A stretch of DNA of 64,000 nucleotides from contig JAUHYQ010000001.1 of the NCBI GenBank assembly GCA_030426355.1, positions 62,001-126,000 on the forward strand, in the 5' to 3' direction. This DNA comes from Gammaproteobacteria bacterium (GTDB lineage Bacteria > Pseudomonadota > Gammaproteobacteria > Steroidobacterales > GCA-2729495). Positions 1-64,000 of the stretch are shown one piece after another. The notes below the pieces were generated by a model. It had not been told where the DNA came from, searched no databases, and worked only from the letters and a program-made list of their open reading frames with translations. Numbering within the stretch: the stretch's first letter is position 1; the number at the start of each line of letters is the position of its first letter. The translations under genes were made by a program, and so were the position numbers.

Positions 1-1298
1 GCGAGATTGCGCAGCCGCAAGTTGAGGATAGCCTCGGCCTGTATGTCGGATAGCTTGAATTTTTTCATCAAGACCGGCTTGGGCTCATCTTCCTCACGAA
101 TAATCTTGATGACCCTGTCGATATTAAGGTACGCAACCAACAAGCCATCCAGCACATGCAGCCGCTCCTGCACACGGTCTCGGCGGTATTCCAGCCGCCG
201 ACGCACGGTGGCCAGGCGAAAGTCCAGCCACTCGGTCAGCAGCTCCTTGAGCCCGCGCACCGCGGGTCGGCCGTCCAGGCCAATCACATTGAGATTAACC
301 CGCACTGTGCGCTCCAGATCGGTGGTCGCACAAAGATGGCTCATCAGGTCATCCGCATCAATGCGGTTGGAACGCGGCGAAATTATCAGGCGGGTCGGGT
401 TTTCATGGTCTGACTCATCGCGCAAATCCTCAACCATGGGCAGCTTTTTGGCACGCATCTGCGCGGCAATCTGCTCAAGAATCTTGCTACCCGAGGCCTG
501 AAACGGCAGCCCCGTAATTATAATGTCCTGACCTTCGCGCTCCCAGGTGGCACGCACCCGCAGCGTGCCATTTCCGGTTTTATAGATATTGGCGATCTCC
601 TCCCGGGGAGAAATCATCTCGCCACCGGTTGGAAAATCCGGGCCTTTGATGTGGCTCATGATGCCGCGCAGTGTTGTTTCCGGCTTGTCGATCAGGCGCA
701 CCAGGGCCGACACGACTTCACCCAGATTGTGCGGCGGCACGTCGGTGGACATGCCGACCGCAATACCCGTGGCACCGTTTAACAGCAAGTTTGGCAACTG
801 CGCCGGCAGCAGAGCCGGTTCTTCCAGTGTGCCGTCAAAGTTCTGCGTCCATGCCACCGTTCCGGAGCCCAGTTCCGACAGCAGGGTGCCCGCGTAAGCC
901 GTGAGCCTCGCTTCGGTGTAACGCATGGCCGCAAACGATTTCGGGTCGTCCGGCGAACCCCAGTTACCATGGCCGTCGACGGTCGGGTAACGGTAGGAAA
1001 AACTCTGCGCCATGTGCACCATTGCTTCGTAACAGGCCGAATCACCGTGCGGATGAAACTTGCCCAATACGTCACCAATGGTCCGCGCTGATTTTTTTGG
1101 CTTGGACTGCGCCGACAAACCCAGCTCGCTCATTGCATAAATGATGCGCCGCTGCACCGGCTTCAATCCGTCCGCGATATGCGGCAACGCGCGATCGAGG
1201 ATGACGTACATCGAATAATCGAGGTAAGCCTTCTCGGTAAATTTGGCAAGCGGCAGCTTCTCGATGCCTTCAAAGTCCAATTGATTTTGTTCGCTCAT
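1..1298 (-). CDS. parC: DNA topoisomerase IV subunit A, C-terminally cut by the window edge
   Basis: Subunit A of the type IIA topoisomerase that decatenates daughter chromosomes; it carries the DNA-cleaving tyrosine. The minus-strand frame opens with ATG at 1298 and runs off the left edge without a stop, giving about 432 residues of an expected 740-750. The N-terminus reads [20 protein letters not shown] and leads into the family segment [20 protein letters not shown]. The quinolone-resistance region is wild type ([12 protein letters not shown], Ser and Glu intact). The catalytic tyrosine lies in [11 protein letters not shown]. parE ends 42 bases upstream, so the two subunits are probably one transcription unit. 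ParC rather than GyrA is inferred from the parE linkage and the ParC-like N-terminus. Confidence 0.95.
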
Positions 1299-1340
1299 GC
1301 GCTACTTCCTGATGCCCGGCCTGCGCCACAAGCCGGTGTC

Positions 1341-3239
1341 TTAAATCTCGGCTAAATTGCCCTTACTCTCCAGCCAGTCGCGCCGGTCTTTGGCACGCTT
1401 CTTGGCAAGCAACATGTCCATGACTTTCTGCGTGTCGTCGCTGGCGTCTATGGTCAACTGCACCAGCCGACGTGTTTCCGGCGCCATGGTTGTGTCGCGC
1501 AGCTGCCCCGGACTCATCTCGCCAAGGCCCTTAAACCGCGTGATATTCACTTTGCCCTTTAGTTTCTCGGCCTCAATGCGGTCGAGTACACCCTGCCGCT
1601 CCGACTCGTCCAGTGCGTAATACACCTGCTTGCCGACATCGATACGGTACAAAGGCGGCATCGCAACGTATATGTAGCCTTCTTTCACCAGGGCCGGAAA
1701 ATGCCGCACAAATAACGCGCAGATTAATGTGGCGATATGCAAGCCATCCGAATCGGCATCCGCAAGGATGCACACCTTGTGATAACGCAAACCGGAGAAG
1801 TCGTCGCTGCCCGGGTCCATGCCAATGGCGAGCGAAATATTGCTAACTTCCTGCGACGCGAGCAGCTCACCCGGATCCACTTCCCATGTATTCAGTATTT
1901 TGCCGCGCAGGGGCAACACCGCCTGAAACTCCCTGTTGCGTGCTTGCTTGGCAGACCCTCCGGCTGAATCGCCCTCGACCAAAAACAGTTCGCAACGCTC
2001 GGGGTCAGTGATGGTGCAGTCGGCAAGTTTGCCAGGGAGCGCCGGCCCGGTAGTGATTTTCTTGCGCGTAACCTTCTTGCTCGCCTTGATACGCCGCTGG
2101 GCATTGTCAACGACACGCTGAGCAATCAAATCACCGGAGTCGGGATGCTGATTGAGCCACAAAGCAAAAGTATCTTTCACCACGCCCGAAACGAAGGCCG
2201 CCGACTCCCGCGACGACAGACGTTCCTTGGTCTGACCAGAAAACTGCGGTTCCTCCATCTTGGCCGACAACACAAAACTTACGCCGTCCCAGACATCCTC
2301 CGGGGCGATGCGCACACCCCGGGGCAGCAAACTTCTTATCTCACAATATTCCCGCATTGCCTCGGTCAGGCCGGTACGCAAACCGTTCACATGCGTGCCG
2401 CCCTGAGGAGTGGGTATCAAATTAACGTAGGACTCGCTGACCGACTGAGCGTCGCCATCCGCCCAGACCAAAGCCCAATCCACCTCTTCGCTGTTACCTT
2501 TGAAGCTTCCACCAAACGGCTCGGCGGGCAATGTCTGCACTTTCCCGAGCTCCTCAAGCAGGTACTCTTCCAGGCCACCCTCGTAGAGCCACTCGTGTTT
2601 TTCTTCTTTTTTATCCTTGTTTTTCTCTATGGTGAAACTGATCTTCAGCCCCGGACACAGCACCGCTTTGGCTCGCAGAGCATGCAGTAACCGCGACACC
2701 GAAAAAGCAGCGGTGTCAAAATAGCTCGCATCCGGCCAGAAACGAATAGTGGTGCCGGTCTTACGCTGAGCCACCTTACCGACGACTTCCAGCTTCCCTG
2801 TTTTTTTGCCGCTCTTGAAACTCAGGTTGTACTCTTTACCGTCTCGACGTATCCAGACTTCGAGATTTTTCGACAGTGCATTCACAACCGACACGCCAAC
2901 ACCGTGCAGCCCGCCGGAATACTGATAGTTGTCAGAAGAGAATTTCCCGCCTGCGTGGAGACGGGTAAGGATCAATTCCACCCCCGGGATTTTCTCCTTG
3001 GGGTGCTTGTCCACGGGCATGCCGCGACCGTCGTCGGCCACTTCCAGCGACCCGTCTTTGTAGAGCGTCACGTCGATGCTCTTACAATGACCGGCCATGG
3101 CCTCATCGACGCTGTTGTCTATGACCTCATGCGCCAGATGATTGGGACGGGTCGTGTCCGTATACATGCCCGGCCGCCGGCGCACCGGCTCCAGACCACT
3201 GAGCACCTCGATATCGGATGCGCTGTAACTTTTACTCAC
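1341..3239 (-). CDS. parE: DNA topoisomerase IV subunit B
   Basis: ATPase subunit of topoisomerase IV. The GHKL ATPase motifs are present (EVIDNSVDEAMAG, DDGRGMPVD, GGLHGVGVSVVNALS), followed by the TOPRIM segment (LFLVEGDSAGGSAKQARN, then DADSDG) and the C-terminal GLGEMSPGQLRDTTM block. The open frame extends to 3308, but I chose the GTG at 3239 because it gives 632 residues, close to the usual 630, begins SKSYSASDIEVL like known ParE proteins, and has an AGGGAG ribosome site about nine bases upstream. Nothing argues for the extra 23 residues of the longer frame. Confidence 0.95.
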   Translation of the reverse strand: MSKSYSASDIEVLSGLEPVRRRPGMYTDTTRPNHLAHEVIDNSVDEAMAGHCKSIDVTLYKDGSLEVADDGRGMPVDKHPKEKIPGVELILTRLHAGGKFSSDNYQYSGGLHGVGVSVVNALSKNLEVWIRRDGKEYNLSFKSGKKTGKLEVVGKVAQRKTGTTIRFWPDASYFDTAAFSVSRLLHALRAKAVLCPGLKISFTIEKNKDKKEEKHEWLYEGGLEEYLLEELGKVQTLPAEPFGGSFKGNSEEVDWALVWADGDAQSVSESYVNLIPTPQGGTHVNGLRTGLTEAMREYCEIRSLLPRGVRIAPEDVWDGVSFVLSAKMEEPQFSGQTKERLSSRESAAFVSGVVKDTFALWLNQHPDSGDLIAQRVVDNAQRRIKASKKVTRKKITTGPALPGKLADCTITDPERCELFLVEGDSAGGSAKQARNREFQAVLPLRGKILNTWEVDPGELLASQEVSNISLAIGMDPGSDDFSGLRYHKVCILADADSDGLHIATLICALFVRHFPALVKEGYIYVAMPPLYRIDVGKQVYYALDESERQGVLDRIEAEKLKGKVNITRFKGLGEMSPGQLRDTTMAPETRRLVQLTIDASDDTQKVMDMLLAKKRAKDRRDWLESKGNLAEI

Positions 3240-3326
3240 CCCGGCAACGCTCCCTGCTGCCCATACAATAACCCCTGAAACAGGGCGTCCACTATGGCCT
3301 GCGCACAACTCCGCAAACCGCTATCA

Positions 3327-3357
3327 ACCTGCGGAATGGTATTCCACCTGCGGGAAT
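3327..3357. repeat. Short direct and inverted repeats upstream of parE
   Basis: The 152-base gap between the DUF3501 gene and parE holds ACCTGCGGAAT and ACCTGCGGGAAT as near-identical direct repeats about 19 bases apart. Between them is the perfect palindrome GGAAT-GGT-ATTCC. The cluster lies about 90-120 bases upstream of the parE start, where a promoter (TTGCAT-16-TACCAT on the minus strand) overlaps it. An operator is possible but unproven. Confidence 0.35.
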
Positions 3358-3391
3358 ATGCAACGTAGAGTTATCTGGCGCCGAACCGCAT

Positions 3392-3979
3392 TCAGTCGAG
3401 GTCAGCTATCAGGGATTCGCGCACCAGATCCGGGACGGCAATGCCGTCCAGATTATAGTTGGGATGACCGATACCTACGGTCAAACTCTCACCTGACTTA
3501 AGAGCTTCGATCATGGCCGGCTCCAGTTCGAAACGAAGAAAGTGCACAGCCGATGTCTTGCTGCTGGTCGATCGCTCCATGTCTTCATCGGCAATCGCAT
3601 GTACCCGCTCGTGGCCGTCCACCTGCACCCATACCTTATGCTCGATGCCGGTCAGCCCCGCCAGCGCATGCTTGCGCTCCTCGACATCCGAATACTCGAT
3701 CAGCATGGTCGCCTTCCAGTTGCTACCGTCCGGTATAAGCGGGTTGTAAGCATCCAGCTCATCCTGAATACCCTCGACCTCAAAGATCTTCTCAATACGC
3801 AGCATTTCCTGAATTTGATACTGCATCGTGAGTGAGTCTTCGAAGTGCAAAGTCACGTGATCTCCCAGGGATAAGCGCCGATGGCGTTTGTGGTCGAGCA
3901 CCCGCGCCCTGAAATCCGGTCGGATTCTTGAGTATTCCTCTAATGAATACAGAGATTTATGGTCTAGTTTTGAGTACAT
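3392..3979 (-). CDS. DUF3501 family protein
   Basis: A 195-residue soluble protein that I recognise as the DUF3501 family, whose members lie beside cysteine-rich Fe-S oxidoreductases and rubrerythrins. It contains no cysteines, no signal peptide and no membrane segment, and has many acidic and basic residues. The central part (HVTLHFEDSLTMQYQIQEML) and the end (HPNYNLDGIAVPDLVRESL) look like the conserved family regions. It starts two bases after the stop of the Fe-S gene, so translation is probably coupled. The biochemical role is unknown; the context suggests a partner in a redox or oxidative-stress module. Confidence 0.75.
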   Translation of the reverse strand: MYSKLDHKSLYSLEEYSRIRPDFRARVLDHKRHRRLSLGDHVTLHFEDSLTMQYQIQEMLRIEKIFEVEGIQDELDAYNPLIPDGSNWKATMLIEYSDVEERKHALAGLTGIEHKVWVQVDGHERVHAIADEDMERSTSSKTSAVHFLRFELEPAMIEALKSGESLTVGIGHPNYNLDGIAVPDLVRESLIADLD

Positions 3980-3981
3980 AT

Positions 3982-5334
3982 CTAGATACGGTAGGCGTAC
4001 CGTAACAGGCTCATCGGGTGACTGTAGACTCCGGATTTCTCCAGCAAGCCGTCAATCTGGGCTCCTGCCATCGGGCAGTCACTGGTCAAATGGGCCGCGC
4101 CCGAGTCATTAACCTGGCGCACCACCGGCCGGGCAATCTTGACGGCAGCCTCGCGAAACCGTTTTTTAACCCCATAGGTACCGTCATGACCCGAGCAACG
4201 CTCTATAACCTGCACACGGGTGTCAGGAATAAGCTGTAGCACGTCGCGCGTCTTCAGTCCAATATTCTGCACTCGCAAATGGCAGGGAACCTGGTAAGCG
4301 ACGTCGCCCAATGGCTGAGCGAAGTCGGTTAAGAACCGCTCGCCCTTGTGCCGCAGATACAGGTATTCAAAGGGATCGAAAAAGGCCCCGGCAACTTTCT
4401 GCACGGCTTCTTCGTCCGGGAACATCAACGGTAATTCCTGACGAAACATCAGTGCACAGGATGGCACCGGCGCCACGATGTCCCAGCCATTCTCCACCCA
4501 TGCCAGCAACTGCGGCACGTTCACGTCCTTGGCGCGCGCTACAGAGTCCAGATCGCCCAACTCGAGTTTCGGCATGCCGCAGCACTTTTCTTTATCAATT
4601 AGTGCCACCGGAATGCCGTTATGGCGATATACGGCCACCAGGTCTTCGATAATCTGCGGGCTGTTCTTGTTGCCATAACAGGTCAGGTACAACACTACCT
4701 TGCCCTGCGTGCCGTTGACCGGTTCGCCCTGCGCTTCCCTGCCGACCACCTCGGCTGCCACGCGCCGGCGACCGGAACGGCCGTGATACTCGGGTATGGG
4801 CGCCGACTTATCCACACCCAATGCTGCTTCAAGCACTGCGCGACCTACCGCCGAACGATTGACCGCGTTCACTGCCTCGGCAATAACCGGAATGCCCGCT
4901 ATAGAACCGACCGTGTCGGTATCAGACAGAATACGGTCCGGCATGGATGCGCCTTGCTCGCGAAATTTTTTCGCCTTGGCGCGCAGCATCAGGTGGGGAA
5001 AATCAATGTTCCACTCATGCGGCGGAACATAAGGGCACTTACTCATGTAACACATGTCGCACAGGTAGCATTCATCCACCACCTGCTGAAACACGCTTTT
5101 AGGAACGCTGTCCACCTCGCCCGTATCGGACTCGTCAACAGCGTCAAACAAGGTCGGAAATGCATTGCACAGGTTGAAACAGCGACGACAGCCGTGACAA
5201 ACATCAAATACGCGCTCCAACTCGGCCTCGAGCGAGGCCGGGTCGTAGAAGTCGTCACTTTGCCAGTCCAGCGGATGGCGTGTAGGCGCCTCAAGACTGC
5301 CTTCACGCGACCCGCTGTCTGAAGTTGAACTCAC
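3982..5334 (-). CDS. (Fe-S)-binding oxidoreductase with two 4Fe-4S motifs and CCG domains (GlpC/HdrB-like)
   Basis: A 450-residue cytoplasmic protein. The first third has two cluster motifs, CHGCRRCFNLC near residue 46 and CYLCDMCYMSKCP near residue 90, typical of GlpC/HdrC-type electron-transfer subunits. The C-terminal two thirds carry paired cysteine-rich domains: one has a standard CCGMPKLELGD, the second has CSGHDGT in place of CCG, as in some GlpC relatives. The family passes electrons between flavin or quinone partners and disulphides or other acceptors. No catalytic subunit lies nearby; the neighbours are DUF3501 and rubrerythrin. I infer that it reduces, or is reduced by, the rubrerythrin, which lacks its own rubredoxin domain. 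Substrate unknown. Confidence 0.8.
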   Translation of the reverse strand: MSSTSDSGSREGSLEAPTRHPLDWQSDDFYDPASLEAELERVFDVCHGCRRCFNLCNAFPTLFDAVDESDTGEVDSVPKSVFQQVVDECYLCDMCYMSKCPYVPPHEWNIDFPHLMLRAKAKKFREQGASMPDRILSDTDTVGSIAGIPVIAEAVNAVNRSAVGRAVLEAALGVDKSAPIPEYHGRSGRRRVAAEVVGREAQGEPVNGTQGKVVLYLTCYGNKNSPQIIEDLVAVYRHNGIPVALIDKEKCCGMPKLELGDLDSVARAKDVNVPQLLAWVENGWDIVAPVPSCALMFRQELPLMFPDEEAVQKVAGAFFDPFEYLYLRHKGERFLTDFAQPLGDVAYQVPCHLRVQNIGLKTRDVLQLIPDTRVQVIERCSGHDGTYGVKKRFREAAVKIARPVVRQVNDSGAAHLTSDCPMAGAQIDGLLEKSGVYSHPMSLLRYAYRI

Positions 5335-5355
5335 TTTGTCCGAAACTAACGCGCG

Positions 5356-5775
5356 CTAGTCATCAAGCGCATCGAGGGCTTTCTGAAAACGATTGGCGTG
5401 CGAACGCTCGGCCTTGGCAAGCGTTTCAAACCAGTCGGAGATTTCTTCAAAACCCTCGTCACGGGCATCTTTTGCCATGCCCGGATACATATCGGTGTAT
5501 TCGTGGGTCTCGCCCGCTACCGCTGCCTTGAGGTTGGCCGACGTGCCACCTATGGGCAGCCCCGTCGCAGGATCGCCCACTGCAGCCAGATAATCCAGAT
5601 GGCCATGCGCATGACCGGTTTCACCTTCTGCGGTCGAACGGAATAAAGCCGCTACGTCGTTATAACCTTCCACATCGGCCTTACCAGCAAAGTACAGGTA
5701 ACGACGATTTGCTTGCGATTCACCGGCAAAGGCATCCTTCAGATGCTGCTCGGTTTTGCTGCCTTTGAGATCCAT
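5356..5775 (-). CDS. Rubrerythrin (diiron domain only)
   Basis: A non-haem diiron protein of the ferritin-like superfamily, usually a peroxide-scavenging reductase. The 139-residue product has the paired helical ligand motifs ([57 protein letters not shown]). It ends directly after this domain, so the C-terminal rubredoxin found in classical rubrerythrins is absent. The open frame extends upstream to 5892, but the ATG at 5775 follows AAGGAG at good spacing and matches the family start. It is the first gene of the rubrerythrin / Fe-S protein / DUF3501 unit, with 21 bases to the next gene. Confidence 0.9.
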
Positions 5776-5803
5776 GGTTTTCTCCTTTTTTGTACTGAGT
5801 CTA

Positions 5804-5832
5804 ACCATAGGTTCAGCCCGCCAAACTGTCAA
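5804..5832 (-). promoter_or_regulatory. Sigma70-type promoter of the rubrerythrin operon
   Basis: On the minus strand TTGACA (5827-5832) is followed after exactly 17 bases by TATGGT (5804-5809). The -35 is perfect and the -10 matches four of six. It lies about 30 bases ahead of the rubrerythrin start, so the leader is short. Confidence 0.75.
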
Positions 5833-5928
5833 TATGTAATATGCGCAGCTTGGCAGCGGCATCGCAATTGACCGGCGCACAGGCCTGTGCAAGTCTGTGC
5901 CGCCCGGTCACCGTCAGGACAACATGCC

Positions 5929-6165
5929 GTGAGTGCTCAGAAAAAAACCACACCCAATCTGGAGAAATCCATGGCGGAGCTGGAGGATATCGTCCAGCAA
6001 CTGGAAGAAGGCGATATTCCCCTGGAAAAAGCACTGCAGCAGTTTGAGAAAGGGGTGAAACTCAGTCGCGACTGCCAGAAAGCTCTCGACAGTGCCGAGC
6101 AACGGGTTAAGGTGCTGCTGAAAGACAAACTGGAAGACTTCAGTCCGGACGATTCTGCCGACTGA
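5929..6165 (+). CDS. xseB: Exodeoxyribonuclease VII small subunit
   Basis: Small subunit of the XseAB single-strand exonuclease. The product contains the family core (NLEKSMAELEDIVQQLEEGD, PLEKALQQFEKGVKLSRDCQ) as two predicted helices and ends with an acidic tail. I chose the GTG at 5929, which gives 78 residues (family about 80) with AGGA upstream; the longer frame from 5887 adds sequence unlike the family. In Pseudomonas and E. coli xseB is followed by ispA and dxs. Here it is alone, divergent from rubrerythrin and convergent with the kinase gene. The large subunit xseA is at about 36-37 kb. Confidence 0.9.
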   Translation: MSAQKKTTPNLEKSMAELEDIVQQLEEGDIPLEKALQQFEKGVKLSRDCQKALDSAEQRVKVLLKDKLEDFSPDDSAD

Positions 6166-6189
6166 TCAGTGGGCACATTCCCATAACGG

Positions 6190-7491
6190 TTAATCGCTTT
6201 TTGCGTTGCCCTGCAATCGGCGGATGAGTGACCGCAAAAACACTTTGTTGAAGCGTAACTGGCACTCGGTGGACAGCTGCTCCAGCAGTGTTGCACTGAC
6301 GCTCAATACGGTAACCGGGTTCTTGGCACGAATGGTTGCCGTGCGCTTCACGCCGGAAACATAGCTGGCCTCGCCGAAACAGCTGCCCGTTTCCATTTCG
6401 CCAAGCCCAACGCCATTACTCTCGACGACGCAAGTTCCGGATACAACGATGTAAAAACGGTCATCCATCTCACCCTCGCGCACGATATCCTGAGCGGTGC
6501 CGTAGTCACGCCATTCGCTGGCGTGCATCAGTTCGCTGATTTCCGCATGCGAGAACTCATGGAAGAAGGTCAGGCGTCGCAGTAGCGACAGGCGCTCTTT
6601 TTCGTCTATACCGTCATGCTGCTGCCGGGTGATGCTCTGGTAAACACGCGTCAAATCTGCCGCAAACTCCGCACCATTGGAGAATCGCTGTTCAGGCTCT
6701 TTGTACATCGCTTTAGCAACGACGTCTTCAAGTTCTTCGGGCACATCGGCGCGTAATGTGTGGATAGGCGCCGGTGTCGAAAACACGATATTGTTCAACA
6801 GTTTCGCGAGCACCTTGGCGCGAAACGGACGAAAGCCCGTCAGCATTTCGTACATTACGGCACCCAGAGAATAGATATCGGATGCGCGCGTCAGATCCTG
6901 AGACTGCACCTGTTCCGGCGACATGTAGCTGGGCGAGCCCGCGATACCCTGAATCACCGACATATCGGCGTCTTTCAGTAAAGCAATACCAAAATCAATG
7001 ATGCGCACATCGTTGTCAGGTGTCAGCATGATGTTGCTGGGCTTAATGTCACGATGAATAAGCCCGCGACCGTGCGCATAGTGCAACGCCTTCGCACACT
7101 TGTAGATGATTTCAATAACGTCTTCAATACGCAGCAAATGATCGGGCTTGCAGTAGGTAGCCAACGTTCGCGCCCCGCGCACGTGCTCCATCACCACATA
7201 GTAACGGCCGTCTTCTTCGCCGGCGTCAAAAATCGGAAGAATATTCGGGTGCTGCAATTTGCCGACAATATGCGCCTCGTTAAAGAACATCTTGCGGGCG
7301 ACTTTCGCCGACTGGCTGTCGGCATCAGGCTGCGCATGATAAAGCTTAACCGCGACGTCACGACCGTAATACGGGTCGTGCGACAAGTAGACGTCGCCCG
7401 TCGTACCCTGTCCGATTTCCTGCAGGATCTCATACTTACCGACTTTCGCCGGAACAGAACGACCCCTCGTATTGTTTGCCGCCAGCGGCAT
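6190..7491 (-). CDS. Ser/Thr protein kinase with C-terminal cyclic-nucleotide-binding domain
   Basis: A 433-residue cytoplasmic Hanks-type kinase fused to a CAP-ED domain, an arrangement like eukaryotic PKG in reverse order. Kinase residues 18-290 have the glycine loop GQGTTGDVYL, lysine in DVAVKLYH, helix-C Glu in NEAHIVGKLQHPNI, HRDIKPSN, DFGIALL and SPEQ, so it looks catalytically complete. Residues 310-425 form the cNMP domain, with a phosphate cassette FGEASYVSGVKRTATIRA that keeps the Glu and Arg needed for cyclic-nucleotide binding. There are no membrane segments. The start at 7491 has AAGG eight bases upstream. It lies 46 bases after pgpA on the same strand and may be the last gene of the riboflavin operon. 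Substrate unknown. Confidence 0.9.
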   Translation of the reverse strand: MPLAANNTRGRSVPAKVGKYEILQEIGQGTTGDVYLSHDPYYGRDVAVKLYHAQPDADSQSAKVARKMFFNEAHIVGKLQHPNILPIFDAGEEDGRYYVVMEHVRGARTLATYCKPDHLLRIEDVIEIIYKCAKALHYAHGRGLIHRDIKPSNIMLTPDNDVRIIDFGIALLKDADMSVIQGIAGSPSYMSPEQVQSQDLTRASDIYSLGAVMYEMLTGFRPFRAKVLAKLLNNIVFSTPAPIHTLRADVPEELEDVVAKAMYKEPEQRFSNGAEFAADLTRVYQSITRQQHDGIDEKERLSLLRRLTFFHEFSHAEISELMHASEWRDYGTAQDIVREGEMDDRFYIVVSGTCVVESNGVGLGEMETGSCFGEASYVSGVKRTATIRAKNPVTVLSVSATLLEQLSTECQLRFNKVFLRSLIRRLQGNAKSD

Positions 7492-7537
7492 ACACGTGAC
7501 CTTTTCGCGGCAGAAGCCGGGTCACGCGGGTATCACG

Positions 7538-8014
7538 TCACCACAGAAATCTGCTAAACAACAATAAACAAGCGGCGTACAGCGCCGCTATTACGTCATC
7601 TAGCATAATTCCGAGACCTCCCTGCAATCTGTGATCCAGGTCGCGAATCGGCCAGGGTTTCCAGATATCAAACAACCGGAAGAGCAAGAAAGAAACCAGT
7701 ACCCACAAGGGCTCCAGAGGCACAACAAGCAGTGTGAGGTACATTCCGACGACCTCGTCCCAGACAATTCCGCCGTGATCGTGAACTCCCAGGCGCCGGG
7801 CACTGACCCCGCATACCCATACACCGAAGGTGAATATGACAACTGCTACCGCAAGCTGCATCCACCACAATGCCGGCGTCGCCAACCACAGCGGTATTGC
7901 CAGCAATGAGCCAAAAGTGCCGGGTGCAACCGGTATAAGCCCCAGACCAAAACCAAAAGCCGGCCAATGCAACGGGTCGCGCACGACTTTCTTGATGAGT
8001 TCTCGGTGCTCCAT
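7538..8014 (-). CDS. pgpA: Phosphatidylglycerophosphatase A
   Basis: Integral inner-membrane enzyme that dephosphorylates phosphatidylglycerol phosphate to phosphatidylglycerol. The 158-residue product has the family N-terminus GFGLGLIPVAPGTFGSLLAI and the conserved acidic segment GGIVWDEVVGM, plus three or four hydrophobic stretches. It starts three bases after the thiL stop, the usual order nusB-thiL-pgpA. Confidence 0.93.
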   Translation of the reverse strand: MEHRELIKKVVRDPLHWPAFGFGLGLIPVAPGTFGSLLAIPLWLATPALWWMQLAVAVVIFTFGVWVCGVSARRLGVHDHGGIVWDEVVGMYLTLLVVPLEPLWVLVSFLLFRLFDIWKPWPIRDLDHRLQGGLGIMLDDVIAALYAACLLLFSRFLW

Positions 8015-8017
8015 GCC

Positions 8018-9043
8018 CTACCCCTCGAAGTGCTCGAACGCAGCACCGGCCGGTTTGACCGGGTGACCACCCTGGCTCCAATTCAGACCCGCCCCGTTAA
8101 TCACCTCTCCGATCCGCGTAACGGGCACGGCATGTTGGGCTGCAAGTCGCGACACCTCGGCTGCAGAAACAGCCGGCGCGCAAAAACACAACTCGTAGTC
8201 TTCGCCACCGCAAAAAAATAACTCGCGCGACAACTCGGGCCCGAAGTCCGCAACCAATGCCCCGAGATCGGGAACCACGGCACGTGCCCCGACATGACTT
8301 GCACCGAGTAACCGACTCAGGTCGATATGCACCCCGTCGGAAACATCAATCATGGCCGTCGCAATGGATCGCAGCGCGGCACCAAAAACCAGTCGAGGCT
8401 GCGGATACTCAAACGACCGACGATACGCCTGCGGGCGACTTGAGGACGCTTTGACTTGCGACGGGTCGGCCTGCCATTCAGCCATTCGCAATTCGCCCGC
8501 CAGCAGGCCGCGGCCGGCCGCTGCGCACCCGGGTGCGCCACTAAGGTAGATATCGTCCCCTTCACGAGCCCCGGCACGCGAAACAAATTGATCGCTGGGC
8601 ACCGAACCCATGACTGTCACCGCAGCACTCAAGGGGCCGCGCACAGTATCGCCCCCAACCAGCGCCACATTAAATTCCTCCGCTAAACGGACAAAACCAT
8701 CGGCGAATTGTTTCACCCATGCATCGTCAGCCTCGGGCAGCGACAAGGATAAGGTTGCCCAGTGCGCGTCTGCCCCCATGGCTGCAAGGTCGCTCAGATT
8801 TACAGCCAGCACGCGATGCCCAACCGATGCAGCGGGTGCGCCGGGAAGGAAATGAGTTCCCTCAACCAAAGCATCGGTCGCAGCAACCAGTTGGCAGCCT
8901 TCCGGCAGCGACATAATTGCTGCATCGTCACCGATACCCAGAACCACACCTCGCCGGTCACCGGAAAAACGCCGGTGAAAAATTTCAATGATGCTGCTTT
9001 CAGAAAGGGACATAGCGGACCCGGTCGCGGCCCCGAAACTCAT
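8018..9043 (-). CDS. thiL: Thiamine-monophosphate kinase
   Basis: Phosphorylates thiamine monophosphate to the active cofactor thiamine diphosphate. The PurM-like fold signature VLGIGDDAAIMSLPEG is near the N-terminus, followed by VNLSDLAAMGA and the ATP-site region GGDTVRGPLSAAVTVMG. The ATG at 9043 overlaps the nusB stop as ATGA, which favours coupled translation. A second ATG at 9013 (MSLSESSIIEIF) aligns better with known N-termini, so the first ten residues are uncertain. Confidence 0.93.
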   Translation of the reverse strand: MSFGAATGSAMSLSESSIIEIFHRRFSGDRRGVVLGIGDDAAIMSLPEGCQLVAATDALVEGTHFLPGAPAASVGHRVLAVNLSDLAAMGADAHWATLSLSLPEADDAWVKQFADGFVRLAEEFNVALVGGDTVRGPLSAAVTVMGSVPSDQFVSRAGAREGDDIYLSGAPGCAAAGRGLLAGELRMAEWQADPSQVKASSSRPQAYRRSFEYPQPRLVFGAALRSIATAMIDVSDGVHIDLSRLLGASHVGARAVVPDLGALVADFGPELSRELFFCGGEDYELCFCAPAVSAAEVSRLAAQHAVPVTRIGEVINGAGLNWSQGGHPVKPAGAAFEHFEG

Positions 9044-9456
9044 GCGGCCGGACGAAGCTTCTGGCCGGCTTTATCCAGCAGGCCGTTGACGTAACGATGC
9101 CCTCCCTCGGCCCCGAAGAGTTTGGCGAGCTCGATCGCTTCATTAATAACAACGGGGACTGGCACATCCTCATGAAAGCGCATTTCCGCGAGCGCCAGCC
9201 ACAGGATCGCGCGCTCAACCGGATCGAGCTGCTCGGGAACAATATCGCTGTAAGCAGCAATGTCCGTGTCCAGCAGAGCACGGTGGGTGTCAACATCAAC
9301 CAGCAGTGCCTCGAAGTAGTCAGCGTCGCAGGCCGTGTATTCCGACTGCTCGCGAAACTGATCCTGCAACACATCCAGAGCGTGACCCGTGATTTGCAAC
9401 TGATAAAACGCCTGCATCGCCAGTCGACGAGCTCCGCTTCTGCCTTTCTTTTGCAT
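9040..9456 (-). CDS. nusB: Transcription antitermination factor NusB
   Basis: All-helical RNA-binding factor that, with S10/NusE, binds boxA in rRNA operons. The 138-residue sequence has the N-terminal ARRLAMQAFYQLQ, the central ILWLALAEMRFHEDVPVPVV and the terminal EGGHRYVNGLLDKAGQKLRP typical of the family. It lies between ribH and thiL as in most gammaproteobacteria, 51 bases after ribH. Confidence 0.95.
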   Translation of the reverse strand: MQKKGRSGARRLAMQAFYQLQITGHALDVLQDQFREQSEYTACDADYFEALLVDVDTHRALLDTDIAAYSDIVPEQLDPVERAILWLALAEMRFHEDVPVPVVINEAIELAKLFGAEGGHRYVNGLLDKAGQKLRPAA

Positions 9457-9507
9457 TGTTAAGCGCTCTTAATATCAGTGAATCTGGCAATCAGTGGGCC
9501 GGGCGAA

Positions 9508-9987
9508 CTAGGGGATCAAGCGCCGCACCAGGCTGACGAGTTCGGCAGCCGCCAGCGCTGCCTCTTCACCCTTGTTGCCTTCGCCGCCACCAGCACGCTC
9601 GACAGCCTGCTCAGCTGTATCGACGGTCAGTACCCCGTTGCCCAGCGGAATATTGCAGTCCAGCGACACGCGCGCCAGGCCGGCCATGCATTGCGCAGAA
9701 ATATATTCAAAATGCGGAGTGCCGCCTCTTATTACTGCACCCAATGCAACGATGCCATCAAAGCGCCCGGTGCGGGCTGCGGCCTGCGCGGCAAAAGGTA
9801 ACTCGTAGGCACCCGCAACCCGCAACACCTCGATAGCGGACGGACTTACACCGGAACGCTCCAGCGCGGCCCGTGCCCCCGCAATCAATCTGTCGACAAT
9901 GTCGCCGTTAAAACGGGCAGCAACGATGCAGAAGGATGTGTCATACAACCGCCGCGACAATTCTTCAGGGTGGCTCTTCTCAGACAT
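9508..9987 (-). CDS. ribH: 6,7-dimethyl-8-ribityllumazine synthase
   Basis: Condenses the ribityl-pyrimidine with dihydroxybutanone phosphate to lumazine, the penultimate riboflavin step, in an icosahedral or decameric shell. Diagnostic blocks are VAARFNGDIVDRLI, VAGAYELPFAAQ, ALGAVIRGGTPHFEYIS (active-site His) and GNKGEEAALAAAEL. The frame is open up to a TTG at 10011. I prefer the ATG at 9987, which overlaps the end of the upstream rib gene by eight bases and gives 159 residues, near family length. Confidence 0.94.
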   Translation of the reverse strand: MSEKSHPEELSRRLYDTSFCIVAARFNGDIVDRLIAGARAALERSGVSPSAIEVLRVAGAYELPFAAQAAARTGRFDGIVALGAVIRGGTPHFEYISAQCMAGLARVSLDCNIPLGNGVLTVDTAEQAVERAGGGEGNKGEEAALAAAELVSLVRRLIP

Positions 9988-11176
9988 CGCCATAGTCGTC
10001 AATATACTCAACGATCTCCAGGCCGAACCCTGAAATCGCGTTCATTTGCTTCGGTGCGCTCAGCACGCGCATGCGCGTAATGCCGAGGTCGCAGAGGATT
10101 TGCGAGCCGATGCCATAGGTTCGCAATACGGCTTGCCCGGCCCGGCGGCTCGCCACTTCGTCAACCGGACGCCCCAGCGAGCGCACACTGGCGATCAGGT
10201 GACGCGGATCTTCCGGGTAATTCAGCACCACAACCACGCCAACTTTCTCTTCTGCAACGCGGCCCAACGCTGAACGCAACGGACGGCCGAGACGGGGGTC
10301 GCGCACACCCAGCACGTCTCCCACGATGTCCTGCACATGTACACGCACCAGCGGGATGTCAGCGCTTTCCAAATCTCCATGTATGAGAGCCGTATGCACA
10401 TTCCTGCTGACATGATCTTCATAACAACACAGACGAAACTCACCAAACTCGGTCTTTACCGGAACGTCTGCGATACGCTCCACCGAACGTTCGTTCTCGA
10501 GCCGATAGCGGATCAGATCCGCAATGCTACCGATACGAAGATTGTGCTGGCGGGCGATCACTTCCAGCTCAGGCCGTCGCGCCATGGTGCCATCTTCATT
10601 CAGTATCTCAACGATGGCGGCGGCCGGTTCAAAGCCTGCCAGTCGCGCAAGGTCGCAACCCGCCTCTGTATGACCGGCGCGATTCAGCACGCCACCGGGC
10701 TGCGCCATTATTGGAAACACGTGACCAGGTTGCTGCAAATCTTCCGGTCGGGCATCGGCAGCAGTAGCGGCTTGTATGGTGCGTGCGCGATCGTGCGCCG
10801 AAATACCCGTGGTTACTCCCTCCACAGCTTCAATCGACAGGGTGAAATTCGTGGTCTGCAGTTCGTTGGTGGTGCTCACCATCAGCGGCAGACGCAACTG
10901 CTCGCAGCGCTCGCGGGTTAACGTCAGGCAAATCAGACCGCGTCCGTAGCGAGCCATAAAATTAACGTCTGCCGGAGTAACGCAATTGGCCGCCATGATG
11001 AAATCGCCTTCGTTCTCGCGATCTTCGTCATCCACCACGATGACCATCTTGCCGGCGCGTATATCCGCGATAACATCCTCGATGTTACTGAACACCGGGT
11101 TGCTCTGTGCGTCCGTAGGTTCCACTTTTCCGCCGTGCATGGCACTGACCTCTTGCAGTGTGTCTGAATCGCTCAT
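9980..11176 (-). CDS. ribB: Dihydroxybutanone-phosphate synthase with degenerate GTP cyclohydrolase II domain (RibBX type)
   Basis: The N-terminal 210 residues form a complete RibB domain (VVDDEDRENEGDFIMAA, TTGISAHDRARTIQ, PGHVFPIMAQPGGVLNRAGH), which makes dihydroxybutanone phosphate from ribulose 5-phosphate. The C-terminal 190 residues have the RibA fold. However, the region that should read CLTGDVFGS-CDCG is DIVGDVLGVRDPRLGRPL, with all three zinc cysteines missing, and the later GRGIGL-K-RAY catalytic stretch is replaced by DPRHLIASVRSLG. GTP cyclohydrolase II activity is therefore unlikely, and a separate ribA is expected elsewhere. It overlaps the ribE stop by four bases. Confidence 0.92.
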   Translation of the reverse strand: MSDSDTLQEVSAMHGGKVEPTDAQSNPVFSNIEDVIADIRAGKMVIVVDDEDRENEGDFIMAANCVTPADVNFMARYGRGLICLTLTRERCEQLRLPLMVSTTNELQTTNFTLSIEAVEGVTTGISAHDRARTIQAATAADARPEDLQQPGHVFPIMAQPGGVLNRAGHTEAGCDLARLAGFEPAAAIVEILNEDGTMARRPELEVIARQHNLRIGSIADLIRYRLENERSVERIADVPVKTEFGEFRLCCYEDHVSRNVHTALIHGDLESADIPLVRVHVQDIVGDVLGVRDPRLGRPLRSALGRVAEEKVGVVVVLNYPEDPRHLIASVRSLGRPVDEVASRRAGQAVLRTYGIGSQILCDLGITRMRVLSAPKQMNAISGFGLEIVEYIDDYGDV

Positions 11177-11790
11177 TCGACCGAAGCTTGCTGAACCAGC
11201 CGTTCGAGGTAGCGGGCGATGATATCGACTTCTATATTAACGCGTGTTCCCGGCTGATAACCGGCAATAATGGTTTCTGATTGGGTATGAGGCACAATCA
11301 TCAACTCAAATACACATTCATTGACACGGTTCACTGTCAGGCTGACCCCATCCACGCATACTGATCCTTTCGCCGCGATGTATCGAGCCAGCGGCTCGGG
11401 TACCTCAACAGACAAGCGCAAGGAATCGCCGTCCGGCGCTATGGCTACCACCACACCAACACCGTCGACATGCCCGGTAACCATATGACCGCCCAGGGCT
11501 TCGCCCATGGTAAGCGCCTTTTCAAGATTAATGCGGTCGCCCACGGCCCGCTCGCCCAGCGTGGTGCATGCCACAGTTTCGCGCGACACGTCGGCACTGA
11601 AGCCTGGCTCCCCCGCATCGCCGTCATGCAGAGCAACCACGGTAAGGCAGGCACCATTAACTGCGATGCTGTCGCCCGGACGCACCCCCTGCAGAGGCAA
11701 TTTACCCGTCGCAAACCGAAAGCAGCCCTCACCCTCCTGCAAGGCTATCGCTGCAATTTTTCCAGTCGCCGCCACTATGCCGGTGAACAT
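11173..11790 (-). CDS. ribE: Riboflavin synthase alpha subunit
   Basis: Trimeric enzyme that dismutates two lumazines to riboflavin. The 205-residue protein shows the internal duplication of the family: MFTGIVAATG and VNGACLTVV in the first barrel, MVTGHVDGVG and VDGVSLTVNRV in the second. It overlaps ribD by 16 bases and the downstream ribB gene by four. In some naming schemes this gene is called ribC. Confidence 0.95.
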   Translation of the reverse strand: MFTGIVAATGKIAAIALQEGEGCFRFATGKLPLQGVRPGDSIAVNGACLTVVALHDGDAGEPGFSADVSRETVACTTLGERAVGDRINLEKALTMGEALGGHMVTGHVDGVGVVVAIAPDGDSLRLSVEVPEPLARYIAAKGSVCVDGVSLTVNRVNECVFELMIVPHTQSETIIAGYQPGTRVNIEVDIIARYLERLVQQASVE

Positions 11791-12893
11791 GGCCTGACCA
11801 CCTCGTAAATCATTCTCACATCGTCGCCGAAACGACGCATGTCCTGTAACCGAAGATTGTACCGTTGGGACAGGTCACTGAGCGGCGCGGCAGCAAACAT
11901 GCCTTGCGCCGTGGCTCCCATCAGGCAGGGTGCTTGATACACAATAATTTCATCAATCAGGCCGGCATCAAGCAATGCGCCGTTCAAGCGGGGGCCCGCC
12001 TCAACCAGCACTTCGTTTATTCCCTGCTCACCCAGCCGGCTGAGCAGTTCACCGAGGGCAACGCCTCCTGCAGCATCGGCATGCAGTTGCAAAAAGCCTG
12101 CACCCGCTCGCTCCAGTTCTGCGCGCCGGCTATCGCGATCGTCGACAAAAGCCAGCAACACCGCGTCAGCGGGCTCGGAAAGCAACCGCGCATCAGCCGG
12201 TGTGCGCAAATGGCTGTCAGCGATAACACGCAAGGGCTGCACTACAGGTGTGTCAACTCGAGCGTTCAAACGCGGATTATCGGCGAGTACTGTGCCTATG
12301 CCGGATAAAATCGCAGAACTGCGCGCGCGCCAGTGATGCACGTCGGCACGAGCCGCATCGCCGGTTATCCAGTGACTCTGACCGTTGGCCAATGCCGTGC
12401 GTCCGTCCACGCTGACTGCCAACTTGGCCCTGACCCATGGCCGCCCGTGCTGCATCCGTTGCGTATAGCCGCGGTTCAAGTCAATGGCTTCGGCTTCGAG
12501 TACGCCCGCTTCGACTTCGATGCCCGCTGCGCGCAGCTTCGCGTAACCGCGACCGGAAACCGTTGGATTGGGATCTTCGGTTGCTGCAACCACGCGCGTT
12601 ACACCGGCGGTGATCAGTGCATCGGCACAGGGAGGTGTGCGCCCATGATGATTGCAGGGCTCCAGCGTGACGTACGCAGTAGTGCCGCGTGCGCGATCTC
12701 CCGCCGCCCGAATGGCCAGCGGTTCGGCATGCGGCTGGCCCGCTTGCTGATGAAAACCTTCGCCAACCACTTCGCCGGCGGCGTTGACAAGCACGCAGCC
12801 CACGTTCGGATTAGGGTCGGTGGTATACATTCCGCGCCGCGCGAGCCGCAAGGCTCTCGCCATGTGGCGCTGATCGTCAGCCGTAATAGCCAT
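11775..12893 (-). CDS. ribD: Bifunctional diaminohydroxyphosphoribosylaminopyrimidine deaminase / reductase
   Basis: Catalyses the deamination and ribosyl-reduction steps of riboflavin synthesis. The N-terminal deaminase has the zinc motif HAEPLAIR and PCNHHGRTPPCADAL. The C-terminal reductase (from about residue 150) has RAKLAVSVDGRTAL, GIGTVLADNPRL and EVLVEAGPRLNGALL, the NADPH region. At 372 residues it is full length. Its start shares one base with the nrdR stop. Confidence 0.95.
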   Translation of the reverse strand: MAITADDQRHMARALRLARRGMYTTDPNPNVGCVLVNAAGEVVGEGFHQQAGQPHAEPLAIRAAGDRARGTTAYVTLEPCNHHGRTPPCADALITAGVTRVVAATEDPNPTVSGRGYAKLRAAGIEVEAGVLEAEAIDLNRGYTQRMQHGRPWVRAKLAVSVDGRTALANGQSHWITGDAARADVHHWRARSSAILSGIGTVLADNPRLNARVDTPVVQPLRVIADSHLRTPADARLLSEPADAVLLAFVDDRDSRRAELERAGAGFLQLHADAAGGVALGELLSRLGEQGINEVLVEAGPRLNGALLDAGLIDEIIVYQAPCLMGATAQGMFAAAPLSDLSQRYNLRLQDMRRFGDDVRMIYEVVRPCSPA

Positions 12894-13405
12894 TAGCGCT
12901 TCTTCTTTTCGTCAGGCAACAATGACATCTGCTCGCGACGCGATGGGCCAGCCGTCATTTCCTGCAAACGACGAATTTCGTCCTGAAACTCGGTTACGTC
13001 CTGAAAACTGCGATATACGGAAGCAAAACGCACATAGGCAACCGGATCGATGGGCTGCAGCTCTTCCATGACCATTTCCCCAAGCACCATGGCCGGCACC
13101 TCTCGCTCGCCCAGAGCCTGCAAACGATGAGTAATGGCTAAGATGATTTTTTCGATGCTCTCACTGCTCACCGGACGTTTCTCGAGCGCTCGCACAATGC
13201 CGTTGCGAAGCTTTTCTTCGTCAAAGGGCTCACGGGTTTCGTCACGCTTAATGATTCGTGGCATAACCAGTTCGGCCGACTCAAAGGTCGAAAAGCGCTC
13301 GCCGCATGACGCACATTCCCGGCGACGGCGCACCTGCCGGCCCTCACCCGCCAAACGCGAGTCAATAACCTTGGTTTCTTCGTGGCCGCAAAAAGGACAA
13401 TGCAT
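12893..13405 (-). CDS. nrdR: Transcriptional repressor NrdR
   Basis: Zinc-ribbon plus ATP-cone repressor of ribonucleotide reductase genes that senses ATP/dATP. The zinc ribbon is [10 protein letters not shown] and [13 protein letters not shown]. The ATP cone begins at [20 protein letters not shown]. The 170-residue length is slightly above the usual 150-160 because of a charged C-terminal tail ([11 protein letters not shown]). It lies 13 bases after glyA. Confidence 0.95.
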
Positions 13406-13418
13406 GAGCTAAACCGGA

Positions 13419-14672
13419 TCAGCCATAAACCGGAAAACGCTTGCAGATCTCGAGCACCTTGGCGCGCACATCCTTGAGCAACGTCTCGTTGTCAATGTCA
13501 TCCAGAACGTCGGCGATCCAGTTAGCCAGTTCGGCAGATTCAGCCTCACCAAAACCGCGCGTGGTAATTGCCGGCGTCCCGATCCGCAATCCGCTGGTCA
13601 CAAAGGGTGACTGCGGATCGTTCGGCACAGCGTTCTTGTTAACCGTAATATTGGCAGCGCCCAATGCCGCATCGGCCGCCTTGCCGGTAATGCCCTTGTC
13701 GATCAAATCAACCAGAAACATGTGTGAGTCCGTTCCGCCGGATACGATGTTGTAGCCGCGCTGCTGCAAAACCTTTGCCATGGTGTCGGCGTTCTGCTTA
13801 ACCCTTTGCTGATAAATTTTAAAGTCGGGCTGCATAGCTTCCTTAAAAGCCACCGCCTTGGCTGCAATCACGTGCATCAGCGGGCCGCCCTGGCTGCCGG
13901 GAAAGACGCGGGAGTTCAGTGCCTTCTCAATTGTTTCATTCGCCTTCGCGAGAATAAGCCCGCCCCGCGGGCCGCGCAGGGTCTTGTGCGTCGTGGTCGT
14001 GGTGACATCCGCGATGTTAACCGGGCTGGGGTATTCACCCACCGCAACCAGTCCGGCGACATGCGCCATATCGGCCATCAGATACGCGCCAATCGAATCC
14101 GCAATGTCACGGAAGCGCTGCCAGTCGAGGATCCGCGAATACGCCGAAAAGCCGGCGATGATCATTTTCGGTTTGTGCTCGTTGGCCATCCGCTGGACTT
14201 CGTCATAATCCACTTCGCCCGTTTCCGGATTCAATCCGTATTGCACAGACTTGTATATACGTCCGGAGAAATTGACCTTTGCGCCGTGCGTCAGGTGTCC
14301 ACCATGATCCAGCGACATGCCCAACACCGTGTCGCCGGGCTCGAGCAGCGCCATGTAAACCGCCGCATTCGCCTGCGACCCCGAGTGCGGCTGAACGTTG
14401 GCGTAATGAGCGCCGAACAATTCCCTGGCACGCGCTATAGCGAGTTCTTCAGCCACATCAACGTATTCGCAACCGCCGTAATAACGCTTGCCGGGATAAC
14501 CCTCGGCGTACTTATTAGTAAGCTTGCTGCCCTGCGCTTCCAGCACGCGTGGACTGGCGTAATTTTCTGATGCAATCAGTTCAATGTGCTCTTCCTGACG
14601 CCGGGATTCCTGATCAATGGCGGCCTTCAGTTCAGGGTCAAAATCGGCGATTTTCCATTCGCTGGTGTACAT
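13419..14672 (-). CDS. glyA: Serine hydroxymethyltransferase
   Basis: PLP enzyme that converts serine and tetrahydrofolate to glycine and methylene-THF. The open frame reaches 14753, but the ATG at 14672 gives 417 residues, the E. coli length, and starts with the alignable [19 protein letters not shown]. Key features are [26 protein letters not shown] and the PLP-lysine site [15 protein letters not shown]. It is the first gene of the collinear run to pgpA and the kinase. An upstream GGAG is about ten bases from the start. Confidence 0.96.
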
Positions 14673-14757
14673 GCTTTGGGGGCTCCGGCTCAAGCTGGGG
14701 AAAGGGCGGCAATTGTAACCGCTTGAGCGATTCGGCTGCACCCCATCTGGCACATGC

Positions 14758-14833
14758 CAGGGTGCGGTGCCGGGAATGACCGCTTGCTCGGAAACCCACG
14801 TCGCTGCGCGGGCATTCCCGGCACCGCACCCTG
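14758..14833. repeat. Long inverted repeat between glyA and the deacetylase gene
   Basis: AGGGTGCGGTGCCGGGAATG at 14759-14778 is exactly complementary to 14813-14832, and one more pair (14758/14833) extends the stem. After one A/G mismatch the stem continues inward with four more pairs (14780-14783 with 14808-14811). The loop is about 24 bases. The element fills most of the 180-base gap. There is no T-run, so it is not a classic terminator on either strand; it resembles a dispersed palindromic unit. Confidence 0.8.
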
Positions 14834-14852
14834 ATGCCTGACAGTCGCAGAG

Positions 14853-15809
14853 TCAGAGAGCTTGGACGAATTCCCGCACGACGGCCGTCCAGCCTTTCGC
14901 CAGATTGTCCCGATTGTAGCCCCCACCGCCCATGCCCAGAATGCGTCCACCAGCGTGGCGGTTGGCGATATCGCACAAACGTCGCGCGGCGTAAGCGTGG
15001 GCATCGACGCTGAACTTGAGATGCGTGATCGGGTCGCCGGCGATACTGTCGGCGCCACACTGAAAAAGAATGAACTCCGGACGGGCTGCTTCCAGAAAGG
15101 TTTCGACCTCTTCCCAGGCTTTGTAAAAGCGTTCATCGCCGGCCTTGGGCGGCAATGGAATATTGAGCTTGGTGCCAACCGCCGGCCCCGTGCCGGTTTC
15201 ATGCCGATGCCCGGTTCCGGGAAACAAAGCTCGCCCGTCCTCGTGCATGTCAGCAATAAATACCGTCGGGTCCGCTTCGAAGGCATAGAACATACCATCG
15301 CCGTGGTGCGCATCAATATCCACGTAAGCCACAGATCCCAAACCGTATCGGGTGCGCAATAACTCTGCGGCGATACCGCAGTCATTAAATACGCAGAAAC
15401 CTGCGGTGTGATCCCGATAGGCATGGTGCAAACCACCGATAGGAATAAAACCGCGACGGGTCTCACCCCGCATGATGGAATCGACAAGGTTTAGCGTACC
15501 GCCCACGCAGGCCGCCGCCGCCTCATACAAGCCAGCAAAAGCGGGCGTATCCTGTGCATCCAGCATGGCTCCGCCACCGTCGCAGGTATCGCGGACAAAG
15601 TTCAGATAGTCTTCTGTGTGGTAGCTCAACAGCTCATCGCGGCTGGCCTGGCGGGCAGCCAGCATGACCACCTCTTCCGCGACTCCGCTGGATTGTAATT
15701 CCGCATGAAATACATCGTGTCGATCGGGGCCGAAGGGATGGCCGTGCCCGAAACCGTACGCGGCAGTTGCCGGATCACGAATTACCCGCACTTTGCCTAC
15801 GTTGCTCAT
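14853..15809 (-). CDS. Histone-deacetylase-family protein (AcuC / acetylpolyamine amidohydrolase-like)
   Basis: Zinc-dependent deacetylase of the arginase-deacetylase superfamily. Catalytic features are all present: [16 protein letters not shown] (His-His charge relay), [14 protein letters not shown] (zinc Asp and His), [11 protein letters not shown] (zinc Asp) and [14 protein letters not shown] (transition-state Tyr). At 318 residues it is a single-domain bacterial form. I chose the ATG at 15809, which is preceded by AAGGTGG at five to six bases; the open frame continues to 15845. The substrate could be an acetylated lysine, acetylpolyamine or other amide; context (glyA on one side, ettA divergent on the other) does not decide. 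Confidence 0.9.
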
Positions 15810-15920
15810 TCCGGCCACCTTTTCACCGTCCATCCTCGCGCCCACTCCGACCTGAGATGGATTATATGCGTGCCTTTACGGATAATGCGCATCGCTTTTA
15901 ACAGGATTGCAGGAAACACC

Positions 15921-17594
15921 ATGGCCCAGTACGTCTATACCATGAACCGCGTTGCGAAAATCGTGCCGCCCAAGCGGCACATTCTGCGTGACATCTCACT
16001 AAGCTTCTTTCCCGGTGCCAAAATCGGAGTACTCGGGTTAAACGGCGCCGGCAAGTCAACCTTGCTGCGCATAATGGGCGGCGTGGACAAGGAGTTTGAG
16101 GGTGAGGCGCGGCCGCAACCCGGCATCAAGATCGGGTACCTGCAGCAAGAGCCACTTCTGAACCCCGACAAAGACGTCCGCGGCAATGTTGAGGAAGGCG
16201 TTGCGGACGTGCTGGACTTAATCAATCGCTTTAATGCCATCAGCGACCGCTTTGCCGAGCCGATGGATGATGAAGAGATGAACAAGCTACTCGAGGAACA
16301 GGGCGAGTTGCAGAATCAGATCGACGCGAAGAACGGCTGGGAAATTGAACGCCAGCTGGAAATAGCGGCGGACGCCCTGCGCCTTCCGGACTGGGATGCC
16401 AATGTGGAGCAACTTTCCGGCGGTGAAAAGCGCCGCGTTGCACTTTGCCGCCTGTTGCTGTCGGAGCCCGACATGCTGTTGCTCGACGAACCCACCAACC
16501 ACCTGGATGCCGAATCAGTCGCGTGGCTGGAACGCTTTCTGGAACGCTTTCCGGGAACCGTTATTGCCGTTACCCATGATCGCTATTTTCTGGACAACGT
16601 TGCAGGCTGGATTCTTGAGCTGGACCGCGGCCACGGCATTCCCTGGGAAGGAAATTACAGCTCCTGGCTGGAGCAAAAAGAACAGCGACTGGAGCTCGAA
16701 GAAAAGCAGGAAGTGGCCAGACAAAGGAGCATCAAAGCTGAGCTCGAATGGGTACGCTCCAACCCCAAGGCGCGCCGCGCCAAAAGCAAGGCACGACTTG
16801 CCCGCTTTGATGAACTGAACTCTCAGCAATTTCAGAGCCGGCAGGAGACCAATGAGATTTATATTCCGCCTGGGCCGCGTCTGGGCGATCTGGTGATCGA
16901 GGTTAATAACCTGAAAAAAGGTTTTGGCAATAAACTACTGATCGACGACCTCAACTTTCAAATTCCTCCGGGCGCCATCGTCGGGGTTATCGGCCCGAAC
17001 GGCGCCGGTAAAACCACCTTCTTTAAAATGCTGGCCGGCACCGAGCAGCCCGACGAAGGCGAAATCCGTCTGGGCGAAACGGTTGAAATGGCCTATGTCG
17101 ATCAATCACGTCAGGCACTGCAGGACAGCAATACTGTCTGGCAGGAAATCTCCGGCGGTGAGGAATTGATTCGGGTTGGCAACTACGAAACCTCTTCGCG
17201 CGCTTATGTCGGCCGTTTTAATTTCAAAGGCTCGCAACAGCAGCAACAAATCGGCGAATTGTCCGGTGGCGAGCGCAACCGCGTGCATCTTGCCAAAGTG
17301 CTTAAATCCGGCGCCAACGTGCTACTGCTCGACGAACCCACCAATGACCTGGACGTGGAAACTCTGCGCGCACTGGAAAACGCGCTGCTGGACTTTCCAG
17401 GATGCGCCGTGGTCATCTCCCACGATCGCTGGTTTCTGGACCGCATAGCGACCCACATTCTGGCCTTCGAAGGCGACAGCCACGTGGAGTTTTTCGCCGG
17501 TAACTACGAAGAGTACGAAGCTGACCGCAAGCGCCGACTGGGCGATGCCGCCAACGAGCCCCATCGCATCCGTTACAAGCCCCTCAGCGGCTAG
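15921..17594 (+). CDS. ettA: Energy-dependent translational throttle protein EttA (ABC-F ATPase)
   Basis: ABC-F protein that binds the ribosomal E site and gates elongation according to ATP/ADP. The product is 557 residues (E. coli 555). It has two ABC domains with Walker [10 protein letters not shown] and GPNGAGKTT, signatures [12 protein letters not shown] and [12 protein letters not shown], and Walker [13 protein letters not shown] and [12 protein letters not shown]. The inter-domain P-site tRNA-interaction motif contains [20 protein letters not shown]. The true start is the ATG at 15921, with AGGA upstream; the open frame from 15705 is spurious and runs antisense through the deacetylase gene. 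Confidence 0.96.
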
Positions 17595-17687
17595 GGGATA
17601 GCGGCTAGCAGCCGATTGCAGCGGGTATATAATGCCGCCATGCATCTGGACTCCAGCAATAGGCTGCATCGCGGCGAGAACACGACA

Positions 17688-18398
17688 ATGGATTGCCCCC
17701 ATTGTCACAGCCATGCGCATATGCACCCCACCGCTACGCCTGACTTCAGGGCGCTAAGACAGTCGCGCCCGGAGAGAACCGGCATGGTTTTCCAGTGCGG
17801 CGCCTGCGGAATGCCGGTATTCGGCAGTTACCGGATCATTAATTTTGACGTGCACCGCATTGATCTGGAACCGATGCGCAATGAAACGCCCAGACAAGAA
17901 GAGCGTTTCAGCTTCAATTACCTGCCCGATGGCGTGGCCACTTTCTTTCGCAACGCTTTGGGCTGTTATGAGCACGATTTGCTGCAAGCCTTTGCGGTAA
18001 TGTGCCGCATGACTACCGAAGCCGTCATTAATGACCGCGGCGAAAATGAGAAACTCAAGTTTATGGCGCAGGTGGATGAAATTGCCGAACTCGCCAACCT
18101 CAGTGATGACGAGTACCGCGACCTGTGCACGCTGCTGTTTGATACCGGCACGGGCTCTCTGCTGGACGCCGTTGACTTTGACAAGGGCATGTCCGCCATT
18201 CTGCTGGAAACCATGAAAGATATGCTGCACCACGCGTATATTCGGCGTGGCAGGTTGCAGAAAACCCTGCGCATGCGCCGTTTTTTCGCCGACCCTAATC
18301 ACGGCGAAACATCAAACGACGGCGCGACCGACGATCCGGACCAAACCATACTCAGTATTGTGCGGCCCGATCTGAAGCGCCCGACCGGTACCGACTAG
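17688..18398 (+). CDS. Uncharacterised zinc-ribbon protein
   Basis: I do not recognise this 236-residue protein. It opens with [12 protein letters not shown] and has a second pair [12 protein letters not shown] about 40 residues later, which together could form a zinc ribbon. The remainder is mostly helical and acidic ([20 protein letters not shown]), with no membrane segment. The middle and end loosely recall DUF4145-like proteins, but I could not confirm this. The frame is open from 17616; I prefer the ATG at 17688 because it starts directly at the zinc pair. Its TAG interlocks with the purL stop. Confidence 0.6.
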
Positions 18399-21300
18399 CC
18401 CACCCAAACCCGCGCATTGCGGAACATGCGCATCCACGGCCCGTCTTCGCCCCAGTGTCGGGGCGCCCACGAGTGCTGCACAGTGCGGTGCACGCGCTCG
18501 GGATGGGGCATTAATAACGTTACACGCCCGTCTTCTGAACACGCCCCGGCAATGCCACCGGGCGAACCGTTCGGGTTTGCCGGATACTGTTCGGCAGGGT
18601 TGCCGTAGTTATCGATATAACGCAACGGCACCTTGCCCGCGTGCAGAAATGCCTGCTGCTCGGCGGCCGAGGCAAATTCGGCCCGCCCCTCACCGTGCGA
18701 CGTGGCAATCGGCAGTCGCGCACCCTGCATGCCGGCCAGCAAGATTGACGGTGACTCGGTTACTTCAACCAGACTGAGGCGCGCTTCGAATTGCTCAGAG
18801 GCATTCCGCACAAAACGCGGCCAGTGTTCACTGCCCGGCACAATGGCATGCAGGTTCGCCAACATCTGGCAACCGTTGCATACACCCAGAGCGAAAGTAT
18901 CGTCGCGCTCAAAAAAGGCCTGGAAGGCATCCCGCACCTGGGCGTGATACAACACCGATTTGGCCCATCCGCCTCCGGCACCCAGTACGTCACCAAACGA
19001 AAAGCCTCCGCAGGCGACAGCACCCCGGAAACTCTGCAAATTGCGACGCCCGGATAACAAATCGGACATGTGCACGTCCACGGGGTCAAAACCGGCCTTA
19101 TAGAATGCGGCTGCCATCTCGTTGTGGCTGTTAACGCCCTGCTCCCGCAATATCGCTACGGTGGGGCGCGCGCCGGTTGCAATCATCGGCGCAGCAATAT
19201 CCTCCTGCGCATCGAACGGGACCAGCGGATCAAGCCCCGGATCGTCATCATCGAGTATGGCGTCGAATTGCTGGCGCGCCGTGTGCGGGTTGTCGCGTTC
19301 GGCCTGCATGCGATAACTGACTTCCGCCCAGACCTGCTGCAAAGCGCCGCGCGTGGCAGAAAACACCGGATGACCGTGATGCTCAATCCGCACGGTGCCG
19401 TCAGTGTTCGGCACCGCTACGTCATGCACAATTTCAGTTAAACCGAATTCGGCAACCAAGTCATTAAAACGCAACCGATCGGCATTACGCACCTGCACGA
19501 CCGCGCCCAGTTCCTCATTAAACAGCATGGCCAGCAAATCATCGTCCGCCAGCTGAATATCGACCCCGGTACGCCCGGCAAAAGCCATTTCGCACAAGGT
19601 CGCAAACAGGCCGCCGTCGGAACGATCGTGATATGCCAGAATCAGTCCGCTGGCATTCAACGCCTGTATGGCATCAAAAAAGGCTCTTAAACGCCCGGTA
19701 TCCACAACGTCAGCCGGCTCGCCGCCCGGTCGCACAAAAACCTGGCTCAAACACGATGCGCCCAGACGGTTCCGCCCTTCACCCAGATCAAATAACACCA
19801 AACAACTCTCAGCATCGCGCTCTATCCGTGGGGTCAGAGTAAAACGCACGTCCAGCACCGGCGCGAAAGCGGACACAATCAGCGACAACGGCGCAAAAAC
19901 GTTCTTGTCGCCGTCATCATCATGCCAGCGCGTTTGCATGGACAAAGAATCCTTACCAACCGGAATAGCAATACCGAGTTCGCGGCACAACTCGCTGCCC
20001 ACCGCTTCGACGGTATCGAATAACGCCTGATCCTCACCGGGATACCCGCACGCCGCCATCCAGTTAGCCGATAAACGAATGTCGCCCAGCCGCTCGATGC
20101 GCGCAGCCGCAATATTGGTGATCGCTTCGCCCACTGCCAGACGGCCTGATGCGGCCGGACGCAGCAAAGCCACCGGTGTTCGCTCACCCATGGCCATGGC
20201 CTCACCCGCGGTCGAAGTAAAACTACGCGCTGTGACACCGACGTCACTGACCGGCGTCTGCCACGGCCCGACTAGCTGATCCTGTGTGACCATGCCGCCG
20301 ACGGTCCGGTCACCGATATGAATTAAGAACGACTTGTCGGCCACCGTGGGAAAGCGCAACACACGTTGACAAGCGTCCGCCAGATCGATGTCGTCCAGCT
20401 GCGCCGGCGGAATCTCGCGATCTGTTCGCGTCACCTCCACGCGGGTCTGCGGCGGCTTACCCAACAAATCGCTCATGCGCATGTTCACCGGGTTGTCACC
20501 GGTGCGCCTGTCATGCACTTCGAGTTGTCCGCTGTCATTCATCCTGCCGATAACGGCGAACAGGCAACGCTCGCGTTCACAAATCGCCGCAAAAGTATCG
20601 ATGTCCTCCGGCAACACCGCCACCATGTAGCGTTCCTGCGCTTCGTTGCACCAGATTTCCAGTGGCGACATGCCCGGTTCAGCATTCGGCACGTCCTGTA
20701 TCTCGATTACACCGCCTAACTTGCTGTGGTCAATCAACTCCGGCGTTGCATTCGACAAACCACCTGCGCCGACGTCGTGAATAATGACAATCGGGTTGCG
20801 GCAACCCTCGGCCGCGCCCAATGCCCAGCACGCATCAATGACTTGCTGCGCCCGCCTTTGCATTTCCGGATTGCCGCGTTGCACCGATGCGTAGTCAAGG
20901 TTTTCGCTGCTGGTGCCGCTACCCATTGAAGACGCGGCACCGCCGCCCAGACCGATCAGCATGGCCGGGCCGCCCAGCACCACGATGAGCGCACCTGCCG
21001 GCACATCGGGCTTGTGCACATCCGCCGCACGAATGTTGCCCATGCCGCCTGCGATCATGATGGGTTTGTGATACCCGGCTGCCCTACCTTTTTCCGCCAG
21101 CCGCTGTTCGAAAGTCCTGAAGTAACCCAGAATATTCGGACGGCCGAATTCATTATTAAAGGCCGCACCGCCTATAGGCCCTTCCAGCATGATTTCGCGG
21201 GCACTTGCAATGCGTTCCGGTTTGCCGATGCTCTGACTACCCGTTTCCCGATCGCCTGTTTCCCAAGGCTGCTCGAAATCGGGAATGCGCAGATGTGACA

Positions 21301-22315
21301 CCGAGAAGCCCGTAAGCCCCGCTTTCGGACTGGCGCCACGACCGGTCGCACCCTCGTCACGTATCTCGCCACCAGAACCGGTGGCGGCGCCCGGAAACGG
21401 CGAGATGGCTGTCGGATGATTGTGTGTCTCGACCTTCATCAGGATATGCACGTCTTCATCCCTGAGCACGTACCGTTGATCATCCGGTTGCACCATCAGT
21501 CGCTGGCCTTGACCGCCGACAATGACCGCCGAATTATCGCTATAGGCCGATAGCACGCCCTCAGGCGACTTGCGATGCGTGGAACGAATCATCTCAAACA
21601 GGCTTTGATCTGCCTGTTGACCGTCAATAACCCAGGTTGCATTGAATATCTTGTGACGGCAATGCTCGGAATTGGCTTGCGCAAACATCATCAATTCTGC
21701 GTCGGTCGGATTGCGGTGTGTGCGATTGAACACATCGGCAAGGTAGACGATCTCATCGTCCGACAGCGCCAGACCCAGCGCAACATTAGCGTGTTCCAGA
21801 GCGGCTTGCCCCTCTTCCAGCAAAGGCACGTGAACCAGCGGCGCGGGCTCATGCGTTGCAAACAAACACGCAATATCTGCATCGCCGGGCAGCACGGTTT
21901 CCGTCATGCGATCGTGCAGCAGCGGCAGAATAAGATTGAGCGCTGTGTCATCAAGAACATCACGCGAATTCAGTGTGTAGACAATCCCGCGTTCCAGACG
22001 AATTATTTTTTGCAGTCCGCAGTTGTGCGCAATATCCGTAGCCTTGCTTGCCCAGGGCGACAAGGTTCCGAGTCGTGGTACAACCAGCACGGCGGTGCCC
22101 GTCAAGTCGGTATGCGCCTGTGCGGGACCGTATGTCAACAGCTCGCCGAGCAACGCAAGCTCAGCGCTGCTGAGCTCGCCATCGACCGCCGCAAAATGCT
22201 CGTAACGAGCACTCACTGCTGCGATAGCCGGCGAACGCGCCTGCAACCGCGACAGTAATTTCTCAAGCCTGAAAGCAGATAGCGCCGGCGGACCGGGCAA
22301 GCGCATTGCCAGCAT
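18395..22315 (-). CDS. purL: Phosphoribosylformylglycinamidine synthase (single-chain)
   Basis: Large single-chain FGAM synthase (1306 residues, typical of gammaproteobacteria), fourth step of purine synthesis. In order it has the PurS-like N-terminus, the first PurM-like domain with [40 protein letters not shown] and the [10 protein letters not shown] loop, the second half with [19 protein letters not shown], and the glutaminase domain with nucleophile [10 protein letters not shown] and terminal [10 protein letters not shown]. Its ATG shares one base with the stop of the DUF1820 gene (TGATG). The 3' stop overlaps that of the convergent neighbour. Confidence 0.97.
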
Positions 22316-22650
22316 CAGCTGTCGCCACCTTTGCCGGGGGTATAAACCGGCATTGGGAACGGCGAAACGTTGTCGCCTTTATAGCTACTGATCTTGCTAA
22401 CGCCCTGCTTTTCCACTTCGTCAATGCGAATAATTGCGTGCATGGGCACGAAAATGCGCTTGACCGTCTGAAACTCTGATTTAAGTTTTTCTTCAGACGG
22501 GTCGACGACGACTGTCGTGCGTTCGCCAAACACCAGCTCCTCGATTTCGACGAAACCAAACAGACCGCCTTGCCCGACGCTGCGGGCGTAGATCTCGTAG
22601 ACCTGCCCCTGATTCATGAAAATGATCTTATATAAGTGACGATCGGCCAT
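22315..22650 (-). CDS. DUF1820 family protein
   Basis: A 111-residue soluble protein that I recognise as DUF1820, a proteobacterial family of unknown function. Landmarks are [17 protein letters not shown] near the start and [20 protein letters not shown] in the middle, then [16 protein letters not shown], suggesting a small beta-rich fold. It ends in a flexible glycine- and proline-containing tail. Translation is coupled to purL through TGATG. In other genomes the family often lies beside unrelated housekeeping genes, so no role is inferred. Confidence 0.85.
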
Positions 22651-22892
22651 CTCGGTAGCGGCACCTGTGCATTACGTTAAATAGAAATAGCCGGGAAAAC
22701 CGGCGGGCGCGAATTATACCCCAGCATGCCGGCGGAACAGCAGTCGGGCCGGGCACCGCCAAAACGGCGCTGCAAGCCACCAAAACTGTGATGCATGCAA
22801 CAGAATACCGTGTCCCTTAGCTGCCACAATCTTGCTGGGAGCACTCCAACCGTCGTTTTGGCGGCGAGGGCTTATGGAGCGTCGGAAAGCTT
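22651..22892. other. Divergent intergenic region without a recognised gene
   Basis: This 242-base gap separates the minus-strand DUF1820/purL unit from the plus-strand FHA gene. It must carry both promoters, but I see no convincing sigma70 pair. An AT-rich patch around 22675-22690 is the likeliest position for the DUF1820 promoter. A short frame from 22795 is not supported by composition or by a ribosome site. Confidence 0.4.
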
Positions 22893-23990
22893 ATGCCGTT
22901 GCGTTTACAGGTCATCAGTTCGCACCGCGAATCACTGGGTGGTAGCTACATTCAGGAATTTGCTGCGTGCGGCGGATACATAGGGCGCAGCCTGGAGTGC
23001 GACTGGCCGCTGCCGGATGCAAAACGCTATATATCGAGCAAGCACGCAATGATTGACTATCAGAGTGGTGCTTACTATCTGGTCGATCTGAGCCGCAACG
23101 GCGTGTTCATCAACGGCTCAAATACCCCGGTTGGTCGCAGCAACCCGCAACGCCTGTTTGACGGCGACACATTGCGGCTTGGCGAATTTGAAATCCGCGT
23201 GGCCATCATTGAAGACCCGGACGAGGGTGAAGAAGACGGGATGCGCGATTCAGTGGTGCGGGCACAGATGGTGCAGCACGACGAGTCGATGGAAATCGCC
23301 ATGCTGTCCGATGACGAAATACGCGATGAACTCAAACTGGAAGATGTGCTCAGGCCCGGAGATGAACCGGGTGAACTGAGCGCACTGTGCGAGATACCTC
23401 CCGAGGCCAGCGCCATGCTGCGGAAAATGGCCAGCGAGGAAATGCTAAAAGAAGTGGTGCATGCCTTTCTGAAGGCGGCGCAACTGAGCCCCACCGAGTT
23501 CGAGGGCATGGACCCTAAAGCCATTCTGCAGAACGCCGGCAGGTTGCTCAGTGAATTCACAGAAGGCACACACGCACTGCTGGCGGAAAAAGATCGCCTG
23601 ACCCGTCAGCTGCGCCTGCGCGATAAAGCTAAAAACGATACAAAGAACCCGCTGCGCGCATCGGATGGCATCGACAATGCGCTGCGCCTGATTCTTGGTA
23701 ACGGCAATGACATCAACAAGAACGGCGTCGCGGCCGTCGAAGCAGCCTTCGACGAACTAAAAAAACATCAGAAAGCGGTTATTACAGCAATGCGAAGCGC
23801 GCTGGGAGACTACCTGGGTTACTTTGAGCCCAGCGCTATCGAACAAAACTCCCGAAGCGGCCAACACAAGGAATTCCGCGAACTTTATGCGGAGGCCTAC
23901 GAGGGTCTGGCACGTCCCAACGACAAAAAGCTGCCGCAGCGCTTCGACGAAGAATTCAGCCGGGCGTACGAACTCGAAACCAGCGAGTGA
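22893..23990 (+). CDS. FHA-domain protein, TagH/ImpI-like (type VI secretion-associated family)
   Basis: The first 100 residues are a forkhead-associated phosphothreonine-binding domain (GGYIGRSLECDWPLPD, ISSKHAMIDY, YYLVDLSRNGVFINGS, LFDGDTLRLGEFEI). Residues 175-365 match the TagH C-terminal domain, with LLSEFTEGTHALLAEKDRL, NPLRASDGIDNALRLILG and the terminal PQRFDEEFSRAYELE. TagH/Fha proteins act downstream of a Thr kinase in activating type VI secretion. No other type VI gene is present here, so this copy is an orphan; the only kinase in the window is at 6.2-7.5 kb. GGA lies six bases before the start. Confidence 0.8.
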   Translation: MPLRLQVISSHRESLGGSYIQEFAACGGYIGRSLECDWPLPDAKRYISSKHAMIDYQSGAYYLVDLSRNGVFINGSNTPVGRSNPQRLFDGDTLRLGEFEIRVAIIEDPDEGEEDGMRDSVVRAQMVQHDESMEIAMLSDDEIRDELKLEDVLRPGDEPGELSALCEIPPEASAMLRKMASEEMLKEVVHAFLKAAQLSPTEFEGMDPKAILQNAGRLLSEFTEGTHALLAEKDRLTRQLRLRDKAKNDTKNPLRASDGIDNALRLILGNGNDINKNGVAAVEAAFDELKKHQKAVITAMRSALGDYLGYFEPSAIEQNSRSGQHKEFRELYAEAYEGLARPNDKKLPQRFDEEFSRAYELETSE

Positions 23991-24046
23991 CTGACGCGCC
24001 GTGCATAACACCGGCGTGCGTCAAAATTTCTATATTTATTAGCTAT

Positions 24047-24066
24047 CTGACAGGTTATCCTGTCAG
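24047..24066. repeat. Perfect inverted repeat upstream of feoA
   Basis: CTGACAGG-TTAT-CCTGTCAG has two perfect eight-base arms with a four-base centre. It lies about 57 bases after the FHA stop and 80 bases before feoA. No T-run follows on either strand, so a terminator is less likely than an operator, but either remains possible. Confidence 0.6.
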
Positions 24067-24094
24067 TCTGCTGCGATTGCGGTGAATACTTAGT

Positions 24095-24113
24095 GACAAT
24101 GATTCTCATTTAG
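24095..24113 (+). promoter_or_regulatory. Fur box upstream of feoAB
   Basis: GACAATGATTCTCATTTAG matches the 19-base Fur consensus GATAATGATAATCATTATC at about 14 positions, with the core AATGAT-n-TCATT intact. It lies 33 bases before the feoA start, a normal place for iron-dependent repression of a ferrous-iron transporter. Confidence 0.8.
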
Positions 24114-24146
24114 CCTAGCATCCCGCGATCTTAACCACCGACCGCC

Positions 24147-24371
24147 ATGACACTCGATCAGCTAAAAATCGGTCAGCGCGCCACCATTACTCGCCTAAAA
24201 GGCGAAGGCCCGCTGACCCAACGCCTAATGTCTCTCGGACTGCTGGAAGGCACGCCGGTGGCGATGATCCGCCGCGCCTTGGGCGGCGACCCGCTGGAAA
24301 TCGACGTGATGGGCTACGCCTTGTCGCTGCGCAAAGCAGAAGCCCGTCAAATTGACGTCGAAACCGCCTGA
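24147..24371 (+). CDS. feoA: Ferrous iron transport protein A
   Basis: Small SH3-like cytoplasmic protein (74 residues) that associates with FeoB. It contains LDQLKIGQRATI, the LTQRLMSLGLLEGTPV segment and DPLEIDVMGYALSLRKAEA, all standard for the family. Its TGA overlaps the feoB ATG (TGATG), so the two are translationally coupled. A Fur box lies directly upstream. Confidence 0.93.
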   Translation: MTLDQLKIGQRATITRLKGEGPLTQRLMSLGLLEGTPVAMIRRALGGDPLEIDVMGYALSLRKAEARQIDVETA

Positions 24372-26524
24372 TGCAGACTGAGCAGCGCGTCATTGCCGTC
24401 GTCGGCAATCCGAATACCGGGAAAAGCACACTTTTCAATGTGCTGACGGGCCTGCGCCAGAAAACTGCCAACTATCCGGGCGTCACCGTTGAGCGGCATA
24501 CGGGTCGGCTGCGGCTGTCGTGTGGCGATGTGACGCTCATCGACGTACCCGGTGCGTATTCACTAGCAGCGCATTCACCCGACGAACTGGTTTCTTCTGA
24601 CGTGCTGCTCGGAAAAGTGCCGGGCGAACCCCGACCGAACGCGGTGCTCATCGTGGTGGACTCGGCCAACCTGCGTCGCAATCTGTTTATGGCAACGCAA
24701 GTAATGGAACTCGGATTACCTGCGGTGGTGGCGCTCAACATGGCGGATCTGGCGCACAAGCGTGGTATCGATATTGATCCCGATGCGCTAAGCCGTGAGC
24801 TTGGCATCCCGGTGGTCGAGATTGCCGCGACCCGCAGCCACGGCATTGAAAATCTTAAGCAGGCCCTCGCAGATGCGGTGAGCCAGCCCCCGTCGGAACC
24901 ACGCAGCTTCGTGCCCGAATTGCGCGCGGTAGCAACGCAGATAAAGGCCCGACTTGCTGAGCTTGTCGAAATTGACATTTCAGTGCAGGAAACCGAACGC
25001 GCGCTGATCGATAAGGAAGGCGCCATTGAGCAAAGACTGCTGCAGCATTCGAAGACCGACATCGCCGCATTGCTGGACACCGCACGCCAACAAATAACGG
25101 GCGGCACCACGAGCGTTGCGGCCATCGAGGCCCGCGCCCGCTACCGTTGGATTGATGCCGTGGTCGCGCGCGTGCAAACACGCGGCAAAAGCCGCCAAGG
25201 CGTCGCCGATATCATTGATCGCATCACCAGCCATCCGCTGCTGGGCGCTCTGTTATTTTTTGCCATCATGGCAACGGTGTTTCAGGCCGTGTTTTCTTGG
25301 GCCGGACCCATGATGGATCTGATTGACGCGGCTACGGCGGCCGTTGGCGGCATCGTTGCCAACAATCTGCCCCCCGGTGCTTTAGCCAGCCTGATAGTTG
25401 ACGGCGTAATTGCAGGCGTGGGCAGTGTGGTGATTTTCTTGCCGCAGATTCTCATATTATTTGCATTCATTATCTTTTTAGAAGATTCAGGCTACATGGC
25501 TCGCGCGGCATTTTTGATGGATCGCCTCATGCGCGCATGCGGGCTCTCGGGCCAATCATTTATTCCCATGCTGTCGAGTTTTGCGTGTGCCGTGCCGGGC
25601 ATCATGGCTACCCGTGTCATTCCTAACGAGCGTGATCGTCTGGCCACCATGCTGGCCGCACCTTTTATGACGTGCTCGGCTCGACTGCCGGTATACGCCC
25701 TGCTGATTGCAGCCTTTGTCCCCGACCGCCAATTTGGTTTCGCTAATTTACAGGGCCTGGTGCTGTTTGGGCTCTATATGCTGGGGATCGTCGGCGGGAT
25801 TTTTACGGCACTGGTGATGAAGCGCTTTGCTCTCAGAGGCCCGACTCCGACTTTTTTAATTGAAATTCCGCCTTACCGCTTGCCCAATTTTAAATCCATG
25901 GGCATACGACTGCTGGAGCGCGGACGGATTTTTTTGTACCGCGCCGGTACTGTTATTTTCACAGTCGCGGTCGTCATCTGGGCGCTGGTCTACTTTCCCC
26001 GCCCTGACGACATGCTCGCTGAGTATGCGGCGCAACGCGCCACAGTAGCAGCGCAATATGACGGGCCACTGCTTGCGGTCGAGCTAAATGCAATAGACCA
26101 GACTGAAGCTGCCGCACTGCTGGAGCAAAGTTATCTGGGGCGCGCCGGAAAATTCGTGCAGCCAGTGTTCGCACCGCTGGGATGGGACTGGAAAATAACC
26201 GCTGGCGTGATTGCCAGTTTTCCTGCGCGTGAAGTGGTGGTTGCGGTACTCGGCACTATCTACGCCGTTGGCGGTGACGTCGATGCGACCGACACACGGC
26301 TGTTGAATCGCCTGCGCAAAGCACAGCACCCGGACGGCACGCCGGTATTCACAACCGGTATAGCTGTTGGCCTGATGATCTTCTTTGCTTTTTGCCTGCA
26401 ATGCATGGCGACACTCGCCGTCATGCGTCGCGAAACAAACACCTGGAAGTGGCCGGTCGCCGCGTGGCTGTACATGACCAGTCTGGGCTACATTGGGGCG
26501 CTCCTCGCCTACAGATTGATCTAG
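24371..26524 (+). CDS. feoB: Ferrous iron transporter B
   Basis: Inner-membrane Fe(II) transporter with an N-terminal G protein. G1 is GNPNTGKSTLFN, G3 DVPGAYSLAAHSPDE and G4 NMAD. A GDI-like helical spacer follows, then about eight membrane segments with the gate motifs GYMARAAFLMD, SFACAVPGIMATR and CSARLPVY. At 717 residues it is shorter than E. coli FeoB (773) but complete. No feoC follows; instead there is a 55-codon small gene. Confidence 0.96.
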   Translation: MQTEQRVIAVVGNPNTGKSTLFNVLTGLRQKTANYPGVTVERHTGRLRLSCGDVTLIDVPGAYSLAAHSPDELVSSDVLLGKVPGEPRPNAVLIVVDSANLRRNLFMATQVMELGLPAVVALNMADLAHKRGIDIDPDALSRELGIPVVEIAATRSHGIENLKQALADAVSQPPSEPRSFVPELRAVATQIKARLAELVEIDISVQETERALIDKEGAIEQRLLQHSKTDIAALLDTARQQITGGTTSVAAIEARARYRWIDAVVARVQTRGKSRQGVADIIDRITSHPLLGALLFFAIMATVFQAVFSWAGPMMDLIDAATAAVGGIVANNLPPGALASLIVDGVIAGVGSVVIFLPQILILFAFIIFLEDSGYMARAAFLMDRLMRACGLSGQSFIPMLSSFACAVPGIMATRVIPNERDRLATMLAAPFMTCSARLPVYALLIAAFVPDRQFGFANLQGLVLFGLYMLGIVGGIFTALVMKRFALRGPTPTFLIEIPPYRLPNFKSMGIRLLERGRIFLYRAGTVIFTVAVVIWALVYFPRPDDMLAEYAAQRATVAAQYDGPLLAVELNAIDQTEAAALLEQSYLGRAGKFVQPVFAPLGWDWKITAGVIASFPAREVVVAVLGTIYAVGGDVDATDTRLLNRLRKAQHPDGTPVFTTGIAVGLMIFFAFCLQCMATLAVMRRETNTWKWPVAAWLYMTSLGYIGALLAYRLI

Positions 26525-26561
26525 TCTGTTAGAGTCTGGTGCTGGCCAAGCGACAGCAACC

Positions 26562-26729
26562 ATGGACGATTCCACGCAACAAATTATTGCTCTTACCCTG
26601 GTCGCGGTTATCGTGATTGCGGAACTGCTGCGTCGAAGACGTAAAAAAAAGAAGCGTTCGTCTGGCCGCGAAAACTCCGCAAGCGGCAACCAGCAGGAAC
26701 GGCCGCTCCGGTTTTATAAGCGACGCTGA
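26562..26729 (+). CDS. Small single-pass membrane protein downstream of feoB
   Basis: A 55-codon frame, ATG at 26562 to TGA at 26729, that starts 37 bases after feoB on the same strand. The product begins MDDSTQQIIALTLVAVIVIA, with one membrane segment at residues 6-23, then a strongly basic stretch RRRRKKKKR and a polar tail ending RPLRFYKRR. The topology (acidic N-terminus out, basic side in) is plausible. It does not resemble FeoC, which is a winged-helix protein, and I do not recognise it. The ribosome site is weak. Confidence 0.5.
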   Translation: MDDSTQQIIALTLVAVIVIAELLRRRRKKKKRSSGRENSASGNQQERPLRFYKRR

Positions 26730-26753
26730 ATCAGCAATGTCCTGATTGTGGCG

Positions 26754-26936
26754 TTAACCTTTGCTGCCGCCTGGGCCGAACAGGTACCAGACAATTAATC
26801 CAATCACCGGAAAGACCAGCACAACTACAATCCATATAACCTTGGAAAGAGTCTCCGCACTGCTCTGCACAATTTTTAAAATCGCGTAGACGTCGAGAGC
26901 CAGAACAATCAAACCAAATAAACCGGTTACTTCCAT
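26754..26936 (-). CDS. PLDc_N-type small membrane protein
   Basis: A 60-residue protein with two membrane segments (GLFGLIVLALDVYAILKIV and VIWIVVVLVFPVIGLIVWYL), ending FGPGGSKG. This is the pattern of the phospholipase D nuclease N-terminal (PLDc_N) family, commonly found as a free-standing two-helix protein. There is no catalytic domain. The start at 26936 follows AGGGGAAG on the minus strand; longer in-frame starts add a non-family extension. Confidence 0.8.
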   Translation of the reverse strand: MEVTGLFGLIVLALDVYAILKIVQSSAETLSKVIWIVVVLVFPVIGLIVWYLFGPGGSKG

Positions 26937-27035
26937 CGCACTTCCCCTGAATCAACTCAACAAAGCCAAGAAAAGAAAGCCAAAAACAGCAGGCCAAGAA
27001 TAGCAGGAAGATCCGCGCACGCAGATAAACTCACG

Positions 27036-28691
27036 CTAGACCTGCCGGTCGCGCAACTCACGCCTGAGCAATTTGCCAACCGCCGATTTTGGCACCTCGT
27101 CGATAAACACCACATCGCTGGGAACCTTATAGGGTGTAAGCGTTTCACGGCAGTATGCAATGACATCAGCGGCGGATAGCTGCGCCTGGCGCTTCACGAC
27201 AAACAGACGGACTGCCTCGCCAGTTCTATCATCGGGAATGCCCACGCAGGCGCACTCCAGCACACCCGGCATTGCAGCCACTTCCGCTTCGACCTCGTTC
27301 GGAAAGACATTAAAGCCGGAGACCAGAATCATGTCCTTTTTTCGGTCAACGATACGGAAATACCCCAACTCGTCCATGGTCGCAATATCACCTGTGCGGA
27401 AATATCCGTCGCGAGTCATCACTTCGGCAGTGGCTTCTTCCTTGCGCCAGTAACCTTGCATAACCTGGGGGCCCTTGGCGCACAATTCACCCGGCTCGCC
27501 CATAGGCACATCATTACCTTCTTCATCGCGCAACACGATATCAGTATCGGGAAACGGCAAGCCGATGCTGCCGCGGAATACGTGATCACCGATTACATTC
27601 AGCGTCAGCACGGGTGACGTTTCAGACAAGCCATAGCCCTGATTAATGTGACGCCCTGTCACCTCTTTCCAGCGATTGGAAACCGATTCCTGCACGGCCA
27701 TACCTCCGCCGACCACCACATCCAGGCCGCTAAAATCGAGCTCACTGAAGCCCGGTGTGTGCAACAAACCGTTCAGCAAGGTATTCACCGCAGTGAATGT
27801 GGTCACGCGCCACTTGGACCACTCAGCAATAAGGGCCGGTAAGTCACGAGGATTTGTTATCAAAACACTTATCGCCCCCAAATGAAAATACGTCAGCAAA
27901 TTCACCATCAGCGCGAAGATGTGGTACAGAGGTAGCGCGGTCATAACCACTTCGTCAGGTCGGTTCAGAATTTCGCCCGCAAAACCCTTGTACTGCATGA
28001 TATTGGCGATCAGATTGCGGTTGGTCAGCATGGCGCCCTTCGACAAGCCGGTGGTGCCGCCCGTGTACTGCAAGAACGCCAGATCGCTGCCCTGTATATC
28101 GGGCTCGCTGAACATGAGTTCTTTGCCCGCCTGCAAAGCGGCTATAAACGGGGTCACTTGCAGGCGCTCATCGACTGACGGCGATTCAAGGCCCTGCCCG
28201 ATAAGATCGTCCAGACCCACCACGATGATGTGCCGCACAGGCGTCTCGGCAATGATCTCGGCCAAGGCAGATGTCGCGCCCGCGTAGATCACGATGATTT
28301 CGGTATCGGCGTCAATTAACTGATGACGCAGTTCACGCGGCGTATAAAGTGGATTAATGTTCACCTGCACTGCGCCTGCACGCAATATGCCAAAAGATGC
28401 CACGGGAAACGCCAGCATGTTCGGCAACATGATCGCGACACGATCGCCCTTCTTTACCCCGGCATGGGATTGCAGGTAAGCAGCGAAATCGCGGGAATAC
28501 TGCCCGGCATCGCCGTAAGTCAGCGTCGCCCCGAAATTAGAGAAAGCGGGCCGATCCGCGAACCGATCACACGCCTCCAATACCATCGCGACGATACTCG
28601 GGTAAGCATCCACGTTGACCGTCGTTAACGAATCGGCCGGGTACTGGCGCAACCACGGCTTGTCCAAAGTCTTGCCCATAGCACTGTCCAT
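27036..28691 (-). CDS. fadD: Long-chain fatty acid-CoA ligase
   Basis: Activates fatty acids to acyl-CoA with ATP for beta-oxidation or lipid remodelling. The AMP-binding loop LQYTGGTTGLSKGAMLTNRN, GYGLSETSPVLTLN, GYFRTGDIATMDE and the C-terminal DRKKDMILVSGFNVFPNEVE are all present, with catalytic lysine in PKSAVGKLLRRELR. The open frame begins at 28847. The ATG at 28691 or 28679 aligns with E. coli FadD, giving 551 or 547 residues; neither has a good ribosome site. It is divergent from the SDR gene. Confidence 0.92.
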   Translation of the reverse strand: MDSAMGKTLDKPWLRQYPADSLTTVNVDAYPSIVAMVLEACDRFADRPAFSNFGATLTYGDAGQYSRDFAAYLQSHAGVKKGDRVAIMLPNMLAFPVASFGILRAGAVQVNINPLYTPRELRHQLIDADTEIIVIYAGATSALAEIIAETPVRHIIVVGLDDLIGQGLESPSVDERLQVTPFIAALQAGKELMFSEPDIQGSDLAFLQYTGGTTGLSKGAMLTNRNLIANIMQYKGFAGEILNRPDEVVMTALPLYHIFALMVNLLTYFHLGAISVLITNPRDLPALIAEWSKWRVTTFTAVNTLLNGLLHTPGFSELDFSGLDVVVGGGMAVQESVSNRWKEVTGRHINQGYGLSETSPVLTLNVIGDHVFRGSIGLPFPDTDIVLRDEEGNDVPMGEPGELCAKGPQVMQGYWRKEEATAEVMTRDGYFRTGDIATMDELGYFRIVDRKKDMILVSGFNVFPNEVEAEVAAMPGVLECACVGIPDDRTGEAVRLFVVKRQAQLSAADVIAYCRETLTPYKVPSDVVFIDEVPKSAVGKLLRRELRDRQV

Positions 28692-28706
28692 GCATACTAG
28701 AATGCA
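28691..28706. promoter_or_regulatory. Imperfect palindrome in the fadD / SDR divergent region
   Basis: TGCATACTAGAATGCA has TGCAT/ATGCA arms around CTAG with one mismatched pair. It lies between the divergent starts and could be an operator shared by both genes. It does not match the FadR or PsrA consensus as I know them. Confidence 0.3.
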
Positions 28707-28739
28707 ACAATCTGACGACCTGGTAAAAGGATTCTCGGC

Positions 28740-29516
28740 ATGACCACCGATCTCTTCAACCTTAGCGGCAAGTTGGCGCTTGTTTCCGGTGCCAGCCGCG
28801 GTATTGGCCGCGCCATTGCAGAACTGCTGGCCCGCCAGGGCGCGCATGTCATTGTCAGCAGCCGACGGCTCGACGGCTGCCAGAGAGTTGCCGATGAGTT
28901 AATTGAGAACGGCTTCAGCGCTGAGGCCATGGCTTGCCATGCCGGTCGCATGCAAGACATCGAGCGCCTGTTCGCCGAAATACAAGCCACTCATGGCCGC
29001 CTGGATATACTGGTCAACAACGCGGCTACCAACCCCTACTACGGGCACATACTCGACACATCACCGGCCGCGTTTCAGAAAACCGTGGACGTAAACCTGC
29101 GAGGCTATTTCTTCATGTCAGCGGAAGCCGGCAAACTCATGCGCGAGCATGGTGGCGGCGTGATTGTAAACACGGCATCGGTGAATGCCATTCAACCCGG
29201 CAACATGCAAGGTATTTACTCCATAACCAAAGCAGCCATAGTTAACATGACTAAAGCCTTCGCTCAGGAATGCGGGCAATACAATATTCGCTGTAATGCG
29301 ATACTGCCCGGGCTGACCGAAACCAGATTTGCCGGCGCATTGTTCGACAACAAGGAAATATACGACCGTGTGGTGAGCAAAATCCCGCTGGGACGGCACG
29401 CCGAACCTGCAGACATGGCGGGCACAGTGTTGCTGCTGGTGTCCGATGCCGGTAGCTACATTACCGGCGAATCCATTGTCATTGACGGCGGGCTCACCAT
29501 TGCCTCCGCGTTGTAA
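28740..29516 (+). CDS. Short-chain dehydrogenase/reductase
   Basis: NAD(P)-dependent oxidoreductase of the classical SDR family (258 residues). The nucleotide motif is SGASRGIGRAIAE, the structural motif NNAATNPYYG, the catalytic Ser in VNTASVNAIQPG and the YxxxK pair in IYSITKAA. The C-terminal GESIVIDGG is typical. The start has AAGGA nine bases upstream. Its position opposite fadD and near other lipid genes suggests a hydroxyacyl or ketoacyl substrate, but the substrate cannot be read from the sequence. Confidence 0.9.
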   Translation: MTTDLFNLSGKLALVSGASRGIGRAIAELLARQGAHVIVSSRRLDGCQRVADELIENGFSAEAMACHAGRMQDIERLFAEIQATHGRLDILVNNAATNPYYGHILDTSPAAFQKTVDVNLRGYFFMSAEAGKLMREHGGGVIVNTASVNAIQPGNMQGIYSITKAAIVNMTKAFAQECGQYNIRCNAILPGLTETRFAGALFDNKEIYDRVVSKIPLGRHAEPADMAGTVLLLVSDAGSYITGESIVIDGGLTIASAL

Positions 29517-29539
29517 CAAGTAAACAGGACCTGCAACCC

Positions 29540-29827
29540 ATGCACATCGAACTCGAAGAAACGGCCCGTCAGGGACGGTATTTTATTCCCGCCGATCAAA
29601 ACGCAGACGACGTCGCCGAACTCAATTTCTCTAAACCGGACGACCACACGATCAGCGCCGACCGAACCTATGTGCCCGACCGGTATCGCGGCCAGGGCAT
29701 AGCTGCGCAACTGGTCGAGCGACTGGTGGCGGATGCGCGCCGCAAAGGCGCAAAAATTATCCCGGCCTGCTCATATGTGGCCAAAGCCTTTGAAAAGCAT
29801 CCGGAGTGGGCGGATGTCAGGCACTGA
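29540..29827 (+). CDS. Small GNAT-family N-acetyltransferase (NATD1/YidJ-like)
   Basis: A 95-residue minimal acetyltransferase-fold protein. The acetyl-CoA loop RYRGQGIAAQLVERLV is clear, followed by ARRKGAKIIPACSYVAKAFEKHPEW, the conserved end of this small family (COG2388). It starts 23 bases after the SDR gene and is probably co-transcribed. The acceptor is unknown. Its stop is two bases from the 3' end of the convergent tRNA-Ser gene. Confidence 0.85.
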   Translation: MHIELEETARQGRYFIPADQNADDVAELNFSKPDDHTISADRTYVPDRYRGQGIAAQLVERLVADARRKGAKIIPACSYVAKAFEKHPEWADVRH

Positions 29828-29829
29828 AA

Positions 29830-29919
<90 letters not shown>

Positions 29920-29928
29920 AACTCGCTT

Positions 29929-29959
29929 GCCCGCCTTGCTTGGGCGGGCCGCGATTATA
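29929..29959 (-). promoter_or_regulatory. Promoter -10 and leader hairpin of tRNA-Ser
   Basis: A perfect TATAAT (29954-29959 on the minus strand) is followed by a GC-rich discriminator CGCGGCCC, typical of stringently controlled stable-RNA promoters. The -35 is poor. The leader contains a perfect seven-base inverted repeat (29929-29949, GCCCGCC/GGCGGGC) ahead of the tRNA 5' end. Confidence 0.6.
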
Positions 29960-30105
29960 GCGGAATCGACCCCGGGGAATAGCCCGCGCACCTAAACCAC
30001 AGTTCGGACAACTATTGCGCGAAGCATGCCGCAACTGGCCTCAACGGAACAAAACGTCCATCATTCCGTCCTCCGAACGTTACCCAAAATGTGTGGATAC
30101 ACGGT

Positions 30106-30708
30106 ATGACAGCAAGCAGCACTGAAGTGGCGGCACCTCAGCCGGGCATGACGGACAAGGCCATCCGTTACAGCCTTTTTTTTATTGTTATGTTGCTTTA
30201 TACCCTGCCCTTGCCACTGCCCTTTCTGGGCTGGGAAGGCTGGAAAATAACGGCACCGGGATTTCTGGATAATCCGGTTGCACTGCTCGCCATTCATGAA
30301 TTTTCAGGCTTTTTGTTTTTCGGCCACACCTTGTTCAGTAATATTTGGGCGATGCGCGTGCGCATGGTCGGCGATCAGCAAACCGGCGTGATGGCCCGCG
30401 CGATGCTGCGGGTCATGGCACTCAGCATTACGGGCCCGACATCCATCATTACGCCGCTGGCAGGCGTTATGTTGCTGAACGGTTATTTTGGCGGCTTTGC
30501 GAACGCGCCATGGGCGCTGCACGCCTACGTCGCATTCTGGATCATGGCGGCCCTGCAACTGGTACCTGACATTATTCGCTACGCCGTCGATACCCATAAA
30601 GCCGATCCGAAACGCGACGTGCGGGGCGCTGCCTTGCGGGGCATCGGTTCGACCTTTCTGACTTTTTATATCATCTGGTGCATGGTCACTAAGACGACGG
30701 CTTTCTGA
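30106..30708 (+). CDS. Integral membrane protein, possibly DUF2269-like
   Basis: About 200 residues with four or five hydrophobic helices: YSLFFIVMLLYTLPLPLPFL, a helix around EFSGFLFFGHTLFSNIWAM, ALSITGPTSIITPLAGVMLL, AYVAFWIMAALQLVPDII and a final FLTFYIIWCMV. The pattern with one conserved His in EFSGFLFFGH and a TGPTSIITPLAG loop recalls the DUF2269 family, though I am not certain. No signal peptide, no co-factor motif. It starts with the ATG at 30106; an in-frame GTG at 30091 is possible. Confidence 0.55.
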   Translation: MTASSTEVAAPQPGMTDKAIRYSLFFIVMLLYTLPLPLPFLGWEGWKITAPGFLDNPVALLAIHEFSGFLFFGHTLFSNIWAMRVRMVGDQQTGVMARAMLRVMALSITGPTSIITPLAGVMLLNGYFGGFANAPWALHAYVAFWIMAALQLVPDIIRYAVDTHKADPKRDVRGAALRGIGSTFLTFYIIWCMVTKTTAF

Positions 30709-30939
30709 TTCGCTGCACCGTTCCAAAACAGAAGCCTGCCCGCACTATTTTCCAGATTAAGTTAAATGTAGGCCTATAAACTATTGTTTTATATAGTAAT
30801 TACATAAGTCTGCGCAAAAAGTTCCGCCATTGCGGCATGGTTTGAACATCCCGTACGTGGTAAGTTTGCCTCAAACAATAACGAGAAATGCCGTTCGCCC
30901 GTTCCTGAGTTCAGTTGCTGGCAGCGGCATTATCTGTAT
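30709..30939. other. AT-rich intergenic region before mltF
   Basis: This 231-base stretch contains no open frame. Positions 30756-30812 are conspicuously AT-rich for this genome (TATAAACTATTGTTTTATAT and following), including candidate -10 boxes. It probably holds the mltF promoter, but the distance to the start (about 130 bases) leaves a long leader. A small CCGC-CATT-GCGG hairpin lies near 30826-30837. Confidence 0.4.
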
Positions 30940-32388
30940 ATGAAGAGAGCAACCGTTGTGTTGCTCGCGCTGATCATGAGCACCTGCTCCCGGTCACCGA
31001 GCACACTGGAGGAAGTACTGGAGACGGGCCAGTTGCGGGTGATTACCCGGAACAGTCCGACCACACTGTACCGGGGCCCCTTCGGCTATGAAGGCCCCGA
31101 GTATGATCGTGTGGAAGCATTCCGTGCCCACCTGGAAGCAAAACACGGTCGCCCCATTGAAGTTGATTATCAGTTCGCCGACAGTCTGGCAGAAATCTTT
31201 TCAGCGCTGGAATCGCGATCCGCGCACATCGCCGCGGCCAGTCTGACCGTCACCGAAGAGCGACAACAACGTGTGGATTTCGGGCCGGCGTATCAGGAAG
31301 TCTCACAATATCTGGTTTATAAACTGAACACCGGGCGCCCGCGCACACTGCAGGCGCTGCAAGGGAAGCGACTGGAAGTCATGGCCACCAGCAGTTTTGC
31401 GGAGACCCTCAGGGGCCTGCGCGCAGAAGAGCCCGCTCTGGCCTGGACCGAGAATCCCTTCGCCGAAACCTCTGATTTACTGCAGGCGGTTCACGAGCAG
31501 ACCATCGATTACACCGTGGTCGACAGCAACGATTACTACGTGCACCGCTATTACATGCCCGACCTGCGGAAAGCCATCAAGCTCAAAGAAGATGATCAGC
31601 TGGCGTGGGCGTTTGCCACCGGAACTGAAGCTCTGCAGGCACAGGCGGCCGAGTTTTTCGCTCAGGCCGAACAGTCAGGGCTGCTCGCACAAATCAACGA
31701 CCGATACTATGGTCATACCAATCGCTTCGATTACGTCGGTACGCGAACATTTAATCGCCATGTGGATTCGCGACTACCCGATTACCTGGCGATGTTTCGC
31801 GATGCCAGCAAACAAACGGGCTTCGACTGGCGTCTGCTGGCTGCCATTGGTTATCAGGAGTCCCATTGGGATCCGGATGCCGTTTCGCCGACAGGGGTGC
31901 GCGGCTTGATGATGTTGACGCGCAGCACCGCAGGCGGTCTGGGTGTGGAAAACCGCCGTGATGCCGCGCAAAGCATCAGTGCCGGCTCCCAGTATTTCCA
32001 GAATATATACAACCGCTTAGACGATATACCTGAACCCGATCGCATTTGGTTTGCGCTGGCTGCCTACAACATCGGTTACGGGCACCTGCAGGATGCCCGC
32101 CGCCTGGCACGCATGAAAAATCTGGACGATGATCGCTGGCTGGTGATCAAGGACATGTTGCCGTTGCTGACCAAAAGCGAATGGTACAGCCAGGTACCCC
32201 ATGGCTACGCGCGCGGCTGGGAACCGGTCGGCTACGTAAACAACGTGCGTACCTACTTCGAAATTTTGTCCTGGCTGACCACCGAAGAAGACATATTCGA
32301 CGAGCTAGAGGACGAACCCGACATCATCAGCGACGCGCCTTCGACCATCCAGACGGCCGCCACCCCGGCGGACACCAGCTCCACCTGA
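30940..32388 (+). CDS. mltF: Membrane-bound lytic murein transglycosylase F
   Basis: Peptidoglycan-cleaving enzyme with an N-terminal periplasmic-binding-like regulatory module (residues 25-265, EVLETGQLRVITRNSPTTLY to LLAQINDRYYGHT) and a C-terminal family-1 lytic transglycosylase domain. The catalytic Glu is in AAIGYQESHWDPDAVSPTGV, followed by RGLMMLTRSTA and the ALAAYNIGYGHLQDAR block. The N-terminus is a signal sequence ending LALIMSTC, an atypical lipobox. An acidic tail of about 45 residues follows the last family motif. It faces tadA convergently; purL-mltF-tadA linkage is known, but here purL is 8.6 kb away. Confidence 0.93.
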   Translation: MKRATVVLLALIMSTCSRSPSTLEEVLETGQLRVITRNSPTTLYRGPFGYEGPEYDRVEAFRAHLEAKHGRPIEVDYQFADSLAEIFSALESRSAHIAAASLTVTEERQQRVDFGPAYQEVSQYLVYKLNTGRPRTLQALQGKRLEVMATSSFAETLRGLRAEEPALAWTENPFAETSDLLQAVHEQTIDYTVVDSNDYYVHRYYMPDLRKAIKLKEDDQLAWAFATGTEALQAQAAEFFAQAEQSGLLAQINDRYYGHTNRFDYVGTRTFNRHVDSRLPDYLAMFRDASKQTGFDWRLLAAIGYQESHWDPDAVSPTGVRGLMMLTRSTAGGLGVENRRDAAQSISAGSQYFQNIYNRLDDIPEPDRIWFALAAYNIGYGHLQDARRLARMKNLDDDRWLVIKDMLPLLTKSEWYSQVPHGYARGWEPVGYVNNVRTYFEILSWLTTEEDIFDELEDEPDIISDAPSTIQTAATPADTSST

Positions 32389-32421
32389 TGCAGTACTTGC
32401 GAGTAGCACTAGAGAGTATTA

Positions 32422-34428
<2,007 letters not shown>

Positions 34429-34439
<11 letters not shown>

Positions 34440-35898
34440 GGTAGTTCGGGGCTTCCTTGGTAATGCTGACATCATGCACGTGGCTTTCGCGCATGCCGGC
34501 GGAGGTTATGCGTACAAACTTGGGCTTGGTGCGCATCTCATCGATGCTGCCGCAACCTGTGTAGCCCATCGCAGCGCGCAGGCCACCGACAAGCTGGTGA
34601 ATAATAGCCACTGCATCACCCTTGTAGGGTACTCGACCTTCGATACCTTCCGGCACGAGTTTCTCAAGTTGCTCGGACGAATCCTGAAAATAGCGATCCG
34701 AACTGCCGTGCTGTCCGGACATGGCACCCAACGACCCCATGCCGCGATACGACTTGTAAGAGCGCCCCTGATACAACTCGACCTCACCGGGCGACTGCTC
34801 GGTTCCGGCAAACAGGCTGCCGATCATGATGGACGAAGCGCCAGCGGCAATGGCTTTAGCAATATCACCGGAATAACGTATGCCGCCATCGGCAATCACC
34901 GGCACACCGTTCTTTTGCATCGCTGCGGCCACCTCGGCCACTGCGCTGATCTGCGGCACACCAACGCCGGCAACGATCCGCGTCGTGCAGATAGAGCCGG
35001 GACCGATTCCAACCTTGACACCGTCCACGCCGGCTTTCACCAGGGCAATGGCGGCCTCGGCAGAAATAATATTGCCTGCGATAATCTGCGTTTGCGGCGA
35101 TACTTTCTTGATTGCTGACACCCGATCCATCACACCCTGCGTGTGTCCATGTGCCGTATCAACGATCAGTACGTCCACGCCGGATGCGATCAGTTGTTCG
35201 ACCCGTTCCTCGGTATCGCCACCCGTGCCAACCGCAGCACCAACGCGCAAAGCACCACGCTCGTCTTTACTGGCCAGCGGGTAATCAACTGCCTTCTGAA
35301 AATCCTTGGCAGTGATCATGCCGCGCAGTTCGAAATCGTCATTGACGATGAGTACCTTTTCGATGCGGTACTTGTGTAACAAACCCAGCACTTCTTCCTT
35401 GGAAGCACCTTCGCGAACCGTCACCAGTTTTTCCTGCGGCGTCATGACCGATGACACCGGCGCATCCAGCTGAGTTTCAAAACGCAAATCGCGGTGAGTC
35501 ACGATACCCACGGTCTTGCCGTGCGCATCCACCACCGGCATCCCTGAAAAGCCTTTGGCCCGCGTCAGTTCGATTACTTCACGAATGGATTTATCCGGCG
35601 ACACCGTGATGGGGTTGGTGACGATGCCGCTTTCAAACTTTTTGACGCGCCGGACTTCACGCGCCTGGGCAGCCGGACTCATGTTCTTGTGGATAATGCC
35701 GATACCGCCTTCCTGAGCCAGGGCAATGGCGAGGCGCGACTCGGTGACCGTGTCCATAGCGGCGGATACCAGCGGGATATTCAGCCCGATTTCGCGTGTC
35801 AGCCAGGTTTTGAGCTCGACCTCGCGTGGCAGCACGTTCGAATACTCCGGCTGCAGCAAAACGTCGTCAAACGTGAGGGCTTCCTTGGCGATCCGCAT
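34429..35898 (-). CDS. guaB: Inosine-5'-monophosphate dehydrogenase
   Basis: Rate-limiting enzyme of guanine nucleotide synthesis, oxidising IMP to XMP. The ATG at 35898 gives 489 residues (E. coli 488) starting [17 protein letters not shown]. Two CBS domains lie at about residues 95-205, and the active-site loop is [17 protein letters not shown] with the nucleophilic Cys. The flap contains [10 protein letters not shown]. It is the first gene of guaB-guaA-tadA, divergent from xseA. Confidence 0.97.
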
Positions 35899-36053
35899 AT
35901 CTGTTCCCGGGTTTATTTTTGATACCTGTACCCATCGGCAGGCCGCTAGCTGACCGACAGAGTGACTGTTGGGGTTTAACCGTGCATGGTACGCTGCATG
36001 CTGATTAACGTAAACCACCCCGACACAGCAAAGCTGCAGAGCCGCAACAAACC

Positions 36054-37304
36054 ATGACCCCCCGCCTGCCTGAACAGTCCGGACCACCTGCCGACGCGCC
36101 GATCTTCAGCGTTCGTCAGCTCAACCGCGAAGCCAAGCGGCTGCTCGAGGGCGCATTCCCGGCCATCTGGGTCAGCGGCGAAATTTCGCGCTTCACCCAT
36201 CACAGCTCCGGGCACATGTATTTTGACCTCAAGGATGCCGATGCGGCGATAAGCTGCGCGATGTTCAAGGGCTCGCAACGCGGCCTGCGCTTCAAACCCG
36301 GCGGCGGCCAGCAGGTTGTGCTGAAAGGCAAAGTCAGCATATTTGAGGCGGGAGGTCGCTACCAGATCATCGTCGAGCACATGGAAGAAGCCGGCGAAGG
36401 CCTGCTGCGCCAGCAATTCGAGGCACTGAAATCACGCCTGCAGGCCGAAGGGCTGTTTGACGAGGCAGCCAAGCAAGCGCTGCCAGCATTACCTTCGTGC
36501 ATCGGCGTGGTGACCTCCAGCACCGGTGCAGCCATACGCGATATTTTGCACACCCTACAGCGTCGCTTTCCAATCGCCAATATCATTGTCTACCCCACCC
36601 GCGTGCAGGGCGAAGGCGCCCGCGAGGAGATCGCCGCCGCGATTGACACAGCCAACAGGCGCGGCGAATGCGACGTACTGATCGTCGCTCGCGGCGGCGG
36701 CTCACTGGAAGATCTGTGGGCTTTTAACGAAGAAGTGGTGGCACGTGCCATTGCCCGCAGTACGCTACCAATCGTCGCCGGCATCGGCCACGAGATTGAC
36801 GTCACCATAGCCGACCTCGTCGCCGATGTGCGTGCACCGACACCGACAGGCGCGGCAGAACTGATCGCGCCGGACAGAGCCGCGTTAAAACACGCGCTGG
36901 CCAGTGGCGAACGCCGGGCAGCATTATCCATCCAACGCATGCAGGACATTCTGCAAAGCGATCTGAATCAACTGCTGGCCCGGCTGCGCCGCACTCACCC
37001 GCAATCACTGCTGCGTGACCTGCAACAGCGTCTGGATGAACTGACATTAGCGTTGGGCCGTCGCATGAACCGCAGACTGCAGGCTGCACAGCAACGTTTT
37101 GCCGGACTGGCGGGGACGCTTCACGCTGTGAGCCCTTTGGCAACGTTGGATCGCGGCTATGCCATCGTCAGAAAAAGCGGCAGCACCGGCGTGCTGCGGC
37201 GTGCGGACGCGCTTAAAGCGGGCGACACCATCGAAGCGCAACTCGCCAACGGACTGATAGATGCAACGGTGACCGGCACTCGCAATACTGACGAAGACCA
37301 GTGA
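36054..37304 (+). CDS. xseA: Exodeoxyribonuclease VII large subunit
   Basis: Catalytic subunit of the single-strand-specific XseAB nuclease. The N-terminal OB domain contains [20 protein letters not shown]. The catalytic core has [34 protein letters not shown] and [18 protein letters not shown], followed by a long coiled region and the C-terminal [12 protein letters not shown]. At 416 residues it is near family length (E. coli 456). Divergent from guaB, as in E. coli. Confidence 0.96.
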
Positions 37305-38399
37305 CTACTTATCGAAAAATGCCTTGATTGGCGGCCGAAACTGATCCATATCAACCAGGAAGGAATCATGGCCGTGAATGGAGTCGATCTCGACGTATTC
37401 CACCTCACCACTGCCAAGCTTCAGCGCAGCGGCAATTTCACGCTGTTGTTGCACCGGAAATAGTAAATCGGTAGGCACCCCGATTACCATGCTGCGAGGT
37501 GCGTCAATACGCGCCAACCCGGCCTTTATGGAACCGCCGTGCTCAGCAATATCAAAAAGGTCCGAGGCGCGTGACAAATAGAGGTAACAGTTGGCATCAA
37601 ACTGACCGATAAACTTGTTGGCATGGGCCTCAAGATAGCTTTCTATTTCGAAATCCATGGCAAAACCGTCGCCGCTTTTGCGCTCCGCCGGGATGCGTTC
37701 ACGGCCAAAGCGCTGCTCCCACTCCGCCGCCGACCGATAGGTCATCATGCCGAGTTTCCGAGCCATGCGCATGCCCTGTATGGGGCCTTTACCCGGCTCG
37801 TAGTTGCCGTCGTTCCAATCGGGATCGCGTTGAATCAGCTCCCGTTGCATGGAACGCAACGCTATGGAAAAAGGTTGGGCTCGTGGCGCCGTCGACATCA
37901 ACAGTATGCGTTCGTAAGTGCCCGGGTACATAGCTGCATAAGCTTGCGCCGTCATGCCTCCCATGGATGGTCCGACCAGACCCGCCAGGCGCTTCACGCC
38001 GATATCCAGCAAAACGTGCCGGCCCATGGTAGCGATGTCTTCCAACGACAACACCGGGAAACCGAGACGATACGGTTCACCGGTCGCCGGACTGATTGAT
38101 GCAGGGCCGGTTGAGCCAAAACAACTGCCGAGTGAATTCACACAAATAACGTAGTAGCGCCGAGTATCAATGGGCCGCGACGGACCAACCATCTCTTCCC
38201 ACCAACCCGGGGCCGGATCCAGCGGCGAGGACGTAGCGTGCGCCGACGGCGACAGGCCGGTAAAAATCATCACTGCGTTGTCAGCCTCAGCCGACAACTC
38301 ACCCCAGGTTTCGTAAACCACTGACGGACTTTCGAGCACACCGCCGCGATGCATCTCGAAACTGCCTGGGTATCGGTAGGTGTCGCGGGCTGATTTCAC
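37305..38399 (-). CDS. MetX-family acyltransferase, probably serine O-succinyltransferase
   Basis: An alpha/beta-hydrolase acyltransferase with the nucleophile in LVGPSMGGMTA, Asp in GVPTDLLFP and His in SIHGHDSFLVD. The segment that reads NVLGGCQGTTGPSS in homoserine acetyltransferases is NSLGSCFGSTGPASI here. Together with YLYLSRASDLFDIAEHG and MRMARKLGMMTYRSAAEW, this resembles the Xanthomonas-type enzymes described as serine O-succinyltransferases. The start is uncertain: GTG at 38399 (364 residues) fits the family, but the frame is open to a TTG at 38495. Its stop directly abuts that of xseA. Confidence 0.8.
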   Translation of the reverse strand: MKSARDTYRYPGSFEMHRGGVLESPSVVYETWGELSAEADNAVMIFTGLSPSAHATSSPLDPAPGWWEEMVGPSRPIDTRRYYVICVNSLGSCFGSTGPASISPATGEPYRLGFPVLSLEDIATMGRHVLLDIGVKRLAGLVGPSMGGMTAQAYAAMYPGTYERILLMSTAPRAQPFSIALRSMQRELIQRDPDWNDGNYEPGKGPIQGMRMARKLGMMTYRSAAEWEQRFGRERIPAERKSGDGFAMDFEIESYLEAHANKFIGQFDANCYLYLSRASDLFDIAEHGGSIKAGLARIDAPRSMVIGVPTDLLFPVQQQREIAAALKLGSGEVEYVEIDSIHGHDSFLVDMDQFRPPIKAFFDK

Positions 38400-38518
38400 A
38401 GCGACAATTATGCCCCAGCGCGGGCTGCCGCAAAGCGACACATAGTTATATGCACATAACCCCTTCGGCAGGGCCGCACTGACCGGGGTCGGCAAGGCCC
38501 CTTACCTATTATTTGCGC

Positions 38519-39895
38519 CTAACGTTTGCGTACGCGGCTACGCTGGCGCTCCTGCCGCGGTGTCAATTTGTTGCGCTTACCGGCGTAAGGGTTCTGGCTG
38601 GTCACCAGTTGCAGACGCAATGGCGTGCCGCGTAACTTGAAAGCGGCACGAAACTGATTGGTCAGATATCGCTTGTAACTGAGGGGCAAACGCTCGGTCT
38701 GGTTTCCGTGCACAACCACTATGGGCGGATTGCGTCCGCCCTGATGGGCGTAACTCAGCTTTATGCGACGCCCGCGCACCAACGGGGGCGGATGCGCCGC
38801 CAGCGCATCTGCAAGCACTTCCGTCAGACGACTGGAAGACATGTCAACAAACGCGCAAGCCGCAGCACGGCGCGCGCTGTTGAGCAAATCATGGATGTTA
38901 CTGCCGTGCTTGGCAGATATCGGATGCTGGTCAACAAAATCCACGAAGGGCAAGCGGCGGGCAAGTTCCGAATTCAGGCGCCCCTTCTGCGCACTGGTCA
39001 GGCCGTCCCATTTATTAATGCCGATGGTTAACGCACGTCCGCGTTCCACCACCAGGCCGATCAATGACACATCCTGTTCCGACACGCCTTCGTGGGCATC
39101 CAGTAGCACCATCACGGCGTCGGCCTCATCAATTGCTTTCAGCGATTTCACCACGCTGAACTTTTCAATGGTCTCGGTGACTTTGGCGCGCCGCCGGATG
39201 CCGGCCGTGTCTATCAAAACGTACTTGTGTTTGCCAGACTCAAACGGAATATAAATGCTGTCCCGCGTGGTGCCTGCCTGATCCTGCGTAACCAATCGTT
39301 CCTCGCCAAGGAAACGATTGATCAAGGTGGACTTACCCACATTGGGCCGTCCGACAACGGCAATACGAATTCCCTCCAGTACCTGTGGCGGCCCTTCGCC
39401 TGATGGGGGACACAATGCGAATGCGTGCTGTAACAAAGCACGCACCCGATCCCCGCGCTCTGCAGAAATCACCTGCGGCTCGCCCATGCCCAGCTCCCAG
39501 AACTCGGCAGCCGTTGCATCAATCGGCAATCCCTCGGCCTTGTTGATGACGAGGAGTACCTGTTTGCCACTGCGGCGTAGCAAGGTCGAAATTTCGTCGT
39601 CAGCTGCGGTAATGCCTGCACCGGCTTCCAGCATGAACAATACGACGTCGGCCTCGTCCACCGCGAGTTCGACCTGCCGCGCCATTAACTGACTGACTTC
39701 ATCCTGGGCACCGCCCAGACCACCCGTGTCAATCACGATGGCGGAACCGTAATCGGAGCGGCAATAGCCGTGTAAACGATCGCGGGTCAAGCCTGGAAAA
39801 TCGGCCACCAGCGCGTCGCGAGTGCCGGTCAGGCGATTGAATAACGTGGACTTGCCGACGTTAGGCCGTCCAACCAAAGCAATGGCGGGAAGCAA
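38519..39895 (-). CDS. der: Ribosome-assembly GTPase Der (EngA)
   Basis: Essential double GTPase for 50S maturation. The first G domain has GRPNVGKSTLFNRLTG, DTGG and NKAE; the second has GRPNVGKSTLINRFLG, DTAG and NKWD. The C-terminal KH-like domain contains SYAHQGGRNPPIVVVHGNQ and ends in a basic tail (QERQRSRVRKR). At 458 residues it is typical. It is the last gene of the run from rlmN. Confidence 0.96.
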   Translation of the reverse strand: MLPAIALVGRPNVGKSTLFNRLTGTRDALVADFPGLTRDRLHGYCRSDYGSAIVIDTGGLGGAQDEVSQLMARQVELAVDEADVVLFMLEAGAGITAADDEISTLLRRSGKQVLLVINKAEGLPIDATAAEFWELGMGEPQVISAERGDRVRALLQHAFALCPPSGEGPPQVLEGIRIAVVGRPNVGKSTLINRFLGEERLVTQDQAGTTRDSIYIPFESGKHKYVLIDTAGIRRRAKVTETIEKFSVVKSLKAIDEADAVMVLLDAHEGVSEQDVSLIGLVVERGRALTIGINKWDGLTSAQKGRLNSELARRLPFVDFVDQHPISAKHGSNIHDLLNSARRAAACAFVDMSSSRLTEVLADALAAHPPPLVRGRRIKLSYAHQGGRNPPIVVVHGNQTERLPLSYKRYLTNQFRAAFKLRGTPLRLQLVTSQNPYAGKRNKLTPRQERQRSRVRKR

Positions 39896-39899
39896 GGGT

Positions 39900-41090
39900 T
39901 CAGCTCCCTTTGCGCTTATCGGCCTTTACACGATATGCATGCAAAGAGCCTGCATCGGTCATCAGATATACGATGTCGTCAAGCACCAGCGGCTGCGAAC
40001 TGATGCGCTCGCCACCAACTTTTACGCGGGCCTGCAGTGCGCCGGTCGCGATATCAAACCAATGCACATAACCTTCGAAATCACCAACCACAACCGACGA
40101 ACCTAAAATTGCCGGCGCAGTGACATCGCGATTGCGAACATCTTTGCGCCGCCACAACTCACGGCCGGAGCCGCGCGTCATGGCAACCAATTCACTGCGC
40201 TGATCGGTGATATAAATACTGCTGATATCAACAGCAATACCGCTGTAGCTGGACAGCTCACGCGACCACAAAAGCTGGCCCGATTCCAGCGCCACCGCGC
40301 CAATACGCCCCTGATAAGCTGCGGCATACACGTCACTGCCGGCAATCACGGGGCTCGCATTGATATCAATCAGGCGCTCGAGCTCGGTGCGGCCCGATGG
40401 GGGATCCATGAGCACGCTCCACATCTCGGCACCGCTCGCCAGGTCGTAACTGGCAAGACGGCCGTTATCAAAGCCGCTGATCACCTGCCCGCGAGAAATG
40501 ACCGGTGACGCGGTGCCCCTCACTGTAAGTCGTGGCACCGACTGCTGTATTGACCAGACAGTGCTGCCATCGGTCAAGTCCAATGCCGTAAGCTTGCCGT
40601 TAACCGTTTGCACAACCGCGACGTTGCTGCCAATGGCAGGCGCCCCGAGCACTTCACTGGTAACTTCCTGAATCCATCGCTGCGCGCCGGTTTCGGCCTC
40701 CAGCGCAACGATCTCGCCGTTACTCGAACCCGCCACCACCACATTGCCATCACTGGCCGGCCCTGCCGACAACGGCAACCCGGTTTTAACGGCCCAGGCG
40801 CTTTTGCCGGTGCGCGCATCTCGGGCGATTATCCTGCCGTTATGTGCCGCTGCATAAATACGCTGACCGTCAGTTGCAGGACGCAATGCTAATCTTAATT
40901 TCTCGGTACCGGCACCAACACCCGCACTCCAAACTTTCTGCAAACGAAACGCGGGTTCGAAGTCCACCAGTTCTGCTGGCAATTCGTCCGGATCGATATC
41001 CTTGGAACTGCAGCCTGATTGCATAGCACCCAGCGCCAGCAATGTGCTTAAGATTAACCAGCCCCTTTTGCTGAGAGAGAAAAACGACAT
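39900..41090 (-). CDS. bamB: Outer-membrane assembly lipoprotein BamB
   Basis: Eight-bladed beta-propeller lipoprotein of the BAM complex. The ATG at 41090 gives 396 residues with signal peptide MSFFSLSKRGWLILSTLLAL and lipobox GAMQSGCSS (Gln at -3 is unusual). PQQ-like repeats such as GRIIARDARTGKSAWAVKTG and GEIVALEAETGAQRW recur along the chain. The open frame continues upstream into yfgM, but that extension has no signal peptide. It lies five bases before der. Confidence 0.93.
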   Translation of the reverse strand: MSFFSLSKRGWLILSTLLALGAMQSGCSSKDIDPDELPAELVDFEPAFRLQKVWSAGVGAGTEKLRLALRPATDGQRIYAAAHNGRIIARDARTGKSAWAVKTGLPLSAGPASDGNVVVAGSSNGEIVALEAETGAQRWIQEVTSEVLGAPAIGSNVAVVQTVNGKLTALDLTDGSTVWSIQQSVPRLTVRGTASPVISRGQVISGFDNGRLASYDLASGAEMWSVLMDPPSGRTELERLIDINASPVIAGSDVYAAAYQGRIGAVALESGQLLWSRELSSYSGIAVDISSIYITDQRSELVAMTRGSGRELWRRKDVRNRDVTAPAILGSSVVVGDFEGYVHWFDIATGALQARVKVGGERISSQPLVLDDIVYLMTDAGSLHAYRVKADKRKGS

Positions 41091-41112
41091 CGGCGCAAAC
41101 TGCCCGGGACGG

Positions 41113-41832
41113 TTATTCAACCGATTCCGCCGCAGCATCGGGCTGCGCATCCAGCGACGGCAGCTCGCCGGGTGATTCCGTATCGCCGACGCTGCTGAGC
41201 GACACTGCCACATCATCAAGCTTCATCTGCACAAAGTTGCGGTCAAGCGACCCACCCGAATCGCTGATTAAGGCCGCCTGATAAGCGTCCCGGGCCTCGG
41301 CGAACTGCCCTTTGCCAAACAAGGCATCGCCACGCAAACTCAGCTGCAAACCTGCCATGCCGGGAACCGGCTCGGAGTCAAGCAACTCCAAAGCCTGATC
41401 GTATTCACCCTCCGATATAAGTATCTGCCCCTCGCGCAACATGGCGATCTGCCGCAGCATGGGATCCTGACCGTCCTGATGTAGCAGCCGCAACTGCTGC
41501 AATGCTGCCGTTGCATCGTTGCGATCCATATAGAGCCGCGCCATGATCAGCCGCGCCTGATCAAGGTACGGTGTCGATGCATAATCGCTTTCCAGCAGGG
41601 CAAGCAGTTCCTGAACTTCGTTGAATCGCTCGCCACCGGCAGCCGTGCGCAGCATTGACCAGACGGCCGAAGCCTCCGCGGCCTGCTCCACCCGATGATC
41701 TTTCCAGCCTTGCCAGCCAAACAAACCGCCCAACCCCAACAGCACACCGGCTGCAATATAAATGCCGTTTACACGCAACCACTGTTTAGCGCGCTCTGCT
41801 TCCTGATCATCGGTAAATAACTCGTCCGTCAC
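41113..41832 (-). CDS. yfgM: YfgM family periplasmic TPR protein, ancillary SecYEG subunit
   Basis: A single-pass membrane protein with cytoplasmic N-terminus, membrane helix GIYIAAGVLLGLGGLFGW at about residues 24-42, and a periplasmic TPR region (MDRNDATAALQQLRLLHQDG, GKGQFAEARDAYQAAL). E. coli YfgM binds SecYEG and PpiD. The C-terminal 30 residues are acidic and low complexity. The gene stands between hisS and bamB, the standard order. Confidence 0.88.
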   Translation of the reverse strand: MTDELFTDDQEAERAKQWLRVNGIYIAAGVLLGLGGLFGWQGWKDHRVEQAAEASAVWSMLRTAAGGERFNEVQELLALLESDYASTPYLDQARLIMARLYMDRNDATAALQQLRLLHQDGQDPMLRQIAMLREGQILISEGEYDQALELLDSEPVPGMAGLQLSLRGDALFGKGQFAEARDAYQAALISDSGGSLDRNFVQMKLDDVAVSLSSVGDTESPGELPSLDAQPDAAAESVE

Positions 41833-41847
41833 TGTTTTGATTCCTTA

Positions 41848-43125
41848 CTAATGGTCACGCATGGCCGCGGCAATCGCGGTCGTCAACTCATCCCAGCTTA
41901 CTGATTGTTGCTCTGCATCTTCTCGCAGGTTTTTCAAACCCGCCTGTCGCTGCGACAGCTCTTCATCACCCAATATCAAGGCAAGCCGCGCTCCACTCTT
42001 GTCAGCGCGCTTGAACTGCGACTTAAATGAACCGCCACCACCGTTTACTTCAATGCTTAACCCGGGAGATTCTGAGCGCAATCGCTCTGCCAACAGCAAC
42101 GCCTGACGACCTGCGGCATCCCCGACGGCCACTACATAGATGTCCGGGCCTCCCGCGGGTACCGGAGTTTCCGCCAGTTTCACCAGTTCAATCAAGCGTT
42201 CCAGACCAATTGCCCAGCCGATTGCAGGAGTCGCACGCCCGCCCAGCTGCTCAACCAGCCCGTCATAGCGCCCGCCAGAGCAAACCGCGCCTTGCGCCCC
42301 GAGCTGATCAGTCACCCACTCGAACACTGTGCGGCTGTAATAATCAAGGCCGCGGACCAGGCGCGGATTTACAGAGAATTCGACGTTTGCATCCTTCAGC
42401 AGCGCTTGCAACCCGGCAAAATGATCGGCTGATTCACTGTCCAGACTTTCCGTCAACAAGGGCGCGTTTTCGATCAGTGGCTGCATTTCCGGGAGCTTGC
42501 TGTCGAGCAGGCGCATCGGGTTACGCTCCAGACGATCAAGATTTTCTGCATCAAGACTATCGCGATGCGCAGAAAAATAGTCCACCAGTTGCGCACGGTA
42601 TGCCAGGCGAGATTCCGGCGTGCCGAGCGAATTCAGTTGCAATTCTATTGCGTCGATGCCGAACTCACGCCAGATGCGTACTGACATCAGAATCATTTCC
42701 GCGTCCACGTCCGGGCCCTCGAAACCGAAAGCCTCGACATCAAACTGATGAAATTGCCGATAGCGCCCTTTTTGCGGCTTTTCATAGCGGAACATGGGGC
42801 CTGTATACCAAAGCTTTTGCTTCTGGTTATGCAGCAAACCATTTGATATGGCAGCGCGCACGATACCGGCCGTTCCTTCGGGCCGCAGCGTGAGACTTTC
42901 GCCGTTACGGTCATCAAAGGTATACATTTCTTTTTCGACTATATCGGTCACTTCGCCAATGGACCGCTTGAATAATTCAGATCGTTCTACTACGGGTACT
43001 CGAAATTCCCGGTATCCGTAACCCGTGGCCACCTGCCGCAATACACCTTCAACGTAATGCCACAGTGGCGTCTCGTCAGGGAGGATATCGTTCATACCGC
43101 GAATACCGGTGATTTTGACGGTCAT
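41848..43125 (-). CDS. hisS: Histidyl-tRNA synthetase
   Basis: Class II synthetase. It has the motif 2 loop RYEKPQKGRYRQFHQFD, the histidine-binding segment LVRGLDYYSRTVFEWV and motif 3 GWAIGLERLIEL, then the anticodon-binding domain from about residue 325. At 425 residues it is full length. The ATG overlaps the rodZ stop by four bases. ispG, which normally lies between rodZ and hisS, is absent. Confidence 0.96.
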   Translation of the reverse strand: MTVKITGIRGMNDILPDETPLWHYVEGVLRQVATGYGYREFRVPVVERSELFKRSIGEVTDIVEKEMYTFDDRNGESLTLRPEGTAGIVRAAISNGLLHNQKQKLWYTGPMFRYEKPQKGRYRQFHQFDVEAFGFEGPDVDAEMILMSVRIWREFGIDAIELQLNSLGTPESRLAYRAQLVDYFSAHRDSLDAENLDRLERNPMRLLDSKLPEMQPLIENAPLLTESLDSESADHFAGLQALLKDANVEFSVNPRLVRGLDYYSRTVFEWVTDQLGAQGAVCSGGRYDGLVEQLGGRATPAIGWAIGLERLIELVKLAETPVPAGGPDIYVVAVGDAAGRQALLLAERLRSESPGLSIEVNGGGGSFKSQFKRADKSGARLALILGDEELSQRQAGLKNLREDAEQQSVSWDELTTAIAAAMRDH

Positions 43126-44063
43126 TGCACGCCCTCAATGTCCTCGGCATTCAGCACAAATCGAGCGGTATTCCGCCCGGTACGAACATTATTCGGCACG
43201 GCAAATTCGGTGCCCGACAAACGAATACTGACGGCATCAACATCGCCGATAAAAAAGCGCAACGGCGGTTTAGCGCTGAAGGTTCGGACACTGCCGGACT
43301 TTTCAAGCCCGTACAGCAAGCGCCGCGTGGCATCCGAAACCTCCACCCAGCATTCATCCCGGAACGTCAATACCAACTCAAGCTCCGCTGGCGCTGTGAC
43401 CACAGCCGGCGGGCTAGCGGGCGGTTCAGGCGACACTGCCGGTTCAACAACGGGTGCTTGCGCTGCAACTTCGGCATCCGGAACAACCACGAAATCAGAT
43501 GCCGGCGTTTCAATCACGGATGCTTCAGACTCGCTTGCCGCAGCCGGCTCGGACTGAATCCGCTCTTCAACAACAAACTCACTGTCTCGATCAGGCAACG
43601 CGCTGACCGGCGCAGCAGCGGAAATATCGGCCGTTACTGTCGGGGGTTCGTTATCGCCCGATAACAGATAAATTAGCGCGCCCAGAATCAGCAGTGCCAA
43701 CATTCCCCACAACACGAACATCGACAGACTTGCGCCGGTCTTGACTTCGGTTTGCAGCGACAGTGCACGGAAATCGTCAGGTTCCTGCTCGACCGGCGCC
43801 CAAGAGTCCACGACACTCTGCTCCGGCAGGCCCAGCAGTCGGGCGTAGCTGCGCAAATAACCTCGCACAAACACGGCTGCACCGAGACCGTCGAGCCGGT
43901 CTGCCTCAATGGCATTCACCACGTCCAGTTCGAGATGCAAACTGTGCGCTACATCTTCGATGTTGCGACCCTGCTGTTCGCGCGCCTCGCGCAGTCGCGC
44001 ACCCGGACCTGACACGGGCTCGGACTGCACCTCGGCAGCAACGTTATTGCTATCGTCGGCCAC
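43122..44063 (-). CDS. rodZ: RodZ family cytoskeletal membrane protein
   Basis: Links the MreB cytoskeleton to the wall machinery. An N-terminal helix-turn-helix (ARLREAREQQGRNIEDVAHS to VRGYLRSYARLLG) is cytoplasmic. A membrane helix, LSMFVLWGMLALLILGALIY, lies at about residues 113-132. A long Ala/Pro/Glu-rich periplasmic linker and a C-terminal DUF4115 beta domain (FRDECWVEVSDATRRLLYG) follow. The start lies inside pilW (14-base overlap). Confidence 0.9.
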   Translation of the reverse strand: MADDSNNVAAEVQSEPVSGPGARLREAREQQGRNIEDVAHSLHLELDVVNAIEADRLDGLGAAVFVRGYLRSYARLLGLPEQSVVDSWAPVEQEPDDFRALSLQTEVKTGASLSMFVLWGMLALLILGALIYLLSGDNEPPTVTADISAAAPVSALPDRDSEFVVEERIQSEPAAASESEASVIETPASDFVVVPDAEVAAQAPVVEPAVSPEPPASPPAVVTAPAELELVLTFRDECWVEVSDATRRLLYGLEKSGSVRTFSAKPPLRFFIGDVDAVSIRLSGTEFAVPNNVRTGRNTARFVLNAEDIEGVQ

Positions 44064-44817
44064 GCTCTGCTTCCAGCAACTGCCCCGCCTGCTGCGACTG
44101 CGGGAAGTCGTTCAGCAGGCGCGCACGATAAGTTTGCGCCGCGATTGAATCATCCAGCGCCATTTCAATGCGATACGCGAGATACAAAACACCCGGCTCC
44201 GGTTGCGTTGCCGCCATACACCGCTCTATAAAACCGCGCGCGGAGAGATATTCTTTGCTTTCGTAGGAAATATCTGCCAAATGAAATAGCGCTTCGGGAA
44301 ACTGCGGCTTAAGCGTAATTGCTCTGCGCAAATACTTTTCAGCTTGTTCAGCATCGAACTTTTTGGCACAGCGACCGGCATTCGTGAGCACTTCATGGCG
44401 ATACTGATAGGACGGCACAGCGATAGCGCGGTCAAAATAGCGCAGGGCCTCCTTATAGCCCTTCTCCTGCCGGCATACGAAGACCGCCAGATCGTTCAGA
44501 GCCGCCTGATCATCAGGCCCGTAGCGAACTGCCTCGCGATAGCTTGCCTCGGCACGCTCCGGGTCGGCCAACTGCTCATATACCAATGCCTGAACACGAT
44601 AGGCTGCCGGATTTTCTACCTTTGCGTTAATGGATTTCTGGAGCTTCGCCAATGCTTCTTCCAGCTTGCCCTGGCGCAAATAGGAAATACCCAGATCAAG
44701 ATTGAGACGCGCGGCCTCCTCGTCATCCGGCGGTGATAGTTTCCCGGTAGGCCCTGAGGTAACACAACCAGCCAGCCCGACGGCTAACAGTAAAACACCG
44801 ATAAATCGCAAACTCAT
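44050..44817 (-). CDS. pilW: Type IV pilus biogenesis/stability protein PilW (PilF)
   Basis: Outer-membrane pilotin lipoprotein required for PilQ secretin assembly. The signal peptide MSLRFIGVLLLAVGLAGC has a clean LAGC lipobox. TPR units follow (GISYLRQGKLEEALAKLQKS, YEQLADPERAEASYREAVRY, LADISYESKEYLSARGF). At 255 residues it is typical. It overlaps rlmN by four bases. Its presence suggests that the organism makes type IV pili, although no other pilus gene is in the window. Confidence 0.88.
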   Translation of the reverse strand: MSLRFIGVLLLAVGLAGCVTSGPTGKLSPPDDEEAARLNLDLGISYLRQGKLEEALAKLQKSINAKVENPAAYRVQALVYEQLADPERAEASYREAVRYGPDDQAALNDLAVFVCRQEKGYKEALRYFDRAIAVPSYQYRHEVLTNAGRCAKKFDAEQAEKYLRRAITLKPQFPEALFHLADISYESKEYLSARGFIERCMAATQPEPGVLYLAYRIEMALDDSIAAQTYRARLLNDFPQSQQAGQLLEAERGRR

Positions 44818-45914
44818 ACCCTGTTCACCGTATGCATAGTCTTCTCGCTCATCGGCACCCGGACAAGATTGTCCAGGCTACCTGCCAACTGGCCACACGC
44901 AGCATCGATATCGTCGCCACGCGGCCGCCGCGTTACGGTAACAATACCGCTATCCATCAACACTTTGCGGAACGCGTCCACACGCTGCTGCGGCGTTCGA
45001 TTGTAGCCGGTGCCCGCGACCGGATTGAACGGTATCAGATTCACTTTGGCAGGATGCCCGCGAAGCAAATCAACCAGACGGCGCGCCTCTGCCGGACTGT
45101 CGTTAATACCGTCCAGCATGATGTATTCGAAAGTGATTTGCTTGCTATTGGTGGCAGACGCGTATTCCCAGCAGGCACTCAACAACTCTTTAATCGGATG
45201 TTTACGGTTGATTGGCACCAACTCGTCGCGCAATTCATCATGCGCCGCATGCAGCGAAATCGCCAGCGCAACGTTGCTCACCTTGGCCAGCCGATCAATC
45301 TGGGGAACCAGACCCGAAGTACTGACCGTGACCCGACGGCGCGACAGCCCGAATCCAAAATCATCGGTTAACACGTCACACGCGCGCGTGACTTCGCGAA
45401 AATTGGCCAGCGGCTCGCCCATGCCCATGAAAACGATATTGGTCACCCGCGATGCGCCATTCACAAGACCCAGTTCGCGAGTCGCCAGCAACACCTGGCC
45501 GACTATCTCCGCAGCCGTCAGATTGCGATTAAAGCCCTGGCGGCCGGTCGCACAGAACGGACAATCCATGGCACAGCCCACCTGCGAGGACACGCACAAG
45601 GTACCGCGACGCTCTTCGGGAATAAACACCATCTCTATAAGCTGCGCGCGACCCACGTCCAACGACCATTTCACGGTGCCGTCGCTGGATTGCTGACGCA
45701 CGCCGACAGTCGGCAAGTCGAGCGACGCCTCGGCCTCCAGACGCTGCCGCAGCGGCAGACTCAGATTCGTCATGGCCTCCCATCTCAACTCACTGCGCTC
45801 ATAAAGCCAGCGCATAAGCTGACGGGCCCGAAACGGCTTTTCGCCGAAAGATGCAAACCAGGCTTCCAGCTCTGCACGCGGAAGTCCGATCAGGTTTTTG
45901 CGGGCGGATGCCAT
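44814..45914 (-). CDS. rlmN: Dual-specificity RNA methyltransferase RlmN
   Basis: Radical-SAM enzyme that makes m2A at 23S rRNA 2503 and at position 37 of some tRNAs. The cluster motif is CAMDCPFCATG, followed by VFMGMGEPLANF and NPVAGTGYNRT; the methyl-carrying Cys lies in DIDAACGQL. The ATG at 45914 gives 366 residues, matching the family; the frame to 46082 extends through the intergenic gap into ndk and is not supported. Confidence 0.95.
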   Translation of the reverse strand: MASARKNLIGLPRAELEAWFASFGEKPFRARQLMRWLYERSELRWEAMTNLSLPLRQRLEAEASLDLPTVGVRQQSSDGTVKWSLDVGRAQLIEMVFIPEERRGTLCVSSQVGCAMDCPFCATGRQGFNRNLTAAEIVGQVLLATRELGLVNGASRVTNIVFMGMGEPLANFREVTRACDVLTDDFGFGLSRRRVTVSTSGLVPQIDRLAKVSNVALAISLHAAHDELRDELVPINRKHPIKELLSACWEYASATNSKQITFEYIMLDGINDSPAEARRLVDLLRGHPAKVNLIPFNPVAGTGYNRTPQQRVDAFRKVLMDSGIVTVTRRPRGDDIDAACGQLAGSLDNLVRVPMSEKTMHTVNRV

Positions 45915-45945
45915 GTCGCAGACTGTAAGGTGAGACGCGTCTCGA

Positions 45946-46377
45946 CTATCGAGTGCGCGGACATACCCCGTCGTCGCCGAAGAAAAAGGCGATCTCGGCT
46001 TTTGCCGTATCCGGCCCATCGGAACCGTGCACGACATTTTCTTCGATACTGGCTGCAAAATCGGCCCGAATCGTGCCGCCATCGGCTTCTGCAGGGTTAG
46101 TCGCGCCCATCAGCTTGCGGTTCAGATCAACCGCGCCCTCACCCTGCAACGCCTGCACCATAACCGGACCGGATGTCATGTAAGCGACAAGATCATTAAA
46201 GAAGGGGCGCGCCTTGTGAACAGCATAAAAACCTTCTGCCTGCTCTTTAGTCAGGTGCATCATCCGCGCCGCGACAATTTGCAGGCCCGCGCCCTCAAAT
46301 CGCTTGTAAATCTCACCGATCAGGTTCTTTTCGACTCCGTCGGGTTTAATGATCGAAAGAGTGGTTTCGATAGCCAT
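45946..46377 (-). CDS. ndk: Nucleoside diphosphate kinase
   Basis: Transfers the gamma-phosphate among NTPs through a phospho-histidine. The sequence has [19 protein letters not shown] and the active-site His in [15 protein letters not shown]. At 143 residues it is full length. A perfect 12-base palindrome, GAGACGCGTCTC (45932-45943), lies between it and rlmN. Confidence 0.96.
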
Positions 46378-46520
46378 CTGTCATTTCCTTAAGTTTGTTC
46401 GTTGCCAAACGCCACCGGCCTGCGGCAGTCGTTGTTAAACGTGGTTAATAAAAATTAGAAGCTTATCGGGTTAGCGCCGACAAACTCGATTAATACAGAC
46501 ACTGAAAGCGGACGGATAAA

Positions 46521-46844
46521 TCAGATGTTGAAACTTTCTCCGCAACCGCATTCGCTCGATGCTTTCGGGTTGTCGAACTTGAACGCCTCATTCAGGCCCT
46601 GTTTGACGAAATCGACCCGGGTTCCGTCTATGTATTCAAGACTGGGCTTGTCCACGATGACGGACACTCCGCCGGTTTCAAACACGACATCGTTGGCTTC
46701 AACGGTGTCGGCGTAATCGATCACATAAGCGAATCCGGAACAGCCAGTCTGCTTAATACCCAGGCGCAAGCCCAGACCTCCGCCCCGCTGCTCCAGGTAG
46801 TTGCGTACACGGTCTGCCGCATTCTGGGTGAGTGTTATTGCCAT
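46521..46844 (-). CDS. iscA: A-type iron-sulfur carrier protein, IscA family
   Basis: A-type carrier that relays Fe-S clusters to apoproteins. The three conserved cysteines are present in [17 protein letters not shown] and [12 protein letters not shown]. At 107 residues it is typical. It lies 20 bases after the IscU-like gene, the normal order iscS-iscU-iscA, but hscB, hscA, fdx and iscX are missing between it and ndk. ErpA is an alternative reading; gene order favours IscA. Confidence 0.9.
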
Positions 46845-46864
46845 CCGGTAATTCCCTGCGTTAT

Positions 46865-47248
46865 CTAGCTCAATGCACCCGTCGCCTGCCGTGCCTGGAA
46901 ATTGGCATAACAGGCGCTCAATGCATCTTTCAAAATCAGTATTTTACCTGTCTTTTCGACAGGTATTTCCAGTTCTTTCAGGCTTTCGAGCAGGGTGGGG
47001 TCAACCAGCTGCTCGGGCCTTGCGCCTTCCAGCTTTGCGGCGGTCAGGCTGCAGGCTGCAATTATATGTGGACAGGCGAAGGCTCGGAACCCCACATTAT
47101 GCAAACGACCGGCTTCGACATCGGCGGCAAAGTAGACTGCTGCGCCCTGCGCAGGTGAACCAGCCCGCCCCACCACCGCCGAACCCAGCGCAGTCGGCGC
47201 CCGATCAAAGCGTTCTGCGACCAACGCGTTATAGGCAGCCTCGTTCAC
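46865..47248 (-). CDS. Degenerate IscU-like scaffold-family protein
   Basis: A 127-residue protein in the position of iscU. It aligns with E. coli IscU (recalled sequence) without gaps through the key blocks. GAPACGDV becomes GSPAQGAA, replacing ligand Cys37 by Gln34 and Asp39 by Ala36. FKTYGCGSAI becomes [10 protein letters not shown], keeping one Cys (Cys59). LPPVKIHCSIL becomes [11 protein letters not shown], losing the HscA-binding LPPVK, His105 and Cys106 (now Lys102). Two other cysteines, 66 and 113, are not at ligand positions. It can hardly hold a canonical 2Fe-2S cluster. The frame is intact and overlaps iscS by four bases, so it is expressed and probably selected, perhaps as an IscS partner. 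Confidence 0.8.
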
Positions 47249-48411
47249 AATTCCTCCGGCGACAGCGCACGCAGGTGCGTAACAGCGCGGCGAAAGGACG
47301 TAATTGCCTGCTGAATATCGTCAGGCTGCGTAAACCTGCCGAGGCTGAAGCGTAACGATGCCTCCGCCAGAACGTCCGGCCGGCCCAATGCCCGCAGCAC
47401 GTAAGACGGTTCGCCAGTGGCCGAATTGCAGGCCGAACCACTGGTCACGGCAAGGTCGTCAACCGCGAAACGCAGACTCTCGCCCTCCACGCCCGCAACG
47501 CTGACAGTCAGGATGGAAGCGATGCGCTGCTCCGGATGTCCGTTAAGAAGAATGCCTGGTAAGTCATTGATACCTGACCAAAGATTGTCACGCAATGTCA
47601 GGATACGCTGCACCTCTTCCGCCATCTCCAGTTGCAGCAAGCGCGCTGTTTCACCCATACCGACGATCTGATGCACCGGCAGAGTTCCCGGGCGCATACC
47701 GCGCTGCTGTCCGCCACCAAACAGTATTGGTTCAACCCGCTTGACGGTCGCCGCGTTTAACACCAGAGCACCCACACCCTTGGGTCCGCAGGCTTTATGC
47801 GCATTCAGGGTCAGCAGGTCAACATATTGCGCCTGCATATCAAGCGGCAGCTTACCGGCGCTTTGCACCGCATCCACATGAAAGAGGATGCCGGCTGCCC
47901 GACACAAAGCACCAATCGCCGCAATATCCTGCACTACGCCTGTTTCATTGTTCGCGTGCATGATCGAAACCAGCACCGTGTCCGCTCGCAGCGCGGCAGA
48001 CACCGCCGCCGGCTCAATCAAACCCATTTCCGTCGGTTGCAGGTAGGTTACCTCGTACCCGTGTCGCTGCAGCTCTGCGCACGCCCCCAATACCGCCTTG
48101 TGCTCAGTGGCGGCAGTCACCACGTGACGCCCCTGCGCTTGCCGGTAACGCGCCCCGCCAATAACACCCAGGTTATCGGACTCGGTCGCGCCGGATGTCC
48201 AGACCACGTAGTCCGGATTCGCGTTAACCAGGGCCGCGACCTCGGCAGCCGCCTGCTCTATTGCCGCTGCCGCAGTCCGACCAAAAACATGGGTAACCGA
48301 CGCAGGATTGCCGAAACCGCTTTGATGCCCCATGACCTCGAGCATACGCTGCCGAACGCGCGGATCCATCGGCGTGGTCGCGGCATAATCCAGGTAGACC
48401 GGCTTAATCAT
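47245..48411 (-). CDS. iscS: Cysteine desulfurase, IscS family
   Basis: PLP enzyme that releases sulfur from cysteine for Fe-S clusters and tRNA thiolation. The N-terminus is VYLDYAATTPMDPRVRQRM; the PLP lysine is in LNAHKACGPKGVGAL, Asp in HVDAVQSAGKLP, and the persulfide Cys in VTSGSACNSATGEPSY, a long flexible loop as in group I enzymes. At 388 residues it is slightly shorter than E. coli IscS (404). The C-terminal IscU-contact tail lacks the usual ...EWAHH ending. It overlaps trmJ by eight bases, and no iscR is present. Confidence 0.93.
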   Translation of the reverse strand: MIKPVYLDYAATTPMDPRVRQRMLEVMGHQSGFGNPASVTHVFGRTAAAAIEQAAAEVAALVNANPDYVVWTSGATESDNLGVIGGARYRQAQGRHVVTAATEHKAVLGACAELQRHGYEVTYLQPTEMGLIEPAAVSAALRADTVLVSIMHANNETGVVQDIAAIGALCRAAGILFHVDAVQSAGKLPLDMQAQYVDLLTLNAHKACGPKGVGALVLNAATVKRVEPILFGGGQQRGMRPGTLPVHQIVGMGETARLLQLEMAEEVQRILTLRDNLWSGINDLPGILLNGHPEQRIASILTVSVAGVEGESLRFAVDDLAVTSGSACNSATGEPSYVLRALGRPDVLAEASLRFSLGRFTQPDDIQQAITSFRRAVTHLRALSPEEL

Positions 48412-49132
48412 TTTCAGGCTCGTCTATATGCCTTTCTGCCGCGGCCAGCACGCCGCGCAAAATGCCCAATTCATTGACGTCCGGCCGGGCGCGGTTAAAC
48501 AATCGCCGCAGCTTGCGCTCCAGTTGACGCGGATTATCCGGGTTCAAAAACCCGCTACTGACCATGAGCCTGAGCAAATGCTCATAAAATAACTCCATAT
48601 CCGCACCGGTGGCCGGTGGAAACTCAGGCGGTTGCGGCGACTGAAACTCCCCCATGGCAAAGCGCAGTTCATAGGCGACCAGCTGTACGGCCGATGCCAG
48701 ATTCAGGGAGCTGTATTCGGGGTTCGCGGGGATGTAGACCAATGCATTACAAAGATCCATCTGTTCGTTGGACAAGCCCGATCGCTCGGTACCAAACACA
48801 ATGGCGACAGGCCCTGTGCTGGCTATTTCAAGACACTGGGCGGCGCATTCACGTGGGTTGAGTTCTGGCCAGCGAAGCTTGCGGCGTCGGGCACTGCTGC
48901 CGTAAACGATACGGCAATCTGCGACGGCCTCCTGCAGAGTATCCACGACGCGCGCTTTGGCGAGCACGTCCACGGCTCCGGAAGCGCGGGCATCCGCCTC
49001 TGCGCTCGGAAAGTCTTGCGGATCAACCAGCACCAGATCGCTGAAACCCATGGTTTTGATAGCTCGCGCGGCGGCCCCTATGTTGCCGGGGTGACTGGTC
49101 TCACACAGCACGAAACGAATCGGAAAACTCAT
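48404..49132 (-). CDS. trmJ: tRNA (cytidine/uridine-2'-O-)-methyltransferase TrmJ
   Basis: SPOUT-knot methyltransferase for position 32 of tRNAs. Knot motifs are FVLCETSHPGNIGAAARAIK, GPVAIVFGTERSGLSNEQMD and YSSLNLASAVQLVAYELR. The C-terminal helical domain (MELFYEHLLRLMVSSGFL) completes 242 residues. Divergent from suhB as in E. coli, it directly precedes the iscS gene. Confidence 0.94.
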   Translation of the reverse strand: MSFPIRFVLCETSHPGNIGAAARAIKTMGFSDLVLVDPQDFPSAEADARASGAVDVLAKARVVDTLQEAVADCRIVYGSSARRRKLRWPELNPRECAAQCLEIASTGPVAIVFGTERSGLSNEQMDLCNALVYIPANPEYSSLNLASAVQLVAYELRFAMGEFQSPQPPEFPPATGADMELFYEHLLRLMVSSGFLNPDNPRQLERKLRRLFNRARPDVNELGILRGVLAAAERHIDEPEND

Positions 49133-49211
49133 ATCGATTTTGTTATTCTACCGCGCCTCTCGCCCCTTGCTCATCCTAAACTGACCCTGTACACAACCGC
49201 GGCTCACTCTT

Positions 49212-49994
49212 ATGCAAGCATTTCTAAACACCGCTATCAAAGCCGCCCGTGATGCTGCCGGCGTGGTGATGCGCTACTCACGGCGGGTGCACCAGCTGGA
49301 TGTGCGCAGTAAATCGCGAAATGAACTGGTCACACAAGTTGACGTCATGGCCGAAGAACTCATTGTGGCCAACATCCGCGAACGCTACCCGGACCACGCC
49401 ATACTCGGTGAAGAAGGCGGTCAGCAGGGCCATGGGGACATTGTCTGGATAATTGATCCACTGGACGGAACGACCAACTACCTGAGCGGCTTTCCGATGT
49501 TTGCAGTTTCCATTGGGGTGCAAGTGAAGGGCCGCATGGAAGTTGGCGTGGTATACGACCCTAACCGCGAAGAACTGTTCACCGCCTTGCGTGGCGGTGG
49601 GGCCATGCTGGATGACCGAAAATTGCGCATGGATCCGAAAAAATCCCTCGAAGGCGCGCTGATCGGCACCGGCTTCCCGTACCGCATGAACGACAAGTGG
49701 ATGGAGCAGTACCTGAATCAGTTTCGTGCCGTGATGCAAGTAGCCGGCGACGTGCGGCGCCCCGGCTCCGCGGCCCTTGACCTCTGCTACCTTGCCGCTG
49801 GCCGGCTGGATGGCTTCTGGGAATTTGGCCTGCAACCCTGGGATATCGCCGCCGGCTCACTGATCGTGCGCGAAGCGGGCGGAATTATCAGCAGCATCAC
49901 CGATGACGGTGACTTCATGGAAACCGGCAACCTGATCGCCGGGCCGCTCAAGCTGCATGGCGAACTGGAAAAGCTGCTAAAAGAGCACCTCTGA
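49212..49994 (+). CDS. suhB: Inositol-1-monophosphatase / Nus-complex protein SuhB
   Basis: Lithium-sensitive phosphatase-fold protein that also joins the rRNA antitermination complex. Metal-binding motifs are AILGEEGG, WIIDPLDGTTNYLSGFP and LQPWDIAAGSLIVREAGG. At 260 residues it matches E. coli (267). It converges on secF. Confidence 0.95.
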   Translation: MQAFLNTAIKAARDAAGVVMRYSRRVHQLDVRSKSRNELVTQVDVMAEELIVANIRERYPDHAILGEEGGQQGHGDIVWIIDPLDGTTNYLSGFPMFAVSIGVQVKGRMEVGVVYDPNREELFTALRGGGAMLDDRKLRMDPKKSLEGALIGTGFPYRMNDKWMEQYLNQFRAVMQVAGDVRRPGSAALDLCYLAAGRLDGFWEFGLQPWDIAAGSLIVREAGGIISSITDDGDFMETGNLIAGPLKLHGELEKLLKEHL

Positions 49995-50026
49995 ACTAAG
50001 TTAGCTCGTCGCCGCGCGAATCGCGA

Positions 50027-50959
50027 TCAGGGAAGCTCGTCGATCAGGTCTTCTTTCTTCGGCACCATCAGGTCTTGCGGAGTCACGTTAAGCGCCAGCG
50101 CCACAATCGTGGCAGTGTAAATTGACGAGTAAGTACCCACGACAATGCCGAAAATCAGCGCCGTGGAGAAACCTCGCACCGCCTCGCCGCCAAGCAAAAA
50201 TAACGAGGCCAGCACCAACAATGTGGTGCCGCTGGTAATAATCGAACGCGCCAACATCTGATTGATAGACGTATTGGCTATCTCCATCGCGGTGCCCTTG
50301 CGCACACCGCGAAAATTCTCGCGAATACGGTCAAACACCACGATCGTGTCATTCAGTGAATAACCAATCACTGCCAGCACTGCCGCAAGCACCGAAAGGT
50401 CGAACGGCAATTGGAAAATTGAGAACAAACCCATCGTGATAATGACGTCATGAATCAGCGCCGCTACCGCACCCACCGCAAATTTCCACTGAAAGCGCAG
50501 CATGATGTAGGCGAGGATCATTAACAGGGCAAAAATCATCGCCGTACCGCCCCGCTCGGCCAGTTCTTCGCCCACTTGGGGGCCGACAAACTCTACCCGG
50601 CGCAGCTCAACAGAAGCATCGCTTTGACGCAGCAATGACATGATGTCCTCCGCCAGCTTGCCGTTCTCCTCGCCTTCACGCGGCAGCAACCGGATGAGCA
50701 CCTCACTGGCAGCACCAAAATTCTGCACCTGAGCATCAGCAAAGCCGCCGGATCCGAGACTGGTACGAATGCCCGAAAGATCCGCGGCACCGTCATAGCC
50801 GACTTCCACCAGCACGCCACCGGTAAAATCAATACCAAAGTTCAGACCGCGGCCTATCAACGAACCAATAGAAAAGACGATCACTACCAGCGATATGATC
50901 ACGGCCAGTTTGCGCCTGCCCATGAAATCAATATTGTACTTAGCGGTAAGTTGTTTCAT
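50027..50959 (-). CDS. secF: Protein translocase subunit SecF
   Basis: RND-like subunit of SecDF, which drives late steps of protein export with the proton gradient. It has an N-terminal membrane helix, a periplasmic domain starting GRGLNFGIDFTGGVLVEV, and five C-terminal membrane helices including AVLAVIGYSLNDTIVVFDRIREN. At 310 residues it is complete; 14 bases after secD. Confidence 0.95.
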   Translation of the reverse strand: MKQLTAKYNIDFMGRRKLAVIISLVVIVFSIGSLIGRGLNFGIDFTGGVLVEVGYDGAADLSGIRTSLGSGGFADAQVQNFGAASEVLIRLLPREGEENGKLAEDIMSLLRQSDASVELRRVEFVGPQVGEELAERGGTAMIFALLMILAYIMLRFQWKFAVGAVAALIHDVIITMGLFSIFQLPFDLSVLAAVLAVIGYSLNDTIVVFDRIRENFRGVRKGTAMEIANTSINQMLARSIITSGTTLLVLASLFLLGGEAVRGFSTALIFGIVVGTYSSIYTATIVALALNVTPQDLMVPKKEDLIDELP

Positions 50960-50973
50960 TTAATGACTCCGGC

Positions 50974-52827
50974 CTAAATTGCAAGCTTCTGCAGATTGCG
51001 GCCACCGAAAAACAAGTTCACCAGCGTGCGCGTGCCGATGATGGAAGTAAACATTGACGTGACGATGCCAACCGAAAGAGTGATCGCAAAGCCCTTGATG
51101 GGGCCAGTACCAAAAGCGAACAACACGACAGCAGCAATTAACGTTGTCACGTTGGCATCTGCAATGGTGGATAGCGCTTTTTCATACCCGGCAGCGATAC
51201 TGGCTTGCGGGGAATTGCCGTTACGTATCTCTTCGCGTATGCGCTCGAATATCAGCACGTTGGCATCCACAGCCATACCGACTGTCAGCACGATACCGGC
51301 GATGCCTGGCAACGTCAGCGATGCCTGCAACAATGAAAGCACCGCAACCATAAGCACAAGGTTTGCGCACAAGGCGAGATCGGCAATCAAACCAAAAACC
51401 TTGTAATACAGCGCCATGAATACGACGACTAACGCAAACCCGATGACAATGGCACTTATACCGCTATCAATATTTTGCTGGCCTAGGCTCGGGCCGATAG
51501 TGCGTTCCTCGACTTTGTAGACCGGCGCAGCCAGAGCGCCGGCACGCAACAACAAAGCGAGATCACGAGCTTCAAGAACGTCGAGGCCGGTAATCTGGAA
51601 ACGACTGCTGAATATGCCCTGAATGGTCGCGACATTAATGACTTCTCGCTCGACACGAGTGACCTGCTCGGTCTTGCCGTCACGTTCAACGTCTTCGCGC
51701 ACCTGCTCGACAAACAGCACCGCCATGGGTTTGCCAATATTCTCGCGCGTATTGCGCAACATTTCGTCGGCACCTCGAGAGTCAAGCGTAACGTTAACCG
51801 CCGGTTGGCCGTCAACAAATGCCTGACTGGCATCGGTTAGCTGATCTCCGGTAACCACCGCGCCGCGCTTCAGCAACACCGGCTGGCCCTGTCGATCGCG
51901 TTGCAATTCGCAACCCAGCGGTGCACGACCACGACGCTCGGCCTCGAAGGCATTTTCGCCATCACACACCATGCGAAACTCGAGAGTGGCAGTGGCACCG
52001 AGAATACGCTCAGCAGTCGACGGATCTTGCACACCCGGCAACTGCACAACGATGCGGTTGACTCCCTGACGTTGCACCACTGGTTCGGCAACACCGAGCT
52101 CATTTACCCGGCTGCGCAATGTCACGGTATTCTGCTCGATAGCGAAATCCTGCCGCGCGCGCATCTGACTGTCAGTGAGGCGGATTACGAGCTGCTCTTC
52201 GCCACCAATGTCCACGCGACGTACATCCAATGGCTCGTCCATCTCGACAATATCCAGCGCAAGCTCTTCAGCCCTGTCAAGGTTGGCGGCATCGCCAACC
52301 CGAATGCGGATTTCATCACCTGCCACGCGCACGTTGCGGCGGATACGCTCCTGCCGCAGTCGCCGGCTTAAGTCTTCACTCAGTATCTCCAGCCGCTGAT
52401 TAACGGCCGCATCGAGATCCACCTCATATAGAAAATGTACGCCACCGCGCAGATCAAGCCCCAGGCTCATCGGCTGCAGGCCCAATGCACGCACCCACGC
52501 CGGTGTGCGCGGCGCCAACGTCAACGCCACCACATAACCTTTGCTCAGCTTCTCGCGCAGCAATTCGCTGGCACGCAGCTGCTCCTGTACGTCACTGAAA
52601 CGAATTAACAAGCGACCGTCTTCGACATAGGAGGCTGTGGCTGCAATTTTTGCCGTTGCTATCAGGTCACGCGCCTGCTCAACCGTGATTTCCTCAAGCG
52701 CAGCGCCATCATCGCGGCTGACCTGAACCGAGGGGGCCTTGCCATATAAATTGGGCAAAGCAACCAGTGCGCCCAACGCAATAACAGCCGCAACCAGCAA
52801 GTTTGTCCATAAAGAGTAGCGATTCAT
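50974..52827 (-). CDS. secD: Protein translocase subunit SecD
   Basis: Large SecDF subunit (617 residues). It has an N-terminal membrane helix, the signature GLDLRGGVHFLYEVD, periplasmic P1 domain, and a membrane half with IAGIVLTVGMAVDANVLIFERIREE. It lies five bases after yajC, with secF following. Confidence 0.96.
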   Translation of the reverse strand: MNRYSLWTNLLVAAVIALGALVALPNLYGKAPSVQVSRDDGAALEEITVEQARDLIATAKIAATASYVEDGRLLIRFSDVQEQLRASELLREKLSKGYVVALTLAPRTPAWVRALGLQPMSLGLDLRGGVHFLYEVDLDAAVNQRLEILSEDLSRRLRQERIRRNVRVAGDEIRIRVGDAANLDRAEELALDIVEMDEPLDVRRVDIGGEEQLVIRLTDSQMRARQDFAIEQNTVTLRSRVNELGVAEPVVQRQGVNRIVVQLPGVQDPSTAERILGATATLEFRMVCDGENAFEAERRGRAPLGCELQRDRQGQPVLLKRGAVVTGDQLTDASQAFVDGQPAVNVTLDSRGADEMLRNTRENIGKPMAVLFVEQVREDVERDGKTEQVTRVEREVINVATIQGIFSSRFQITGLDVLEARDLALLLRAGALAAPVYKVEERTIGPSLGQQNIDSGISAIVIGFALVVVFMALYYKVFGLIADLALCANLVLMVAVLSLLQASLTLPGIAGIVLTVGMAVDANVLIFERIREEIRNGNSPQASIAAGYEKALSTIADANVTTLIAAVVLFAFGTGPIKGFAITLSVGIVTSMFTSIIGTRTLVNLFFGGRNLQKLAI

Positions 52828-52832
52828 AATGT

Positions 52833-53156
52833 CTAGACCGACTTCAATGTGCCTTTGGGCATCACGGCACTGATGGTATGCCGCTGCACTGTAACAACCA
52901 CGTTGTCGGCCAGTTCTACCCGGACGAAACTCTCTTTGACCTGGGTAACCTTGCCAAGCAATCCACCTGCGGTGGCAACTTCATCGCCCACCGTCAGCGC
53001 CGCCACCATTTCACGGTGCTCTTTCTGTCGCTTGCTCTGCGGACGAATTAACAGGAAATAAAAGACGACAAATATCAACACCAGGGGTAACAGGCTGAGG
53101 AGACCCTCCGGCCCGCCCGCTCCTTGTGCATATGCATTACTGATAAAAAAATCCAT
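52833..53156 (-). CDS. yajC: Preprotein translocase subunit YajC
   Basis: Small single-pass membrane partner of SecDF (107 residues). The helix is LLSLLPLVLIFVVFYFLLIR, followed by PQSKRQKEHREMVAAL and the beta-rich GDEVATAGGLLGKVTQV. Standard order tgt-yajC-secD-secF. Confidence 0.95.
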   Translation of the reverse strand: MDFFISNAYAQGAGGPEGLLSLLPLVLIFVVFYFLLIRPQSKRQKEHREMVAALTVGDEVATAGGLLGKVTQVKESFVRVELADNVVVTVQRHTISAVMPKGTLKSV

Positions 53157-53227
53157 GCGCTGGGAATCCGGCTAAAAACGGCGCGTATTATGGCACAGAA
53201 CGAGCGGCTGTCAGGCCAGTCCTGCTT

Positions 53228-55422
<2,195 letters not shown>

Positions 55423-55467
55423 GGGCGCGCATTGTACCGGCTATAAGATTGCGGGTGGCATTAGCCG

Positions 55468-55496
55468 TAGATTACGGAACCGAAGCGGGCTAGAAT
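55468..55496 (+). promoter_or_regulatory. Promoter of tRNA-Leu
   Basis: TAGAAT at 55491-55496 matches the -10 consensus at five of six, 17 bases after a weak -35 TAGATT. A GC-rich discriminator (CGCGCC) follows, as at stringent stable-RNA promoters. The tRNA begins 42 bases downstream. Confidence 0.5.
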
Positions 55497-55538
55497 CGCG
55501 CCTCGCCTGACCCACCGAGCGAACTCGGATGACAGTAT

Positions 55539-55625
55539 GCCGGGATGGCGGAATTGGTAGACGCAGCGGACTCAAAATCCGCCGGTGGCAACACCTTGGG
55601 GGTTCAAGTCCCCCTCCCGGTACCA
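55539..55625 (+). tRNA. tRNA-Leu (CAA)
   Basis: Plus-strand class II tRNA of 87 nt with encoded CCA. The acceptor GCCGGGA pairs with TCCCGGT (first pair G-U). The anticodon stem GCGGA/TCCGC encloses CTCAAAA, anticodon CAA, reading UUG. The variable arm and the T-loop GGTTCAAGTCC are clear. Confidence 0.97.
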
Positions 55626-55635
55626 GCTTTCTGTG

Positions 55636-56202
55636 ATGACAGACTCAGCCAGACAACGTCCCCTTGGACGCCGCCAGCAGTTCTGCAGTCAATGCGGGCA
55701 TGGCTTGCGTGTCGAAATCCCGGCCGGCGATTATCAACTCCGCTACACCTGTAATGCCTGCGCCACCGTGCACTACGAGAACCCCAAGCTGGTCGTCGGC
55801 TGCGTGCCCGTGCACGAAGGTCGGATTCTGCTGTGCAAACGTGCCATCGAACCCCGCCTCGGATTCTGGACCCTGCCCGCCGGATTCATGGAACTCGGGG
55901 AGTCAATGTCACAGGGAGCCGCACGCGAAACTCTTGAAGAGGCCTGTGCGGAAGTTGTCATCGAAGATTTATTGGCCAGCGTAAATGTCTTGTCGGCCGG
56001 ACAGGTGCACGTATTTTTTCGCGCCGCCCTGCCCGAACCGCTGTTCGCGGCCGGCGCAGAAAGCCTTGAGGTGCGCCTGGTGGCCCCAAAAGACATTCCG
56101 TGGGGCGAACTGGCGTTTACCAGTAACCGCATTGCGCTGGAACAATACCTGTTGCAGCGCTCTGCGGGCCGGCACTTCGTCTGGACAGGCAACAGCATTT
56201 AA
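55636..56202 (+). CDS. Zinc-ribbon Nudix hydrolase
   Basis: A 188-residue protein with an N-terminal zinc ribbon (FCSQCGHGL and TCNACATVHYENPK) and a Nudix fold. The Nudix box runs GFMELGESMSQGAA then RETLEEACAEV; the usual Gly near its end is Cys, but the metal-binding Glu residues are intact. Proteins of this layout hydrolyse ADP-ribose or related dinucleotides. It starts ten bases after the tRNA-Leu gene, so it is probably read through from the tRNA promoter. The frame open from 55585 lies inside the tRNA and is not the start. Confidence 0.85.
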   Translation: MTDSARQRPLGRRQQFCSQCGHGLRVEIPAGDYQLRYTCNACATVHYENPKLVVGCVPVHEGRILLCKRAIEPRLGFWTLPAGFMELGESMSQGAARETLEEACAEVVIEDLLASVNVLSAGQVHVFFRAALPEPLFAAGAESLEVRLVAPKDIPWGELAFTSNRIALEQYLLQRSAGRHFVWTGNSI

Positions 56203-56227
56203 ACGCTTTAATTTTAGGTTTGTAGCG

Positions 56228-56248
56228 GCTAAAGTAGCGCGCTTTAGC
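56228..56248. promoter_or_regulatory. Inverted repeat upstream of fdxA
   Basis: GCTAAAG-TAGCGCG-CTTTAGC has perfect seven-base arms and lies 26-46 bases before the fdxA start. It may be an operator or part of the leader; no known consensus is matched. Confidence 0.35.
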
Positions 56249-56274
56249 GGAACCGACACACTCAGGAGACACCC

Positions 56275-56598
56275 GTGACATTTGTCGTTACCGAAAATTG
56301 CATTCGCTGCAAATACATGGATTGCGTGGAAGTATGCCCAGTGGACTGTTTCCACGAGGGTCCGAACATGCTCGTTATCGACCCGGAAGAATGCATAGAC
56401 TGCACGCTGTGCGAACCCGAGTGCCCCTCTGAAGCGATTTATGCGGACGACGAGGTTCCTGCCGAGCACCAACACTTTATTGCACTGAACGCAGAGCTCT
56501 CGCAGGAATGGCCCGTCATTACCGAAATCGGTAACGTCCCCGAAGACGCTGACGAGTGGAAGGACAAACCCGATAAATTTAAATTGCTGCAGCGCTAG
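56275..56598 (+). CDS. fdxA: Seven-iron ferredoxin (FdxA type)
   Basis: Small electron carrier with one 3Fe-4S and one 4Fe-4S cluster. Ligand segments are [20 protein letters not shown] and [20 protein letters not shown], then the long C-terminal extension of Azotobacter-type FdI. At 107 residues it is typical. It starts with GTG and has AGGAG upstream. It is convergent with dsbC; a GGATACC/GGTATCC hairpin covers the junction at 56631-56648. Confidence 0.93.
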
Positions 56599-56638
56599 TC
56601 GCCAGCAGCTTAAGCACCTGGGGAGCGATAGGATACCG

Positions 56639-57373
56639 TCAGGTATCCCCTTGCAGAATTTGCAGCAGTTCGTCCGGCGAGCGATAACCCACAATCAGTC
56701 GACCGCTTGACGTTAAGAGCGCGGGCGTACCGGTCAATCCCAGATCCTGCACCACCTTGTAGTGCTCGGCGACGATGGACGCATCGCACGGCTTATTGGT
56801 ACTGAAGTCCTGATTGTTTTTTGCTTTGGTCAGCGCATCCCGACGGTCTTCAGCACACCACACATCTTGCGCCTTACGCCAACTCTCCGTAGCAGGGCCG
56901 CTGCGCGGGAAAAAGACATAGCGGATGCTGATGCCGTTGTCGTTATAGCCCTGAATATCTTGGTGTAACTTGCGGCAATAGCCGCAATCAATATCCGTGA
57001 ATACCAGAACCTCGGCGATCGGATCTTCAGCAGGAAACACGATGGACCGATCATCACCGAAGCGATCGAAGTACGGCTGACGAGCGGATTCTTTCGCCAC
57101 CTCGCTCAGGTTCTTTTTAGAAACGATGTCATACAACTCGCCCTGCAAAAGGAATTTACCGTCTTCAGACAGGTAGAAAATATCTGCACCAACCATCATT
57201 TCAAGAAGGCCCTCGACCGGTGCCGGCCTGATGTCCGTAATTTCAATAGTCGGAAACAAGGCCTGAGCAAACTTGTACTTTTCAGGCAATTCATCGGCCG
57301 ACCAGGCAGCAAAGGAAACCAGTAGACTGCCAGTCAGGACGAGAGTTGCCCGGAGCGAATAAAAAGAATTCAT
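56639..57373 (-). CDS. dsbC: Thiol:disulfide interchange protein DsbC
   Basis: Periplasmic disulfide isomerase. The signal peptide ends AAWSA near residue 26. The N-terminal dimerisation domain precedes a thioredoxin-fold domain with the active site FTDIDCGYCRKLH and cis-Pro GLTGTPALLTSSG. At 244 residues it matches the family. It follows xerD, as in E. coli xerD-dsbC, but the terminator between them suggests separate transcription. Confidence 0.94.
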   Translation of the reverse strand: MNSFYSLRATLVLTGSLLVSFAAWSADELPEKYKFAQALFPTIEITDIRPAPVEGLLEMMVGADIFYLSEDGKFLLQGELYDIVSKKNLSEVAKESARQPYFDRFGDDRSIVFPAEDPIAEVLVFTDIDCGYCRKLHQDIQGYNDNGISIRYVFFPRSGPATESWRKAQDVWCAEDRRDALTKAKNNQDFSTNKPCDASIVAEHYKVVQDLGLTGTPALLTSSGRLIVGYRSPDELLQILQGDT

Positions 57374-57520
57374 AAAGACCTATCCAAAAAAAATCAGAAT
57401 CGTGAGCGTTTGACACCACGCTGTGGCTCATGTTCCCCGCCTGGCATGCGAATTCAACGATTGCGGGCGAAGCCGATACTACCATGCGGCTTATTACAAA
57501 TTAGCGACCGTATCGCGAAC

Positions 57521-57553
57521 AAAAAACCCGGCTTGCCGTTAGCGCACCGGGTT
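57521..57553 (-). terminator. Rho-independent terminator after xerD
   Basis: On the minus strand AACCCGG (57547-57553) pairs with CCGGGTT (57525-57531), followed directly by TTTT. It lies 24 bases after the xerD stop. Confidence 0.8.
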
Positions 57554-57576
57554 CAGACAAATCAGACCAGCCTCAG

Positions 57577-58515
57577 CTAGCCGCGTGGATGATGCTGCGT
57601 ATGCAGCTCTTTCATGCGGGCACGGGCAACATGGGTGTATATCTGGGTGGTCGAAAGATCGCTATGGCCCAACAACATCTGCACGACGCGCAAATCGGCG
57701 CCGTTATTCAGCAAATGCGTCGCAAACGCGTGGCGCAGTGTGTGCGGCGACATCTTGCTGCTGATACCGGCCTGCTTTGAATATCGCTTAATGATGTGCC
57801 AGAAAGCCTGGCGGGTCATACGATCACCGCGACGAGTAGGGAACAAATAATCCGTCTGACGCTCAAGCAGAATCTCGCCGCGAGGGCCGACAATAAAGTC
57901 GCGCAACCAGTTCTGTGCCTCTTCGCCTAAGGGGATAAGTCGCTCGCGACCGCCCTTACCGACGATGCGTGCAACACCCTGGTTTAAATTTATTTCGCTC
58001 TGCTTAAGGTTTATCAGCTCGGTAACGCGCAACCCGGTCGCATACAATACTTCGAGCATGGTGCGATCACGATGCCCCAGCGGGTCATTCACTTCGGGCG
58101 CGGCCAGCAGGGATTCAACTTCGCCCTCGGATAACGATTGCGGCAGTGAGCGGCCGATGCGCGGCATTTCGATCTTGACGGTCGGATCATCCTTGATCAT
58201 GCCTTCGCGCAACAGAAAACGGTAAAAACGGCGGAAACTGGATAATTGCCGGGCGGTTGAGCGCGGTTTGGCGCCCTGCTCGGAGCGATGCGCGATAAAC
58301 GCCAGCAGATCGCTGCGCGTCGCGTATATAAGACTGACGTCGCGTTCTGCTAACCAGCGGCGGAGTGCAACCAGATCGGCCCGATAGGCGCCCAGCGTGT
58401 TGGCTGACAGCCCGCGTTCCATCCAGATTGCATCGAGAAACTTATCGATGATGGCCTCGGATGAATTAGAAGCAGATGCTTCATTTTCAACAGATTTATT
58501 TAATATGTCGGACAT
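57577..58515 (-). CDS. xerD: Site-specific tyrosine recombinase XerD
   Basis: Resolves chromosome dimers at dif with XerC. The SAM-like N-domain (FLDAIWMERGLSANTLGAYR) precedes the catalytic domain with Arg in YATGLRVTELINL, Lys in VGKGGRERLIPL, HTLRHAFATHLL, LLGHSDLSTTQIYTHV (His and Tyr nucleophile). At 312 residues it is slightly longer than E. coli XerD (298), with an extra polar N-terminus. XerD rather than XerC is supported by dsbC linkage. Confidence 0.94.
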   Translation of the reverse strand: MSDILNKSVENEASASNSSEAIIDKFLDAIWMERGLSANTLGAYRADLVALRRWLAERDVSLIYATRSDLLAFIAHRSEQGAKPRSTARQLSSFRRFYRFLLREGMIKDDPTVKIEMPRIGRSLPQSLSEGEVESLLAAPEVNDPLGHRDRTMLEVLYATGLRVTELINLKQSEINLNQGVARIVGKGGRERLIPLGEEAQNWLRDFIVGPRGEILLERQTDYLFPTRRGDRMTRQAFWHIIKRYSKQAGISSKMSPHTLRHAFATHLLNNGADLRVVQMLLGHSDLSTTQIYTHVARARMKELHTQHHPRG

Positions 58516-58780
58516 TACTTCAGTTCATCTCATGCGGCAATCGCTGGCAGATACTCTATAAACCCCGGTGCTTTGCTGGACCCCCGGCGTGGCGTTACGG
58601 ATAATCCGCGCAGCCCTCATCAAGGTCCCAAACCGCTCCTCCGCGAATTGCCGCCGCTTATGCAATGCGGGAAACGCACCGGCTCTGGTCAAGGCAAAGT
58701 ATGTTTCCGCGCCGTCCGGGTAGCCGTGATCAAATTCACAGAATGCGGTACTGGCTTACATAAATATTTGATTTGACAGA
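58516..58780. other. Intergenic region between xerD and plsC
   Basis: 265 bases between divergent genes with no convincing gene; the 67-codon frame from 58573 has no ribosome site and unusual composition. A possible plsC promoter is TTCACA (58735-58740), 16 bases, TACATA (58757-58762). Confidence 0.4.
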
Positions 58781-59521
58781 ATGCGACTTAGTTCACAATC
58801 GGAATCTGCCGCCAGCCGAATCGGCTACGTCTTATACGGGGCGTGGTTTGCAGTCGTGTTCGCGTGCTGCGCAATGACCGCTGTAATGGCGGTCGCAGTG
58901 CTGCCCGGCGAGTTGCGGCGACGCCGGTTTGCTTGCGGCGCAGCAAACGCTATTTTCCGGTTAACCCGCTCGCGCCCGACCGTGAGCGGGCTGGAACACC
59001 TGCCGGAGCAACCGGCCATTGCGGTTGCCAATCACGCCAGCTACCTGGATGGTATCTTGCTGTCCGCCGTGCTGCCGGAGCGCTTTAGTTTTGTCATTAA
59101 ACGCGAGATGACCCGTGTGCCTGTCGCGCATTTTCTGTTGCGCCGGGTGGGCGCGCATTTTGTGGAACGGTCCGACAAGCGCCGCGGCGCAGCCGATGTG
59201 CGCACTATTCTGCAGAAAGCCGGGGTCGGGGGCTCGCTGGTGTTTTTTCCCGAGGGCACTTTTCAGGATGAACCCGGTATCAGGCCGTTTCGCAATGGCG
59301 CATTCGCCGTCGCGTTTCGCGGCAACATGCCAATAGTCCCGGTTGCCATCAGCGGCACGCGCTGCATGTTGCCGGCAAACCGCCGATTACCGCGTCCTGG
59401 CCAGCTTGAAGTGGTCGTCCATCCGCCCTTTCAACCCGCCCCCCATCAAACGGTTGAGGCCGCCACGGCGTATTGCCGCCATGCCATCCTGGAATCCACC
59501 GGCGAACCGGACCTGGACTAG
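58781..59521 (+). CDS. plsC: 1-acyl-sn-glycerol-3-phosphate acyltransferase family protein
   Basis: Membrane-associated acyltransferase that makes phosphatidate from lysophosphatidate. It has an N-terminal membrane segment (VLYGAWFAVVFACCAMTAVM), the catalytic HX4D in VANHASYLDGILLSAV, and the substrate motif FFPEGTFQDEPGIRPFRNGA, then the IVPVAISGTR block. At 246 residues it is typical. A related lyso-ornithine acyltransferase cannot be ruled out by motif alone. Confidence 0.88.
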   Translation: MRLSSQSESAASRIGYVLYGAWFAVVFACCAMTAVMAVAVLPGELRRRRFACGAANAIFRLTRSRPTVSGLEHLPEQPAIAVANHASYLDGILLSAVLPERFSFVIKREMTRVPVAHFLLRRVGAHFVERSDKRRGAADVRTILQKAGVGGSLVFFPEGTFQDEPGIRPFRNGAFAVAFRGNMPIVPVAISGTRCMLPANRRLPRPGQLEVVVHPPFQPAPHQTVEAATAYCRHAILESTGEPDLD

Positions 59522-59652
59522 GACCAGGAGCAGGACCAGGGCACTTGGCGGGACGGCCAGCGAACCGCATAATTGCGGCCCCGTAACACCCATATTCCGG
59601 CGCCACCGGGCGCAACTGTATTCATTTACCTAAATTCTTAGAGACTCGTAAA

Positions 59653-60849
59653 TTGAGCACATCATCCATTGCTGATTCATCCATCGTTATTGTCGCGGCG
59701 CGCAGGACGCCTATTGGCTCCTTTCAGGGCAGCCTGCAGGGCGCGACGGCACCGCAACTGTCAGCAGCCGCAACTCGCGCATGCCTGTCCGACACCGGTC
59801 TTGCGGGCAGCGACATCACTGAAGCTTTGCTGGGCTGCGTATTGCCCGCAGGGATAGGTCAGGCGCCCGCTCGCCAGGCGGTATTGGCCGCTGGGCTGCC
59901 GCAAAGCGTCGGCACCACAACCGTTAACAAGGTGTGCGGCTCAGGTATGAAAACCACCATGCTCGGTCACGATGCTATCCGCGCCGGCTCCGCTGAAATC
60001 GTACTGACCGGCGGCATGGAGTCCATGAGTCAGGCGCCCTATTTACTCCCCAAAGCTCGCAGCGGCTACCGCATGGGGCATCAGGAAGTGCTCGACCATA
60101 TGTTTTACGACGGGCTGCAAAACCCGTACGACGGCAACATGATGGGACACTTCGCGGAGGCAACGGCCGCAAAATACGGTTTCACCCGCGAACAGCAGGA
60201 TGAATTCACTACGCGATCGGTAACGCGCGCATTACATGCCATGAACGACGGCGGCTTCGAGAAAGAAATAACGCCGGTTACCGTCACCCACCGACGTCAG
60301 GAAACAGTGGTCAGTCAAGATGAAGAGCCGCCACGCTGCGACCTGAACGGTATTGCCGGTTTGCGACCCGCTTTCGCCAGGGACGGCACGGTCACCGCGG
60401 CCTCGTCATCGTCCATTTCGGATGGCGCGGCGTCGCTGATATTGATGACGGCAGCCAATGCTTCCGCACGAGGGCTACAGCCCCTCGCGCGCATCGTCAG
60501 CCATGCCAGCCACGCCCACGAGCCAGAATGGTTCACAACGGCTCCCGTTGGTGCCATAAAAAAAGTACTGCACAACAGCGGCTGGAACGTTTCGGACGTT
60601 GATCTGTTTGAAATTAATGAAGCATTCGCCTGCGTGACCATGGCAGCCATGCATGACCTCGGGCTAGACCCGGACAAGGTGAACGTCAACGGCGGCGCTT
60701 GCGCACTGGGCCATCCGATCGGTGCCAGCGGCGCGCGCATCATCGTTACACTGATACACGCATTACGGAACCGTCGACTCACTCGCGGCGTTGCATCGCT
60801 GTGTATTGGTGGTGGCGAGGCGGTCGCGATCGCACTGGAGTCTTGCTAG
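59653..60849 (+). CDS. Acetyl-CoA acetyltransferase (thiolase)
   Basis: Condensing or degradative thiolase of 398 residues. The nucleophilic Cys is in TVNKVCGSGMKTTM, with the His residues in LFEINEAFA and GGACALGHPIGASGAR, and the second Cys in SLCIGGGEAVAI. The start appears to be TTG at 59653, giving MSTSSIADSSIVIVAARRTP. Biosynthetic (acetoacetyl-CoA) type is favoured over fadA by length and by the absence of fadB. Confidence 0.92.
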   Translation: MSTSSIADSSIVIVAARRTPIGSFQGSLQGATAPQLSAAATRACLSDTGLAGSDITEALLGCVLPAGIGQAPARQAVLAAGLPQSVGTTTVNKVCGSGMKTTMLGHDAIRAGSAEIVLTGGMESMSQAPYLLPKARSGYRMGHQEVLDHMFYDGLQNPYDGNMMGHFAEATAAKYGFTREQQDEFTTRSVTRALHAMNDGGFEKEITPVTVTHRRQETVVSQDEEPPRCDLNGIAGLRPAFARDGTVTAASSSSISDGAASLILMTAANASARGLQPLARIVSHASHAHEPEWFTTAPVGAIKKVLHNSGWNVSDVDLFEINEAFACVTMAAMHDLGLDPDKVNVNGGACALGHPIGASGARIIVTLIHALRNRRLTRGVASLCIGGGEAVAIALESC

Positions 60850-62496
60850 CTACATTCCCGTGTAGTTTGGGCCGCCCGAGCCCTCCGGCACTGTCCAGTT
60901 GATGTTCTGTGCCGGGTCTTTGATGTCGCAGGTCTTGCAGTGCACGCAGTTCTGCGCATTGATCTGAAACCGTTGCTCGCCGTTTTCCTGCACGATTTCG
61001 TAAACACCTGCCGGACAATAAAGGCGCGCGGGCTCCCCGTACAGAGGCAAATTGTGGTTAATCGGTACGGAGGCGTCCAGCAGCTTCAGATGAACCGGCT
61101 GATCCTCCTCGTGATTGGTGCTCGAGAGATACACCGATGACATGAGATCAAAACTGAGCTTGCCGTCCGGGGCCGGATAATTAATAGGTTCGCAAGCGCT
61201 AATCGGCATCAGCGCGGCATGATCGACGTCTTTGTTGCGCAAGGTAAAAGGCAGACGCCCGCGAAAAATATTCTGATCCAACCAGATAAAAGCGGCTCCG
61301 AGCAGATTTCCAAAGGCATGCTGTGCCGGACCAAAGTTACGCGCCAGATGCAGCTCCTTCCATACCCACGACTCACGCACGCGCTGCGCGTAGTTACCGG
61401 CCGTGTCGTCATGCTGCTCCGACTGAAGCGCGTCGAACAGACTTTCGGCCGCTAGCATGCCGGTCTTCATGGCCGTGTGCGAACCCTTGATCTTTGCGCC
61501 GTTCAAAAAACCGGCTTCGCAACCCGCCAGCACCCCGCCCGGGAACACCAGCTCAGGCAAAGACTGCAGCCCACCTTTGTTGACCGCCCGCGCGCCGTAA
61601 GAAATGCGCTTGCCGCCCTCAAGGGTCGCGCTAATTTTCGGGTGATGCTTCCAACGCTGAAACTCTTTATAAGGGTTAAGCGTCGGGTTACGGTAATTCA
61701 AGGCAACAATGTAGCCCAGATATATCTGGTTATTGGCGGCGTGATAAAGAAAGCCCCCGCCTTCAGTTCTGCTGTCCAGCGGCCACCCGGTCGTATGCAC
61801 GACAATACCCTCGCGGTGCCGCGCAGGATCGATCTCCCATATCTCCTTGATGCCGATGCCGTAGTGCTGGGGGTCGGCATGCTTGCGTAACTCAAAGCGC
61901 TCCATGAGCTGTTTGCCCAGACTGCCGCGGCAACCTTCGCTGAATATGGTGTAGCGGGCACGTAACTCATAGCCGGCCTCATAGGTGGCCTTGTGCTGCC
62001 CGTCGGCGGACACGCCCATGTCGCCGGTGGCCACGCCCACGACACGACCGTTTTCATATAAAACCTCGGCGGCAGCAAACCCAGGGAAAATATTCACCCC
62101 CATGATCTCGGCCTGCTCACCCAGCCAACGACACAGATTGCCAAGACTGATAATGTAATTACCCTTGTTGTGCATGGTATGAGGCACTAACAAACCGGGC
62201 ACATGAACCGCACTCTCTTCGCCGGTGAGATACCACACGTCATCACCCGATACGGCGGTTTTTACGGGCGCGCCGCGCTCCGCCCAATCGGGGAAAAGCT
62301 CGTTTAGCGCAATTGGTTCCAGCACCGCTCCCGACAGAATATGCGCGCCGATTTCCGAGCCCTTTTCGACCAGGCAAACGTTCAGCTCCTGGCCGGATTG
62401 CTCGGCCAATTGCATCAGACGGCAGGCAGCCGACAGGCCTGCAGGCCCGCCGCCGACGATGACAACGTCAAATTCCATACTCTCGCGTTCAGACAC
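60850..62496 (-). CDS. Electron transfer flavoprotein-ubiquinone oxidoreductase
   Basis: Inner-membrane-associated FAD and 4Fe-4S enzyme that passes electrons from acyl-CoA and other dehydrogenases, via ETF, to ubiquinone. The FAD motif is DVVIVGGGPAGLSAACRL. The ubiquinone region contains NIFPGFAAAEVLYENGRVVG. Cluster ligands lie in YCPAGVYEIV and NCVHCKTCDIKDPAQNINW. At 548 residues it is close to homologues. Its stop directly abuts that of the thiolase. Together with fadD and the thiolase it supports a fatty-acid oxidation capacity. Confidence 0.95.
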   Translation of the reverse strand: MSERESMEFDVVIVGGGPAGLSAACRLMQLAEQSGQELNVCLVEKGSEIGAHILSGAVLEPIALNELFPDWAERGAPVKTAVSGDDVWYLTGEESAVHVPGLLVPHTMHNKGNYIISLGNLCRWLGEQAEIMGVNIFPGFAAAEVLYENGRVVGVATGDMGVSADGQHKATYEAGYELRARYTIFSEGCRGSLGKQLMERFELRKHADPQHYGIGIKEIWEIDPARHREGIVVHTTGWPLDSRTEGGGFLYHAANNQIYLGYIVALNYRNPTLNPYKEFQRWKHHPKISATLEGGKRISYGARAVNKGGLQSLPELVFPGGVLAGCEAGFLNGAKIKGSHTAMKTGMLAAESLFDALQSEQHDDTAGNYAQRVRESWVWKELHLARNFGPAQHAFGNLLGAAFIWLDQNIFRGRLPFTLRNKDVDHAALMPISACEPINYPAPDGKLSFDLMSSVYLSSTNHEEDQPVHLKLLDASVPINHNLPLYGEPARLYCPAGVYEIVQENGEQRFQINAQNCVHCKTCDIKDPAQNINWTVPEGSGGPNYTGM

Positions 62497-62607
62497 GGTT
62501 GACCCTCAAGTGGCACTGAGTGAAGCCGCAGTATTGTAGCGAAAAATGTTCCACACATTGATGGACGTCATATCTGGCCGAAACCCATACTGATAGAATC
62601 CCGGCCC

Positions 62608-63708
62608 GTGAGTGTACGTTCCCACTATCTATCCGCTTTACAGGAGCACGGCTTCAAGAGTGACGCGAGTCAGCTGGCCGCCGTGGACTTGCTTGAGCAA
62701 GTGCACGACGAGTTGGCGGCCGCGGCCGCTGCCCGAGGGCCGCTGCGGACACTTAGGCGCCTGCTGCCGGGCACCGGTCAGGGTAGCGCGCCCGTTTGCG
62801 GTGCCTATCTTTGGGGTGGCGTTGGCCGCGGCAAAACCTTCGTCATGGATGTTTTTTTTGACGCCCTCCCAATCGATAAAAAGCAGCGCTTTCACTTTCA
62901 TCGGTTGATGTATCGGGTACATAACCGGCTAAAAGCACTGCAGGGCACCACCGATCCGATAGCAATCGTCGCGGATGAACTGGCCGCGGATGCAAAAATC
63001 ATTTGCTTTGACGAATTTTTTGTCTCGGATATAGGCGATGCGATGATTCTGGGCAGATTACTCGACGCACTGTTCTCCCGCGGCGTGACGCTCGTCGCCA
63101 CGTCCAATATTCCGCCGGCCGAACTCTACAAAGACGGCCTGCAACGTCAGCAGTTCTTGCCCGCCATAGAGCTGCTCGAGCGACATACCCGGGTAGTGAA
63201 CCTCGATGCCGGACATGACTACCGGCTGCGGGTACTCAAGCGCGCAGAAATATGGCACGCACCACTGGACGATGCAGCGGAGGCCAACCTGCACGGATAT
63301 TTTGCGGCCATTGCACCTGACAAGGGGAGCACCGATCAACCGATGGAAATACTCGGGCGCGATATACAGACGCGTCGACGCGCGGCCGGGGTGGCCTGGT
63401 TCGATTTTGGGGCGCTCTGTGATGGACCTCGCAGTCAGGACGACTATATTGAAATTGCCCGGGCTTTTCAGACGGTCTTGCTGTCCAAGGTGCCGCGGAT
63501 GGGCCCCGAGCAGGAAAATCAGGCGCGGCGCTTTATCGCGCTGGTGGATGAATTCTATGACCGACGAGTAAAACTTATCGTGTCTGCAGAGCAACCCGCC
63601 ACACAAATCTACTGCGGCACACGGCTGACCATGGAATTTCAACGTACCCGCAGCCGGCTGACAGAAATGCAGTCGCATCAGTACCTTGCTCAGGCTCATC
63701 TACCCTGA
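62608..63708 (+). CDS. zapE: Cell division protein ZapE (AFG1-like ATPase)
   Basis: FtsZ-associated AAA+-type ATPase. It has Walker A YLWGGVGRGKTFVMD, the conserved FHFHRLMYRVHNRLKALQG, Walker B IICFDEFFVSDIGDAM, and sensor VATSNIPPAELY. At 366 residues it is comparable to E. coli (375). The start is a GTG at 62608, with little ribosome-site support. Confidence 0.94.
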   Translation: MSVRSHYLSALQEHGFKSDASQLAAVDLLEQVHDELAAAAAARGPLRTLRRLLPGTGQGSAPVCGAYLWGGVGRGKTFVMDVFFDALPIDKKQRFHFHRLMYRVHNRLKALQGTTDPIAIVADELAADAKIICFDEFFVSDIGDAMILGRLLDALFSRGVTLVATSNIPPAELYKDGLQRQQFLPAIELLERHTRVVNLDAGHDYRLRVLKRAEIWHAPLDDAAEANLHGYFAAIAPDKGSTDQPMEILGRDIQTRRRAAGVAWFDFGALCDGPRSQDDYIEIARAFQTVLLSKVPRMGPEQENQARRFIALVDEFYDRRVKLIVSAEQPATQIYCGTRLTMEFQRTRSRLTEMQSHQYLAQAHLP

Positions 63709-63824
63709 TTTGAGGGTCCGCCGGACTGCGTCATACCGAAAGTTACGCGCCCGGCATTCCGGGTTAAACTACGCGCCGTTTACGCGAGAAAATTCAAACG
63801 ACCCACCTAAAACGGAGCAACAAG

Positions 63825-64000
63825 ATGGCAGGCAAACTGGTTCTGTGCCGACACGGCCAAAGCGAATGGAATCTGAAAAATCTGTTCACAGGCTGGAAAG
63901 ACGTGGATCTGACAGAACAAGGCATTGCGGAAGCCAGACAAGCCGGTCAAGACTTGCGCAAACTGAATATTCAATTCGATGTTGCCTACACGTCGGTGCT
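63825..64000 (+). CDS. gpmA: 2,3-bisphosphoglycerate-dependent phosphoglycerate mutase, cut by the window edge
   Basis: Glycolytic mutase. Only about 58 codons are visible. They read [19 protein letters not shown], with the phospho-accepting His in [10 protein letters not shown], then [17 protein letters not shown]. The start has GGAG eight bases upstream. The right edge of the window truncates it. Confidence 0.93.

Follow-up and report, generated by a model that had tools for sequence, protein, structure and literature searches.

IscU is regarded as the scaffold that defines the ISC system, and proteins that carry the NifU_N domain are named 'scaffold' on sight. In the structure of the E. 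coli IscS-IscU complex, IscU contacts the cysteine desulfurase through Y3, Y11, G38, V40, K42, residues 59-64 and K103; the K103E change breaks the complex, K103 belonging also to the site recognised by HscA, and IscU does not bind IscS(delta 376-404), which demonstrates that the stretch 376-404 of the desulfurase is needed (PMC2854127). A disulfide between Cys328 of IscS and Cys63 of E. coli IscU has been observed, according to work cited in the same paper (PMC2854127). E. coli IscU has little effect on the activity of IscS, for which it competes with TusA (PMC11302665), so that a partner occupying IscS can direct sulfur even if it builds no cluster. A related protein outside the ISC system is SufU, whose role as a sulfur acceptor is known (PMC8593673). 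A further system of interest is the truncated ISC system of Mycobacterium tuberculosis, in which iscS is reported to stand alone beside a full SUF system (PMC10848736). In the literature searched, which leaves most subscription journals uncovered, no description was found of a ligand-poor IscU or of a reduced iscSUA operon.

The isc locus of the window

The window, that is, the whole stretch of 64,000 nucleotides that was analysed, holds an isc locus in which the gene between iscS and iscA, here named iscU*, encodes an IscU-fold protein that is poor in cluster ligands. The features of the locus are as follows.

46865..47248, minus strand: iscU*, ligand-poor IscU-fold protein of 127 aa, GTG start at 47248, stop at 46865
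47245..47248, minus strand: GTGA, the four bases in which the end of iscS and the beginning of iscU* coincide
47245..48411, minus strand: iscS, cysteine desulfurase with the equivalents of C328, K206 and H104 and without the canonical C-terminal tail
46521..46844, minus strand: iscA, A-type carrier, its three cysteines present
48404..49132, minus strand: trmJ, conserved upstream neighbour of the isc locus
45946..46377, minus strand: ndk, conserved downstream neighbour
47072..47074, minus strand: codon of Cys59, equivalent to Cys63 of E. coli IscU, the sole conserved ligand, which opens the CPH motif
46952..46954, minus strand: codon of Lys99, equivalent to Lys103 of E. coli IscU, Lys or Arg in 80/81 relatives
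47051..47053, minus strand: codon of C66 (IscU position 70)
46910..46912, minus strand: codon of C113 (IscU position 117)

The intact frame, the four-base overlap with iscS and the place between iscS and iscA, all of which had been reported in an earlier note on this DNA, were confirmed. None of hscB, hscA, fdx and iscX was found between iscA and ndk. The genome (2.8 Mb, 99.7% complete) contains a second NifU_N protein, a SufU adjoining SufS, and no others; canonical IscU was not found in it, which leaves iscU* as its sole isc-type IscU. The earlier note had taken the protein for a paralogue. Since the genome has no canonical IscU, this term does not fit, and iscU* is the isc-locus copy itself.

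Fold and ligand positions of iscU*

The Pfam NifU_N profile matches iscU* with 29.6 bits (cut-off 22), and this match together with the IscU fold of its model places the protein in the NifU_N/IscU superfamily. The NCBIfam equivalog for IscU (TIGR01999) gives 27.7 bits, far below its cut-off of 192.4. The fold comes from an AlphaFold2 model built on four sequences (pLDDT 85.8, pTM 0.82). Its best match in the PDB is human ISCU2 bound to its desulfurase in a persulfide-transfer complex (8pk8_D; Z 14.4, 2.1 A, 106 residues); E. coli IscU from the IscS-IscU crystal (3lvl_A) reaches Z 12.5, and SufU structures Z 9.6 at most. Two other assignments within the superfamily were rejected: NifU, because iscU* consists of NifU_N alone over its 127 aa, with no further domains (Nfu), and SufU, because only one equivalent of its zinc-ligand positions (three Cys and one Asp) is Cys. 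Of the marks that accompany an IscU scaffold, the place in the isc locus between iscS and iscA is present. Missing are the operon genes hscA, hscB and fdx, an HscA in the genome, and the HscA-binding LPPVK motif, which here reads IPVEK.

Alignment with E. coli IscU (MG1655 record) and 22 other canonical IscU, in which the ligands read CDCHC in 23/23, places Q34, A36, C59, G101 and K102 of iscU* at the ligand positions 37, 39, 63, 105 and 106. The replacement of C37, D39, H105 and C106, with C63 alone left as C59, had been claimed from the letters of the window and is borne out by this alignment. The same claim relied on an alignment to E. coli IscU without gaps, which proved incorrect: iscU* is one residue shorter between positions 48 and 50, and its N-terminus is different as well. 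The HscA-binding motif had likewise been described as lost through the change from LPPVK to IPVEK; the motif is altered as described, but its loss is partial, with P100 and K103 retained. The protein has two further cysteines, C66 and C113, at positions 70 and 117, where every aligned canonical IscU has Ser and Ala, respectively. These two residues may form a second thiol pair.

Conservation of the ligand-poor form across the order

Within the window's order, 97 of 117 genomes contain a homologue of iscU*. The arrangement is the same in about 78 loci that were read at length, with suhB in one direction followed by trmJ, iscS, iscU*, iscA, ndk, rlmN and pilF in the other, and neither iscR nor hscB, hscA, fdx or iscX was found in any of them. 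Four-base overlaps between iscS and iscU* are frequent in the order. In one subgroup of the window's own family, f1 (L036-L038, L060-L063, L082 and L093), iscA was not found in the operon and iscS-iscU* remain.

The alignment of 81 relatives indicated that the substitutions are common to a clade, which is what the earlier note had proposed to check. Cys is never found at position 37, and at position 39 no more than one relative has Asp; position 105 is Gly in 69/81 and position 106 is Arg or Lys in 54/81. C63 is kept as Cys in 79/81, the two exceptions (G020 and G021) having Ser or Pro. Position 64, a Gly in canonical IscU, is Pro in all 81 relatives, and H65 (57/81), P100 (79/81), K103 (73/81, with Arg in 7) and D112 (78/81) are retained to varying extents. 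A new consensus (GCPH, KxG[RK], EDAL) is conserved in the order. Because both C59 and the substitutions recur across the order, more than chance is involved, and a sequencing error was rejected on the ground that the substitutions are shared by a clade. Relatives with full ligands were looked for in the isc locus of the order and none was found. In family f16, three genomes (G067, G088 and G078) keep H105-C106 without C37-D39 and a fourth (G054) has Asn-Cys; the loss of the ligands therefore did not happen in a single step. A canonical full-ligand IscU does occur on a 14 kb contig (C115, locus L115) of a metagenome-assembled genome of the same genus (G003), where it adjoins genes in tandem that carry repeats of 'KFSFTSDGNATDVGDL'-like motifs and resemble those of phage or surface-repeat proteins; this IscU is either contamination or phage-borne.

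Estimates of dN/dS by the NG86 method between close pairs were mostly 0.08-0.39, with one pair at 0.64. The gene evolves faster than those of IscS and IscA, its dN/dS lying above both and far from 1. Values far below 1 for nearly all pairs argue against decay, in agreement with the earlier note, and a pseudogene was rejected on the combined evidence of frame, conservation and dN/dS.

The absence of hscA and hscB, which the earlier note had recorded for the window, extends well beyond it: neither gene was present in the isc loci read, and HscA scored above its cut-off in 0/114 genomes of the order, where the best matches had DnaK-like scores and the E. coli control was positive. Frataxin was found in 0/60 genomes of the order and TusE/DsrC in 1/60. 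SufB scored above cut-off in 57/60 and MnmA was present in 54/60.

A tailless IscS, its probable contacts and its fusions

H104, K206 and C328 are present in every aligned IscS, as counted in the alignment. The canonical C-terminal tail, SPLW[ED]M..G[IV]D....[EQ]W..H, was found in 0/82 IscS of the order, in contrast to 21/21 canonical IscS of other families. Since the E. coli tail is needed for IscU to bind and the IscS of the order lacks it, the old docking mode must have changed. A tailless IscS from outside the order (L185, genome G152) has a close relative of known structure, 7mhv (648 bits, full-length match), in which the chain likewise stops at SPL.

The positions of iscU* that correspond to the IscS contacts of E. 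coli IscU show higher conservation than its other positions, with a mean of 3.12 bits versus 1.53 bits elsewhere; 0/20,000 random sets of positions were as high and the true register beat every slid one. The residues found there have in part diverged from the canonical ones, and the canonical letter is kept at 5/11 contacts versus 16/69 positions elsewhere, a difference that is not significant (Fisher p 0.12). The retention of K103 in cells without HscA is what would be predicted for a residue that now serves IscS alone.

Fusions of iscS and iscU* into a single ORF occur repeatedly in the order, namely in G019 and G028 (family f1, genus g9), in G049, G100, G106 and G111 (f11) and in seven genomes of f13, and outside the order in G434 and G335. 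The same fusion in several genomes of one genus makes an assembly error unlikely. In the fused proteins, the linker and the iscU* domain take the place of the IscS tail. The fused domain of f13, which lacks even C63, falls below Pfam detection, yet hhalign relates it to the family with a probability of 97% (E 2e-11). These fusions may be read as a natural statement that IscS and iscU* act together. In one of the genomes outside the order (G335, locus L124), the fused IscS-IscU* is accompanied by HscA and a canonical IscU; the fusion and a full ISC system are therefore compatible in one genome.

Ligand-poor IscU in other gammaproteobacterial families

A profile search of 370 genomes of the class, with a closer look at 34 of them, demonstrated that ligand-poor IscU genes adjoin iscS in many further gammaproteobacterial families. 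The degree of loss varies: HC at positions 105-106 is kept without C37 in G284, G414, G133 and G120, C63 is kept without the other ligands in G142, G151 and G177, and no cysteine or histidine ligand is left in G152, G246, G278, G301 and others. Cys63 is absent in f13, in f15 and in most other lineages. None of the ligand-poor genomes checked reaches an HscA-level score except G335, which also has the canonical IscU; by contrast, across the class HscA is above its cut-off in 157 genomes and canonical IscU in 162. In G292 (locus L179), a genome without HscA, the IscU lacks C37 only (SDCHC), possibly an early stage of ligand loss.

In both a tree of IscS and a tree of the short IscU, a single well-supported branch has the ligand-poor rows all to one side. 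Both trees are quick and unrooted and contain many fast-evolving rows, and therefore a single origin of the ligand-poor form is not proved. The short IscU tree requires a minimum of 8 changes at C63 and of 7 at the HC pair.

Proposed role of iscU* and alternative explanations

Compared with IscU itself (E. coli IscU, human ISCU2), iscU* shares the fold, the slot between iscS and iscA, Cys63, Lys103, Asp112 and the positions that face IscS; it differs in the absence of Cys37, Asp39, His105 and Cys106 and in the altered HscA motif, and its order differs in the absence of HscA and frataxin, in the tailless IscS and in the possibility of fusion to IscS. SufU also has the IscU fold and partners a cysteine desulfurase, from which it accepts persulfide, but it works with SufS and needs the zinc ligands that iscU* has lost. 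TusA and SufE/CsdE, each a desulfurase partner with one conserved cysteine, are work-alikes only; their folds differ from that of iscU* and there is no sequence relation. The same is true of ISD11 and frataxin, non-catalytic partners of NFS1/IscS that tune the desulfurase and whose folds are unrelated. As in M. tuberculosis, SUF builds the clusters and a reduced isc locus remains; there, the scaffold gene is reportedly gone, whereas in the window's order it has been kept and remodelled.

Taken together, conservation, synteny and fusion suggest that iscU* is a cluster-free partner subunit of IscS, which in the lineage of the window probably takes persulfide on C59; we hold this reading with reasonable confidence. 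Its role may be that of a sulfur acceptor, an activator or a sink, the three named in the earlier note. The suggestion in the earlier note that a scaffold family had been re-purposed without a cluster and is kept under selection gains support from the clade-wide loss of ligands, the dN/dS values and the absence of HscA. In the model we propose, iscU* would be the IscU of the ancestral isc operon, retained after cluster building moved to SUF, in a lineage whose isc locus would have shed HscA/HscB, ferredoxin, IscX and IscR and whose genome would have lost frataxin. The protein would no longer build a [2Fe-2S] cluster in the known way, and would keep the IscU fold and stay with IscS as its partner subunit, as operon coupling and fusions indirectly suggest. 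In a cell with MnmA and without TusE and CyaY, Cys59, its one strictly conserved thiol, would probably take persulfide from the mobile Cys328 loop of IscS and then pass it on, or would hold IscS in a given state. The recorded disulfide between C328 and C63 makes C59 a plausible persulfide acceptor. Where C63 is gone, the role would be purely structural. The Ser or Pro of G020 and G021 and the absence of Cys63 in f13, f15 and most other lineages speak against a sulfur relay as the general role; as Cys63 is gone in a minority of lineages, what all of them share is most likely that the protein docks on IscS and tunes it.

It is conceivable, if somewhat doubtful, that iscU* is throughout a purely structural or allosteric subunit of IscS, through whose Cys59 no sulfur passes, the cysteine being kept for packing or redox sensing, much as ISD11 and frataxin serve NFS1. 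This is a narrower form of the explanation given above. The f13 genomes that keep the domain fused to IscS without Cys63, the repeated changes of this residue on the short IscU tree and the absence of frataxin all point in this direction; on the other hand, Cys63 is the most conserved position of the protein in the window's order, a degree of conservation that packing would hardly demand.

An unusual cluster is an unlikely alternative. Here, a [2Fe-2S] cluster would bridge two molecules through Cys59, or would be held by Cys59 together with the cysteines at positions 70 and 117, or would have outer ligands from IscS or glutathione. Cys59 is strictly kept, an iscA with its cysteines comes next in the operon, and C70 and C117 occur together above expectation (in 29/81 relatives; Fisher p 0.0003, not corrected for kinship). 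Individually, however, C117 is found in only 52/81 relatives and C70 in only 33/81, the partners for loading and release are absent (Fdx and HscB from the locus, HscA, CyaY), and SUF is present.

That iscU* is a decaying isc remnant, whose frame survives through its translational coupling with the neighbours iscS and iscA, is very improbable and already largely refuted: its evolution is faster than that of IscS and IscA and it is very divergent in the reduced genomes of f14 and in f13, but homologues persist in most genomes of the order, a new consensus is conserved, the domain is kept in IscS fusions and the fold is confident. Equally hard to sustain is the idea of a zinc-dependent persulfide acceptor of the SufU type that has switched to IscS, for which the common superfamily and the known acceptor role of SufU (PMC8593673) could be cited, since the zinc ligands are the very positions that were lost, the structure is nearer to IscU than to SufU (Z 14.4 versus 9.6) and the genome has its own SufU beside SufS.

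Returning to the cluster-free partner subunit, a broader proposal can be made tentatively, with slightly more doubt than belief. These proteins may constitute a widespread separate family of cluster-free IscU-fold proteins, obligate partners of a tailless IscS in SUF-dependent Gammaproteobacteria, which would have arisen on the loss of the chaperone system and been fused repeatedly to IscS, and whose thiol, in most of the window's order, would relay persulfide and replace the lost control by Tus and CyaY.

Concluding remarks

A whole order and many further gammaproteobacterial families keep an IscU that cannot be a scaffold in the known way. Here nature would have separated the docking role of IscU on IscS from its cluster role. 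Pipelines that take IscU as proof of a working ISC pathway would err for these genomes. Variants with none, one, two or three of the ligands, together with the IscS-IscU fusions, provide ready-made separation-of-function material for structural work. The finding also raises the question of what controls IscS in cells that lack HscA, frataxin and Tus.
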